Virus record (IMG/VR): IMGVR_UViG_3300015261_000155
Span: 1-46,679 of that record
Length of the DNA: 46,679 nt
Source of the DNA: a virus
Reading direction: 5' to 3' (one strand)
In this document: positions 1-46,679 of the stretch, piece after piece
Layout: each line of letters opens with the position of its first letter
Numbering within the stretch: position 1 is the stretch's first letter
The notes under the pieces: generated by a model
The model's database searches: none
Told to the model about the DNA's origin: nothing
What the model saw: only the letters and a program-made list of their open reading frames with translations
Made by a program: the position numbers and the translations under genes

Positions 1-1134
1 TCAAACGGCTACGACCGTCCAGTCTTTTCCGCGGTCATCATGGTACCTTGCCGTCTGTTGTGGTGATTTGTGACCGAGTAATTTTTGTGTATCGATCCCC
101 TGGACCTCATACAGTCTTTCTGACAGCGAACGTTGTTCGTGGAATGTTGGTGCCTTACCCTCAGGCCATGAAAGCCCTGAGCGATTTCTGGCTTTTTTGA
201 ACGTGGTTGTTATCGAACTGGCTGAAACTTTATCGCCCCTCGTTGCCTGCGATGTGCTGTGCCGGAAATGCACCAAATATTTGCTGACCACGGCATCACG
301 GCATTTAGCCACAACCTCACGCAGGGAAATATTCAGCGCCTCACAACGAAGTGATAGCGGCAGCGCCACTTTGGCGCCAGTCTTTTCTTGCTCGACGTGG
401 AGCATGTCATCCCAAATGTCGGTGAACTTCATTCGGGAAATATCCCCGATTCGCTGACCGGTGACCACGGCCAGCAGCATCGCGCACTGAAGATATGGCG
501 GGTGGCGTTCGGCCGCGGCGTAAATTGCTTTCCACTCCTCGAGGGAAAGTCGTTCTCGTATTACCCGATTGCGTGGCTGACGTGTGGCCTGCGCCGGGTT
601 GTAGCCAGGAGGAACATGCCCGGCATGCTGAGCTTCCTTGAAGACGTCGATCAATGTAGTCCGGACTACCTGCGCCATGCGGTTGTAGCCCTGGGCCTTT
701 ACCATGTCCACGACTTCCGCTATTTCCAGCGTTGTAATGTCTTTCAGATACATCATCCCGGAGTGCTGGCGAAGCAGTTCAACGGGTTTTTTCTTCTGTT
801 TCACTGAGTTGAGTTTAATATCCCCTGTTTCAAGTCGCTCCTGTTGGATGGCAAGGTAGCGATCAAGCCACGTAGTAACGGTGATAAACTCCCTAGACTC
901 GCGCATGCGGGCGATTTTTTCGTTTACGCTCAGGATCTGCCGAGTGCGCTGCTCCGCTATGATCGAGTTAGCCTCGGAAGCTACTTGACGCGCTTCTGCT
1001 TCATCAGTTCCAAGACTATGGAAGCGCCCTGAGATCGGATGTTTGTATTGCCAATAAACCTTTTCTGTACGCTTATCAAGTTTGCAGTAAAGGTTTGGAA
1101 TAGAAATGTTATGAGTTCTTGGTCTAGCAGCCAT
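1..1134 (-). CDS. int: Tyrosine recombinase integrase, lambda Int type
   Basis: Catalyses site-specific recombination between phage and host attachment sites. The protein is 377 residues from the ATG at 1134; a TTG two codons upstream is possible but less likely. Counted from that TTG, the catalytic set is R230 (in TGQR), K253 (in QEKTGAK), H334 and R337 (in TFHEQRSLS), H357 (in LLGHKS) and the nucleophile Y366 (in ARYHDDRG). The context of each motif closely follows lambda Int. The N-terminal ~65 residues correspond to the arm-site-binding domain, and ~90-190 to the core-binding domain. Its 5' end overlaps xis by 11 bp, as in lambda, which suggests coupled translation. The stop codon is at the window edge, so the attachment site is expected just to the left. 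Family assignment is very secure; the integration site is not visible. Confidence 0.97.
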   Translation of the reverse strand: MAARPRTHNISIPNLYCKLDKRTEKVYWQYKHPISGRFHSLGTDEAEARQVASEANSIIAEQRTRQILSVNEKIARMRESREFITVTTWLDRYLAIQQERLETGDIKLNSVKQKKKPVELLRQHSGMMYLKDITTLEIAEVVDMVKAQGYNRMAQVVRTTLIDVFKEAQHAGHVPPGYNPAQATRQPRNRVIRERLSLEEWKAIYAAAERHPPYLQCAMLLAVVTGQRIGDISRMKFTDIWDDMLHVEQEKTGAKVALPLSLRCEALNISLREVVAKCRDAVVSKYLVHFRHSTSQATRGDKVSASSITTTFKKARNRSGLSWPEGKAPTFHEQRSLSERLYEVQGIDTQKLLGHKSPQQTARYHDDRGKDWTVVAV

Positions 1135-1360
1135 CTGCAATAATCCGTCGTAGTTTAGGACTGGCCCTTACAGGTAATTTAGGCTCTGCAAGGATTCCAA
1201 CGAAGCGTGCCGAGCGGTCAACCATCCAGCATCTTCCAACTTTAATAGCTGGAGGAGCCATCATCTTTCCTTTGGCATATTTTTTAAGCACACGTTCGCT
1301 TGGAGCTTGCTCGCCGAATTCCTCTCTTGCCCAATCCATTAAGGGGATCATTCGTGACAT
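1124..1360 (-). CDS. xis: Excisionase (DUF1233-type Xis)
   Basis: Small DNA-bending recombination directionality factor expected to steer Int toward excision. It is 78 residues with an N-terminal winged-helix region (MDWAREEFGEQAPSERVLKKY), a basic turn (KGKMMAPPAIKVGRCW) and a short C-terminal tail. The pattern matches the putative excisionase family seen next to integrases in lambdoid phages. I chose the ATG at 1360 because GGAG sits 8 nt upstream; a GTG at 1372 would add four residues but would use that same sequence as coding. It overlaps int, consistent with one leftward transcript. Function is inferred from the family and from position. Confidence 0.85.
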   Translation of the reverse strand: MSRMIPLMDWAREEFGEQAPSERVLKKYAKGKMMAPPAIKVGRCWMVDRSARFVGILAEPKLPVRASPKLRRIIADGC

Positions 1361-1510
1361 TATTTTCTCCACTCAGCCCGGCTGCACCCGGGCGTTTCAC
1401 CTTCTTCTCTGGCGGCAGGATTTACCGCTGCCGTATCGTGCGACATCAATCGGTCGAATTCGTGGCCAGTGGCTACCAACTTACCAACTATGCGTTGCTT
1501 TGAAATTCCC

Positions 1511-1714
1511 TCATGCTATTCCGTCTTCGATGGGTTTAATGCTGGCAAGCTTAAGACGTCGTGACGTAAGCGGCGCGCCGCAACGTCGGCCATCTTCTTT
1601 GCGATACGTTTCATTACGTCCCACGCACCACGTAGTCGCTGTTTCACGGAGCTTCACCGTTTTTTCACCATCTTTGGTGATGATGATTCCGGTATGGGTT
1701 TTAACTTTGCTCAT
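1511..1714 (-). CDS. Small conserved phage early protein, unknown function
   Basis: Encodes 67 residues, basic, beginning MSKVKTHTGIIITKDGEK. A GAGGAG ribosome site lies about 9 nt before the ATG. The sequence mixes short beta-type stretches (GIIITKDGEKTVKL) with a basic C-terminal part containing SRRLKLASIK. I see no catalytic motif and no membrane segment. It lies in the leftward early operon between the CPS-53-like genes and xis, where lambdoid phages keep small host-takeover proteins. I do not recognise the family with certainty. The 150 bp between it and xis carries no supported gene. Confidence 0.6.
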   Translation of the reverse strand: MSKVKTHTGIIITKDGEKTVKLRETATTWCVGRNETYRKEDGRRCGAPLTSRRLKLASIKPIEDGIA

Positions 1715-1769
1715 TCTGCGTGCTCCTCAATCATTAACAGTAAAGAGGCTGTATTGACCAGATACAGCT

Positions 1770-2294
1770 TTATGGTTGTATTTGACATACCGATTCATCC
1801 TCGATATTCAATTTGATGCTTGGCAACAGTGTGTAATCGCAATAGCACTCAATATGGCTTGCGCATCTGTCCTCGCTTGTTACTGGCCTTTCATCAACTT
1901 TTTCGGCATGCTGCATAATTGCGCCCCAGCACACGCTATCAACTTCGTCACTCCAGCCATCACAGGCTGACTCGCGGAAGTATTCGATAGCGTCCTGGGC
2001 CTCTTTCTGTGCTCGCTCTGCCGTGTCGTGGTTGGTAAAGCCACCATCAGTGTCATACGCGAAATACCCAATTGGTTTCGCGGAGAGCGTTATCGCCTCA
2101 AGCGCGGCGATGCGCTTCGCTGTAGTGTCCAGCGCCGCCATGGCACCTATGTGCGCCAAATTTAGCGCCTCCAACCGAGATGCCATTTCCCGTACCAGTT
2201 CAGAATAAACGCCGGTCTGCTTGATGCTGGTGGAGTAGCTGTGTGCCGTTCTGACCAGCTCAATGATGGTCATTTTTGCCAGTTGCTCTTTCAT
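1770..2294 (-). CDS. Ea22-like early protein, unknown function
   Basis: Encodes 174 residues. The N-terminal ~75 residues are helical and probably coiled (IELVRTAHSYSTSIKQ, MASRLEALNLAHIGAM, AKRIAALEAI). The C-terminal part has the segment YFRESACDGWSDEVDSVCWG, a pattern I associate with Ea22/Ead-type early proteins of lambdoid phages, whose function is not established. The start ATG overlaps the yfdR stop (ATGA), so it is translationally coupled to yfdR and belongs to the same leftward operon. In E. coli CPS-53 the corresponding slot is yfdS, but I cannot show homology to it. Coding status is strong; function is unknown. Confidence 0.7.
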   Translation of the reverse strand: MKEQLAKMTIIELVRTAHSYSTSIKQTGVYSELVREMASRLEALNLAHIGAMAALDTTAKRIAALEAITLSAKPIGYFAYDTDGGFTNHDTAERAQKEAQDAIEYFRESACDGWSDEVDSVCWGAIMQHAEKVDERPVTSEDRCASHIECYCDYTLLPSIKLNIEDESVCQIQP

Positions 2295-2821
2295 TGGCGC
2301 GCCTCGCTCAGTTCATTGAAGCGGTCCATGAACAGACCATAGGCCTGGCCTGGGCGCAGTGGTACAACCTGAATCAGATCAGACGCGGGAACGCCCTCAA
2401 GGATCAGACACTGCGTACCATCATCAATCTCCAGATCGCGGCGTTCGGTCGCCAGCATGATGAGATCTGCATATTTGACCAGGTCGGACTGATGCAGGGG
2501 CAACCCGAACTTAGAGCGGATCAGGTCATCCACTTGTGTTTCGATGCGGCGATAGTCCGGCAGCAGTCTTTTCAGGGGCGCAGGGATGTCCTGGCAGTAC
2601 GCTTCAGCGGCGTCATGCATCAGTGCTTCAAAGGCGTATTCCGCCGGGACGATCTGGCTGCACAGAACGGAGTGCTGCGCCACGCTGTAAAACTCCGGCA
2701 GGTGACCGGCAAAGCGGCAAATATTGGACAGGGCAGTGGCGATGTCCTCAATATCAACATCGTCTTTTTGCGCGTTCAGGTAATCAAAATGCTTACCGCT
2801 CAAGGTTTGAATAAAGGACAT
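2291..2821 (-). CDS. yfdR: HD-domain phosphohydrolase, YfdR
   Basis: Predicted metal-dependent HD-family phosphohydrolase of 176 residues, probably acting on nucleotides like the related YfbR-type 5'-nucleotidases. The metal-binding pattern is visible as an early H (in SVAQHSVLCSQ), the doublet HD (in FEALMHDAAEAY), and later D residues (in YADLIMLATERRDL). The sequence SFIQTLSGKHFDYLNAQKDD and PAPLKRLLPDYRRIE follow E. coli YfdR closely as I remember it. A GGAG ribosome site precedes the ATG at 2821. Gene order yfdP-yfdQ-yfdR matches CPS-53. E. coli YfdR has been linked to DnaA and replication control; whether that applies here is inference. Confidence 0.9.
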   Translation of the reverse strand: MSFIQTLSGKHFDYLNAQKDDVDIEDIATALSNICRFAGHLPEFYSVAQHSVLCSQIVPAEYAFEALMHDAAEAYCQDIPAPLKRLLPDYRRIETQVDDLIRSKFGLPLHQSDLVKYADLIMLATERRDLEIDDGTQCLILEGVPASDLIQVVPLRPGQAYGLFMDRFNELSEARQ

Positions 2822-2952
2822 CGTTAATTCTCCGTGTTATTTCGCGCTGCACCGCGTCGAATTTTGGTTACAGGAATCCCTCGCCCATCGGCGATAATTA
2901 ATAAGGATCCGCTTCCATAAATGCCCCCTGAGGGGGCATTTGCAGCAGCAGA

Positions 2953-3777
2953 CTAAGCGGTGAACGCGCCGATAAAAGTTTCTACCTGGCTGTCTTTGAA
3001 TTTTTCGACCAGTAGATCGCGGAATTCCACAGCCATATCTTCCTGCTGGGCTTCCAGCTGGACGATGCGCAGCACCAGCGTCGGGCGATCGCCGCCAATG
3101 ATACTCAGACGCAACTTAAACGGGCGCTCATTCAGGCCTTCAAATGGCACGCACTTAAATTCGAAAGCCACCGGCATAATGTCCTGCGTTCTGGCTTCAA
3201 CTGATTCCATCAAAGAGCGCTTACCACTGAAGTCTTGATCTTCAAAGTCTGCTTTTTGGATCGATTCGATGGAGATCTTGCGGATTGCAGCAGCCGATCG
3301 CTTGGCATCGAGCACTGCACCTTCAGCATCAAAGCCGAGCAGATTTTCCGCCCAGTCTTCCAGCCATTCCGCCAGCTCTATTTGAGTATGGCGTTCGCCG
3401 TTAATGGAGAGCAGCGAAGAGTACGGTGCTGTCTTTTTCAGAGCGAGCAGGGCGGTGTTGTCGGCATGGCCGGGATTCACCAGAGTGCCCAGGTTGAAGA
3501 CGGAAACTGCGCGCATCTCATCTGCATTGATGAAGCAACGTGTGCCTTCTTCGGCGTAGCCGGTGGAATAGCGGGAAAAATCTTCGATACTGGCTGTCTG
3601 CATCTTCCCGCGAAAACGGAAGCGCTCTAACGACAGACGCTCCAGGCTTTCAATACTTGCGCCAGCCGGGATCACAGCTGCCGGACAGTCCACTGAAGAC
3701 AGTTTTTCTTCCAGGAACTGGGAAAGGACAAGGTTTTGCACTTTTTCGATAGCGCCTGAGTCTAAAGAGTAGGACAT
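2953..3777 (-). CDS. yfdQ: YfdQ, DUF2303 family protein
   Basis: Encodes 274 residues of the DUF2303/YfdQ family, common in enterobacterial prophages, with no established biochemical role. Regions of note are [20 protein letters not shown] near the N-terminus, a central acidic segment around [15 protein letters not shown], and a C-terminal beta-rich part ([25 protein letters not shown]). AAGGAAA lies just before the ATG at 3777. It lies between yfdP and yfdR in the same orientation, as in E. coli CPS-53. Its neighbours suggest a role in early recombination or host takeover, but nothing in the sequence shows an activity. Confidence 0.88.
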
Positions 3778-3809
3778 GTGATTTCCTTAAATGGGGTTAA
3801 CGGTAGGGC

Positions 3810-4181
3810 TTACTGTTGAGCGCGGAGCTTCGCGTTAGGATCACCGGCCAGGGTAAAGAGCTGTCCCTGGTCTTCCTGCAAAATAGAAAGCTTGCCGCCG
3901 CGGTTCACATACATCGGCGTTTCGGTAGTGTCCTCCTCGGACGATTTACCGCGTGGGGTAGGGCGTACATAAGCCAGCTTGTGCTTGATCATCACGCGCT
4001 TCTCTTCGACAGAGTTGCTCATGCGGTCCAGCTCAAAGGTCAAAGTTACTTTCCCCTTCTGGCCGTTGTTCAGCACGCCAAAGGCAACCTCACTCAGCGC
4101 CACGGCGATCTTGTTCTGGAACACGCCGCCGTCCAGTTCGCCCATAAACTCAGGCACATCGGTCAAACGTTCATTACTCAT
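3810..4181 (-). CDS. yfdP: YfdP-like early protein
   Basis: Encodes 123 residues beginning MSNERLTDVPEFMGELDGG. The reading frame stays open upstream to 4361, but AGAGGG lies directly before the ATG at 4181 and the upstream part reads like noncoding leader. The protein has a helical N-terminal segment (QNKIAVALSEVAFGVLNNGQKG) and a basic middle (VRPTPRGKSSEEDTTETP). The neighbourhood yfdP-yfdQ-yfdR and the sequence pattern support YfdP; function is unknown. It is the first gene after the long P_L leader and its terminator, so its expression should depend on readthrough. Confidence 0.78.
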   Translation of the reverse strand: MSNERLTDVPEFMGELDGGVFQNKIAVALSEVAFGVLNNGQKGKVTLTFELDRMSNSVEEKRVMIKHKLAYVRPTPRGKSSEEDTTETPMYVNRGGKLSILQEDQGQLFTLAGDPNAKLRAQQ

Positions 4182-4340
4182 CGGGTATACCCTCTGAAAG
4201 TAGGCTGCTGACACAGCCGGGTTAGTTTCTCCACACAACACAGAAGAGCACCTGCACAATATCTCGACTGCAATCGCCTTATGTACCCGGGTGGATTGGG
4301 TTATGAGCCCGTCGCCCGGTGATGCTCTTGTGTGTTGGGT

Positions 4341-4386
4341 AAAAAAGTGCGGCGCCCTCACGGGAAAATAAGATCAGACGCCGCCA
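4341..4386 (-). terminator. Intrinsic terminator in the P_L leader
   Basis: Read on the minus strand, GCGGCG (4385 side) pairs with CGCCGC, enclosing a smaller CCC/GGG hairpin, and is followed by CTTTTTT. It stands between the promoter at 4646-4674 and yfdP, so leftward early transcription must pass it. This is the position of a lambda t_L1-like control point. Confidence 0.6.
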
Positions 4387-4419
4387 AGCAACTACCACGT
4401 TTTATTTTTTTGGATCACA

Positions 4420-4565
4420 GGGAGTTTCGGGCGGGGTGCCGATGACTAGTCGGCAACCCTACGGTATTCCGTAGCTGGTGCCCGTGGGTTGGACGGGACC
4501 GTGTTCACCAGGTGAGCGCTTTGATTTGGTAGTCACTCCAAACCGCAACCCCTCCCGAAACTTCC
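4420..4565 (-). ncRNA. Highly folded P_L leader RNA element
   Basis: A long-range inverted repeat (4424-4437 with 4548-4561, 13 of 14 pairs, extendable to about 18 bp with two mismatches) encloses several local hairpins: GCCGA/TCGGC at 4438-4454, CTACGG/CCGTAG at 4459-4474, and GGT-CCCGT/ACGGG-ACC at 4477-4500. TCACC/GGTGA lies at 4505-4515. It is transcribed in the inferred P_L leader, before an intrinsic terminator and yfdP. No N-like gene is visible, so a cis-acting antitermination RNA of the HK022 put kind is a reasonable hypothesis. A separate processed RNA is the alternative. Confidence 0.5.
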
Positions 4566-4591
4566 TGCTTGCGGTTCATCCGGTCATTCAT
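4505..4591 (-). CDS. Possible 28-residue leader ORF
   Basis: An ATG-started ORF (MNDRMNRKQEVSGG... ending IKALTW) lies inside the P_L leader and overlaps the folded RNA element. The upstream GGTGG is a weak ribosome site. If translated, ribosomes would disturb the long-range stem, so it could act as a leader peptide. It may equally be chance. Confidence 0.2.
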   Translation of the reverse strand: MNDRMNRKQEVSGGVAVWSDYQIKALTW

Positions 4592-4645
4592 ACGCCACCG
4601 GCGGCTACTTCGTGGGCGTCCTGCCTGTTCGCTTTAGGTGATACA

Positions 4646-4674
4646 ACTATGTACCAATAGTTCACTTGTGTAAA
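4646..4674 (-). promoter_or_regulatory. Leftward early promoter P_L
   Basis: Minus-strand -35 TTTACA (4669-4674), 17-bp spacer and -10 CATAGT (4646-4651), giving a start near 4639. It is overlapped by two repressor-operator matches and reads toward yfdP, xis and int. Confidence 0.65.
4650..4664. promoter_or_regulatory. Left operator 1
   Basis: TGTACCAATAGTTCA matches the 15-bp right operators (consensus TGNACY-N3-AGTTCA). It lies in the spacer and -10 of P_L. Confidence 0.65.
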
Positions 4675-4688
4675 GTACCAAAAGTACA
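4674..4688. promoter_or_regulatory. Left operator 2
   Basis: AGTACCAAAAGTACA matches left operator 1 at 12 of 15 positions. Its start is exactly 24 bp from that of operator 1, the same spacing as between two of the right operators. It abuts the -35 of P_L. Confidence 0.5.
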
Positions 4689-4828
4689 ATCATTTCTTGT
4701 GGGAAGTATAATGCGATGTTTTGAAAGGTTTTTTTAAGAAAATTCGATTATTCTGGGATGAGTTGCTTGATTGAGATAGGCTAAAAAAAGAACTGAGGTT
4801 ATGAAAGATTCTACTTCTTAAATTATAT

Positions 4829-5236
4829 TTAATGCAGTGGAAGTAATTTCAGCAGCTTAATAGCTGTTTCTAGCGCAGGCTTTGTATCACCGATACTGAT
4901 AAGGCCATACTCCCCAAAGCTAGATTTCATTCCTGTAAAGGAAGTTGCATACGCATACTGCTCATAATGGTCTAACAAAGCTTGGCTTCTTTTCTCATCC
5001 ATAAGGTCACATACGAGTAGTATTTGCTCTCTTTGGATTTTTGTATTGTAAAAATCCTTGTTTTTTATAGAGTCAATTTGCTTGATAATTTCAAGCCTTA
5101 TAGGCAATACGATTGAGTTATACTCTTTCCTTTTTTCTCCCTTAATGGCTACACGATAACTAATCAAGCCGCTTGCAGGAACTGCAACGATTGATATTAT
5201 TATTGCAATAGTTGATACGATTTCACTGTATGTCAT
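4829..5236 (-). CDS. Membrane-anchored protein at the rex position, unknown function
   Basis: Encodes 135 residues. One N-terminal transmembrane segment (about residues 6-28, IVSTIAIIISIVAVPASGLI) is followed by a basic stretch (AIKGEKRKEY) and a mainly helical soluble part containing LEIIKQIDSIKNKDFYNTK and MDEKRSQALLDHYEQY. The gene is A/T-rich compared with flanking phage genes. It lies between the left operators and cI, on the same strand as cI, which is where lambda carries rexA and rexB. It could therefore be expressed in the lysogen from the repressor promoter and act in superinfection exclusion. That role is inferred only from position, topology and base composition; I do not recognise the family. 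Confidence 0.65.
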   Translation of the reverse strand: MTYSEIVSTIAIIISIVAVPASGLISYRVAIKGEKRKEYNSIVLPIRLEIIKQIDSIKNKDFYNTKIQREQILLVCDLMDEKRSQALLDHYEQYAYATSFTGMKSSFGEYGLISIGDTKPALETAIKLLKLLPLH

Positions 5237-5248
5237 GGAGTATTCTTT

Positions 5249-5347
5249 ATGTCCACATCAGATTTTCTTGCAACACTAGCTTTAGCCATCTCGCTGACCA
5301 ATATAGGTTTTGTTCTCTATGGGCTTTGGATAACCAGGAAATGGTAA
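5249..5347 (+). CDS. Small single-span membrane protein, 32 residues
   Basis: ATG-started ORF MSTSDFLATLALAISLTNIG... ending GLWITRKW. It has one hydrophobic span (about residues 6-27) and a positively charged C-terminus. GGAG at 5237-5240 lies 8 nt before the ATG. The start is only 12 bp from that of the divergent 135-residue membrane protein, so the two ribosome-binding regions overlap back to back. It points toward the 3' end of cI and would be antisense to any cI transcript that continues leftward. The architecture resembles small hydrophobic toxins or modulators, but I recognise no family. Confidence 0.4.
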   Translation: MSTSDFLATLALAISLTNIGFVLYGLWITRKW

Positions 5348-5374
5348 TTCAGAGCAAGTCATTGAGATAAAAGG

Positions 5375-6124
5375 CTACAGCTTGTTATACTTAATTGATT
5401 CATGTATCAAAGCCTTACCCATGACATAAAGTTGATCTTGGTTTTTTTCTTCTATGTACCAAGTCTCATAAGCTGGGTTATCAGAAAGGACCGCTAGGCG
5501 ATCTCCTTGCATCTGAAGGCGCTTCACATAAAATGTTCTGCCAAATACAAATGAGTAAATCCCATCGGTATTAAAATGGCGAACTGAAATATCCACAAAT
5601 AACCGATCTCCGGAAACCAAAGTAGGTGACATACTATCACCGTTAACTGTCATTACTTTTACAGTGTCTTGAGAGCGATTACCGAATAACTCTTTTCCAT
5701 GGCCTACAGTAAACTCTATAGCGTAGAGAACGTCGACATGCTCAGAAAGCATATAAGCGCCTGGTCCCGCGCTAACTGTAAGATCCAAGACATCAACGCG
5801 ATAAATATCATTATGTTTACTGCGGTCGGTGTCGATACCATCCTCGCTCGATTCGCCAAGCAGGTATGATCCTGACGTACCAATTATTGTCGCCAAATCC
5901 TGTAGCCTCCCGCGTCGAGGTATTGATTCCCCGTTGAACCACTTGCTTACAGCCTTTGGCGTGAGCTTCATCCTTTTTGCGATGACAGCTTGGCGCCCGG
6001 GCATCAATAAACCAGCTTTATCACAGGCCAGCGCTAGCCTACGGGAAAACTCTTTTCGCGCTTTATCTTCCTGAACCATAAGTTCAATCATAGATGGACT
6101 TGCGTGTACTATCAGTTCCGACAT
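5375..6124 (-). CDS. cI: CI-like repressor, S24/LexA-type
   Basis: Maintains lysogeny by repressing the early promoters. The 249-residue form has an N-terminal helix-turn-helix (about 42-88, including RMKLTPKAVSKWFNGES) and a C-terminal S24 peptidase-like domain. The autocleavage signals are visible: A119-G120 in TVSAGPGAY, S164 in NGDSMSPTL, and K201 in FYVKRLQ. It should therefore be RecA-inducible. The start is uncertain: ATGs at 6124, 6091 and 6079 are all possible and none has a strong ribosome site. I chose 6124, which would place two of the three right operators inside the coding sequence; the shorter starts would reduce this. It is divergent from cro. Confidence 0.92.
   Translation of the reverse strand: MSELIVHASPSMIELMVQEDKARKEFSRRLALACDKAGLLMPGRQAVIAKRMKLTPKAVSKWFNGESIPRRGRLQDLATIIGTSGSYLLGESSEDGIDTDRSKHNDIYRVDVLDLTVSAGPGAYMLSEHVDVLYAIEFTVGHGKELFGNRSQDTVKVMTVNGDSMSPTLVSGDRLFVDISVRHFNTDGIYSFVFGRTFYVKRLQMQGDRLAVLSDNPAYETWYIEEKNQDQLYVMGKALIHESIKYNKL
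6072..6086. promoter_or_regulatory. Right operator, distal
   Basis: TGAACCATAAGTTCA has perfect TGAAC/GTTCA half-sites and fits the operator consensus. It lies within the repressor reading frame unless the shorter starts of cI are used. Confidence 0.5.
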
Positions 6125-6127
6125 AAT
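6100..6127 (+). promoter_or_regulatory. Rightward early promoter P_R
   Basis: -35 TTGCGT (6100-6105), 16-bp spacer, -10 CATAAT (6122-6127). The predicted start near 6134 gives cro a leader of about 25 nt. Operators fill the spacer and the start region. Confidence 0.6.
6105..6119. promoter_or_regulatory. Right operator, middle
   Basis: TGTACTATCAGTTCC matches the operator at 6129 at 12 of 15 positions and lies between the -35 and -10 of P_R. Confidence 0.6.
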
Positions 6128-6128
6128 A

Positions 6129-6143
6129 TGTACTTTAAGTTCA
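6129..6143. promoter_or_regulatory. Right operator, cro-proximal
   Basis: TGTACTTTAAGTTCA is an imperfect palindrome with 6 of 7 pairs matching. It lies just after the -10 of P_R, and its start is 24 bp from that of the middle operator. Confidence 0.65.
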
Positions 6144-6158
6144 CAACATGAGGTGCAT

Positions 6159-6416
6159 ATGCAAGAAGAAAAAACTCCAACTCTTTCTGAGGCCATAAAA
6201 GCTATTGGGGTAATGACCATCGCAAATGCCTGCGGATGTAGCTCAAGGGCAATTTATAAATGGATGGAAAAAGGCTCCCTTCCTCGCACTGATTTCACTG
6301 GAGAAACCGAATATGCCGAACGCATCGCAAACGCCTCCAGCGGTTTATATACCGCCGAAATGATTAAACAGATCAGTCGGCCTCAGAAGATTAACGAAAC
6401 GGCATCACAACAGTAA
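6159..6416 (+). CDS. cro: Cro-like regulator
   Basis: Encodes 85 residues with a YdaS/Cro-type helix-turn-helix: LSEAIKAIGVMTIANACGCS then SRAIYKWMEKGSLP. It should bind the same operators as the repressor and push toward lytic growth. GAGG at 6150-6153 sets the start at the ATG 6159 rather than the GTG two codons before. It is the first gene from P_R, with a leader of about 25 nt. It is divergent from cI and followed after 22 bp by the CII-like gene. Confidence 0.85.
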   Translation: MQEEKTPTLSEAIKAIGVMTIANACGCSSRAIYKWMEKGSLPRTDFTGETEYAERIANASSGLYTAEMIKQISRPQKINETASQQ

Positions 6417-6438
6417 CCACCGATTCAAGGAGTTAACC

Positions 6439-6984
6439 GTGGGTAATGAGTCCTGGAAAATAGAGAAGCAACCAGCATGGCTGGTGGCAGCCATCAAAAA
6501 AACCATTTCCAGTTTGCCGGGTGGCTACACCGAAGCAGCTGAATGGCTGGGCGTTACTGAAGACGCGCTGTTTAACCGCCTGCGCACTGGTGGCGATCAG
6601 ATTTTCCCGATGGGCTGGGCAATGGTTCTCCAGCAGGCCAGCGGCACAAAGCATATTGCCGACGCGGTTTCACGCCAGTCCAACAGCGTAAATGTTCCGC
6701 TGGTGGATATTGAAGACGTGGATAACGCCGACATCAATCAGCGCCTCATGGAAACCTTTGAATGGATCAGCGAGCACTCGCGCTTCGTTCGACAGGCTAC
6801 TGCCGACGGAATTATTGACCAGGCAGAACGGGCACAAATCGAAGAGAACAGCTATCAGGTGATGGCTAAGTGGCAGGAGCATTTAACGCTGCTTTATCGC
6901 GTTTTTTGTGCGCCAGAAAAGAGTGACGCCCGCGAGTGTGCAGCTCCGGGCGCCGTGGCGTTTCGTAAACGTGTGGAGAACTAA
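6439..6984 (+). CDS. CII-like regulator, YmfL/CP76 family
   Basis: Encodes 181 residues related to YmfL of the e14 prophage and to the phage regulatory CII (CP76) family. Characteristic segments are ISSLPGGYTEAAEWLGVTED, GDQIFPMGWAMVLQQ and VPLVDIEDVDNADINQRLME. The N-terminal part carries a helix-turn-helix, so this is probably a transcription activator for lysogeny genes. The start is a GTG with AAGGAG six nt upstream, a clear case of a non-ATG start. It occupies the cII position, directly after cro. Confidence 0.82.
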   Translation: MGNESWKIEKQPAWLVAAIKKTISSLPGGYTEAAEWLGVTEDALFNRLRTGGDQIFPMGWAMVLQQASGTKHIADAVSRQSNSVNVPLVDIEDVDNADINQRLMETFEWISEHSRFVRQATADGIIDQAERAQIEENSYQVMAKWQEHLTLLYRVFCAPEKSDARECAAPGAVAFRKRVEN

Positions 6985-6987
6985 CGC

Positions 6988-7317
6988 ATGAACAGTTTAA
7001 CGGCTATTTGCCGCTTACCGCAACTGCGGATGATCCCGGTGCCGGGACAGCCGCTGTTTCGGTATGAACGCAGAATATCAAACCGCTGGGTGGCGTGTAA
7101 CCACAGCCGCGCGCGGGCAATCGTGGGTGTGTATTACCGGAGGGCGAAAGCGTTATGCGTGAACTCAACCGATGGTTCAAAGACCACCACGGTATTCCCG
7201 TCCAGGTCATCAGATGGGAGCCAGAAACCCGGCGCGTTATCTATCTGCGAAAAGGTTATGAGTACGGTGAATGTTTCAGCCCGCTCGAACAGTTCCAGCG
7301 AAAGTTCAGGGAAATAG
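6988..7317 (+). CDS. Small early phage protein, unknown function
   Basis: Encodes up to 109 residues. The first ~57 (MNSLTAICRLPQLRMIPVPG, RISNRWVACNHSRARAIVG, YYRRAKALC) look like a genuine compact basic protein common in this position. The rest lies in a different frame over the DUF4222 gene and is serine-rich, as expected for an out-of-frame extension. GGAG about 10 nt before the ATG supports translation. The 163-bp overlap is unusual; a sequencing or natural frame change near 7155 could have removed an earlier stop. Function unknown. Confidence 0.5.
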   Translation: MNSLTAICRLPQLRMIPVPGQPLFRYERRISNRWVACNHSRARAIVGVYYRRAKALCVNSTDGSKTTTVFPSRSSDGSQKPGALSICEKVMSTVNVSARSNSSSESSGK

Positions 7318-7337
7318 AGGGCGATCATGAGCAATAA
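7155..7337 (+). CDS. DUF4222 family small protein
   Basis: Encodes 60 residues: MRELNRWFKDHHGIPVQVIR followed by PETRRVIYLRKGYEYGECF. This is the small DUF4222 family often found just before the initiator gene in lambdoid phages; its role is unknown. GGAGGG lies about 10 nt before the ATG. The 3' end overlaps the start of the replication gene by 11 bp, suggesting coupling. Confidence 0.75.
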   Translation: MRELNRWFKDHHGIPVQVIRWEPETRRVIYLRKGYEYGECFSPLEQFQRKFREIEGDHEQ

Positions 7338-8202
7338 ATTAACTGGCTACGTTTGGGATGCATGCGCCGCTTCAGGCATGAAGCTCTCCAGCGTGGCTAT
7401 CATGGCCCGGCTGGCAGACTTCAGCAATGACGAGGGCATCAGCTGGCCTTCCATCGGCACCATTGCCCGTCAGATTGGCGCGGGCGAAAGCACCGTGCGC
7501 ACCGCGATTGCGCAGCTGGAAAAAGACAACTGGCTTTCGCGTAAACAGCGCCGGCAGGGAAACCGTAACGCATCGAACGTATATCAGCTGAACGTGACAA
7601 AGCTACAGGCCGCCGCATTCTCTCACCTGTCAGATTCTGACCCGTCAAATTCTGACGCATCAAAATCTGATGCATCAGAATCTGACACATCAAAATTTGA
7701 GGCATCAAAAAACAACGCTGGCGGCAGTTTTGACCCGTCAGAATCTGGCGGGGATCCGTCAGTAAAATCAACTACAGATCCACAAGTAAATTCAAAACCC
7801 TCTTGTCCGGTTGCTGCGCAACCCGACCCGGAAGTTGTGCTGACTGATTTTGCGATCGAGGTGCTTTCTCACCTGAACCTGATCAGCGGATCCCGTTACC
7901 AGAAATCAAAAACCTCACTGGAGAACATCCGGGCGAGACTGCGGGAAGGTTACAGCGTTGCGGATCTGAAGCTGGTGATTGACCTGAAACACGAGCACTG
8001 GCGTGAGAACGACGAGCAGTACCAGTACATGCGTCCTGAAACGCTGTTCGGTCCGAAGAAGTTCGAAGGCTATCTGCAGAGCGCAACGCGCTGGGAAGCG
8101 AAGGGGCGCCCGGCGCGGGAAACGTGGAATAAAAACCAGGAGCGGGATGTTAATGCGATCACCGCCTGCGATAACAAGATTCCAGAGGGATTCCGGGGAT
8201 GA
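7327..8202 (+). CDS. O-type replication initiator
   Basis: Encodes 291 residues. Residues ~1-90 form a winged helix-turn-helix of the phage replication O/HTH_36 kind (GISWPSIGTIARQIGAGEST, VRTAIAQLEKDNWLSR). A low-complexity linker (~98-165) contains pentapeptide repeats of the form SDxSK. Residues ~175-255 match the conserved phage C-terminal domain (Phg_2220_C): LSHLNLISGSRYQ, LVIDLKHEHWRENDE, MRPETLFGPKKFEGYL. The linker DNA is a 15-bp iteron array, so the gene probably carries its own origin, as lambda O does. No helicase or helicase-loader gene follows. The stop overlaps the next ATG. Confidence 0.85.
   Translation: MSNKLTGYVWDACAASGMKLSSVAIMARLADFSNDEGISWPSIGTIARQIGAGESTVRTAIAQLEKDNWLSRKQRRQGNRNASNVYQLNVTKLQAAAFSHLSDSDPSNSDASKSDASESDTSKFEASKNNAGGSFDPSESGGDPSVKSTTDPQVNSKPSCPVAAQPDPEVVLTDFAIEVLSHLNLISGSRYQKSKTSLENIRARLREGYSVADLKLVIDLKHEHWRENDEQYQYMRPETLFGPKKFEGYLQSATRWEAKGRPARETWNKNQERDVNAITACDNKIPEGFRG
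7621..7743. repeat. 15-bp iterons, candidate replication origin
   Basis: Six adjacent 15-bp units run from 7621 to 7710, best represented by TCTGACGCATCAAAA (7651-7665), with one further copy at 7729-7743. An A/T-rich stretch follows at about 7758-7797. The array is inside the initiator gene, as lambda ori is inside O. Confidence 0.7.
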
Positions 8203-9449
8203 GCGATCTTACTTCAGACGACACCATGCTTAACCAATATTGCCAGGCGCTGGTAGAACTCCGCAGCCGTCCGTCACATGAGCTTAAAGAAATTGGTGAT
8301 CAGTGGCGTACACCCGAAAACATTTTCTGGGGCATTAACGCGATGTTCGGCCCGCTGGTGCTGGATCTGTTCACCGATGGCGAGAACAGCAAATGCGAAG
8401 CGTATTACACCGCTGAAGATAACGCGTTGACGCAGGACTGGTCCGCTAGCCTGAAAGAACTGCGTGGCGCCGCGTACGGCAACCCGCCGTATAGCCGCGC
8501 ATCGCAGCACGACGGGGAATACATTACCGGCATGCGTTACATCATGCAGCACGCCAGCGCGATGCGCGATAAAGGCGGACGGTATGTATTTCTCATCAAG
8601 GCAGCCACCAGCGAAGTGTGGTGGCCGGAAGACGCCGATCACATCGCGTTTATCCGTGGACGCCTCGGGTTTGATCTCCCTCGCTGGTTCATTCCGAAAG
8701 ATGAAAAACAGGTTCCGTCAGGAGCGTTCTTCGCAGGGGCGATCGCTGTATTCGACAAAAACTGGCGTGGCCCGGCGATCAGCTATATCGAGCGTAAGGA
8801 TCTGGAAGCGCGCGGCGATGCATTTATCGCACAGATCCGGCGCGAGGCTATGAGACTGCTACCCCAGATGCAACAACAAAATATTCCGGAAGTTATTCCT
8901 GGCGCAGGCGATGAGGCTGTCGAATGCGCAGAAGCTCTGGATCTGGCCGATGCAGTTGCGCTGCCAGGATCTGCAACCAGTTCCGAAGACATCCTTCCAC
9001 TTAACCAGGCTGATATTCTTGCGAAGAGCGGTATTAAAGCATGGGCCTGTGTCCGGGCGGTTTTTGGCGACAAGGAAGAGTACACCTTCAAGGAGTCAAA
9101 GTTTGCTCACGTATGGGCCTCCGACAATGTTTCCCAGCCGACTGTTGTAATGGTAAGCGCAGGTGACATTGCTGTGGCAGAAGTTCTGATCGCTGATAAA
9201 AGTGTGCAGCTGGCGGTCAGCGAATGGCTGGACCTGAATTACGCGGAGAATGACCCGGATAAAGCTGATATGCAGGAACGGCTGCATATCGCTGGCATGG
9301 AAGCGATGAACGAATATGGCATGGCGATCCCGACATTTCTGGATGTCATCAAAGAAATGGATCCCGCGGCGCGCTGCAACATTCGCACTATTCGTGTCAC
9401 GCTGAAGGATTTCAGCAGCAAAGCCTCCCTGAAGGAGGATGCAGCGTGA
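8199..9449 (+). CDS. Dam-type N6-adenine methyltransferase with C-terminal extension
   Basis: Residues ~30-205 match the phage N6-adenine methyltransferase (Dam) family: WRTPENIFWGINAMFGPLVL, the catalytic NPPY at 95-98 (GNPPYSR), and GRYVFLIKAATSEVWWPEDA. It should methylate adenine in phage or host DNA. At 416 residues it is much longer than usual (~170-200). The extra part begins with a proline- and acid-rich linker (~225-270), then IKAWACVRAVFGDKEEYTF and AVSEWLDLNYAENDPDKADM, with no motif I recognise. ATGA overlap with the initiator and GTGA overlap with the next gene show tight operon packing. Confidence 0.85.
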   Translation: MSDLTSDDTMLNQYCQALVELRSRPSHELKEIGDQWRTPENIFWGINAMFGPLVLDLFTDGENSKCEAYYTAEDNALTQDWSASLKELRGAAYGNPPYSRASQHDGEYITGMRYIMQHASAMRDKGGRYVFLIKAATSEVWWPEDADHIAFIRGRLGFDLPRWFIPKDEKQVPSGAFFAGAIAVFDKNWRGPAISYIERKDLEARGDAFIAQIRREAMRLLPQMQQQNIPEVIPGAGDEAVECAEALDLADAVALPGSATSSEDILPLNQADILAKSGIKAWACVRAVFGDKEEYTFKESKFAHVWASDNVSQPTVVMVSAGDIAVAEVLIADKSVQLAVSEWLDLNYAENDPDKADMQERLHIAGMEAMNEYGMAIPTFLDVIKEMDPAARCNIRTIRVTLKDFSSKASLKEDAA

Positions 9450-9766
9450 AAAATCTGACCGCCCGCCAACAAGAAGTTTTATCTCTGATCGTGGCTTTCC
9501 AGAAAGAGCACGGTATCCCACCAACGCAAAAAGAAGTTGCCGACCTGATGGGCGCGGCGTCTCCGAACGCGGCGACCGAACTGCTACGTGCGCTTCAGCG
9601 CAAAGGTGCGATCACCCTGGTGCCGGGCGTGAGCCGGGGCATATCGATAAACAGCCAGAGCGCAGAGGATGAGGCTATATCACTGCTGCGCTCGCTGGTG
9701 GCTGGCGATCAGCATGCACGGGAAGAAGCTATCGCCTTTCTCGAAATGCGCGGAGTGGCCGTATGA
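9446..9766 (+). CDS. LexA-like DNA-binding domain protein without protease domain
   Basis: Encodes 106 residues. Residues 1-68 closely follow the LexA N-terminal winged helix: LTARQQEVLSLIVAFQKEHG, IPPTQKEVADLMG, SPNAATELLRALQRKGAI, and GVSRGISI. The recognition helix keeps S, N, A and A of LexA's SPNAAEE but has T in place of the first E. The C-terminal ~35 residues (EDEAISLLRSLVAGDQHARE) are short and helical; there is no S24 domain, so it should not be cleaved by RecA. It starts with GTG overlapping the methyltransferase stop. It may bind SOS-box-like sites; that is inference. Confidence 0.75.
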   Translation: MKNLTARQQEVLSLIVAFQKEHGIPPTQKEVADLMGAASPNAATELLRALQRKGAITLVPGVSRGISINSQSAEDEAISLLRSLVAGDQHAREEAIAFLEMRGVAV

Positions 9767-10155
9767 AACTGACGCTGCCATTTCCTCCAAGCGTAAACAC
9801 CTACTGGCGCGCCCCGAATAAGGGGCCGCTGGCCGGGCGCCATCTCATCAGCGCCGCCGGGCGCAAATATCAGAGCGATGCCTGCGCTGCGATCATCGAG
9901 CAGTTGCGCCGTTTACCTAAACCGTCAGCAGAAGCCGCTGCGGTTGAAATCATGCTGTATCCGCCGGACGCTCGCCGCCGGGACATCGACAACTACAACA
10001 AAGCGCTGTTCGACGCGCTGACACACGCTGGTGTCTGGGAGGACGACAGCCAGGTAAAACGTATGCTGGTGGAATGGGGGCCAGTGATAAAGAAGGGAAG
10101 GGTAGAAATCACGATCAGCAAATTTGAAACCGTGGCGAGTGCAGTCGCCGAATAA
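9763..10155 (+). CDS. rusA: RusA Holliday junction resolvase
   Basis: Endonuclease that resolves Holliday junctions during phage recombination and replication. The 130 residues start KLTLPFPPSVNTYWRAPNKG, typical of RusA. The acidic catalytic cluster is D74 and D76 (RRRDIDNYNKALFDAL) and D94 or D95 (GVWEDDSQV), matching D70, D72 and D91 of E. coli RusA. Overlap with the previous stop (ATGA) places it in the right early operon, where NinG or RusA resolvases are usual. Confidence 0.95.
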   Translation: MKLTLPFPPSVNTYWRAPNKGPLAGRHLISAAGRKYQSDACAAIIEQLRRLPKPSAEAAAVEIMLYPPDARRRDIDNYNKALFDALTHAGVWEDDSQVKRMLVEWGPVIKKGRVEITISKFETVASAVAE

Positions 10156-10167
10156 GTGGAGAAGATC

Positions 10168-10857
10168 ATGAACGATTTAATCAACGTAACCAGCGCGCTG
10201 ACGATGTCCAGCCGTGAAATTGCCGATCTGGTGGAGTCTCGCCACGACGATGTTAAGCGATCAATCGAACGCCTGGCTGAGCGAAGCATTATTCAACTTC
10301 CGCCACTGGCGGATGTTAAAAATCACCTCAATCAGACGGTATCCGTTTACCTGGTGAACAAGCGTGACAGTTATGTCGTTGTGGCACAGCTGTCGCCAGA
10401 ATTTACCGCGCGTCTGGTTGACCGCTGGCAGGAGCTCGAACAGACGCAGCAAATCCCTTTGCCACAATCTCTGCCTGATGCGCTTCGCCTCGCTGCGGAT
10501 CTGGCAGAGCAAAAGCAGAAGCTGACGGCAGAGCTGGCCGCCGCGGCGCCGAAGGTGGAGTTTGTAGATCGCTACTGTACTGCCAGCGGATCCATGTCGT
10601 TCCGTCAGGTGGCGAAATTGCTCGGTGTCAAAGAGCCAGAGTTCCGCCTGTTCCTCATCGATAACAACATTATGTACCGGCTGGCGGGCACGCTGACACC
10701 TCATCATCAGCATATCGATCTCGGTCGGTTCGAAGTTAAGACCGGCACTTCGTCAGCTACCAACCACGCATTCAGCCAGGCGCGCTTTACCGCCAAAGGC
10801 ATCAAGTGGATCGGCGGCCTGTGGGCGGAACATCTGGCGAAAGGAAAAGCAGCATGA
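10168..10857 (+). CDS. Rha/KilAC-domain phage regulator
   Basis: Encodes 229 residues combining two antirepressor-type domains. Residues ~5-90 match the phage regulatory protein Rha (TMSSREIADLVESRHDDVKR, RDSYVVVAQLSPEFTARLVD). Residues ~125-229 match the KilA-C/Ant C-terminal DNA-binding domain (SMSFRQVAKLLGVKEPEFRL, FTAKGIKWIGGLWAE), joined by a helical linker. Such proteins act as antirepressors or host regulators. The ATG at 10168 has GGAG about 7 nt before it; a GTG at 10156 would add four residues. It overlaps the next gene by ATGA. Confidence 0.85.
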   Translation: MNDLINVTSALTMSSREIADLVESRHDDVKRSIERLAERSIIQLPPLADVKNHLNQTVSVYLVNKRDSYVVVAQLSPEFTARLVDRWQELEQTQQIPLPQSLPDALRLAADLAEQKQKLTAELAAAAPKVEFVDRYCTASGSMSFRQVAKLLGVKEPEFRLFLIDNNIMYRLAGTLTPHHQHIDLGRFEVKTGTSSATNHAFSQARFTAKGIKWIGGLWAEHLAKGKAA

Positions 10858-11843
10858 GGGCACTGCTCAAACCGGTCGTTGTCCGGGAGCTGGGTGTGGT
10901 GATGTTCCGTCCCGGAGCTGAGTTGCTGGCGCACTTCAGCCGCGGGCGCATGTTGCTGGAGAACGAACCGGAACGTCTGGCCGGGTTACCGTCCGGACAA
11001 ATCCCGCCCGCCGCGCAGCCGCTGGCAGAAGATCCGATGCTGGTACCGGTGTTTGAAAACGAGAAGGTGATCGCGCGCGCCGGTGGCATGTCTGGCCTGG
11101 AAAACTGGCTGATGCGCGGCGGTGAATGTCAGTATCCGCACGGCACCTATCACATGGAAAACGTGACGGCATTCCATCATGCGCCCGGCGTGATCCGCGT
11201 CTGCTGGCACTGCGATAACACACTGCGCGGCCAGTTCACCGAGCGCCTGGCGGGCATCGCCCGGGCGAACCTGGCGCAGTGGCTCATTGAGTTCGTACGA
11301 ATGGCGCTGGGCTTTGATGATACCCACCAGCTGACGATCCCGGAGCTGTGCTGGTGGCTGGTGCGTAACGATCTGGCTGAAGTTATTCCCGAAGAGCTGG
11401 CGCGCCATGCGTTACGCCTGCCGGTGGCAACCATTCCGTCGTTGTATCGCGAAAGCGAGCTGGTACCGGCACCGGCGGCCACCAGCATCATTGAGGAAAA
11501 GGCGAAGCAGGTGCTGGCACTGCGCATCGATCCGGAATCGCCGGAGTCCTTTATGCGACGCCCGAAGCGTAAGCGCTGGGAGAATGAGAAATACACCAGA
11601 TGGGTAAAGGCGCAGCCGTGCGCCTGCTGTAGCAATCCTGCTGACGATCCGCATCACGTCATCGGCTACGGTCAGGGTGGAATGGGCACCAAAACGCATG
11701 ACCTCTTCGTGATACCGCTGTGCAGAGCGCATCACGACGAGTTGCACGCTGACATGAAGGCGTTTGAAGAAAAATATGGCACGCAGCCCGAGCTGCTGCT
11801 GAAGACATTAGACCGCGCGCTGGCGATCGGCGTACTGGCGTAA
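10854..11843 (+). CDS. DUF968 family protein with HNH-like zinc site
   Basis: Encodes 329 residues from the ATG at 10854, which overlaps the stop of the Rha gene. The C-terminal ~85 residues hold a Cys/His cluster of HNH type: CACC, DDPHHVIGYGQGGMG, and CRAHHDELHAD. This is the DUF968 hallmark and suggests a metal-dependent nuclease. The N-terminal ~230 residues contain a small Cys pair in VCWHCDNTLRGQF and helical segments. DUF968 proteins lie just before Q in many lambdoid phages (nin-like region); their role is not established. Confidence 0.85.
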   Translation: MRALLKPVVVRELGVVMFRPGAELLAHFSRGRMLLENEPERLAGLPSGQIPPAAQPLAEDPMLVPVFENEKVIARAGGMSGLENWLMRGGECQYPHGTYHMENVTAFHHAPGVIRVCWHCDNTLRGQFTERLAGIARANLAQWLIEFVRMALGFDDTHQLTIPELCWWLVRNDLAEVIPEELARHALRLPVATIPSLYRESELVPAPAATSIIEEKAKQVLALRIDPESPESFMRRPKRKRWENEKYTRWVKAQPCACCSNPADDPHHVIGYGQGGMGTKTHDLFVIPLCRAHHDELHADMKAFEEKYGTQPELLLKTLDRALAIGVLA

Positions 11844-11860
11844 GTGGAGTGGAGACCACC

Positions 11861-12691
11861 ATGAATTTAGATAGCATCGTTAAATTTTTCGCGCCGAAAG
11901 GCATGCATATTTCTGACAGCGTAAGGGCTACAGCAAGCGAACAGCTGACTGTAACGGATGTAATGGCTGCACTCGGTATGACGCAGGCCGACGCTGGCAT
12001 TGGGCTGGCAATGTTTTTGGGAAAGGCCGGGGTAAGCGCACAGGATAAAGAGGCGGCGATCCGCTGGCTGTCAGAATATGCGAAAGAACACGTCCCGCTG
12101 GCTATTCGTCGTGCCGCCGGGAAGAAATTACCGTTGTGCATGCTGTTGCTGGCGAAGTACGCCTATAACGATTACGCCTCATCAGCGGCTGACACCGTCG
12201 ACTGCCCTAAGTGCGCCGGAAAGGGCCTGATCAACACCACCTGCAAAATCACTAAAAGCCATTACACAATGAAGCTGCCTGAGTTCGCCAAAAAACTGGG
12301 GCAGTCACCATCGGATTTTGAGTCCTTCCGTGAAGTAGAGGAAGCAAAGCAATGCCTGTGCTCTAAATGTAACGGTAAAGGTAAGCTCAGTAAGCGCTGT
12401 CAGTGTGGGGGGACAGGGAAAACAATGGATCGGGAGGCCACGGAGTTCCATGGCGTGCCGGTTTATAAAGAATGTAAACGTTGCGAAGGCAGAGGATATA
12501 GCAGACCTAAATCTTCAGTGGCGTACCGTGGGATACTCGCCCAGTTACCGGGTCTGCCTGAGAGAACGTGGCGTTACAGCTGGAAGCCTTTCTATGAGAG
12601 CCTTGTCACCCGATGCTTTCAGGAGGAAAGCTATTCTGACGTACAACTTCGTCGGGTTACAGGATCGCCAATGTTGAGCGATATCGCATAA
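11861..12691 (+). CDS. Q: Q-type late antiterminator
   Basis: Encodes 276 residues of the phage-82-type antitermination Q family, which loads onto RNA polymerase at the late promoter. The middle third has four Cys/Gly motifs like those of the DnaJ zinc domain: CPKCAGKG, CSKCNGKG, CQCGGTGK and CKRCEGRG. They presumably bind zinc. The N-terminal half is helical (VTDVMAALGMTQADAGIGLA). The C-terminal end GILAQLPGLPERTWRYSWKP is typical of Q. GTGGAG precedes the ATG at 11861. It is the last gene of the right early operon. Confidence 0.82.
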   Translation: MNLDSIVKFFAPKGMHISDSVRATASEQLTVTDVMAALGMTQADAGIGLAMFLGKAGVSAQDKEAAIRWLSEYAKEHVPLAIRRAAGKKLPLCMLLLAKYAYNDYASSAADTVDCPKCAGKGLINTTCKITKSHYTMKLPEFAKKLGQSPSDFESFREVEEAKQCLCSKCNGKGKLSKRCQCGGTGKTMDREATEFHGVPVYKECKRCEGRGYSRPKSSVAYRGILAQLPGLPERTWRYSWKPFYESLVTRCFQEESYSDVQLRRVTGSPMLSDIA

Positions 12692-12707
12692 TTTAACGAC
12701 ACGATGC

Positions 12708-12735
12708 TTGCAATCTTGCCGTTTTTGTGTAAATT
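12708..12735 (+). promoter_or_regulatory. Candidate late promoter P_R'
   Basis: TTGCAA (12708-12713), 16-bp spacer and TAAATT (12730-12735), directly after Q where the late promoter is expected. The match is moderate and the Q-binding element cannot be defined from sequence alone. The 245 bp between Q and the next gene hold no other supported gene. Confidence 0.35.
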
Positions 12736-12798
12736 TTACGTTAATGATGGGTGTTCTATGTTCAGAGTCAAATGCCCGGCAGCGGGCGGGTTAATAAT

Positions 12799-12812
12799 AT
12801 GATGGCCATCAT
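12799..12812. repeat. Perfect 14-bp palindrome
   Basis: ATGATGGCCATCAT is self-complementary and lies between Q and the accessory membrane gene. It could be a regulator site; no partner is evident. Confidence 0.3.
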
Positions 12813-12879
12813 TGCCTTTAACCAAATCAAGAATTTTAGAAACATTCAAAGATCCCTATGCATAATTAAAAACGCTGCC

Positions 12880-12907
12880 TTGTAGTCATGCGAGTATCAG
12901 TTAAAAT
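12880..12907 (+). promoter_or_regulatory. Promoter of the accessory membrane gene
   Basis: TTGTAG (12880-12885), 16-bp spacer and TAAAAT (12902-12907), about 30 bp before the start codon of the 556-residue gene. Together with the terminator at 14624 it gives the gene its own transcription unit, the usual arrangement of a moron. Confidence 0.55.
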
Positions 12908-12936
12908 AGTGAAAAATCCTTTTTAGACAATCGACT

Positions 12937-14607
12937 ATGGCTGATGCATGCAACGAGTTTTTTTGCTTAGTAAACCTTGACCCCGAAGGTGCTAAAATAT
13001 TCGGTTTTTCGGAGTTTTTAGCAGGATTAGCCCTCATGGTCTTAGCTTGGACCATGGCTGATACAAGGTATCGCTTCAGGATTAGGACGGCACCGATTCC
13101 TCTTGAAATAATTACATTCTGGGTTGTCTCTATTATAGGTTGTTTAACGATAATGACTGACCTATGGCGAGCGAACGGCCTTCCTGTCATAAAGGGTAAG
13201 CTAATTAGTCCTGCCGGATGGCAGGCATTATTAGCTGGAATTTTTTTCGTAACGTTTCTTAATTGGGTTTGGTTTGCATTCATCAAACCATCCAAATATG
13301 GAAAATTAACTAGCAAGAGATATATAGCAGTAGTATATGAATACGTACTTAGAGGATCGAAACATGATCTTGCAGTGGTGGCAGATGAACTTGCAAGATC
13401 CTCACAAAATTTAATTTTTTTTGCCACTGACTTTGATAATAAAGCTCCAGATGAGGACGTATTAAGAAAATTGCCTCATGTGGAAGCTATCGCCAATGAT
13501 ATGCTAACCTTGATTTCAGATAAAAGATTTTGCAAAGCGGTAATTGAGTCATCGCAAAATCTTGCGTTGAGATTATTTATTGAGATTGAAAAGTCAAAAA
13601 AGTATGGGGTTGTGCTTGGTATATTTTCCAAAAACATATTAACGGAAGCTATAAAATATCAAGATTCATTTTTATATCACGAGTCTGATTTCTTTGAATC
13701 TGGATTTTTTGGTTCAAACAGGCCATTGAGCAGAGCACTCTTCGGAAATGCTATAATGGTTGAAAAACTTGAAGTGACATTTGATGTCAGCTTTGAATTT
13801 GAAAAAACTTGGACTATTAAAGAGTTACAGGCTTATGTGCGTGCATTTCTGGTTTTTTGCATAGGTTACATTAAGGAGGGCTCACCTCGGCACTCCTTCG
13901 TATTAACAAGAACAATTGGAATTATTGTTCAAAAGTCTAGTTCATTACACACGGTTAATGGGGTTGCTAACAGTTGGGATTCCGAGCCGGTTCAGACTCT
14001 TGGAGTGATCCTTAGATTTTTGAAAGATGCTGTAAAAATGTTAGATGAAAGGGAAAAGCCTTATAATCATACATTGCGGATTAGAGAGCGCTATGCTTTT
14101 CCAAATCATAGTATTTACGATACTTTTTCTAAAGCAATGTATGATGTAATCCATAATGCATCATATATTAATAATCCTTGGTGGGATTGTTGGTCTATTC
14201 ATCACAATACTATCCTTGAATCCGTGTTTGATTTTTACTCAAAGCCGGGTAGGGCAAGTAGAATAATACAGCATAAATTGCGTCGCCAAATTTACGATGA
14301 AATAACTAGAATGGAAGTCTTCCCGAATTTTCAAGGAGCGCGCATCCTTGGTTTTTGTTTGTTTACTATGGGCTTTCAAGTAAGCAAGGAACATTCAGGT
14401 GAAAATGTTTATGCATTACACAAGGTTATTATCAAATGGGTGAGGTCGAATTTTAAGACTCTACACCAAAGGAATTCGAAAGTAAGCTCCGCTTGTTTGT
14501 TTACATCAATTTCCTACGACGAAGAAAACAATCGGCTGGTTCGTGTTTACGAAGCAAGAGGACTGAGTGAACATGATAAATATGAATACTTTTATTTAGA
14601 TAACTAA
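12937..14607 (+). CDS. Large membrane protein of unknown function, accessory moron
   Basis: Encodes 556 residues. Three hydrophobic spans are visible near the N-terminus: about 24-41 (FSEFLAGLALMVLAWTMA), 53-75 (PLEIITFWVVSIIGCLTIM) and 93-115 (WQALLAGIFFVTFLNWVWFA). A ~440-residue soluble domain follows, rich in aromatic and charged residues, with segments such as SSQNLALRLFIEIEKSKKYG, WDSEPVQTLGVILRFLKDAV and NPWWDCWSIHHNTILESVFD. I recognise no catalytic motif. The gene is strikingly A/T-rich, uses rare codons, and has its own promoter and terminator between Q and the lysis region, where lambdoid phages carry lysogenic-conversion genes. No good ribosome site precedes the ATG. A defence or exclusion role is plausible but unproven. 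Confidence 0.8.
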   Translation: MADACNEFFCLVNLDPEGAKIFGFSEFLAGLALMVLAWTMADTRYRFRIRTAPIPLEIITFWVVSIIGCLTIMTDLWRANGLPVIKGKLISPAGWQALLAGIFFVTFLNWVWFAFIKPSKYGKLTSKRYIAVVYEYVLRGSKHDLAVVADELARSSQNLIFFATDFDNKAPDEDVLRKLPHVEAIANDMLTLISDKRFCKAVIESSQNLALRLFIEIEKSKKYGVVLGIFSKNILTEAIKYQDSFLYHESDFFESGFFGSNRPLSRALFGNAIMVEKLEVTFDVSFEFEKTWTIKELQAYVRAFLVFCIGYIKEGSPRHSFVLTRTIGIIVQKSSSLHTVNGVANSWDSEPVQTLGVILRFLKDAVKMLDEREKPYNHTLRIRERYAFPNHSIYDTFSKAMYDVIHNASYINNPWWDCWSIHHNTILESVFDFYSKPGRASRIIQHKLRRQIYDEITRMEVFPNFQGARILGFCLFTMGFQVSKEHSGENVYALHKVIIKWVRSNFKTLHQRNSKVSSACLFTSISYDEENNRLVRVYEARGLSEHDKYEYFYLDN

Positions 14608-14623
14608 TCTTTCAATATTTAGT

Positions 14624-14647
14624 AAACCGCCATTGGGCGGTTTTTTT
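14624..14647 (+). terminator. Intrinsic terminator after the accessory membrane gene
   Basis: ACCGCC-ATTG-GGCGGT followed by a run of seven T residues, 19 bp after the stop codon. Confidence 0.85.
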
Positions 14648-14686
14648 ATGCCTTTCATTCTCTGCGTCACGCTCGGCGCATTTCAA

Positions 14687-14770
14687 CCACAGAGCCTTTC
14701 AGAGGTGAGCCAGAGTGATGGTCGGTGTGACCGTCTCTGTGGGCTGACCATTTCTGAGCGCTGGCTCACC
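14687..14770 (+). promoter_or_regulatory. Folded leader of the TerB gene, possible pseudoknot
   Basis: Perfect inverted repeats interleave: CCACAGAG (14687-14694) with CTCTGTGG (14735-14742), and GGTGAGCCAG (14704-14713) with CTGGCTCACC (14761-14770). Inside are ATGGTC (14718-14723) with GACCAT (14746-14751), and a competing GGTC/GACC hairpin at 14720-14732. The first two helices cross, which means a pseudoknot or two alternative folds. It ends 19 bp before the terB start. Confidence 0.5.
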
Positions 14771-14789
14771 CCCTAAAAGGAAAGTCACC

Positions 14790-15215
14790 ATGTTTGGTAT
14801 CTTCAAAAAGAAAGCCCGTAAAGCCGTTGTCGAAGTAAAGAAAATGGAAAATCGCGATGCGGTCGAAGCTACTGTGTGGGGCGCTTACTCCATAGCATAT
14901 GCAGACGGTACCTGTGATGCGAAAGAAATCGCCGTGCTGGAGAAAACCATCTCAGCATTACCAGCATTCGCACCGTTCGCCGGTGAGATCGCGCAGATGA
15001 GTAGCAACATTCGCGCACGTTACGAAGCATCGCCGCGTTCTGCTAATGCCCAGGCACTGCGTGAACTGGCGGACGTTGCCGGTACTGACGATGCGGTTAA
15101 CGTTCTTTGTCTCTGCCTGGATATTGCCGACCACGATGGGATCGGCGAAGAAGAAGAGGCGCAGTTGAAGAAAATTGCGCAGGCGCTTCAGTTGCCGTTG
15201 GATCAGTACCTGTGA
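14790..15215 (+). CDS. TerB-family protein
   Basis: Encodes 141 residues of the TerB tellurite-resistance-associated family, an all-helical acidic fold that binds metal. Segments are MFGIFKKKARKAVVEVKKME (basic start), WGAYSIAYADGTCDAKEIAV and LCLCLDIADHDGIGEEEEAQ. The two acidic loops (ADGTCDAKE and ADHDGIGEEEE) are the family signature. A single terB without the rest of a ter operon is common in phages of this kind and need not confer tellurite resistance. AAAGGAAAG precedes the ATG. A folded leader lies upstream, and the next gene overlaps its stop. Confidence 0.85.
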   Translation: MFGIFKKKARKAVVEVKKMENRDAVEATVWGAYSIAYADGTCDAKEIAVLEKTISALPAFAPFAGEIAQMSSNIRARYEASPRSANAQALRELADVAGTDDAVNVLCLCLDIADHDGIGEEEEAQLKKIAQALQLPLDQYL

Positions 15216-15367
15216 TCGGTAAGCTCCGCTGGGCTGCCGCCGCGGTACTCTTGTTCCTGGTGGTGGCTATCGACTTCACAGGAAAGATGATGTCGATCCT
15301 GGCAGACGGCGTGCTGGTGGCCGGAGCTATCGTATTACTCTGGCCGCTTGTAAGAGCCAGCAAATAA
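15212..15367 (+). CDS. Small two-span membrane protein, 51 residues
   Basis: The ORF starts with GTG overlapping the terB stop (GTGA) and ends at 15367. It contains two hydrophobic segments: WAAAAVLLFLVVAIDF (about 7-22) and SILADGVLVAGAIVLLWPLV (about 28-47), with basic ends. Overlap implies coupled translation with TerB, so the two may act together at the membrane. I do not recognise a family. The inverted repeat AAAGGCA/TGCCTTT at about 15375-15396 follows but has no clear T-run. Confidence 0.6.
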   Translation: MIGKLRWAAAAVLLFLVVAIDFTGKMMSILADGVLVAGAIVLLWPLVRASK

Positions 15368-15558
15368 CACTTTGCAAAAGGCATCTTCAGGTGCCTTTGA
15401 CAGAGTGTGATTTAAGTCAGATTTTTGGAAAAATTTCATTCGGGTATTTTCGTCAAATTCAGTCGCTGGCTATTATTCAAAACGAATAAAAGAGTACACA
15501 TGGCAGTACTTTTTATGATGAGATAGTTTGTAACTGTAACGGCCACCCTCTCATCATT

Positions 15559-15590
15559 GACCAGCGCTACAAGCCGCTGGTCTTTTTTTT
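15559..15590 (+). terminator. Intrinsic terminator before the tRNA gene
   Basis: GACCAGCG (15559-15566) pairs with CGCTGGTC (15575-15582) and is followed by eight T residues. The tRNA begins immediately after. No open gene precedes it, so it may stop a short late or leader transcript unless Q is bound. Confidence 0.75.
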
Positions 15591-15666
15591 CCGCCATTAG
15601 CTCAAAGGGAGAGCACGCAGAGATTTGCCTCTGCGGTTCGGGGTTCGATTCCCCGATGGCGGACCA
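15591..15666 (+). tRNA. Phage tRNA with unusual anticodon arm, identity uncertain
   Basis: A 73-nt cloverleaf plus encoded CCA. Acceptor stem CCGCCAT/ATGGCGG, TA at 8-9, D stem GCTC/GAGC with a 7-nt loop, and T arm CGGGG-TTCGATT-CCCCG are all regular. The anticodon arm is 20 nt: it folds either as six pairs CGCAGA/TCTGCG around the 8-nt loop GATTTGCC, or seven pairs around six nt. The anticodon could be TTG (Gln) or TGC (Ala). tRNA genes between Q and the lysis genes are well known in lambdoid phages. Confidence 0.75.
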
Positions 15667-15699
15667 TTGACTGAGATGATGAATTCGGCTTAACGTATT

Positions 15700-15800
15700 G
15701 ATGTGGTGAATCCCCCTGTGCGGTGGGGCGATCCAGCATCTGCACATATGCATCGCGGGTACTGTGTGCTGGCGCAGGCTCACCGGGAGGCACCCGGCAC
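15700..15800 (+). other. Structured segment before the small late gene
   Basis: Contains CCCC/GGGG around CTGTGCGGT and CCGGG-AGGCA-CCCGG followed by CACC. From memory a similar segment (GGTGAATCCCC... GGGAGGCACCCGGCACC) recurs upstream of lysis genes in lambdoid prophages. I cannot verify this here. It has no good ORF of its own. Confidence 0.35.
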
Positions 15801-15882
15801 CACAATCTATATAATAAGGCTTCACCGTCCTGAGGCTGTTAAGCGCTTTTACTCTTTGTCTCAATCAAACGGAACTTCAACT

Positions 15883-16071
15883 ATGAGAGAAGGATTTTAC
15901 TGGGTACGCCATAACGGTACTGTGCAGGTGGCTTACTACACCGATGACCCGGTTGATGACATCGTGACCGGCACTATAGTTTCAGGCATATGGCACATGA
16001 CTCGTAGTGACGACTTGTGCAACAACGGCGAAGTCGAGGTCCTACAAGGTCCACTTGAGCCGCCACTCTAA
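15883..16071 (+). CDS. Small late-region protein, unknown function
   Basis: Encodes 62 residues: MREGFYWVRHNGTVQVAYYT, then DDPVDDIVTGTIVSGIWHMT and a short acidic tail. It reads as a small beta-rich domain, with no signal peptide or membrane span. GGAA about 8 nt before the ATG is a weak ribosome site. The frame stays open upstream to 15703, but that part lies in the structured segment and I prefer the ATG at 15883. A strong terminator follows. Function unknown. Confidence 0.55.
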   Translation: MREGFYWVRHNGTVQVAYYTDDPVDDIVTGTIVSGIWHMTRSDDLCNNGEVEVLQGPLEPPL

Positions 16072-16086
16072 ATTCTACGTCTTTTC

Positions 16087-16112
16087 GAGGCTCCCTTACG
16101 GGGGCCTTTTTT
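16087..16112 (+). terminator. Intrinsic terminator before the holin gene
   Basis: GGCTCCC-TTAC-GGGGGCC followed by six T residues. Confidence 0.8.
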
Positions 16113-16158
16113 ATTTCCCCTCATCTGAGAGGATCCACAGCACTGACGAGGGGGCTAA

Positions 16159-16539
16159 ATGTCCGAACCTGTAACCGGGTCTGTTGCAACTGCGAGCGCC
16201 TTAACCGGTGCCAGCCTGTATGGACTGCTGACCGGCACTGATTATGGTGTCGTGTTCGGCGCGTTCGCTGGTGCCGTTTTCTACGTGGCCACCGCAGCAG
16301 ACCTGACGATTATCCGTCGATCTGCTTACTTCATCGTTTCCTATTTCGCCGGGGTATACGGTTCCGGGCTGGTGGGCTCCATGCTCGCCAGTGCCACTCG
16401 TTACAACGACAAACCTCTTGATGCCCTGGGTGCGGTTCTTCTTTCCGCGCTGGCTATCAAGACACTCACATTCTTCAGTGAGCAGGATCCGCTGTCGCTC
16501 TTGCAGAGGTGGAGAGGAGGAACCAATGGTAATAAGTGA
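16159..16539 (+). CDS. Putative holin
   Basis: Encodes 126 residues with at least three hydrophobic spans: about 12-32 (SALTGASLYGLLTGTDYGVV and following), 35-50 (AGAVFYVATAADL) and 56-78 (AYFIVSYFAGVYGSGLVGSM), then LGAVLLSALAIKTLTFF. The C-terminus is charged. It matches putative phage holins found directly before a second small membrane protein and a GH19 endolysin. Holins form the inner-membrane lesion that releases the endolysin. GAGGGGG precedes the ATG. It overlaps the next gene by 14 bp. Confidence 0.75.
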   Translation: MSEPVTGSVATASALTGASLYGLLTGTDYGVVFGAFAGAVFYVATAADLTIIRRSAYFIVSYFAGVYGSGLVGSMLASATRYNDKPLDALGAVLLSALAIKTLTFFSEQDPLSLLQRWRGGTNGNK

Positions 16540-16810
16540 TCCTCTGGTGCTGACCAACGTCATGACATGCACCGCGATTGTTCTGCGCCTGATGTTGTTT
16601 CGTAAGCCGGGCGGCAAACATAACTGGTGGGCGTCCTGGCTGGCGTACCTGATCATCCTGGCGTATGCCTCGGTGCCGTTCCGCTTCCTGTTCGATTTCT
16701 ATTTCCACGCCCACTGGGCAACCGTCACTATCAACTTAATCATCTGCGCCGCCGTGTTCAGGGCACGGGGTAATGTGGCGCAGCTGTTCCAGGTACTGAG
16801 GCCAGAATGA
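16526..16810 (+). CDS. Second holin-like membrane protein
   Basis: Encodes 94 residues from the ATG at 16526, with GGAGAGGAGG just before it. Three hydrophobic segments are visible: near 4-24 ([20 protein letters not shown]), 37-55 ([20 protein letters not shown]) and 63-78 ([15 protein letters not shown]). The layout matches 3-TM phage holins. With the preceding holin-like gene it probably forms a holin and antiholin pair, but sequence does not tell which is which. ATGA overlap with the endolysin start. Confidence 0.75.
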
Positions 16811-17433
16811 ACCAGACACAATTTCAAAGGGCGGCTAATCTCAGCGCCGGGTTAGCCGCACGCTGGTTTCCGCACATCGATGTCGCGATGCGTGAATTCG
16901 GCATCACCGAACCCGAGCAACAGGCCATGTTCATTGCGCAGGTTGGCCATGAATCAACGGGCTTTACCGCGCTGGTGGAAAGCTTCAATTACAGCGTGGC
17001 AGGGCTGGCCGGTTTCATCCGTGCCGGGCGTATAACGCAGGATCAGGCGAATATGCTTGGCCGCCGCGCTGGCGAACCCTCTCTGCCACTGGAGCGACAG
17101 CGGGCAATCGCCAATCTGGTATACAGCAAACGCCTCGGCAACAAAGGACCGCAGGATGGCTGGAAGTATCGCGGTCGCGGTCTTATTCAGATCACCGGAC
17201 TTGAGAATTACCGCAGCTGTGGCGCGGCGCTAAAACTCGACCTTGTCACCACACCTGAACTGCTCGCGGAAGACCGCCAGGCAGCCCGATCAGCGGCATG
17301 GTTCTTTGCCACCAGCGGCTGCATGCGGTATCCGGGCGATGTGTTGCGGGTGACGCAGATCATCAATGGCGGGCAGAATGGCATCGATGATCGGAAGAAG
17401 CGTTACGAGGTGGCGCGGCGGGCACTTGTATGA
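16807..17433 (+). CDS. GH19-family endolysin
   Basis: Encodes 208 residues of the glycoside hydrolase 19 (chitinase-like) lysozyme family used by many enterobacterial phages to cut peptidoglycan. The general acid is E49 in [10 protein letters not shown]. Other signatures are [20 protein letters not shown] and [18 protein letters not shown]. There is no signal peptide or signal-anchor, so release depends on the holin. It overlaps the gene before and the Rz gene after by 4 bp each, forming a tight lysis cassette. Confidence 0.93.
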
Positions 17434-17900
17434 TCCCCGCCTTCCAGAAAGGGTGGTGGAAGCCTCTGGCGGTGGTACTGGCGATTACCTTGCCGTTAAT
17501 GGCAGCGCTTCATTTCTACGGCAAATCACTAGCTGAACAGGAACGCGCCGAAACTGCCGAACACAGCCTGAAGCTGGCGAAAGACACCATCGCCGATATG
17601 CAGGTCCGCCAGCGTGACGTGGCCGCGCTCGATGCCAAATACACCGGAGAACTGCAGGATGCTAAGGCTACTATCGATCAGCTTGGGCGTGATGTTGCTT
17701 CTGGTAAGCGCCGGCTGCAAGTCAACGCAAGATGTACCGCGAACGGGCAGGCCAGCACCGGCAGCATGGGCGATGCTACCACCCCCAAACTTACAGGGGA
17801 TGCTGAACGGGATTATTGGCGTCTCCGAGACGGAATCGAAACCATCACCGGGCAAGTGAAGTACCTGCAGGATTACATCAAGAGTCAGTGTGTTAACTGA
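17430..17900 (+). CDS. Rz: Rz-like inner-membrane spanin
   Basis: Encodes 156 residues: a short cytoplasmic start, one transmembrane helix at about 12-31 ([20 protein letters not shown]), then a long periplasmic coiled coil ([38 protein letters not shown]). This is the i-spanin plan: with Rz1 it fuses inner and outer membranes in the last step of lysis. Cysteines in VNARCTANG and KSQCVN could form the covalent dimer. Rz1 is fully embedded in it in another frame. Confidence 0.92.
17659..17859 (+). CDS. Rz1: Rz1-like outer-membrane lipoprotein spanin
   Basis: Encodes 66 residues in the +1 frame within Rz. It has a short signal sequence [20 protein letters not shown] with a lipobox (LVSAGC) at Cys20, then a proline-rich tail ([18 protein letters not shown]). 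Embedded lipoproteins of this kind are the o-spanin partner of Rz. The ATG at 17659 is preceded by a short CAGG-type ribosome site. Confidence 0.9.
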   Translation: MLRLLSISLGVMLLLVSAGCKSTQDVPRTGRPAPAAWAMLPPPNLQGMLNGIIGVSETESKPSPGK

Positions 17901-18194
17901 GGTGATACCGGAGCTAGATTCAGGGGGAGCTTAAATAAAAAGTGGCAGCCGCGACATCGTAGCTGCCAGTAAAAGATGTTTCAGAGGATAAGTAATATCC
18001 TTCATGCATGTTATATCAGGAGCCGACTACTTCAACTAATCGCAAATTCACTGTTCCCGATTCATTTAATTGATGATCCTGATAGTAGTAATCCCTGCGA
18101 CTTCATTCCTGCTCCTGGTCATTCACAAGGTTTAGTGCGACGATGGCGTTCTAACGCATGCCTGCAAGAAAATGGTGTGAATCGGATGAGGTAA
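17901..18194. other. Non-coding gap between two spanin loci
   Basis: No convincing gene. The inverted repeat GGCAGC/GCTGCC at about 17944-17968 is followed on the minus strand by ACTTTTTATTT, so it could be a leftward terminator. An open plus-strand frame from 17976 lacks a ribosome site and known similarity. The segment looks like a recombination junction. Confidence 0.4.
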
Positions 18195-18401
18195 AAAAGC
18201 CCTCTGAAGAAAGCGGCGCATGCCAGCGAAGAAGGCAGGGTGATCTACAAAACAATAACCCGCGGCGTGGTGAAATATGTCCAGGATCCGAACCGTACTG
18301 TGTGCAAGTTTGATGATAAGTCTGTGCGGTTGCGCCAGCGTGCCATCGACGCTACCAACTCCATCAGCGGATTTGATGCAGCCTCCATGCAGGGCAAGTG
18401 A
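18195..18401 (+). pseudogene. Remnant of a second Rz gene, 5' end lost
   Basis: The frame from 18195 encodes only the C-terminal part of an Rz-type spanin: VIYKTITRGVVKYVQDPNRT, then KSVRLRQRAIDATNSISGFD and a stop at 18401. There is no start codon with a ribosome site, no transmembrane helix and no coiled coil; a stop at 18192 precedes it. It differs in sequence from the intact Rz at 17430, so it is a relic of a different lysis cassette, not a duplicate. Confidence 0.7.
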
Positions 18402-18516
18402 TGCTGGTGCAAACAGCGACGCGGACCTGCAGGCTGACATAGAAACAGCGCAATGCATGCGCCAACTGCGATTGGACAAGTATCGCTGGCAGGCCTGGTA
18501 TAAGGCTGTGAAATGA
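18277..18516 (+). CDS. Second Rz1-like lipoprotein
   Basis: Encodes 79 residues in a frame overlapping the Rz remnant, as Rz1 genes do. The signal peptide runs MSRIRTVLCASLMISLCGC with a lipobox (ISLCGC), then a proline-containing start (ASVPSTLPTPSADLMQPPC) and a C-terminal charged part. It appears intact although its Rz partner is truncated. It might still work with the intact Rz, or be a passenger. Confidence 0.65.
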   Translation: MSRIRTVLCASLMISLCGCASVPSTLPTPSADLMQPPCRASDAGANSDADLQADIETAQCMRQLRLDKYRWQAWYKAVK

Positions 18517-18900
18517 ACTACGGCGAGGGCACTGGCAGCGGCACGGGAGAAGGCTTTACCGCCTGATTTACCTAAGATGCATTAAGAGATTACTTAACCT
18601 TATGCAGCGTATCTATAACGTAGCGAAAATTGATCGGCCCGGAGGCATTTTCTCCCAGGCACTGCTTGTCGTTTGTGTTCCTAAGATAATGCACTTGCAA
18701 AACAAAATAATTTTTTTCTGATCATTTAATGAAATAAAAGACTCAAGAATGTGTTTGTAAACAGTTTAAAAATCCATAATAAAAACGTAATTTGGTGATA
18801 TTGACTTTTACATCCAGTGTAAGGGTCTGCAGACAACTACATAACGGCATATTAATTGGTTTTATCGATTGTTTGTTGTTGTTGGATCGCCAAAAACTAT
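18517..18900. other. A/T-rich non-coding stretch
   Basis: No gene supported. Composition becomes A/T-rich from about 18690, with several short inverted repeats. It leads into the promoter and candidate small RNA at 18905-19057. Confidence 0.4.
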
Positions 18901-18904
18901 TAAG

Positions 18905-18913
18905 TGCTATAAT
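18905..18913 (+). promoter_or_regulatory. Extended -10 promoter
   Basis: TGCTATAAT is a perfect extended -10 element (TGn-TATAAT). A -35 match is poor, as is common for such promoters. Confidence 0.55.
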
Positions 18914-18919
18914 TTGATC

Positions 18920-19057
18920 AAGTTCTGTTTCCCTGCCAATACCAGTATGCAGAGCCCGTTTAACTGCCGGTTCGGTCATACGCTCGGTGGCTCCTGTGTG
19001 TTACTGTTTTCTGATTCAGTTGAGCTTAATAAAGGCCACGTTTAGCGTGGCCTTTTC
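18920..19057 (+). ncRNA. Candidate small RNA
   Basis: About 138 nt lie between the extended -10 promoter and a strong intrinsic terminator, and contain no supported ORF with a ribosome site. The intergenic position after the lysis genes and the promoter-terminator spacing fit a prophage small RNA. Target and exact ends are unknown. Confidence 0.4.
19031..19057 (+). terminator. Intrinsic terminator of the candidate small RNA
   Basis: AAAGGCCACG (19031-19040) pairs across TTTAG with CGTGGCCTTT, followed by TTTTC. Confidence 0.8.
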
Positions 19058-19079
19058 TCTCATTACAGGCAGCTGCTAT

Positions 19080-19307
19080 ATGAAGAAAGTTCTGGTGTTT
19101 TTCAACTCAAAACCCGCGATCCTACAGACCGTGGTGAAGGGCGTAACGGTTATAAAGCGCGAATATAATTGTGGTGGAGAGGCTCATCTCAAAATTATGT
19201 TTGCCGGGATTCATTTAATCACCGGCCCCCATATCGAGTTCTACGTGGCCTCTGACAGAGAGCTGACATCTTGCGAGATTACAGAAGCGGCCAATACGCT
19301 TTTATAA
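19080..19307 (+). CDS. Small hypothetical protein, 75 residues
   Basis: Encodes MKKVLVFFNSKPAILQTVVK and continues through KREYNCGGEAHLKIMFAG to a C-terminal ELTSCEITEAANTLL. Predicted alternating beta strands, no signal or membrane span. The ribosome site (CAGG) is weak. It is bracketed by two intrinsic terminators (19031-19057 and 19349-19370), so it needs readthrough or a promoter that I cannot see. I do not recognise the family. Confidence 0.5.
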   Translation: MKKVLVFFNSKPAILQTVVKGVTVIKREYNCGGEAHLKIMFAGIHLITGPHIEFYVASDRELTSCEITEAANTLL

Positions 19308-19348
19308 GCGGTTCTTACCATCGTACGAAGATACATCTTTTTTTTGCG

Positions 19349-19370
19349 CCACCTACGGGTGGTTTTTTTT
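19349..19370 (+). terminator. Intrinsic terminator
   Basis: CCACC-TACG-GGTGG followed by eight T residues. Confidence 0.8.
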
Positions 19371-19505
19371 ATTGCCTACTTGCAGCCGCTGCTAGCCTTT
19401 TAATGCGTCCCGCACGTGCACCAAAGATAGCCTTTAGCTTAGGTTAGGGTTTGGGCAAGTTGCTAAAACCCTGCGGCCTGCGGTACGCAAGAGGATTTTA
19501 ACCGT

Positions 19506-19733
19506 GTGCATAACTGGATGATGAAACGGGCGAACGTTCCCCCCTAGGCGCAGCGCATCACCGTTTATCTCAACGGGGAAGAGATTAAATACTATTTCAC
19601 TGCTGACGATATTACGGGTGAAGTAACAAGCCTCAAAACCGATGTTCAGGGTCGGATGCTGGCGGAAAACGATGAAGTAAAACGACAGATCCGTTACGGT
19701 CATGTGGTGATTTTACGCAGCCAGCATGGATGA
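19506..19733 (+). pseudogene. Small phage gene interrupted by an in-frame amber codon
   Basis: The frame from the GTG at 19506 (ATGs at 19518 and 19521 also possible) reads MHNWMMKRANVPP, then TAG at 19545-19547, then AQRITVYLNGEEIKYYF, TADDITGEVTSLKTDVQG and KRQIRYGHVVILRSQHG to the stop at 19733. The part after the amber looks like a real conserved domain with no start of its own. AAGAGG lies about 11 nt before the GTG. Either a point mutation killed it or it is expressed in a host with amber suppression. Confidence 0.6.
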
Positions 19734-20195
19734 TGGTGCCTTCACCCGACTTACTGACGCCGCTGAACGGGATTTCACCCTTAGCCAACGAATCGCCACA
19801 GTGACTGAAAAGAGCCTCATCCCTGAGGTTTTTACACAGTCTCTCCACTGGATCTTAAAGGTAGCAGTTTTAATGTATCGCTGAGATTTTAGGAAATAAG
19901 TAAGCAACAACATTGGATGGAGTGCTAGGGGGGAGCATTTAAGCGAAAAAAAAACCCTCCATCTGGAGGGTTAGTCAGAAAAGTACATGAGACTGTTTTT
20001 ATAATTATGACAACAACGTTCAGACATTGTGATTCTACCCCTGAGTAGGCAGAGCACTGAGTATGGCCAGTTATCCTGATACAACAAGCGTAAGCGGTGA
20101 ACTAAATATTTCACACCGCTCCGCATAGCTTATCGAGGTTGCAAAACTATACTTACAAGGCAGTAAAACTGCTGCTTAAAATACGGGAATATCCC
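19734..20195. other. Mostly non-coding stretch
   Basis: Contains a possible 24-residue ORF (19730-19804, overlapping the previous stop) that I do not consider supported. A leftward terminator lies at 19946-19972 and the inverted repeat GGTGAA/TTCACaCC at about 20092-20115. TATACT upstream of the ORF at 20196 may be a -10. Confidence 0.4.
19946..19972 (-). terminator. Leftward intrinsic terminator
   Basis: Minus strand AACCCTCC-AGAT-GGAGGGTT followed by a run of about nine T. It could end the leftward cassette at 20593-21390. Confidence 0.75.
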
Positions 20196-20294
20196 ATGAA
20201 AAACCATTCTGTGAATGTAAGTAAAGACGCGCCCAAAAAACCTGATAACAGTCCGAAAGATAACGATAAAAATCAACAAAAAACCAAAAAATAA
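20196..20294 (+). CDS. 32-residue basic protein
   Basis: MKNHSVNVSKDAPKKPDNSP then KDNDKNQQKTKK. Very rich in Lys, Asn, Asp and Pro, hydrophilic and surely disordered. There is no strong ribosome site before the ATG (ACGGGAATATCCC). It is followed 43 bp later by an acidic small ORF. Coding status is uncertain; the biased composition and the neighbour make it worth noting. Confidence 0.4.
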   Translation: MKNHSVNVSKDAPKKPDNSPKDNDKNQQKTKK

Positions 20295-20337
20295 GCTGTT
20301 CAGACTGAAAATCAACGTTCCGTTAGTCGGAGGAAAT

Positions 20338-20475
20338 GTGACTAAACGCTCAGCTATAGTTGATCCGGTACCGGTAGATGATCCGTTGCCGGGTGATAAA
20401 GAACCAGACTTTTCGGACCCTACCAGGCCGGATAACCCTGGGATACCGGACGATTTTGATAGTCCGTTCAGGTAG
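20338..20475 (+). CDS. 45-residue acidic Pro/Asp-rich protein
   Basis: Starts with GTG preceded by GGAGG, a near-perfect ribosome site. The product is dominated by Asp and Pro (IVDPVPVDDPLPGDKEPDF, then DPTRPDNPGIPDDFDSPFR). No hydrophobic core; likely extended and disordered. It may mimic DNA or partner the basic ORF upstream. A strong terminator follows at 20490-20510. I recognise no family. Confidence 0.55.
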   Translation: MTKRSAIVDPVPVDDPLPGDKEPDFSDPTRPDNPGIPDDFDSPFR

Positions 20476-20489
20476 CTTTACTAATACTC

Positions 20490-20510
20490 ACCGCCTACGG
20501 GCGGTTTTTT
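20490..20510 (+). terminator. Intrinsic terminator after the acidic small gene
   Basis: ACCGCC-TACG-GGCGGT followed by six T. Confidence 0.85.
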
Positions 20511-20592
20511 ATGCTTAATATATTTCTATATCGAGCGTAATTTTAAAAAAACTTTCTTTGAGGAGGTAATAATTGTTATTAAATATTTATAA

Positions 20593-20862
20593 TTAATCTT
20601 CTCTGAATCTTCTTTTTGACTCTTGCTCACTGATGTACTCAAAAGGCAGCAATTTTTCTGGCTTGCTCTCCAAAAACCAGCCCTTACTGCTGCGCTTAAG
20701 AACTGAGCCATTTGCAAAGCAAATATTACTCGCACTGCGAATTAATGCGAATTTACCATTATTAAAAACGACCCGGTGAATGCAAATCGGATGTGAAGAT
20801 TCCCCTTGAAAACGGCTCTCAACAATGCCACATGTGAGCATTACGTCTGTAGTGTTTTTCAT
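20593..20862 (-). CDS. Small hypothetical protein, 89 residues
   Basis: Encodes MKNTTDVMLTCGIVESRFQG, then HPICIHRVVFNNGKFALIRS and a C-terminal basic segment YISEQESKRRFRED. AGAGGG lies about 5 nt before the ATG. The product looks like a small beta-rich fold with a charged tail, without membrane spans. It reads leftward, the same way as the two zinc-ribbon genes to its right, and lies 58 bp after the nearer one; it could be in their operon. I do not recognise the family. Confidence 0.6.
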   Translation of the reverse strand: MKNTTDVMLTCGIVESRFQGESSHPICIHRVVFNNGKFALIRSASNICFANGSVLKRSSKGWFLESKPEKLLPFEYISEQESKRRFRED

Positions 20863-20920
20863 AATCGCCCTCTATCTCAACGTTTTATTGTTACTAATAT
20901 TTTTCTGAAAAAAATTCGGC

Positions 20921-21097
20921 TTATCCTCCGATGCATTTACATTCAGACGGCAAGAAATCCAGCCCGCAATACGGGCATTCAAGAGATAAATCTTTTCGCA
21001 TTCTTCCTGCTTTCTGGTCTGCGATCTGAGAGCACCTGGGGCAGGTGACATGGACGGGGCGCTCTTTGAACTTTCTAAGTCCGCTGGTGTACGACAA
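20921..21097 (-). CDS. Small zinc-ribbon protein A
   Basis: Encodes 58 residues: MSYTSGLRKFKERPVHVTCP, RCSQIADQKAGRMRKDLSLE, CPYCGLDFLPSECKCIGG. Two CxxC knuckles (CPRC and CPYC, 22 residues between) form a classic zinc ribbon, with basic residues between. The start is TTG, with GGAG about 9 nt upstream; no ATG is in frame before the first knuckle. It is a paralogue of the gene at 21197. Similar small zinc proteins exist in cryptic E. coli prophages, but the function is unknown. Confidence 0.6.
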   Translation of the reverse strand: MSYTSGLRKFKERPVHVTCPRCSQIADQKAGRMRKDLSLECPYCGLDFLPSECKCIGG

Positions 21098-21196
21098 GGT
21101 ATGCTACTCCAAACTTTTTGAAATGAAGGTACAGGCTACCAACAACGTATAGCTGAATGAGGAGGCAAAAATCTCACAAGAAGATTTTCAGGGTGC

Positions 21197-21358
21197 TTAC
21201 CGTTCCTGAGGAAGAAAGAAGTGCCCACATTTCGGGCATATACAGGTAATGTTCTTTCGGATTTTGCTGCCTCTTTGTTCCATTACGTGAGAGCAGTGTG
21301 GACAGTTAACTTTAACTGGCTTGTCCATGAACATCTTGAGGTCATCGAAAATAGTCAT
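21197..21358 (-). CDS. Small zinc-ribbon protein B
   Basis: Encodes 53 residues: MTIFDDLKMFMDKPVKVNCP, HCSHVMEQRGSKIRKNITCI, CPKCGHFFLPQER. The CxxC pairs (CPHC, CPKC) align with protein A, and both proteins end with FLP followed by Q/S-E. AAGG precedes the ATG at 21358. That ribosome site overlaps the end of an 8-codon minigene directly upstream, which suggests translational coupling. Function unknown; the fold suggests nucleic-acid or RNA polymerase binding. Confidence 0.7.
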   Translation of the reverse strand: MTIFDDLKMFMDKPVKVNCPHCSHVMEQRGSKIRKNITCICPKCGHFFLPQER

Positions 21359-21363
21359 AGAAT

Positions 21364-21390
21364 TTACCTTATAGATGTGTGGGTATTCAT
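21364..21390 (-). CDS. 8-codon leader minigene
   Basis: ATG-started ORF MNTHTSIR then TAA, preceded by a perfect AGGAGG about 7 nt upstream. The last codons are ATA AGG, both rare in enterobacteria, and they form the ribosome site of zinc-ribbon gene B six nt before its ATG. Stalling or recycling here would control the downstream gene. Confidence 0.45.
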   Translation of the reverse strand: MNTHTSIR

Positions 21391-21532
21391 TGTATCCCTC
21401 CTGACTTTCATTTGCTCACTTATTGTTCAGTCATGCTTTTAGTAAGGTGAAAAGGTCTGTACAAGGCTTTGCCCCTTCGAAGGATGCTTAAACATCCAAG
21501 TGAGAAAACTTTTCTTTATTACTTGATTAACA

Positions 21533-21561
21533 AGCCACTGGCATCCGCGAGTGGCTTTTTT
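21533..21561 (+). terminator. Intrinsic terminator before the glycosyltransferase genes
   Basis: AGCCACT (21533-21539) pairs with AGTGGCT (21550-21556), followed by six T. Confidence 0.8.
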
Positions 21562-21573
21562 ATTGGAGTGAAT

Positions 21574-23031
21574 ATGCAGGTCACTATCGATGGTGTCCCG
21601 TATGCTCCTGCTTGCGCTTCGTCGTCTCGGATCGGCATTGCTGTAACGACCCATAACCGTGCTGACGTTCTGAAGCGTGCGCTTGAGCAGCACATGAAGT
21701 ATTTACCTGCCGGCACGCTGATGGTTGTTATTGATGATGGTTCGAAACCTGCAGCGGTATTGCCTGACGGCGTGCAGCAGCTTCGGCATGAAACATCGCT
21801 CGGCATTGTTGCATCGAAGAACGCCAGCTTAAATGTGCTGATGGATGCCGGGTGTGAGCACCTTTTTCTGTGGGACGATGACGCCTGGCCTGTTGCTGCT
21901 AACTGGCACCTGCCTTACATCGAATCACCAGAGCCGCACCTGTCTTACCAGTTTCTTGATCTGGCTGGTCCACGCAAACTGAATGACCTCGAGGTGCTTT
22001 ACCGTGACGATCGGCATGTGGCTTATACCGGGCAGCGCGGTGTGATGCTGTATTACCATCGCAGCGCTATTGAGAAGGTTGGCGGATTCGATTCGGTCTA
22101 CGGACGCGGCATGTATGAGCATAGTGACCTTGCCCTGCGCATACACAATGCAGGGCTGACGACATGGGCGTTCGCCGATGTGGTTGGCTCGGACAAGCTC
22201 ATTCACTCACTGGACGAACATGAACAGGTTGAACGTTCGGTACCGCGTCCGGATCGTGAAGAGCAGGTTAAGCGCAATGTTCGAATTCACAACGAGAGAC
22301 GTGACAGCGGTTATACCGGTTACGCCGAGTACCGGCAGCAGCGTGATGTGGTGATCACTACATTGCTGACCAGTCAGCCAGATCCGCAGCGTGGTACGAA
22401 AATGACAGCCTCGCCTGACATGCTGGCTAAATGGGCGGCTTCGCTTCGTCAGTGTGGGCGTATAGCGCTGGTGGATGAACTGAAGGCGGCCCCGGCTGAC
22501 GTTGAACTATGCCGCGTTCATGATGTGAAGATGAACGTTTACTTCCGGCGCTGGCTGCACATCTGGCAGCATCTTCGCGATCACCCTGATTACCGGTTCG
22601 TCTGGTGCACCGATGGTACCGATGTCGAAATGCTTCGCGCACCGTGGGATGAAATGCAGCCCGGCAAGGTTTATGTCGGATCAGAACCGAAGACATACGC
22701 CGACGCCTGGGCAAAGCAGAATCATCCGGAGCGTATCTATCAGGAATTCATTGAAGCGCATCGCAACGATGTGATGCTCAACGCTGGTCTGCTGGGTGGT
22801 ACCCGCGCCGATGTAATGGCGTTCGCTCACGGCATCATCCGTCTTTACTACCGGATCGAGAGTTATCGGTTCTGGAAGAAAGAACAGTCTGGCGCCGCGG
22901 TGGGCGACATGCTGGCGTTCGGCATTGTCGCGCAGTCATTCGCTGACAGGATGGTCACCGGCCCGAAGGTTCACACCGTTTTCAAAACTGATGGTATCGG
23001 TAAGGAGTCAGCATGGTGGAAACACAAGTGA
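21574..23031 (+). CDS. Two-domain glycosyltransferase (GT2 type)
   Basis: Encodes 485 residues from the ATG at 21574 (GGAG close upstream). Residues ~18-240 form a GT-A fold family 2 domain: RIGIAVTTHNRADVLKRALE, MVVIDDGSKPAAVL, the metal-binding DDD in FLWDDDAWPV, and GRGMYEHSDLALRIHNAGL as acceptor-side motif. Residues ~270-485 form a second domain with NVYFRRWLHIWQHLRDHPDY, VWCTDGTDVEML and NAGLLGGTRADVMAF. That pattern resembles a nucleotide-sugar enzyme with a DGTD motif. It has no membrane segment, unlike O-antigen-modifying GtrB. Position just before packaging genes suggests the virion or phage DNA as target; this is inference. Confidence 0.85.
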   Translation: MQVTIDGVPYAPACASSSRIGIAVTTHNRADVLKRALEQHMKYLPAGTLMVVIDDGSKPAAVLPDGVQQLRHETSLGIVASKNASLNVLMDAGCEHLFLWDDDAWPVAANWHLPYIESPEPHLSYQFLDLAGPRKLNDLEVLYRDDRHVAYTGQRGVMLYYHRSAIEKVGGFDSVYGRGMYEHSDLALRIHNAGLTTWAFADVVGSDKLIHSLDEHEQVERSVPRPDREEQVKRNVRIHNERRDSGYTGYAEYRQQRDVVITTLLTSQPDPQRGTKMTASPDMLAKWAASLRQCGRIALVDELKAAPADVELCRVHDVKMNVYFRRWLHIWQHLRDHPDYRFVWCTDGTDVEMLRAPWDEMQPGKVYVGSEPKTYADAWAKQNHPERIYQEFIEAHRNDVMLNAGLLGGTRADVMAFAHGIIRLYYRIESYRFWKKEQSGAAVGDMLAFGIVAQSFADRMVTGPKVHTVFKTDGIGKESAWWKHK

Positions 23032-23606
23032 AGTTCGTTGTGGTTGGCCACCATGCCCGGCGAGCGCAGGCAGAAAAGCTGGCTGAATCACTGGCTGCTT
23101 ATCTGCTTGTCGATGAGAGTGACCTGGGGGCGAACTGGAATCATCGCCGCGCGCTGGAGTGGGCTGCCGCGCAGGACAGTCTGGTTGTTGTAATTGAGGA
23201 TGATGCGCTGCCGGTGAAAGGGTTCCAGGCGCTGGTCACCGAGTGGCTTAATCGCTTCCCTGATTCCCTCATCAGCTTCTATCTCGGTACCGGTCGCCCA
23301 CCACAATATCAACTGGAGATAGCTACGAAGCTAATCACCGCCGATCGTGTGAGGGCAGACCATATTTACATGCAACGTCTGGTGCATGCCGTTTGCTACA
23401 GCGTTCCGCCAAAGCTAATACCAAAAGTGCTGGCACGCTGGGACGCGGGTAAGCCTGCTGATTATGCTGTGGGCGATGCCTGCGGTGGCCCGGTGATTTA
23501 TCCGTGCTTCTCGCTGGTGGATCATGCTGATGGTGATCCGGTAGAGAAGCACCCTGACCGCCAGCCGCGCCACGAGCGCAGGCGTGCATGGAGGTTACAT
23601 GGCTAA
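23013..23606 (+). CDS. Glycosyltransferase-like protein (GT25-like)
   Basis: Encodes 197 residues. It contains VKFVVVGHHARRAQAEKLAE, a NWNHRRALEWAAAQD segment, and a metal-binding VVVIEDDALPVKGFQALV, which matches the EDD signature of GT-A enzymes such as family 25. The C-terminal part YAVGDACGGPVIYPCFSLVD completes the sugar-binding side. AAGGAG precedes the ATG. It overlaps the preceding glycosyltransferase by 19 bp, so they are co-translated and probably act on one product. It may add or initiate a sugar chain. Confidence 0.75.
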   Translation: MVETQVKFVVVGHHARRAQAEKLAESLAAYLLVDESDLGANWNHRRALEWAAAQDSLVVVIEDDALPVKGFQALVTEWLNRFPDSLISFYLGTGRPPQYQLEIATKLITADRVRADHIYMQRLVHAVCYSVPPKLIPKVLARWDAGKPADYAVGDACGGPVIYPCFSLVDHADGDPVEKHPDRQPRHERRRAWRLHG

Positions 23607-23967
23607 GCTGACCACATTAAAGCCACGCCTGAAGGTTATCGATACGAGCCGCATAAAGCCTGTATACGGTGAGCAACGACGCATCAGCGGAAGTGCCCGT
23701 GTCGGCCTTAAGCGTCGAATCTGGGTGCGTGATGGAGGACGATGCTGCATGTGTTCACGTGCTGTTGACCTGCACGAGAGTGAGCTGGATCACCGCATCG
23801 CGCTTCAGTTCGGTGGTGACAACTCAGAACGTAATCTGTGGACGCTCTGCGTAGAGTGCCATGCCGGGAAGTCTGCGCGCGAAGCGGCGGCAGGTCAGCC
23901 TGATGAAAAAGCGCTGAAACATGCCGTGCAGGAAGGCGATCAGGGTAATGATTTCATAGCACTTTGA
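23599..23967 (+). CDS. HNH endonuclease, packaging-associated
   Basis: Encodes 122 residues. Zinc pairs C49-C52 and C84-C87 bracket the HNH core D64-H65 (SELDHRIALQFGGDN) and N79 (SERNLWTLC). In HK97-like phages an HNH protein next to cos and the terminase is needed for efficient cos cleavage and packaging. GGAGG precedes the ATG at 23599; an ATG at 23584 would add five residues. The start overlaps the glycosyltransferase stop region by 8 bp. Confidence 0.9.
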   Translation: MAKLTTLKPRLKVIDTSRIKPVYGEQRRISGSARVGLKRRIWVRDGGRCCMCSRAVDLHESELDHRIALQFGGDNSERNLWTLCVECHAGKSAREAAAGQPDEKALKHAVQEGDQGNDFIAL

Positions 23968-24144
23968 ACCAGATGTGAAAGCCTGTCGCATGCAGATGAG
24001 AAATAGTTGCATTTGAAATCATTCTCATTTGATTGAGATCCATTCTCAACAACCGGGGGGGATGACCGGTTATAAACGCCGCTCGCGCTGGACACCGCAC
24101 CCCCTCTCACGCACAGAAAAAATTCCCCTCTGGAGGGTATAAAC
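23968..24144. other. Candidate cos region
   Basis: A 177-bp gene-free gap between HNH and terS, the place of cos in HK97-type phages. CATTCTCA occurs twice (24020-24027 and 24041-24048) exactly 21 bp apart. AACCGG/CCGGTT (24051-24056 and 24066-24071) is a symmetric element that could be the nicking site. The cut position cannot be told from sequence alone. Confidence 0.5.
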
Positions 24145-24645
24145 ATGTTAACAGCGCAGAAGCGGAAATTCGCGTTGGCGCTGATGTCCGGTATGTCTCA
24201 GAAAGGTGCGGCAATTCAGGCGGGTTATTCAGAGAAATCCGCGCGCTCAAAGGGTTCGCAGCTGGCAAAAGACCCGGAAGTCATCGCCTTTATCGACAGA
24301 AAAAAGAGAGAGGTCATTGAGACAGACGATGAACCTGCCTGCCGGAGAAATGTTTATACCCCAGCAGTAAACAACACGGAACGAATCCCGGTACCGGAAT
24401 CTCCACCAACATCGGGTGCTTTTGATGATCCACTCAAATTTCTCATGTCCGTGATGAACGACGCCACGAAAGAAATTGACGTACGCAAAGATGCTGCTAA
24501 GGCCATGCTGCCCTACATTCACCCTAAAAAAGGGGAAACAGGGAAAAAAGAGGCGCGAAACGCCGCCGCGAAGGTTGCCGCAGGTGCCAGCAAGTTTGGA
24601 TCCATGGCGCCGCCAAAACTGGTGGTAAATAATAAGGGAGGGTAA
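24145..24645 (+). CDS. terS: Terminase small subunit
   Basis: Encodes 166 residues. The N-terminal helix-turn-helix LTAQKRKFALALMSGMSQKG, AAIQAGYSEKSARSKGSQLA is the typical Terminase_2-like DNA-binding domain that recognises the packaging site. A middle oligomerisation helix (DPLKFLMSVMNDATKEIDVR) and a basic, Ala- and Lys-rich C-terminus (EARNAAAKVAAGASKFG) follow. GGAGGG precedes the ATG and forms part of a short hairpin. Lies directly after the candidate cos. Confidence 0.9.
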   Translation: MLTAQKRKFALALMSGMSQKGAAIQAGYSEKSARSKGSQLAKDPEVIAFIDRKKREVIETDDEPACRRNVYTPAVNNTERIPVPESPPTSGAFDDPLKFLMSVMNDATKEIDVRKDAAKAMLPYIHPKKGETGKKEARNAAAKVAAGASKFGSMAPPKLVVNNKGG

Positions 24646-24648
24646 TGC

Positions 24649-26307
24649 ATGGCAAAGTGGTCCACAGCATGCCCCGACTGGGAAGCCCTTCTGGTTGCCG
24701 GAGAGTCTATTATCCCGCCGCCGATCTTCCCGGATCAGGCAGAGCAGGCGCTGGGTATTTTCCGGGAACTGCGCGTTTCCGATCTGCCGGGCAAACCCAC
24801 GTTCGGTGAATGTTCTGAAACATGGGTGTTTGACTTCGTGAAAGCCATATTCGGCGGTTATGAGGCTGATACCGGAAATCAGCTGATCCGGGAATACGGG
24901 CTGCTGATTTCCAAGAAGAACACCAAATCGACCATCGCGGCGGGCATTATGCTGACCGCGCTGATCCTGTGCTGGCGGGAGGACGAAGAACACCTGATCC
25001 TGGCACCAACAAAAGAGGTCGCCGATAACAGCTTCAAGCCTGCTGCCGGCATGATCCGTGCCGACGAGGAACTGTCGGACATGTTCCAGATACAGGACCA
25101 TATCCGTACCATTACTCACCGGGTGACGCGCAACACATTAAAAGTTGTGGCGGCGGATACCGACACTGTATCCGGGAAGAAGTCCGGTCGTATCCTCGTG
25201 GACGAACTCTGGTTGTTCGGTAAGCGCGCTAACGCTGAAGCCATGTTTATGGAAGCGCTTGGCGGGCAGGTATCTCGTAACGAAGGATGGGTTATCTACC
25301 TCACCACGCAGAGTGATGAACCACCGTCAGGCGTGTTTAAAGAACGTCTCGATTACTGGCGCGATGTGCGTGACGGCAAAATCATCGATCCGAAAACACT
25401 GGGCATTCTTTATGAGTTCCCGGAGAGCATGATCCAGAGCAAGGCTTATCTTGCACCTGAAAATTTCTATATTACCAACCCGAACATCGGCCTGTCCGTC
25501 AGCCCCGAATGGATAGCCGATAATCTCCGCAAGAATCAGGCAAAAACTGACGGTACGCTGCAGCAGTTTCTGGCGAAGCACCTCAACATTGAGATCGGCC
25601 TGAACCTGAGAACCGACCGCTGGGCGGGTGTTGATTTCTGGGAGCAGCAGGCGCAGCGCGTGAGTTTTGAAGATCTACTGCGGCGCGCCGAGGTCATCAC
25701 TGTCGGGATAGACGGCGGGGGACTTGATGATCTGCTGGGCTTTTCAGCTATCGGGCGTGACACGGAAACGCGTGAATGGCTGTGCTGGTGTCATGCCTGG
25801 GCACATGAAATAGCGATCAGGCGTCGCAAAAGTGAAGAATCAAGGTTCAACGATTTCGTAAAAGCCGGCGACCTTACCATTGTGAAGCGCGTCGGTCAGG
25901 ATACTGAAGAAGTGGCGGAATATGTCAGCCGGATCCACGTCGCTGAGCTGCTGGACAAGATAGGCATTGACCCGTCAGGGGTCGGACAAATACTCGACGC
26001 GCTGATTGAGGCGGACATTCCTGCCGATGCGGTGGTGGGCGTGAGTCAGGGCTGGCGTCTCGGCGGCGCGATCAAAACCACAGAGCGCAAGCTTGCCGAG
26101 GGAGTGCTGATCCATGCCGGACAGCCACTGATGGCATGGTGCGTGGGTAATGCCAGGGTTGAGCCGAAGGGTAACGCCATTCTCATCACCAAACAGGCCA
26201 GCGGTAAGGGCAAGATTGACCCGCTGATGGCGCTGTTTAACGCTGTCTCGCTAATGGCCCTAAATCCTGAGGCGAAAAAGCAGGACTACCAGGTACATTT
26301 CATATGA
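24649..26307 (+). CDS. terL: Terminase large subunit (HK97 type)
   Basis: Encodes the 552-residue packaging motor ATPase and nuclease. The N-terminal ATPase has a Walker-A-like segment LLISKKNTKST (about 85-95) and Walker B RILVDE (181-186), with a coupling motif in WVIYLTTQSDE. The C-terminal nuclease has acidic clusters in TVGIDGGGLDDLLGFSAIG and DKIGIDPSGVGQILDALIEA. The sequence follows the HK97-like terminase family (Terminase_1). A terminator after the gene separates it from the capsid gene. Confidence 0.95.
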   Translation: MAKWSTACPDWEALLVAGESIIPPPIFPDQAEQALGIFRELRVSDLPGKPTFGECSETWVFDFVKAIFGGYEADTGNQLIREYGLLISKKNTKSTIAAGIMLTALILCWREDEEHLILAPTKEVADNSFKPAAGMIRADEELSDMFQIQDHIRTITHRVTRNTLKVVAADTDTVSGKKSGRILVDELWLFGKRANAEAMFMEALGGQVSRNEGWVIYLTTQSDEPPSGVFKERLDYWRDVRDGKIIDPKTLGILYEFPESMIQSKAYLAPENFYITNPNIGLSVSPEWIADNLRKNQAKTDGTLQQFLAKHLNIEIGLNLRTDRWAGVDFWEQQAQRVSFEDLLRRAEVITVGIDGGGLDDLLGFSAIGRDTETREWLCWCHAWAHEIAIRRRKSEESRFNDFVKAGDLTIVKRVGQDTEEVAEYVSRIHVAELLDKIGIDPSGVGQILDALIEADIPADAVVGVSQGWRLGGAIKTTERKLAEGVLIHAGQPLMAWCVGNARVEPKGNAILITKQASGKGKIDPLMALFNAVSLMALNPEAKKQDYQVHFI

Positions 26308-26325
26308 CAGTTACGTCAGTTCACG

Positions 26326-26346
26326 ACCCGCTCCGGCGGGTTTTTT
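26326..26346 (+). terminator. Intrinsic terminator between terL and the capsid gene
   Basis: ACCCGC-TCCG-GCGGGT followed by six T. Confidence 0.8.
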
Positions 26347-26365
26347 CGTTTCAGGAGGCAGCTAA

Positions 26366-28306
26366 ATGACGCTTAATCGCGCATGCACCCTCATGACGGT
26401 GAAGGCAGTAAACGAGGATGAGCGGATTATTACCGGCATCGCCTCCACGCCATCGCCTGACCGTGACGGGGACATTATGGAGCCGGAGGGGGCAAAATTT
26501 CGCAGCGACACCCCGTTCCTCTGGCAGCATGACCGCTCACAACCTATCGGCACCTGCACCCCAAAAATGGTGAAAGGCGGGCTGGAAATCAGTGCAAAAC
26601 TGGTGAAGCCAACCCCTGATATGCCATCCCAGTTAGTGGCCCGCCTCGATGAGGCCTGGGCGTCCATTAAAGCCGGGCTGGTTCGTGGGCTCTCTATCGG
26701 CTTTCGCCCGATCGAATACTCCTTTCTGGATGAAGGCGGCATCCGCTTTTTGTCCTGGGATCTTCTTGAAGTCTCGGCAGTGACCATTCCGGCGAACGCC
26801 GAATGCTCGATCAATACCGTTAAATCTTTCGACCGCCAGTTACTCGCCGCGGCAGGCAATGAGAAACCGGTGGTTAAAGCAACTCAATCCGCTGGCGCTA
26901 CAGCACACAAAACCAATATCAAAAAAGGAAACGACCCGATGAATATAGCAGAACAGATCAAAAGCTTTGAAGCGAAGCGTGCGGCGCTGGCGGCTTCCCT
27001 CGCTGACATTATGTCGAAGGCTGCCGAAGACGGCCGGACCCTGGACAGTGAAGAAGAAGAGGGCTACGACAACACCTCCGCTGAAATTAAATCCGTGGAT
27101 GCGCACCTGAAACGCCTGCGCGACATGGAATCCAGCATGGCCCAGACAGCCAAACCAGTCAGCAAAGCCGCCGGTGGTGATGTGAATGTGGTGGCGACCA
27201 GCGCGCCGGGCATCATCCGCGTTGAGCAGAAGCTGGAAAAAGGGATCGCATTTGCCCGCTTTGCAAAATCGCTGGCGGCCGCAAATGGCAGCCGCTCCGA
27301 AGCGCTGGAAATCGCCCGTAAACAGTACCCGGACGATCCGAAACTGCATCACGTTCTCAAGGCGGCAGTCGGCGCAGGTACCACCACTGACCCGAAATGG
27401 GCTGGCGCGCTGGTAGAATATCAGGAATATGCGCAGGATTTCGTCGAGTTCCTGCGACCGCAGACCATCATTGGCCGCTTCGGGCAGGGTAATATCCCGG
27501 CGCTGCGCCAGGTGCCGTTCAATATCCGTATTCCGGCGCAGACTTCCGGTGGTTCAGCGAACTGGGTAGGTCAGGGCAAAGCGAAGCCGCTGACAAAGTT
27601 TGATTTTGAGTCGATCACGTTCAGCTTCGCGAAAGTGGCGGCCATCGCGGTACTGACAGACGAGCTGATCCGCTTTTCCAACCCGGCCGCCGATGCGCTG
27701 GTGCGTAATGCCCTGGCCGAAGCAGTCATTGCCCGTCTCGATACGGACTTTATCAGCCCGTCAAAAGCGGAAGTGGCTAACGTCTCGCCAGCGTCCATCA
27801 CCAACGGCATTGTCGCGGTATCATCCACCGGCAATCCAGATGATGATGCGTCTGCTGCATTTGGTGTATTTGTTGAGGCCAACCTCCAGCCGAACGGTGC
27901 GGTCTGGCTTATGTCCAGCACCACCGCACTGGCACTATCCATGCGTAAAAACGCGCTGGGACAGAAAGAGTATCCTGAAATGACGCTGATGGGCGGAACC
28001 TTCCAGGGGCTGCCGGTTATCGTTTCCCAGTACGTCGGTAACCAGCTGGTGCTGGTGAACGCGCCGGATATTTATCTGGCCGATGACGGTGGTGTTGCAG
28101 TGGATATGTCACGTGAAGCGTCACTCGAAATGCAGAGCGATCCGACCGGGGACAGCGTAAACGGCACGGGTACCGAGCTGGTTTCCATGTTCCAGACCAA
28201 CAGCGTGGCTATCCGCGCCGAGCGCTGGATCAACTGGAAGCGCCGCCGTACCGCTGCCGTTGCGGTAATTTCCGGCGTGAACTACGGCACCATCCAGACC
28301 AGCTAA
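26366..28306 (+). CDS. Fused prohead protease and major capsid protein
   Basis: Encodes 646 residues in one frame. Residues ~10-160 are an HK97-type prohead protease (S78-like): ITGIASTPSPDRDGDIMEPE, LWQHDRSQPIG with the catalytic His, and LLEVSAVTIPANAECSI with the catalytic Ser. Residues ~192-265 are a charged coiled-coil delta/scaffold domain (IAEQIKSFEAKRAALAASLA). Residues ~275-646 are the HK97-fold capsid protein (FVEFLRPQTIIGRFGQGN, LMGGTFQGLPVIVSQYV, NSVAIRAERWINWK). An internal ATG at 26939 with AAAGGA upstream could give free capsid protein (455 residues). HK97 encodes these as separate genes. Confidence 0.92.
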   Translation: MTLNRACTLMTVKAVNEDERIITGIASTPSPDRDGDIMEPEGAKFRSDTPFLWQHDRSQPIGTCTPKMVKGGLEISAKLVKPTPDMPSQLVARLDEAWASIKAGLVRGLSIGFRPIEYSFLDEGGIRFLSWDLLEVSAVTIPANAECSINTVKSFDRQLLAAAGNEKPVVKATQSAGATAHKTNIKKGNDPMNIAEQIKSFEAKRAALAASLADIMSKAAEDGRTLDSEEEEGYDNTSAEIKSVDAHLKRLRDMESSMAQTAKPVSKAAGGDVNVVATSAPGIIRVEQKLEKGIAFARFAKSLAAANGSRSEALEIARKQYPDDPKLHHVLKAAVGAGTTTDPKWAGALVEYQEYAQDFVEFLRPQTIIGRFGQGNIPALRQVPFNIRIPAQTSGGSANWVGQGKAKPLTKFDFESITFSFAKVAAIAVLTDELIRFSNPAADALVRNALAEAVIARLDTDFISPSKAEVANVSPASITNGIVAVSSTGNPDDDASAAFGVFVEANLQPNGAVWLMSSTTALALSMRKNALGQKEYPEMTLMGGTFQGLPVIVSQYVGNQLVLVNAPDIYLADDGGVAVDMSREASLEMQSDPTGDSVNGTGTELVSMFQTNSVAIRAERWINWKRRRTAAVAVISGVNYGTIQTS

Positions 28307-28343
28307 TCAACTCCGGAGGGCGGGGGAAACCCCGCCATATTGC

Positions 28344-28511
28344 ATGGCAAAAATCAGATATCTGCAACGCACGCACGACTCCATTCCCGGTGATGAAAAA
28401 AACGTGGATGACCAGTGCGCAAGGGTGCTGGTACTCCTGGTTAAAGCTGAGTTCACCGACGGAAAGCGCGCTGGTGGCGGAAAAAAGAAAAATAACGCGG
28501 GTGGCGGCTGA
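28344..28511 (+). CDS. Small protein between capsid and portal genes
   Basis: Encodes 55 residues: MAKIRYLQRTHDSIPGDEKN, VDDQCARVLVLLVKAEFTDG and a basic Gly/Lys tail. GGAGGGCGGGGG lies about 15 nt upstream. Stop and portal start overlap by one base (TGATG). Small proteins of this kind occur between these genes in related phages; the role is unknown. Confidence 0.7.
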   Translation: MAKIRYLQRTHDSIPGDEKNVDDQCARVLVLLVKAEFTDGKRAGGGKKKNNAGGG

Positions 28512-29860
28512 TGTGGAATCCTTTAAGGCGAAAAGCAAAGGCGCTGCAACAACCCGCCAGCCAGGGAGCATGGACCTCACTGTTAAGTTTTGTCCGTGAA
28601 CCCTTTGCCGGTGCGTGGCAGCGTAACCTCGAAATTAATCAGAACACCGTGCTTTCCTTCCACGCTGTGTTTTCCTGCATATCGCTTATTGCCAGTGATA
28701 TTGCCAAGATGCCGCTGCGAATGATGCGCCGTGACTCAAACGGTATCTGGAAAGAAAGCAGTAGCGGTAAAGCCGCGGCGATTTACAGACGACCCAATGC
28801 ATATCAGAACCGCATTCAGTTTTTTGAGTGCTGGCTTAACTCGAAGCTTTGCCACGGTAATACCATTGCTCTGAAGATCCGTAATACCCGTGGCGAAATC
28901 ACAGAGCTTCGCATTCTGGACTGGAACAAAGTGACGCCACTGGTGGCGGACGACGGCTCCGTTTTTTACCAGATAAACCCTGACAACATGGCGGGCGTGG
29001 AATCATCCGTCACCGTTCCGGCGCGTGAGGTTATTCATGACCGCTTCAACTGTCTGTTTCATCCGCTCGTCGGACTTTCACCCGTTTACGCCGCCGGGCT
29101 TGCTGCGATGCAGGGCCATCATATTCAGCAAAACTCAGCTTTCTTTTTCCGCAATGGCAGCAAGCCAAGCGGGGTTATTGAAGTGCCTGGCAACATCACC
29201 GAGGAAAATGCGCGCGTCCTTAAAGCGAACTGGGATACGGGCTACACAGGTGAGAATGCAGGAAAAACAGGCCTTTTGAGCAATGGTGCCAAGTACAATC
29301 CGGTCTCTATGTCTGCTGATGATGCGAAGGTGGTTGAGCAGCTTCAGATGTCAGCCAAAATTGTTTGCTCGGCATTTCATGTCCCGGCATATAAAGCCGG
29401 CATTGGTGAGCTTCCCTCTTACGACAACATTGAGGCACTGGAGCAGCAGTATTACTCACAGTGCCTGCAGACGCTGATTGAGTCGATCGAGTTGCTGCTG
29501 GATGAAGCGTTTGAGCTTGAAGGTGATACCGGTACCGAGTTTGATGTGAGCGCGCTTTTGCGTATGGACAGCGAACGCCGGATCAAAACGCTGGGGGAAG
29601 GTGTAAAAAACACCATCCTTACACCGAATGAGGCGCGACGCAGTGAGAACCTGCCCCCCGTCACTGGCGGCGATGAGCTGTACCTGCAACAGCAGAACTT
29701 TAGTCTGGGCGCACTTGCGCGCCGCGATGCCTCAGACGATCCCTTTGGTAAATCCAGCCAGTCATCGCCGCCATCAACATACAGTGATGAAGGTAAGGCG
29801 CTGTCTGATGCAGAGCAGTCAGCGGCCAAAGCCATGATCAGAGGATTACTCATCAAATGA
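28511..29860 (+). CDS. Portal protein (HK97 type)
   Basis: Encodes 449 residues forming the dodecameric DNA entry port. Family features are NTVLSFHAVFSCISLIASDI near the N-terminus, YQNRIQFFECWLNSKLCHGN, PLVGLSPVYAAGLAAMQGH, and the C-terminal DSERRIKTLGEGVKNTILTP, NEARRSENLPPVTGGDEL. All match HK97-like portals. It lies in the expected order next to the capsid gene and overlaps the following gene by 4 bp. Confidence 0.95.
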   Translation: MWNPLRRKAKALQQPASQGAWTSLLSFVREPFAGAWQRNLEINQNTVLSFHAVFSCISLIASDIAKMPLRMMRRDSNGIWKESSSGKAAAIYRRPNAYQNRIQFFECWLNSKLCHGNTIALKIRNTRGEITELRILDWNKVTPLVADDGSVFYQINPDNMAGVESSVTVPAREVIHDRFNCLFHPLVGLSPVYAAGLAAMQGHHIQQNSAFFFRNGSKPSGVIEVPGNITEENARVLKANWDTGYTGENAGKTGLLSNGAKYNPVSMSADDAKVVEQLQMSAKIVCSAFHVPAYKAGIGELPSYDNIEALEQQYYSQCLQTLIESIELLLDEAFELEGDTGTEFDVSALLRMDSERRIKTLGEGVKNTILTPNEARRSENLPPVTGGDELYLQQQNFSLGALARRDASDDPFGKSSQSSPPSTYSDEGKALSDAEQSAAKAMIRGLLIK

Positions 29861-31422
29861 ACGAACGCGAATTATCCCTGATAAAGGTACTGGGTGAAGA
29901 ATTTGGTCAGGTTCTCGCTGAAATTCGTGAGGGATTCAGCAGAAGCCTTCAGGCGCAAAGCGAGTCCTTTGAAAATAAGCTGAGCCAGCTTGCTGAAACC
30001 ATCGCAGAAATAAAAGACAGTCCGTTGCCTGACTTTTCCGCCATGGTTGCAAGCGCTGTGGCGGAACTTTCCACACCTGAATTACCGCAGTTGCCAGACA
30101 TTACCTCCATGGTCAGGGAAGCAGTCGCCGCTCTCCCGCCTCCCCAGGACGGCAAAAGCCTGACGCCAGACGACGTTCAGCCGATGCTGCAGGAGATGGT
30201 CGATAAAGCGTTCAGCACTATACCGACACCAAAAGACGGTAAAGACTATGATCCGGCGTTGCTGAAGCAGGCAGTGGATGAAGCGGTGAGTGATGCGTTC
30301 CGTTCTATACCTGTTCCGCAGGATGGCAAAAGCCTGACGCCAGACGACGTTCAGCCGATGCTGCAGGAGATGGTCGATAAAGCATTCAGTGCTATACCGA
30401 CCCCAAAAGACGGTAAAGATTATGCTCCGCCGTTGCTGAAGCAGGCAGTTGATGAGGCGGTAAGTGATGCGTTCCTTTCTATCCCTGTTCCGCAGGACGG
30501 CAAAAGTCTGACGCCAGACGACGTTCAGCCGATGCTGCAGGAGATGGTCGATAAAGCGTTCAGTGCTATACCGACACCAAAAGACGGTAAAGATTATGAT
30601 CCGGCGTTGCTGAAGCAGGCGGTGGATGAGGCGGTGAGTAATGCGTTCCGTTCTATCCCTGTTCCGCAGGACGGCAAAAGTCTGACGCCAGACGACGTTC
30701 AGCCGATGCTCCAGGAGATGGTCGATAAAGCGTTCAGTGCTATACCGACACCAAAAGACGGTAAAGATTATGATCCGGCGTTGCTGAAGCAGGCGGTGGA
30801 TGAGGCGGTGAGTGATGCGTTCCGTTCTATACCTGTTCCGCAGGACGGAAAAAGCGTTACTGCCGAAGATGTGAAGCCGATTCTGGAGGAACTCGTTGCT
30901 GCGGCAATGCCGGTTTTACCTGATGTAAAAGCGCTCTTAGGCGAGGCTGTCGCTGCTATTCCTCCGGCAGAGCCCGGCAGGGATGGGGAAGATGGCCGCG
31001 ACGCGCTGGCGCTCGAAATCCTACCATCCATTGACGAAGGGAAAAGTTACCCGCGCGGCTCTTATGCAACGCATAAAGGCGGCCTCTGGCGATCCTACGA
31101 GAAGACGCACGGCATGCGCGGCTGGGAATGTGTAGTTGATGGTGTGGCAGGCGTGGAAATTGAACGCTCCGATCAGCGTTGTTTCACCTTAACGGTTAAC
31201 CGGACAAGCGGCAGCAGCGAAACCAAAACGTTTGACGTGCCGGTCATGATTTATAAGGGAGTGTTCAAATCCGGCCATGAGTACCGGCCTGGCGATACGG
31301 TAACGTGGGGCGGTTCGCTCTGGCACTGCGACGAACAGACACAGGACAAGCCTGGCGAAACTGGCTCAAAAGGCTGGACGCTCGCGACCAAGCGCGGTCG
31401 GGACGGGAGGGATAAAACGTGA
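29857..31422 (+). CDS. Repeat-rich virion protein with possible carbohydrate-binding end
   Basis: Encodes 521 residues. An N-terminal coiled coil (~1-55) is followed by four tandem 58-residue repeats (~97-328), each made of two related 29-residue halves (PQDGKSLTPDDVQPMLQEMV and PKDGKDYDPALLKQAVDEAV). A final partial copy and a collagen-like PGRDGEDGRD lead to a C-terminal part (~385-521). It contains YATHKGGLWRSYEKTHGMRG and GVFKSGHEYRPGDTVTWGGS, LWHCDEQTQDKPGE, resembling type 5/12 carbohydrate-binding modules. Located between portal and head-tail connector, so a head decoration or fibre is plausible. Confidence 0.75.
   Translation: MNERELSLIKVLGEEFGQVLAEIREGFSRSLQAQSESFENKLSQLAETIAEIKDSPLPDFSAMVASAVAELSTPELPQLPDITSMVREAVAALPPPQDGKSLTPDDVQPMLQEMVDKAFSTIPTPKDGKDYDPALLKQAVDEAVSDAFRSIPVPQDGKSLTPDDVQPMLQEMVDKAFSAIPTPKDGKDYAPPLLKQAVDEAVSDAFLSIPVPQDGKSLTPDDVQPMLQEMVDKAFSAIPTPKDGKDYDPALLKQAVDEAVSNAFRSIPVPQDGKSLTPDDVQPMLQEMVDKAFSAIPTPKDGKDYDPALLKQAVDEAVSDAFRSIPVPQDGKSVTAEDVKPILEELVAAAMPVLPDVKALLGEAVAAIPPAEPGRDGEDGRDALALEILPSIDEGKSYPRGSYATHKGGLWRSYEKTHGMRGWECVVDGVAGVEIERSDQRCFTLTVNRTSGSSETKTFDVPVMIYKGVFKSGHEYRPGDTVTWGGSLWHCDEQTQDKPGETGSKGWTLATKRGRDGRDKT
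30145..30840 (+). repeat. Four tandem 174-bp coding repeats
   Basis: Near-identical units begin at 30145, 30319, 30493 and 30667, with a divergent partial fifth from 30841. Identity at DNA level is so high that copy number probably varies by recombination. Confidence 0.9.
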
Positions 31423-31751
31423 TTGAACTTGTCACTCTTGAACAGGCGAAAGAGCACCTGCGCATTGACTCCGATGAGGACGCCGGCAATGCCGATCTGA
31501 CCATGAAAATTCAGGCTGGCAGCGCTGCTATTCTCTCTTACGTTCAGGGAAGCCGCGACCAAATCGTCAAACCCAGCGGAGATTTGATTGAAGGCGAACC
31601 TCTGCGTCGGACCCAGACGGCTCTGCTAATGCTGCTGGGCTGGCTGGACCGCAACCGGGGCGGAGAGGAGGAGGACAAACTTAAGCAGGGTGAACTTCCG
31701 TATTCCGTCACGATGCTTATCTACGATCTTCGACGGCCAACTATCTTGTAG
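31419..31751 (+). CDS. Head-tail connector (gp6-like)
   Basis: Encodes 110 residues: MIELVTLEQAKEHLRIDSDE followed by helical segments MKIQAGSAAILSYVQG and RRTQTALLMLLGWLDRNRGG. This is the Phage_connect/HK97 gp6 family, which forms the ring beneath the portal. It overlaps the preceding gene by 4 bp. Confidence 0.9.
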   Translation: MIELVTLEQAKEHLRIDSDEDAGNADLTMKIQAGSAAILSYVQGSRDQIVKPSGDLIEGEPLRRTQTALLMLLGWLDRNRGGEEEDKLKQGELPYSVTMLIYDLRRPTIL

Positions 31752-31763
31752 CGAGGAGGCTCT

Positions 31764-32102
31764 GTGCAGGCAGGACGACTACGTGACCGAATCACTATCC
31801 TGAATTTCACTTCAAGCCGGGATTCTACTGGACAACCGATAGATAAATGGGAAGAAGGAAAAACTATCTGGGCTGAAGTGAAGGGCATCAGTGGTCGAGA
31901 ACAAATTTCTTCTGGAGCAGAATCTGCACCAGCAACAGTACGTATCTGGGTACGTTTCAGGCGGGATATAACCGCTTCATCGCGGCTTAAAGTGCTCAGT
32001 GGGGCGTACAAGGGGGCGGTTTTGAATGTTGTCGGCCCGTCTATTCCCGATAGCCGTTGCGTGCTGCTGGAAATCCTTTGCAAGCAGGGGGCCGAAAAAT
32101 GA
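31764..32102 (+). CDS. Head closure/head-tail joining protein
   Basis: Encodes 112 residues: MQAGRLRDRITILNFTSSRD, GQPIDKWEEGKTIWAEVKGI and TVRIWVRFRRDITASSRLKV. This is the phage head-tail joining family (SPP1 gp16/HK97-like), a small beta-barrel closing the neck. The start is GTG with GAGGAGG about 6 nt upstream. ATGA overlap with the next gene. Confidence 0.88.
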   Translation: MQAGRLRDRITILNFTSSRDSTGQPIDKWEEGKTIWAEVKGISGREQISSGAESAPATVRIWVRFRRDITASSRLKVLSGAYKGAVLNVVGPSIPDSRCVLLEILCKQGAEK

Positions 32103-32548
32103 TTGAGACGAGCCTCGATTTTTCCGGATTGAATAATATCTCCAAAGATCTGGAGGCGCTTAGCCGTGCTGAAAATAACAAAGTTCTTCGTGATGCCACA
32201 CGCGCCGGGGGCGAAGTGCTTAAGGAGGAGGTGATCGCACGTGCGCCTGAGCGGAGCGGGAAACTGAAGAAAAACGTGGTTGTCCTTACTCAGCGCTCAC
32301 GGCGCCGCGGAGAAATATCTTCCGGCATTCATATTCGTGGTGTCAACCCGAGCACCGGCAACAGCGATAACACGATGAGTGCGAATAATCCCAGAAACGC
32401 CTTTTACTGGCGCTTCGTCGAAATGGGAACCGTTAACATGCCGCCGCATCCTTTCATTCGTCCCGCGTTTGATGTTCGCCAGGAGCAGGCAACGGAGGTC
32501 GCATTCAGACGCATGAACCAGGCCATTGATGAGGCACTAAGCAAATGA
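32099..32548 (+). CDS. HK97 gp10-family neck/tail component
   Basis: Encodes 149 residues: MIETSLDFSGLNNISKDLEA, APERSGKLKKNVVVLTQRSR and YWRFVEMGTVNMPPHPFIRP. The last segment (FxExGT...PxxPFxRPA) is the signature of the HK97 gp10 family of neck or tail-completion proteins. The start ATG at 32099 overlaps the previous stop, and the stop overlaps the following gene. Confidence 0.9.
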   Translation: MIETSLDFSGLNNISKDLEALSRAENNKVLRDATRAGGEVLKEEVIARAPERSGKLKKNVVVLTQRSRRRGEISSGIHIRGVNPSTGNSDNTMSANNPRNAFYWRFVEMGTVNMPPHPFIRPAFDVRQEQATEVAFRRMNQAIDEALSK

Positions 32549-32892
32549 CGGAAGATGATCTTTATCCCCTGCTGGCACCGCTGGCAGGAGGGCAGGTTTA
32601 CCCCTACGTTGCGCCGCTCGGTAGTGACGGGAATCCTTCTGTATCGCCGCCGTGGGTAATTTTCTCGATCATCACTGTTCTGGCAGCTGACGTTCTTTGT
32701 GGTCAGGCTGAGTCTGCTGTTTCGGTTCAGGTTGATGTCTATTCCCGCACCATCACCGAAGCACGCACGATCAGGAATATGGCGCTGGATGCCCTGCAGG
32801 TACTGAAACCAGAAAACATCGTTAAGACGCCAGCCTATGAGCCTGATCTGCACTATCACCGGGCCACGCTTGAATTTCGAGTAATCGTTTAG
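32545..32892 (+). CDS. Tail terminator-like protein (DUF3168)
   Basis: Encodes 115 residues: LYPLLAPLAGGQVYPYVAPL, SPPWVIFSIITVLAADVLCG and VSVQVDVYSRTITEARTIRN. This is the DUF3168 family, structurally related to lambda gpU-type tail completion proteins that cap the tail tube. A terminator follows before the tube gene. Confidence 0.85.
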   Translation: MTEDDLYPLLAPLAGGQVYPYVAPLGSDGNPSVSPPWVIFSIITVLAADVLCGQAESAVSVQVDVYSRTITEARTIRNMALDALQVLKPENIVKTPAYEPDLHYHRATLEFRVIV

Positions 32893-32908
32893 GCTCGCTC
32901 ACCATCAC

Positions 32909-32932
32909 AGACCGCTTCGGCGGTCTTTTTTT
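32909..32932 (+). terminator. Intrinsic terminator before the tail tube gene
   Basis: AGACCGC-TTCG-GCGGTCT followed by T residues. Confidence 0.85.
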
Positions 32933-32945
32933 ATCTGGAGAAATC

Positions 32946-33416
32946 ATGAGCAGTAAATACGAAGTCACAAAGGGGATGACTGTTGCCGTCTCCGATGCGC
33001 CTGTAACAGCCGAGGATTTTACATCCTCCACTTTTCCGGGCGCCGGAATTACCTGGCTGGAAGCGGCCTGTGCGACGAAGGAAATCACCTTTACCGGCGG
33101 CCAGAAGGGTGACATTGACGTTACCACGCTGTGCTCAACTGAACAGGAGCAAACCAACGGCCTCGCCGCGCCTGCTGAAATGAGCATCACCCGTAACTGG
33201 GTTGGTGATGAAGCATCACAGGAGGCACTTCAGACCGCTTACGAAAATGACGAACTGCGCGCGCTGCGCGTGGTGTTCCCGTCAGGCAACGGTTTTTATG
33301 TGCTGGTGGAGGTTCGTCAGAGCTCCTGGTCTGCGGCAACCTCTTCGGTTGTTGGTGCGACCTATTCGCTGCGCGTTCGTGGCAAGCCTAAGCGCATTTA
33401 CGCATCTGGTTCCTGA
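32946..33416 (+). CDS. Major tail tube protein
   Basis: Encodes 156 residues: MSSKYEVTKGMTVAVSDAPV, ITWLEAACATKEITFTGGQK and ATSSVVGATYSLRVRGKPKR. The beta-rich pattern and the place before the frameshifted chaperone genes identify it as the tail tube subunit (lambda V/HK97-like). TCTGGAG precedes the ATG. It is flanked on both sides by strong TTCG-loop terminators. Confidence 0.85.
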   Translation: MSSKYEVTKGMTVAVSDAPVTAEDFTSSTFPGAGITWLEAACATKEITFTGGQKGDIDVTTLCSTEQEQTNGLAAPAEMSITRNWVGDEASQEALQTAYENDELRALRVVFPSGNGFYVLVEVRQSSWSAATSSVVGATYSLRVRGKPKRIYASGS

Positions 33417-33436
33417 GCGGCTTCGGCCGCTTTTTT
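33416..33436 (+). terminator. Intrinsic terminator after the tail tube gene
   Basis: AGCGGC-TTCG-GCCGCT followed by six T, beginning at the stop codon of the tube gene. Confidence 0.85.
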
Positions 33437-33469
33437 ATCCCTCAGACCATGTAACAAGAGAAAAATGAA

Positions 33470-33871
33470 ATGGCGCAAAGAACATCACAGAATTCATTAC
33501 GCAACGTGGCCCTTACTGCATCGAAAGCCTACCGCACTAAAGACGGTGTCACGGTCCCTGAATGGGATGGCGCAAAGGTTATGCTGCGCGAACCGTCCGG
33601 GGATGCCTGGGTGAAATTCAGGGAAATCGTTAATCCGCAACTGGCCGAAGGGGAAGAAGCACCGAAGCTGACTGAGGCGGAGAAGTTCCTGCGTAACAAA
33701 GAGGCCGATGTCGTTCTCTTCATTGACGTTCTGCTGGATGAAAACGGCGCTCGCGTTTTCAGCGATGATGATCAGGAGCAGGTTTCTAAAATTTATGGCC
33801 CGGTCCACTCGCGCCTTCTGGCACAGGCTCTCAACCTCGGAATGAGTCAGGAAGAAGCGGGAAAGCCGTAA
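33470..33871 (+). CDS. Tail assembly chaperone G
   Basis: Encodes 133 residues: TVPEWDGAKVMLREPSGDAW then LTEAEKFLRNKEADVVLFID. This is a siphovirus tail assembly chaperone (lambda gpG equivalent) that wraps the tape measure during tail assembly. Near its end lies the lambda-type slippery heptamer GGGAAAG at 33859-33865. A -1 shift there joins it to the next frame, giving a G-T fusion of 229 residues. Confidence 0.88.
   Translation: MAQRTSQNSLRNVALTASKAYRTKDGVTVPEWDGAKVMLREPSGDAWVKFREIVNPQLAEGEEAPKLTEAEKFLRNKEADVVLFIDVLLDENGARVFSDDDQEQVSKIYGPVHSRLLAQALNLGMSQEEAGKP
33859..33865 (+). promoter_or_regulatory. Programmed -1 frameshift site
   Basis: GGGAAAG is in the correct phase (G GGA AAG) seven bases before the G stop codon, and identical to the lambda G/T slippery site. 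The -1 frame is open from here to 34158. Confidence 0.88.
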
Positions 33872-33894
33872 AGCAGCCGCTGACCTTCTTTCTG

Positions 33895-34158
33895 ATGTCG
33901 TTGGCGCTCCGGCTGGGGCGCACCCTCCACGAACTACGCCAGACCATCACCGCCAGTGAGCTGAAGATGTGGATCGAGTTCGATCGCATCAGCCCCATTG
34001 GCGACTGGCGCGCCGATGCGCAGGCGGCGCAGATCTCCGTTGCAACCCTGAACTCTCAGGGTGGGAAATTCACTATCCCTGATGTGATGCTGAAATGGGG
34101 TGAGCAGGAAGAAGGCGCTGATGTCTCTGAACTTGAAGAATGGATGTCCAGTCTTTGA
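33895..34158 (+). CDS. Tail assembly protein T (made by -1 frameshift)
   Basis: The 87 residues from this ATG (MSLALRLGRTLHELRQTITA, KMWIEFDRISPIGDWRADAQ) match the lambda GpT family (DUF4035). No ribosome site precedes the ATG. The frame is open back through the slippery site at 33859, so the real product is the G-T fusion, whose T part starts at 33865 and is 97 residues. It should bridge the tail tube and tape measure. Confidence 0.85.
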   Translation: MSLALRLGRTLHELRQTITASELKMWIEFDRISPIGDWRADAQAAQISVATLNSQGGKFTIPDVMLKWGEQEEGADVSELEEWMSSL

Positions 34159-34159
34159 C

Positions 34160-34181
34160 GCCCGCGGCTGCGGGCTTTTTT
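34160..34181 (+). terminator. Intrinsic terminator before the tape measure gene
   Basis: GCCCGC-GGCT-GCGGGC followed by six T. Confidence 0.85.
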
Positions 34182-34192
34182 ATGGGTAAAAT

Positions 34193-37100
34193 ATGGCAAC
34201 GCTGCGCGAGCTAATCATCAAAATTTCGGCGAACTCATCTTCTTTCCAGTCAGAGATCGCCAGAGCTTCCCGCATGGGAACGGATTATTACCGCACTATG
34301 GAGCAGGGCGGGAAAAAAGCTGCAGCTGCCACGCGTGAAACTCAGCGATCTCTTGCAGAACTAAATTCCCAACTGGCATCAGTGCGTTCATCAGCAACAG
34401 AACTTGCCGGTGCCTGGGCGGGGGCATTTGCAACGAATCAACTGATTGCTTATGCGGACACCTGGAACCAGCTTAACGGCCGCCTGCGCCTGGCATCCTC
34501 TTCCAGTGAAGATTACGCTCAATCTCAGCGCGTGCTCATGGAGATCAGCCAGCGCACCGGAACCTCTCTTGAAGCGAACAGTAACCTCTATAGCCGAATT
34601 GCCCAGTCCCTGCGTGATGCCGGGTATGCATCTGCTGACGTGGCCAAAGTGACAGAAACCGTCGCTACTTCGCTGAAACTCTCCGGTGCCAGTACGGAAG
34701 AGGCGAGTTCTGTTATCACTCAGCTGAGCCAGGCGCTGGGCTCCGGCGTTCTGAGGGGGGAAGAGTTTAACGCCATTATGGAGAGCGGCGGCCGCCTGGC
34801 GAAGCTGCTGGCTGATGGCCTGGGTACCACCGTTGGCGGCCTGCGCAATAAGGCAAATAATGGTGAGCTGACGACTGATAAAATCGTCCCGCTGCTGACC
34901 AACGTGGAGATACTGCGCAAAGAATTTGAAACCCTCCCAGCCTCTATCAGCGGATCTGCACAGAAAGTGCAGAACGCCTTTCTTGCCTGGGTAGGCGGTG
35001 CTAACGATGCCGTCGGCGCATCATCCACGCTTTCCGGTATTCTGGATGGCCTGGCGACGAACATTGACGATGTGGCCAATACCGCAGGGCTGCTGGTGGG
35101 CGTAGGTCTGGCCCGTTACTTTGGCAACATGGTCGGCAGCGTGGGCCAGTCTACGCGCGCGGTACTCGCCAACGCGGTCGCAGAAGTTGCACTGGCCCAG
35201 GCGCAGGTTCGCGGTGCTCAGGTCAGCGTAGCGGCTGGCCGCCAGGCGCTTTACCGGGCGCAACAGGCACGCGCAGCAGCAACCAGTATCGAGGCGCAGA
35301 TCGTTGCAGAGCGGAATCTTGCCGCCGCCCAGGCTTCGCTTAATATCGCTCTTGCTGGCCGGGCTTCGGCTGTAAATAACCTCACTAACACGGCCTCGGT
35401 GATGTCCCGCCTGGGTAGCGGCGTACTGGGCATTCTCGGCGGGTGGCCGGGAGTGATTATTGGTGCCGGCGCCGCGATGTATGGCCTGTATCAGCACACC
35501 CAACAGGTTCACCGTGAGGCAGTCGGCTTTGCCAATAACCTTGACGAGATCAACGCAAAGCTACAGAAAATGTCGGTGCTTGGTCTTCGCTCAACTGCTG
35601 CCGACGCCCGTACATCATTACAGGCTCAAAAGCAGGATCTGGCCGATCTCGATTCACAGATCGCAAAGGTGAAAGACAGCCTCAGGGCGATGGACAAAAT
35701 CCAGCAGGATTACAACCGAAACCCGACGATGACCCTGATCAACACCTTTATGGATCAGGCTGACATCACGGCCAAAAACGTAGAGCTCACCGACAAGCTG
35801 AATCAGCTGGAGTACCAGCGCGAACAGACCGCCGCAAAGGTAGGGCAGACGCAGAAGCTGGTGAATGACGCCAGCGATCTGGCTACACAGAAAGCCATTG
35901 AGCAGGCAGGTGCAGTTTCTATTCTGAAAGGCGCATATGACCTTCTTAATCGCTCGATGTCGGCGACAGCATCCGCTACGCCACCTCAGTATGCGGGACC
36001 GGTATTATCGACAGCAAAAGCCACCCCACAGCAGCAAACAGCACTGGATAAAGCACAGCGCGATGTGGTGCTGGCGGGTATGGATGGTCTTGCGAAGCAG
36101 CATCAGCAGTTTGTCTATGAAGCTGAAGATCTGAAGCTGACGGGCGATCTGTATACCACCTATATCTACAGGAAAGACCAGGCTGCCAAAAAGGACGCCG
36201 CCGCAGCGCAGGCCAAGAAGGATGCTACTGCCGCGACTAACGCACAAAATAAAGCCGAGCGCGAAGCGGCAAGTACGGCGGAGCAGTATTCCCGAAAAAT
36301 GGCCGATCTGAGCGTGGCCATTGACGTGCAACGTGTGCGCGCAACAGAAGGTGAAAAAGCCTCAGAACTCTATGCCGCCTCGCATCAGGCCGGTACTAAA
36401 TGGACCGACGAGCAGCGCCGCGCTATTCAGGCAGCGTCAGCCGAGCTGGCAAAGTGGAACCAGAAGGCAGACGAGAACGTTCGTAAACAGCGTGAACAGG
36501 CTGATGCTCTGCGTGACCTGACGGACGCGGCCAGGAAGTTCCGGGACGAGGTAACGCTCTCGACTGACACCGCAGGCATGAGTGATCGCCAGCGAAGCCG
36601 GTTCGATGAGACTCAGCAGATTGACCGCGTTTTTGCCAAAACAGATGGTGGCACCGAAGCCATAGCCCAGCGAGCCGCTGCTCTTGATGCTCTCGACAAA
36701 AAATATAAGGCTATCGCCGCGGCGGAGTCTGACTGGATGTCCGGGGTATCGCGCGGATATGCCAACTGGTTCGACGAAATCAGCAACGTATCCGGCACCG
36801 TGGCAGATGGAGTTAAGACCGCCATGGACAGCGCTTTCGGTAACGTGACCTCAATGCTGGAAGGTAATAAAGTCAGCTGGAAAGCCTGGGGCGTTTCCGT
36901 CCTGCAGATCATCGAAAAGGTAGCTCTGCAGATGGCGGTGGTAAGCGCGATGGGCGGTGGTTCATCCAGCTCGGGCTTGTTTGGCTCTCTGGCTGGTGGC
37001 GTGGCTAGCTATTTCAGCGGTGGCGCCGGTGGCGGTTCGACTCCCTCGGGCCTGTATGACTCTGCGGCTGCTGGCATCAAGTTCAATGCCCTGGGCGGCG

Positions 37101-37471
37101 TATACGATTCTCCATCACTAAGCGCCTTCAGTAACGGCGTCTACAATTCGCCACAATTCTTTGCATTCTCGCAGGGTGCTGGTGTATTTGCCGAGGCAGG
37201 GCCGGAAGCGATTATGCCCTTAACCAGAGCATCTGACGGTTCACTTGGTGTCAGGGCGGTGAGCTCAGGTGTTAATACCGCCTCTGCCAGCAATACCCAA
37301 CTGATAATCCATGCACCTGTAAGTATTTCGCAGGAAGGCTTTGGCGGCGAGGTGAATAACGCAAATACAGCCAGCACCGCCAGACAGCTTGAAGGTATTG
37401 TGCAGAAGACCCTGACTGAGCGCCTGCGAAAAGAAATATCGCCAGGCGGTATCCTTTATCGCCGGACGTGA
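34193..37471 (+). CDS. Tape measure protein
   Basis: Encodes 1092 residues setting tail length and ejected with DNA. The N-terminal ~250 residues carry the tape-measure domain (WNQLNGRLRLASSSSEDYAQ, SSVITQLSQALGSGVLRGEE, FNAIMESGGRLAKLLADGLG). Long coiled-coil stretches occupy the middle, with hydrophobic segments around 405-425 (GVLGILGGWPGVIIGAGAAM). The C-terminal part (~840-920) resembles the lambda-family minor-tail H C-terminus: VADGVKTAMDSAFGNVTSML, SWKAWGVSVLQIIEKVALQM. At about 110 nm by the usual 1.0 Å... rule of about 0.15 nm per residue the tail would be roughly 160 nm, an estimate only. Confidence 0.95.
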   Translation: MATLRELIIKISANSSSFQSEIARASRMGTDYYRTMEQGGKKAAAATRETQRSLAELNSQLASVRSSATELAGAWAGAFATNQLIAYADTWNQLNGRLRLASSSSEDYAQSQRVLMEISQRTGTSLEANSNLYSRIAQSLRDAGYASADVAKVTETVATSLKLSGASTEEASSVITQLSQALGSGVLRGEEFNAIMESGGRLAKLLADGLGTTVGGLRNKANNGELTTDKIVPLLTNVEILRKEFETLPASISGSAQKVQNAFLAWVGGANDAVGASSTLSGILDGLATNIDDVANTAGLLVGVGLARYFGNMVGSVGQSTRAVLANAVAEVALAQAQVRGAQVSVAAGRQALYRAQQARAAATSIEAQIVAERNLAAAQASLNIALAGRASAVNNLTNTASVMSRLGSGVLGILGGWPGVIIGAGAAMYGLYQHTQQVHREAVGFANNLDEINAKLQKMSVLGLRSTAADARTSLQAQKQDLADLDSQIAKVKDSLRAMDKIQQDYNRNPTMTLINTFMDQADITAKNVELTDKLNQLEYQREQTAAKVGQTQKLVNDASDLATQKAIEQAGAVSILKGAYDLLNRSMSATASATPPQYAGPVLSTAKATPQQQTALDKAQRDVVLAGMDGLAKQHQQFVYEAEDLKLTGDLYTTYIYRKDQAAKKDAAAAQAKKDATAATNAQNKAEREAASTAEQYSRKMADLSVAIDVQRVRATEGEKASELYAASHQAGTKWTDEQRRAIQAASAELAKWNQKADENVRKQREQADALRDLTDAARKFRDEVTLSTDTAGMSDRQRSRFDETQQIDRVFAKTDGGTEAIAQRAAALDALDKKYKAIAAAESDWMSGVSRGYANWFDEISNVSGTVADGVKTAMDSAFGNVTSMLEGNKVSWKAWGVSVLQIIEKVALQMAVVSAMGGGSSSSGLFGSLAGGVASYFSGGAGGGSTPSGLYDSAAAGIKFNALGGVYDSPSLSAFSNGVYNSPQFFAFSQGAGVFAEAGPEAIMPLTRASDGSLGVRAVSSGVNTASASNTQLIIHAPVSISQEGFGGEVNNANTASTARQLEGIVQKTLTERLRKEISPGGILYRRT

Positions 37472-37496
37472 TATTCCGGTTCATTGCGGAAAACAT

Positions 37497-37838
37497 ATGG
37501 CAATCGATACGTTTACCTGGTGCGTTCGCACCGATGCAAGTGGCTCAACGAATGTGGCCACGCTGCAGGCACAGTTTGGGGATGGCTATAAACAGGTGGC
37601 CAGCGCCGGAATTAACACGGCTGCTGAAACCTGGAATTTAACGTGTAGCGGGAAAGTGGCAGCAATGAGGCCGGTGCGGGAGTTTCTTCTTAGCCATGTC
37701 ATCAAATCTTTCTGGTGGGTGAATCCATGGGGGGAAAGAAAACTCTACCGGGTTAAGGCTGATTCTGTCAGTCCCACATTCCCGAACGGTGGTTTTGTTG
37801 AAATATCTTTTGTGTTTGAGCAGGCCTTCGCGCCGTAA
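37497..37838 (+). CDS. Minor tail protein M
   Basis: Encodes 113 residues: TFTWCVRTDASGSTNVATLQ, AQFGDGYKQVASAGINTAAE, WNLTCSGKVA. It belongs to the lambda gpM family, a component of the distal tail tip complex. The order tape measure, M, L, K, I, J is exactly that of lambda. The final GGFVEISFVFEQAFAP is typical of the family. Confidence 0.93.
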   Translation: MAIDTFTWCVRTDASGSTNVATLQAQFGDGYKQVASAGINTAAETWNLTCSGKVAAMRPVREFLLSHVIKSFWWVNPWGERKLYRVKADSVSPTFPNGGFVEISFVFEQAFAP

Positions 37839-37860
37839 ATTCCCCGCTCCATTCGATAAC

Positions 37861-37883
37861 AGGCCGCTGATGCGGCCTTTTTT
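37861..37883 (+). terminator. Intrinsic terminator between M and L
   Basis: AGGCCGC-TGAT-GCGGCCT followed by T residues. Confidence 0.85.
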
Positions 37884-37894
37884 ATGGGCCTAAT

Positions 37895-38632
37895 ATGAGT
37901 TTTTCAGGTGACATCCAGCAACTGCAGCCGGGCCAGCTAATACGGCTAATTGAAATTGACGGTACCGCTTTCGGCATGGATACCGTGCTGCGCTTTCACG
38001 CGCACAACATTGACCCCAGAGGTTGGGCTGCGTTCGCTGCTGATAATCTTCCCGCCATCATCTGGCAGAGCCAGCAGTACGATCCATACCCGTACGAGCT
38101 AAAGGGCATGGAGTTATCCAGCACCGGCGCACAGCCGACGCCCACGCTATCCGTGTCGAATATCGGCAACTACGTCACTGCGCTGTGTCTGGAATACGAC
38201 GACATGGTCAAAGCAAAGGTGAAAATACACACCACCCTGGCGAAATACCTCGATGCTGCAAACTGGGCAGCGGGAAACCCGAACGCCAGCCCGGCAGATG
38301 AGCGGGTGCAGCTGTTTTACGTCAACGCAAAGACCGCTGAAACACGGATGCAGGTGGATTTCGAGCTGTGTTCACCCTTCGATGTTCAGAACCTGCAACT
38401 ACCCACCCGGCAAATTACGCCTGTCTGCACCTGGTGCATGCGGGGCTGGTACCGAACCGGCAACGGCTGCGATTACGCCGGAAACCGTTATTTCCTGAAA
38501 GACGGCACACCAACGAACAATCCGGCGCTGGACGTCTGCAGTGGTCGGCTGCCTGACTGTGAGGCCAGGTTTGGGGAAGGCAATCCGTTATCGTTCGGCG
38601 GGTTCCCTGCGGCAAACCTCCAGGGGAAATAA
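37895..38632 (+). CDS. Minor tail protein L
   Basis: Encodes 245 residues of the lambda gpL family. The C-terminal third holds four cysteines (CTWCMRGWYRTGNGCDYAGN, LDVCSGRLPDCEARFGEGNP), of which lambda gpL uses four to bind an iron-sulfur cluster. The end NPLSFGGFPAAN is highly typical. It links the M ring to the J tip. The terminator at 37861 lies just before it. Confidence 0.94.
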   Translation: MSFSGDIQQLQPGQLIRLIEIDGTAFGMDTVLRFHAHNIDPRGWAAFAADNLPAIIWQSQQYDPYPYELKGMELSSTGAQPTPTLSVSNIGNYVTALCLEYDDMVKAKVKIHTTLAKYLDAANWAAGNPNASPADERVQLFYVNAKTAETRMQVDFELCSPFDVQNLQLPTRQITPVCTWCMRGWYRTGNGCDYAGNRYFLKDGTPTNNPALDVCSGRLPDCEARFGEGNPLSFGGFPAANLQGK

Positions 38633-38634
38633 GC

Positions 38635-39366
38635 ATGCGCAAAAAGTTAATGAAAGCCATTGCTGAGCATGTGGCAGCGGAATATCCGAAGGAAGCGTGT
38701 GGCGTCGTGGTGCAGTCCGGACGGGCGCAGAACTACATTCCATGTCGCAACATTGCAGACAACCCGACAGAGGCATTCACGCTGGCGCCGGAAGACAGGC
38801 TGGCGGCGGAGGAGCAGGGCGAAATCATCATGATCGTTCATTCTCACCCGGACGTAGTGCAACTGGTGCCGTCAGAGCACGATCGTATCCAGTGCGACTG
38901 GTCCGGCGTGGAGTGGGGGATCATGTCATGGCCTGACGGTGATTTTTGCACGCTCTCGCCAAGAGAAGACAGGGATTATACCGGGCGGCGCTGGGTGCTT
39001 GGCTTTGCAGACTGCTGGTCGCTTATCCGTGAGTGGTATCAGCGTGAGCACGGCATTGCCCTGGGCAATTACTCGGTGCCGTATGAGTGGTGGGAACAGG
39101 GCGAAAACCGCTACGACGATAACTGGCAGGCTGAGGGTTTTTTCGAAGTTGACCCGACGGATATTCGCCCCGGCGACATGATCATGATGCGCGTACAGGC
39201 GCAGGTCACCAATCATGCTGCGGTATACCTCGGCGACAACCTCATCCTGCATCATATCACCGGGCAACTTTCGGCCCGGGTGCCATACGGAAAATATTAC
39301 CGCGACCGCACCGTTCGGGTGGTGCGTCATAAGGAGCTGATAAATGCTGAAAACGTTGATCCTTGA
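38635..39366 (+). CDS. Tail assembly peptidase K (JAMM + NlpC/P60)
   Basis: Encodes 243 residues with two hydrolase domains. The JAB/MPN domain (~1-105) shows E20 and the motif HSHP (69-72) with S80 and D83. The NlpC/P60 domain (~120-243) shows the catalytic Cys127 in FADCWSLIREWY and His194 in VTNHAAVYLGDN, with His206 or 207 as third residue. Lambda gpK is similar and needed for tail assembly; it may also open peptidoglycan during infection. It overlaps I by 23 bp. Confidence 0.93.
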   Translation: MRKKLMKAIAEHVAAEYPKEACGVVVQSGRAQNYIPCRNIADNPTEAFTLAPEDRLAAEEQGEIIMIVHSHPDVVQLVPSEHDRIQCDWSGVEWGIMSWPDGDFCTLSPREDRDYTGRRWVLGFADCWSLIREWYQREHGIALGNYSVPYEWWEQGENRYDDNWQAEGFFEVDPTDIRPGDMIMMRVQAQVTNHAAVYLGDNLILHHITGQLSARVPYGKYYRDRTVRVVRHKELINAENVDP

Positions 39367-39958
39367 CGGGCGCATGGCGAAGAAATTCGGGCGCGTACAT
39401 CAATTTGACGTGGCGGATCTGCCAGAAATGCTGCGCGCGATGTGCAGCCAGGTGCGGAGCTTTAAGCGCTACCTGTCAGAAGGGCATATGCATGGAATTC
39501 GCTTCGCCTTCTTCAACGGTAAGCACAACATCGGCCTTGATGAATTCGATATGACCAATGGATCGGAGGTGTACCGGATTACGGCCATCACCGAAGGTTC
39601 AAAGCGCGGCGGCGTATTGCAGATTGTCATCGGTGCGGTTGCGCTGGTGGCAGCCTTCTTTACCGCAGGCGGCAGTCTTGTCGCACTTGGCATGAGCGCA
39701 GCCGCTGCCGCAGCGACCACGACAGCGTTAACCGGCCTTGGTCTGAGCATGATGCTTGGCGGCGTGGTTCAGCTGCTCACCCCGCAACCAAAATACAATG
39801 TCGGCGCATCTTCCAGCACGGACAATAAACCCAACTACGCATTCGGCGCGCCGGTGAACACCGTGGCAATGGGCTACCCGGTCCCGGTGCTGTTCGGTGA
39901 GCGTGAGATTGGCGGCGCCATTATCAGTGCGGGAATTTTCTCCAGCGATCAGCAATAA
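39344..39958 (+). CDS. Tail assembly protein I
   Basis: Encodes 204 residues of the lambda gpI family. The N-terminal part is a ubiquitin-like domain (MLKTLILDGRMAKKFGRVHQ, LPEMLRAMCSQVRSFKRYLS). A hydrophobic Gly/Ala-rich stretch follows (VIGAVALVAAFFTAGGSLVA, LGMSAAAAAATTTALTGLGL), and the end PVNTVAMGYPVPVLFGEREI is family-typical. It is needed for tail tip assembly in lambda but absent from the mature virion. Confidence 0.93.
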   Translation: MLKTLILDGRMAKKFGRVHQFDVADLPEMLRAMCSQVRSFKRYLSEGHMHGIRFAFFNGKHNIGLDEFDMTNGSEVYRITAITEGSKRGGVLQIVIGAVALVAAFFTAGGSLVALGMSAAAAAATTTALTGLGLSMMLGGVVQLLTPQPKYNVGASSSTDNKPNYAFGAPVNTVAMGYPVPVLFGEREIGGAIISAGIFSSDQQ

Positions 39959-39971
39959 CAACAGGTGAGAT

Positions 39972-42900
39972 ATGCGTTTACTGGAAAACGAAACCATTCA
40001 GGGCAGGAAGGGCGGCGGGGGCGGTAAACAGCATACGCCGGTTGAGCAACCGGACGATCTGCTGTCGGATGCGAAACTTAAAATGCTGGTTGTGCTGTCT
40101 GAGGGGGAGATTCAGGGCGATCTAACCGCGCAGAAAATTTACCTGAACGATACGGCCCTGGCGAACGACGACGGCAGCTATAACTTCACCGGCGTCAAAT
40201 GGGAATACCGCAAGGGCACACAGGACCAGCCTTATATCCAGGGACTGCCTGAAGTAGATAATGAGCTGTCAGCTAACGTGGCGGTGACCACCACCGTCCC
40301 ATGGACCCGCCAGTTCAGCAATCTTACCCTTGATGCCGTGCGCATCAAACTCAGCCTGCCCGCACAGTACATGTACAAAGACAATGGCGATATGGTCGGC
40401 ACCGTCACGCAGTACGCCATTGACCTGTCCACCGATGGCGCAGCATGGCGCACCGTAGTAGACGGGAAATTTGACGGCAAAACCACCTCTGAATATCAGC
40501 GCGATCATCGTATCGATCTCCCGGAGGCAACAACAGGCTGGTCAATCAGAGTGCGCCGCATCACAGCAGACTCCACGTCCGCGAAACTGGTGAACGGCTT
40601 CAAGGTCTTCTCTTTTGCAGAAGTGATCGACAGCAAACTTCGTTATCCGAACAGCGCTCTGCTTTATATCGAGGTCGACAGCAGCCAGTTTTCCGGCGGC
40701 GCGCCGAAAGTAACGTGCAGGCCTAAGGGTAAATTAATCCGCGTTCCGGACACTTACGATCCGGTTACCCGCACCTATAGCGGGACGTGGTCTGGCGGTT
40801 TTAAGCTGGCCTACACCAATAACCCGGCCTGGATTTTCTATGATCTGGTGCTGGATGAAATTTACGGCATGGGTAACCGCGTCGATTCCAGCATGATTGA
40901 TAAGTGGGCACTTTATGCCATTTCTCAGTATTGCGATGAGAAAGTGTCGAATGGCGCAGGCGGCACAGAACCTCGCTTCACCTGCAATGTGTTCATCCAG
41001 AGCCAGCAGGATGCCTATACCGTACTGAGCGATCTGGCCGCTGTGTTCCGGGGAATAACCTTCTGGGGAAACGATCAGATATTCGTGCGCGCGGACGTAC
41101 CGCAGGACGATGTGGATTTTGTTTACCACGCCTCAAATGTGATTGACGGTCTGTTCACCTACGGCAGCGGCAGTTATAAAAACCGCTATTCATCGGCACT
41201 GGTATCCTGGTCAGATCCGCAGAACCATTACAGCGACACCGTAGAAGGCGTGTATGACGAAAAACTGGTTGAGCGTTATAACGTAAACCAGATGTCGCTT
41301 ACGGCGATTGGCTGCACGTCACAGAGTGAGGCGCACCGCCGGGGCCGCTGGGCTATTCTGTCGAACGCGCGCGACGGTACCATTTCTTTCGGAGTGGGGT
41401 TGGATGGCTACATTCCGTTACCGGCGGAGATCATCGGTGTGGCTGACCCGTTCCGCGCCGGTAAACAGAACGGCGGTCGCATCAGCGCGGCCAGTGGCCG
41501 AAACATTACCCTTGACCGGGCCGTTGACTACGCAGCAGGTGACCGGCTGGTGGTTAACCTGCCTGACGGGTCGGCGCAGACCCGCACCATTGGCGCTGTC
41601 AGCAGTGACAAGAAAACGGTGACCGTGAATACTGCATTCAGCCAGCCACCGGCGGCGGGTGCGGTGTGGGCCATCGACAGTGACAGCCTGGCGATTCAGT
41701 ATTTCCGTGTGACCTCCATCAGTGCGAACGATGACAGTAACGGCGGCTTTACCATTACTGCCGTACAGCACGACCCGAACAAATACCGGTACATCGATGA
41801 TGGTGTGCGCATCGACCCGGCGCCGATCACCGTCACCCCGATCAGCGTAATATCCGCACCGAAAAACATCATCATCACAGAGGTGGATCATGTTGCCCAG
41901 GGGCTGAACGTTGCGACGATGAATGTCACCTGGGACAAGGTGGATGGCGCTATTCGCTATATGGCCCAGTGGCGCAAGGATAACGGGGACTGGATCAACG
42001 TCGCCGTCACAAGTGCGCAGGGCTTTTCAATTCAGGGCATTTATACCGGCAGCTATGACGTTCGTGTTCGCGCCATGAATGCCCAGGAGTCTTCTTCTCC
42101 ATGGGGCTACGCTGATACTACTTATCTGACCGGCAAAACCGGTAAGCCAGGCACGCCGCAGAATCTTCTGGCAACGGATGATGTTGTGTGGGCGATTGAT
42201 CTAACGTGGTCCTTCCCGGATGGATCGGGTGACACGTCCTATACCGAGCTGCAGCGCGCCACGACGGACGACAAAGCCAACCCTGAGCTGCTGGCGCTGG
42301 TGCCATACCCGGCAGTCAGTTACCAGCACGGCCCCATGCCTGCAGGAGTGCGGCAATGGTACCGGGCGCGACTCGTAGACCGTATTGGGAATGTCGGCGA
42401 CTGGACTGCCTGGGTTATGGGTACCTCGTCTATTGATGTCAGTGCCATCACCGATGACATTCTGAATGACATGAAAGAATCGGAAGTATTTAAGGACCTG
42501 ATAGAGAACGCCGTAGACAGCAATGAAACTATTGCCGGAATGGTGACAGATATTCAGGAAAACGCCGATCAGCTTGAGCAACAGGCGTTACAAATCCAGC
42601 AAAACTCCGATGGCCTTTCAAAGGCTGAAGTAAAAATCGATGAAATCAGTCTCTCAATGGATGGGATGACCGGCGGGGTCAAAAACTCCTCAATTGCCGT
42701 GATCCAGAACAGCCTGGCGCAGGCGACTTCCCGCCGTTCCCAGACTGCCACCAATAACGGCAATGTCGCAAAAATTGATCGCATCGATACCACCATCGCG
42801 GATACCAGCCAGGCAGTTGCACGCGCGCTCGTTACGCTGGATGCCTCAGCGGGTGGCAATGTTTCAAACGCGACCGACCTGACTGAAACCTTGGCTGATT

Positions 42901-43436
42901 TCACACAGGCATCGGCCACGAAAATCAACTCGCTGACGGTGACGGTGAACGGGCAGACCGCTGCCATTAACCAGACGGCGCAGGCGGTGGCAGATGTAAA
43001 TGGCAACCTAAACGCGATGTACAACATCAAAGTTGGCGTTGCCGCTAACGGCCAGTATTACGCTGCAGGTATGGGCATAGGGGTACAAAATACACCCGGC
43101 GGCATGCAATCACAGGTAATTTTTCTGGCAGACCGTTTTGCTGTTACCACGCAGGCCGGTGCCGTTGTATCGCTGCCATTCGTGATTCAGAACGGGCAAA
43201 CCTTTATCCGTGAGACCTTCATTCAGGACGGCACGATCACCAATGCGAAAATTGGCGCATACATTCAGTCATCAAACTATGTCGTAGGTACCCTGGGATG
43301 GCGGATAGATAAGAACGGGACCATTGAGATAAACGGTGGGGTAGCAGGCCAGGGCAGGCTGGTTATTACAAATAACCGGATCATTTCGTATGACCAGTAC
43401 GGTCGCCTGGCAGCCGTTATGGGGCAGAGAGTGTAA
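39972..43436 (+). CDS. Host-specificity tail tip protein J
   Basis: Encodes 1154 residues, the central tip protein that contacts the receptor. The N-terminal ~600 residues hold the conserved hub (DAKLKMLVVLSEGEIQGDLT, WIFYDLVLDEIYGMGNRVDS, EAHRRGRWAILSNARDGTIS). Fibronectin-type III repeats follow at ~635-810 (NVTWDKVDGAIRYMAQWRKD, IDLTWSFPDGSGDTSYTELQ). A long helical/DUF1983 region (~880-1040) leads to the C-terminal receptor-binding part (~1040-1154). Receptor choice cannot be told. The stop overlaps the next start (TAATG). Confidence 0.95.
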   Translation: MRLLENETIQGRKGGGGGKQHTPVEQPDDLLSDAKLKMLVVLSEGEIQGDLTAQKIYLNDTALANDDGSYNFTGVKWEYRKGTQDQPYIQGLPEVDNELSANVAVTTTVPWTRQFSNLTLDAVRIKLSLPAQYMYKDNGDMVGTVTQYAIDLSTDGAAWRTVVDGKFDGKTTSEYQRDHRIDLPEATTGWSIRVRRITADSTSAKLVNGFKVFSFAEVIDSKLRYPNSALLYIEVDSSQFSGGAPKVTCRPKGKLIRVPDTYDPVTRTYSGTWSGGFKLAYTNNPAWIFYDLVLDEIYGMGNRVDSSMIDKWALYAISQYCDEKVSNGAGGTEPRFTCNVFIQSQQDAYTVLSDLAAVFRGITFWGNDQIFVRADVPQDDVDFVYHASNVIDGLFTYGSGSYKNRYSSALVSWSDPQNHYSDTVEGVYDEKLVERYNVNQMSLTAIGCTSQSEAHRRGRWAILSNARDGTISFGVGLDGYIPLPAEIIGVADPFRAGKQNGGRISAASGRNITLDRAVDYAAGDRLVVNLPDGSAQTRTIGAVSSDKKTVTVNTAFSQPPAAGAVWAIDSDSLAIQYFRVTSISANDDSNGGFTITAVQHDPNKYRYIDDGVRIDPAPITVTPISVISAPKNIIITEVDHVAQGLNVATMNVTWDKVDGAIRYMAQWRKDNGDWINVAVTSAQGFSIQGIYTGSYDVRVRAMNAQESSSPWGYADTTYLTGKTGKPGTPQNLLATDDVVWAIDLTWSFPDGSGDTSYTELQRATTDDKANPELLALVPYPAVSYQHGPMPAGVRQWYRARLVDRIGNVGDWTAWVMGTSSIDVSAITDDILNDMKESEVFKDLIENAVDSNETIAGMVTDIQENADQLEQQALQIQQNSDGLSKAEVKIDEISLSMDGMTGGVKNSSIAVIQNSLAQATSRRSQTATNNGNVAKIDRIDTTIADTSQAVARALVTLDASAGGNVSNATDLTETLADFTQASATKINSLTVTVNGQTAAINQTAQAVADVNGNLNAMYNIKVGVAANGQYYAAGMGIGVQNTPGGMQSQVIFLADRFAVTTQAGAVVSLPFVIQNGQTFIRETFIQDGTITNAKIGAYIQSSNYVVGTLGWRIDKNGTIEINGGVAGQGRLVITNNRIISYDQYGRLAAVMGQRV

Positions 43437-44401
43437 TGCAGACATTTATCGCTGGAACCAGCTTTGATGCCATCAACTCGATGGCGGTCAACTATGTGAT
43501 GGACGTTATCGACATCTCCGGATCGGGAAGCAGAACTTACCCGGCCGGGTGTACTTACCAGGCCAGCCTGATAATCGAAACGGCTGTTTCCGCGCTTCCC
43601 ACCAATAACCCGTATCAGGTAACCGTGTCCGGGAATATCGTTTCATGGAGCGTGGCGACTCCGGTCCGACTGGTCGTGCTGGCTACGCCAAATACTGGTA
43701 CCGACAGCAGCTATTTCGGCCAGTCGCTGTATTCATATGACGCCTATGGTAACAAGACGGTAAAGCTGGCTCCGGATTTCGTCCCGTTCTGTCTGGTTGA
43801 CGTCATAGACGCGCCGCCCGGCGGCCAGCTTATTCAGACACGGATCCCTGTCAGCAATAAAATCGTCACGTTTCACCGGCTGCCGAACGCCGACGGGCGG
43901 TTATCGACATCCGTTTATTCGGTGGTGAATTCCAGTGGGTATCATGCATTCTCGTTCAATGCCTCCGGAATAAACCAGACCGGGTGCCGAATTTACGTTT
44001 TCTCAAACTATCTGGTGAACATCCCGGACTGGGGGTTTTTCGTTTACCGGGACGGGACGCTGGTCTGGCACAGTAACTGCCTGCCGCTCAATATGGGGCT
44101 GATGACCGGCGATCTCGAATCGGCAACGCCGCTGGCGGTGACACCTGGCGTGACATCCGTCGTCTTTATACCCGCTGATCCGGCATCGCCAAAAAGCGGC
44201 GGCTATCTGAACTCCAGTTGTTCTGCCGCCGGATATAAAAACGGGGTGTGGCAGGCGACGATAGCGAACGTGTTTTCAAGCCGCATAATCTCAGGACAGG
44301 AGGCCGATGCAGTAAAGCCATGGGCTATTCGTGGCTATGTCGGTTACATAGACTGCAGTATCTACGACCAGTACTACCCCTATGCGCTCGGGCTGGTTTA
44401 A
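43436..44401 (+). CDS. DUF6453-type tail-associated protein
   Basis: Encodes 321 residues, beta-rich throughout: AGTSFDAINSMAVNYVMDVI, VRLVVLATPNTGTDSSYFGQ, VYRDGTLVWHSNCLPLNMGL and VTPGVTSVVFIPADPASPKS. Proteins of this kind follow J in many enterobacterial phages and are annotated DUF6453; a role at the tail tip is presumed. Start and J stop overlap. A terminator separates it from the fibre gene. Confidence 0.75.
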   Translation: MQTFIAGTSFDAINSMAVNYVMDVIDISGSGSRTYPAGCTYQASLIIETAVSALPTNNPYQVTVSGNIVSWSVATPVRLVVLATPNTGTDSSYFGQSLYSYDAYGNKTVKLAPDFVPFCLVDVIDAPPGGQLIQTRIPVSNKIVTFHRLPNADGRLSTSVYSVVNSSGYHAFSFNASGINQTGCRIYVFSNYLVNIPDWGFFVYRDGTLVWHSNCLPLNMGLMTGDLESATPLAVTPGVTSVVFIPADPASPKSGGYLNSSCSAAGYKNGVWQATIANVFSSRIISGQEADAVKPWAIRGYVGYIDCSIYDQYYPYALGLV

Positions 44402-44427
44402 TCCGTCTTACACAACATTGCATACAC

Positions 44428-44449
44428 AACCCGCTTCGGTGGGTTTTTT
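44428..44449 (+). terminator. Intrinsic terminator before the fibre gene
   Basis: AACCCGC-TTCG-GTGGGTT (one G-U pair) followed by T residues. Confidence 0.8.
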
Positions 44450-44465
44450 ATTGTCCGGAGAAAAT

Positions 44466-45917
44466 ATGATTTATAACGCAGGTACAATCTCTTTCAGCGG
44501 GAATACGGTTACAGGGAACGGGACCAGCTTCACTTCGCCGTCCAGTCAGATCCATATCGGCCAGACTCTGATTGTGGCATCCAACCCGGTGCAGCTCGTT
44601 CAGATAACGGCCATTAACAGCGCCACTTCCCTGACCGTTACGCCTGCAGCATCACCGGCTGTTAGCGGCCAGCGTTACGGTATTCTGGTTACGGACAGCC
44701 TGTCAGTTGATGGCCTTGCACAAAGCATCTCCCAGCTCATTAACGAATATGATGAAAATATCGGAGCTTGGGAGGCCTTTGCCACTACGAACGCCAACCA
44801 GAATGTAACAGTCACCATCAACGGCCAGAGCGTAATCATTCCTGCGATGGGTAAGTTGCTGCAAAAAGGGAGCAATGGCGCGCTGGCAGTTAAAGACGGC
44901 GGTACCGGTTCAAGTGATGCGGCAGGCGCTCGCACAAACCTCGGTTTAGGAAAATCAGATGGTGTGACTTTTACGAACCTGGATCTCAGATTTGTGGGAC
45001 CTAACTCTGGCATCTTAACGCTTAATCAGTTAGCAACTGATTCAAGCGTTGCCGGGAGTAGTCGTTTTTATCACGAAACACAGTCAGGAGTTCACAAAAC
45101 CACTATCCATACAGCCGGTAACGCGAAAAATAATTATGTGCAGATATCAGAAGATGGTGATCTTACAGGTATTCGTAACTCTAATGGTCTGAACTTCTAT
45201 GCAGGGGAACGTGGTTTTCGTGGTAATTGCGGTCAAACTGGATGGGGTGGAGAAAGCGAGCCTAGTAATGTTCCTTTCTTTGCAAATATAGTTAGAGGTA
45301 ATGATGGTGGATGGACGCCAATAGTATCTGGTGGTTCAATTGCTACGGGCGGTTATCAAACTCATACCGCTTTCGGAGCAATTGCAAATGGCGCCACAAC
45401 GTGGGCGAGCGCCGCTATAAAGATTTTAGGGGATAATGTTTATCACAGGGCCTTTATTTTTACTCATAACGGAGACATTTCTACATGGGGGCAAGGCGCA
45501 AATTTAGAAGGTAACTATATTTTCCAAAAGGCAGCTAGTTCTGACCGGGATATAAAGAAAGATATTGAGTATACAAAAGGAAAGGAAAGCTATGATCGTG
45601 TCATGCAATGGCTACCTACCTCATTCAAATATAAGGGATCTGAAATACAGCGTTATGGCTTAATTGCGCAGGATTTGGCTAAAGTTGACCTCGAATACGT
45701 TAAGCTGGTTCCCGGAAGACCGGTTATGGAAACGGTAATGAAATACAGCGATCAAGAGGGTAAGGAAATACCTGTCTCAGTTATTGTTGATTACCATGAT
45801 GATACATTAGCTCTCGATACAAACGTTATGTTAGCAGATATGGCCTGCGCTATGGTCTACATGGGAAACAGGCTGGAAGAAATGGAAAAGCAGATAAATT
45901 TATTACTAAATAAATAA
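44466..45917 (+). CDS. Tail fibre with S74 self-cleaving chaperone domain
   Basis: Encodes 483 residues from the ATG at 44466 (CCGGAG upstream). Residues ~1-160 form the attachment part (ITAINSATSLTVTPAASPAV, DGLAQSISQLINEYDENIGA) ending in a fibre-linker KDGGTGSSDAAGARTNLGL. Residues ~180-355 are the receptor-facing shaft and tip. Residues ~358-483 are an intramolecular chaperone of the endosialidase type (peptidase S74): SSDRDIKKDIEY carries the catalytic Ser and Lys, and RYGLIAQDLAKVDLEYVKLV and the terminal coiled coil NRLEEMEKQINLLL follow. It folds the trimer and then cleaves itself off. From about 45000 the DNA is markedly more A/T-rich than upstream, a sign of exchange of the tip. Confidence 0.9.
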   Translation: MIYNAGTISFSGNTVTGNGTSFTSPSSQIHIGQTLIVASNPVQLVQITAINSATSLTVTPAASPAVSGQRYGILVTDSLSVDGLAQSISQLINEYDENIGAWEAFATTNANQNVTVTINGQSVIIPAMGKLLQKGSNGALAVKDGGTGSSDAAGARTNLGLGKSDGVTFTNLDLRFVGPNSGILTLNQLATDSSVAGSSRFYHETQSGVHKTTIHTAGNAKNNYVQISEDGDLTGIRNSNGLNFYAGERGFRGNCGQTGWGGESEPSNVPFFANIVRGNDGGWTPIVSGGSIATGGYQTHTAFGAIANGATTWASAAIKILGDNVYHRAFIFTHNGDISTWGQGANLEGNYIFQKAASSDRDIKKDIEYTKGKESYDRVMQWLPTSFKYKGSEIQRYGLIAQDLAKVDLEYVKLVPGRPVMETVMKYSDQEGKEIPVSVIVDYHDDTLALDTNVMLADMACAMVYMGNRLEEMEKQINLLLNK

Positions 45918-45950
45918 TCGTTTTTTCTTAAGGCACATCCCTCGCACTGA

Positions 45951-46435
45951 CTACTGTTCGCTTATATTTTTATTTAGCGAAGATTTAACCGGCATTTTTA
46001 GGCGCAGGTCAATCCATCTACCATCAGGTATATCCATAGGCTCACCAGCGACAATCATTGCAGAATCAATATCGAACCTGCGCCTGAATACGGATACGGT
46101 GATAGTGTCATCATCGTCAGTTGATGTTTCAACAAAACACAGGCGGTTGCCGTTTACATCCTGTGGACCTCAATAGTCCAGCCGTCATCGTGAAGTCTGA
46201 GAGCACCGTAAAGCCTGTAGATACCGGTAGCCACCCTTTCAGCAGTCGTCCCTTCTGCCTCATCATTAAAGGTTAGGAAACCGTTAAGAGTGAGATTGTC
46301 CAGAAACCCGGTTGGCATTCTATCCGGATCGCTTACCAGCCTTACAACCGGAGAGCCATTTTTAATAAACCTGCTACCGTCGACCCCGAGCTTTACTAAA
46401 ACTAAACCCGGCGCGATGCAGCGGAATACATAAAT
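45951..46435 (-). pseudogene. Frameshifted phage gene, unknown function
   Basis: Two adjoining minus-strand frames form one protein-like sequence. The first (46435 to stop 46154) reads VRLVSDPDRMPTGFLDNLTL through HDDGWTIEV. The second (about 46160 to 45951) continues DVNGNRLCFVETSTDDDD, TVSVFRRRFDIDSAMIVAGE and ends KSSLNKNISEQ. A TG/CA dinucleotide duplication near 46161-46164 explains the shift. No standard start codon is present at the 5' end, so the gene may also be truncated. It lies directly after the YmgB-like gene on the same strand. I do not recognise the family. Confidence 0.6.
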
Positions 46436-46445
46436 TTATAAAAAA

Positions 46446-46679
46446 CTAAAGTCGTCCATTGATTTTTTGATTGTCCAGTAAAACATCTATAGCCGTTTGC
46501 ATAGCAATTTTATTATCGCGACGCATCTGTTTTACCTGGATTACCTGCAGGTATTCAAGCAAGGTTCGCGTGTTAAGCGGGCGCCCGGTTTTAGCAACCT
46601 CAAGGATTGCATTGCCAAGGATAACTTTTACTGGCGGGAGCTGGGATGGGTACCAGTCCAGGGTGTCCTCAGATTTCAT
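46446..46679 (-). CDS. YmgB/AriR-like small regulator
   Basis: Encodes 77 residues with ATG exactly at the window edge (MKSEDTLDWYPSQLPPVKVI). The pattern ILGNAILEVAKTGRPLNTRT, LLEYLQVIQ and KIAMQTAIDVLLDNQ resembles the YmgB/AriR/YcgZ family of small helical dimer proteins. In E. coli these affect biofilm, acid resistance and Rcs signalling through connector interactions. Similar genes are frequent at the fibre end of enterobacterial prophages, as lysogenic conversion genes. Upstream sequence is outside the window, so a longer start is possible. Confidence 0.65.
   Translation of the reverse strand: MKSEDTLDWYPSQLPPVKVILGNAILEVAKTGRPLNTRTLLEYLQVIQVKQMRRDNKIAMQTAIDVLLDNQKINGRL

Follow-up and report, generated by a model that had tools for sequence, protein, structure and literature searches.

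Among the closest described systems is SieA of phage P22, an inner-membrane protein of 162-164 residues, which has three predicted spans and prevents the injection of DNA (PMC10883804). P2/P4-like prophages have hotspots in which two conserved phage genes flank 1-5 kb of interchangeable and often antiviral cargo (Rousset et al., 2022; PMC9122126), and in lambdoid phages cargo genes are placed downstream of the antitermination gene Q (PMC6266700). Single-gene membrane defences borne by prophages are already known.

The gene described here encodes a 556-residue membrane protein and lies in a 46,679-nucleotide stretch of DNA from a temperate virus of gut-type bacteria (IMG/VR record IMGVR_UViG_3300015261_000155; hereafter, the window). 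Like SieA, the protein is prophage-encoded and has three predicted membrane spans; however, SieA lacks a large soluble domain (PMC10883804), whereas the protein of the window has one of 437 residues, and no sequence relation between the two was seen. The logic that we propose for it, in which a sensing part would act through a conserved membrane part of several spans, recalls the transmembrane effectors of CBASS and Pycsar, as well as RexA-RexB, but here sensor and membrane part would form a single chain, neither a cyclase gene nor a RexA-like partner adjoins the gene in the window, and PADLOC returned no match. Its location between Q and a TerB-like gene resembles the P2/P4-like hotspots in that exchangeable cargo is held between conserved phage genes (PMC9122126), but the Q-TerB interval of lambdoid phages is a different slot, and its cargo, in the examples examined, is not mainly antiviral.

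Cargo of the Q-TerB interval

An earlier note on this DNA had placed the gene in a known cargo slot of lambdoid phages, between Q and the lysis genes, and both points hold, with the refinement that genes for a TerB-like and a DUF3927/TciB-like protein precede that of the holin (Table 1). The interval between Q and TerB is empty or nearly empty in Klebsiella phage 1 LV-2017, in Escherichia phages Fostie and LMessi, and in E. coli UMNK88 and CFSAN004176. Among the slot loci compared (loci are given L numbers throughout), L024, L025, L048, L049 and L055 are empty, and L023, L026 and L050-L053 contain other cargo: an HNH gene with a 176-aa ORF in CharmingMan, two ORFs in Kp4866-6 that by sequence resemble a DNA methylase and an HNH gene, tRNA genes in E. 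coli E2 and RM14723, iraM in M8, and ompC (encoding an OmpC-type porin), a methyltransferase gene and tRNAs in 504838. Judged by these comparisons, cargo varies in the Q-TerB interval of lambdoid phages, which may be empty or may hold tRNAs, a methylase with an HNH gene, iraM, a porin or the 556-aa gene. Related phages lack the latter at this site, as is characteristic of a moron. Because the slot also accommodates non-defence cargo (tRNAs, iraM and the porin), position alone is no argument for a role in defence.

Table 1. Features of the Q-TerB interval and its borders; positions are those of the window.
Feature	Position	Strand	Remarks
Antitermination protein Q	11849..12691	+	PF03589, E 1e-44; left border of the slot
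Candidate promoter TTGTAG-16-TAAAAT	12880..12907	+	Conserved with TTGAAG-16-TAAAAT of L003
556-aa gene	12937..14607	+	ATG start; three N-terminal membrane spans and predicted cytoplasmic helical solenoid; PHROG 25374 over residues 137-555
Conserved membrane module	12994..13290	+	Residues 20-118; invariant K20, E26, D42, R44, R48, T74, W77, W95, Q96, W110
Soluble part	13291..14604	+	Residues 119-556; predicted all-helical solenoid and small C-terminal beta element; more variable
Intrinsic terminator	14624..14650	+	8-bp hairpin (14624-14643) and T run; part of the slot
TerB-like protein	14790..15215	+	PF05099 / phrog_632; right border of the slot
DUF3927/TciB-like small protein	15212..15367	+	Right-hand block; start approximate, in the frame of ORF 15107-15367
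Holin-type protein	16159-16539		PF16931; follows the TerB-like and DUF3927/TciB genes

Several further observations concern the slot and the window at large. The tRNA genes in the slot of E. coli prophages form clusters of three to four (Ile/Lys/Arg; Ile/Arg/Thr/Gly), situated at L050:4217-4460, L052:3666-3976 and L053:4217-4460. The approximately 140 non-coding bases 5′ of TerB (14650-14789) are conserved in E. coli prophages and in many phages (80-89% identity among the best matches), and they have the look of an internal inverted repeat (GGTGAGCC..GGCTCACC), a regulatory RNA leader being possible. Elsewhere in the window, an A/T-rich stretch that immediately precedes a glycosyltransferase-like gene contains two neighboring ORFs on the minus strand (20921-21097 and 21197-21358). 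The small proteins that they encode are similar and zinc-ribbon-like, with two CxxC pairs in each (CPRC..CPYC and CPHC..CPKC), and the two ORFs seem to have arisen by tandem duplication.

Evidence that the gene is real

The reading frame, which starts with ATG, is open throughout its 556 codons, and its base composition deviates from that of its surroundings, as had been remarked in the earlier note and as is usual for morons: its G+C content is 37.2% (GC3, 32.6%) versus 52.2% for the window, whose lowest-G+C full 1-kb block (13001-14000) falls inside the gene. Two other IMG/VR viral contigs (L001 and L002) contain the same DNA in identical or near-identical copies (99.9% identity), and a different phage (L003) carries a homologue that is 74% identical and has a G+C content of 36.1%, with a different antiterminator-like gene upstream and lysis-type genes downstream (identities read from sequence). 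Between the gene of the window and that of L003, dN is 0.17 and synonymous sites are saturated, indicating strong purifying selection; and because dN lies far below dS, and distant full-length homologues exist, we regard 12937-14607 as a real gene. That it might be non-functional passenger DNA or a decaying gene could be argued from its rarity, its A/T-richness, its lack of a known function and the stops that interrupt two relatives (L005 and L030), but such an explanation is scarcely credible given an intact full-length frame, this substitution pattern and the conserved promoter described below.

Promoter and terminator

The pattern TTGNAG-16-TAAAAT occurs once in the window (0.04 matches expected), at the promoter that the earlier note had assigned to the gene, and L003 has TTGAAG-16-TAAAAT just 5′ of the start codon of its homologue, the DNA farther upstream being unrelated to that of the window. 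An automatic scan of the window did not report this promoter, and it stands as a candidate on the strength of its conserved motif, in keeping with the promoters that morons have of their own. The terminator fared differently: The earlier note had taken 14624-14647 to be the gene's own, and the hairpin is real, found together with its T run by automatic scan, but the cargo-free phages L024 and L025 also have a hairpin at this place, and they share the T run and the sequence that come after it. It therefore belongs to the slot, its assignment to the 556-aa gene was rejected, and the gene lacks the terminator of its own that a moron would be expected to have. By analogy, the slot terminator may be comparable to the terminator that is overridden by Q in lambda.

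After induction, Q-modified polymerase would presumably read the gene, which encodes a membrane protein upstream of the holin, and both of these points would be compatible with a part in the lysis or late programme of the phage, as a holin, an antiholin or a lysis regulator. But the phage already possesses a holin-type protein (PF16931), the gene is missing from related phages, and its relatives occur in chromosomal islands and at sites remote from lysis genes; moreover, the 556-aa protein matches no Pfam family or holin PHROG and the family has no constant place in the lysis block. A lysis function is thus very improbable, and we rejected it.

A conserved membrane module joined to a variable soluble part

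Hydropathy and AlphaFold2 agree on the three N-terminal spans that had been noticed earlier, the hydrophobic segments covering residues ~20-40, 54-78 and 92-116 and the predicted helices residues 23-50, 56-80 and 92-116. The N-terminus is acidic, and both the loop at 42-55 and the stretch after residue 117 are basic; following the positive-inside rule, this charge pattern predicts that the N-terminus faces outward and that the C-terminal part is cytoplasmic. AlphaFold2 models reached a mean pLDDT of 82 for the full protein (alignment of 15 members) and, for the soluble part alone (437 residues; 20 members), a mean pLDDT of 86 and a pTM of 0.86. In the model, residues 126-519 are arranged as successive helices, followed by three short strands, and we read the helical stretch as a predicted solenoid. 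Two fold searches of the PDB gave no significant match: As the comparison with HEAT/ARM repeats also brought out, the best matches were helical repeat proteins, none with E < 0.001 and all with TM-scores < 0.4. Matches to karyopherin and beta-catenin folds, most with TM-scores < 0.3, were taken to mean "helical solenoid" only. A viral fold library contained no significant match for the 556-aa protein, and neither a catalytic motif nor a known effector fold was found in it.

The two parts differ in how strongly they are conserved. Median pairwise identity is 65% over residues 20-118 versus 38% over residues 119-556, and in each of the 105 pairs formed by 15 members the membrane module is the better conserved of the two parts, a contrast biased by the fact that these members were partly collected by motifs of the membrane module. 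The charged and polar residues that lie within the spans or at their edges (K20, E26, D42, R44, R48, T74, W77, W95 and Q96) are invariant in all 15. Members retrieved by whole-profile searches (L036, L037, L038 and L039) carry the same membrane-module motif, and the divergent Planctomycetota member L040 has only an RFKI remnant of it. An antisense ORF of 176 aa (12897-13427, minus strand) overlaps the promoter and the membrane-module region, and a similar one is present in L003 (4868-5365); it probably only mirrors the conserved sense strand, since constraint on that strand, here in the best conserved section of the gene, leads one to expect its partial conservation in L003.

Because a conserved membrane module is joined to a diverging solenoid, we favor a reading in which the former is an effector and the latter a sensor. 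The same module, acting in the membrane, would also fit superinfection exclusion, that is, a direct, SieA-like block of DNA entry or of another early step of related phages, without cell killing and with the solenoid as a platform that binds phage entry proteins or host factors; three spans and coding by a prophage are shared with SieA of P22 (PMC10883804). Yet a large cytoplasmic domain is missing from SieA, to which the protein showed no sequence similarity, and the spread of the family over three phyla and into non-prophage islands suits a general defence better than the exclusion of one type of phage. We consider exclusion unlikely, although it is the chief competitor of the reading that we favor, ahead of a fitness role.

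A rare and patchy family

The protein belongs to PHROG 25374, a group without assigned function whose profile is matched almost from end to end (positions 1-401 of 406; E 2.3e-70), the match being confined to the soluble part (residues 137-555). No match to the 556-aa protein was obtained in Pfam, NCBIfam or PADLOC, no PADLOC-DB model fits it (the best value, E 0.023, was for one relative), and a sequence search of the PDB returned nothing significant; YacP, designed helical repeats and a globin, at E 0.04 or worse, were set aside as noise from helical composition. The soluble domain of about 440 residues, described in the earlier note as having no recognizable motif, thus remains without a match in Pfam, NCBIfam, PADLOC or the PDB, but it does have a PHROG and a family that extends over three phyla. 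Within the libraries and literature searched (subscription papers and preprints lay outside the search), no described family accounts for the protein, and PHROG 25374 is not named in that literature.

Motif and profile searches recovered approximately 20 distinct family loci, mostly 27-74% identical, in Gammaproteobacteria, Planctomycetota and Acidobacteriota, a sample that is biased in that the iterated searches used motifs of the membrane module. Members occur in prophages and phages of IMG/VR, in Luteimonas terricola, in a Sedimentisphaerales MAG, in an Acidobacteria MAG, and in further Xanthomonadales and Planctomycetota. The family is rare and patchy: Along the Luteimonas lineage it was present in 5/399 of the order (Xanthomonadales), in 1/369 of the class and in 1/399 of the phylum (the single case being the seed in both), and in the other two phyla in 3/294 (Planctomycetota, the phylum of the Sedimentisphaerales MAG) and 1/297 (Acidobacteriota, again the seed). 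It is absent at the DNA level from 5,426 E. coli genomes, and tblastn with two family members detected nothing in sequenced phages or plasmids. E. coli is also where the DefensePredictor search was conducted, according to its published description (PMC13092281).

Genomic settings and neighbors of the relatives

Only some relatives occupy the position seen in the window. Both the window gene and the L003 homologue lie between Q and lysis genes; in L007-L009 the relatives are found between the large terminase and portal genes, adjoining a T5orf172 protein (recognized in L007 by Pfam/PADLOC), and in L010, L012, L015-L017 and L022 beside tail genes or integrases. Others are located in islands flanked by tRNA genes, namely tRNA-Met (L036), tRNA-Ser (L037 and L029) and tRNA-Leu (L041), with integrase-like ORFs read from sequence, and those of L004 and L040 are surrounded by ordinary chromosomal genes.

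Several of these settings include defence-type genes, as recognized by Pfam/PADLOC: an ApeA-type HEPN protein and DUF5677 near the L037 relative, an ApeA N-terminal domain near L017, FRG/PDC-S15 near L015, an OLD/GajA-like ATPase (OLD/Gabija-like) near L016, an Mrr_cat endonuclease near L019, HsdS and RhuM near L039, and PDC-S31 near L010. The relative of L022 has a serine recombinase as a neighbor. The prophage fragment that harbors the 74% identical homologue (L003) also encodes, on the minus strand (L003:2011-3369), a 452-aa protein in which GrpB (PF04229) is fused to a 4TM membrane effector of PADLOC (PDLC00724). Such a neighbor was found at at least 8 of the ~20 distinct loci, which, the neighbors having been picked by hand, is an indication rather than a tested enrichment. 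The control, small and differently chosen, drew on remote regions of six of these prophages, where 20 long ORFs yielded 3 PADLOC matches (one a transposase cross-match, the others HerA and a methylase that are adjacent in one prophage). No recognized defence neighbor was present at L004, L005, L012, L018 and L040. In the far part of the L019 prophage (L044:5-2822), a HerA-like protein is encoded beside a DNA methyltransferase, which, added to the Mrr-type gene close to the homologue, may give this prophage two defence-like clusters.

These settings bear on whether the gene might instead serve lysogenic conversion or host fitness in a way that has nothing to do with phage defence, for example through stress resistance or envelope modification. 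Cargo such as iraM, the OmpC-type porin and tRNA genes is normal in the same slot of E. coli prophages, and two relatives (L004 and L040) sit in ordinary chromosomal surroundings; but defence-type genes recur close by in unrelated phages and islands, the distribution is patchy and rare, and neither a metabolic nor an envelope gene was seen to be linked to it, which together make a fitness role improbable. The earlier note had offered defence, exclusion or conversion as alternatives; the first two fit the recurrent defence neighbors at these loci, the unrelated prophage positions and the islands with tRNA and integrase genes, conversion has become less likely, and the slot position on which the proposal had partly relied no longer counts in its favor.

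A possible sensor and effector in one chain

Taken together, mobility, patchiness, defence neighbors, coding by prophages and a promoter of its own favor anti-phage defence as the likely role of the gene. On balance, we think it probable, if by no wide measure, that the 556-aa gene is a moron-type accessory gene which a temperate lambdoid phage carries and which the lysogen transcribes from the gene's own promoter, and that its product is an inner-membrane protein that shields the lysogen from other phages, most likely by a mechanism that combines a solenoid sensor with a membrane effector. In such a mechanism, the variable cytoplasmic solenoid would bind a component of an incoming phage, and binding would trigger the strongly conserved three-span module, in which charged and polar residues are invariant; the module would then disturb the inner membrane and so abort infection. 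It is the conservation of the three-span module that suggests its action on the membrane.

More tentatively, as a possibility that we hold with less than even confidence, the relatives would constitute a single-gene abortive-infection family, in which one chain unites a conserved three-span effector and a fast-evolving helical solenoid sensor, and which is distributed on prophages and islands in at least three phyla. A family of this build would be a new variant among prophage-borne single-gene membrane defences. If this is true, PADLOC-DB 2.0.0 lacks a compact defence family whose single gene encodes both sensor and membrane effector in one chain, and the contrast in conservation between its two parts points to residues worth mutating. 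The Q-TerB interval of lambdoid phages, as a variable cargo site, deserves a systematic survey.
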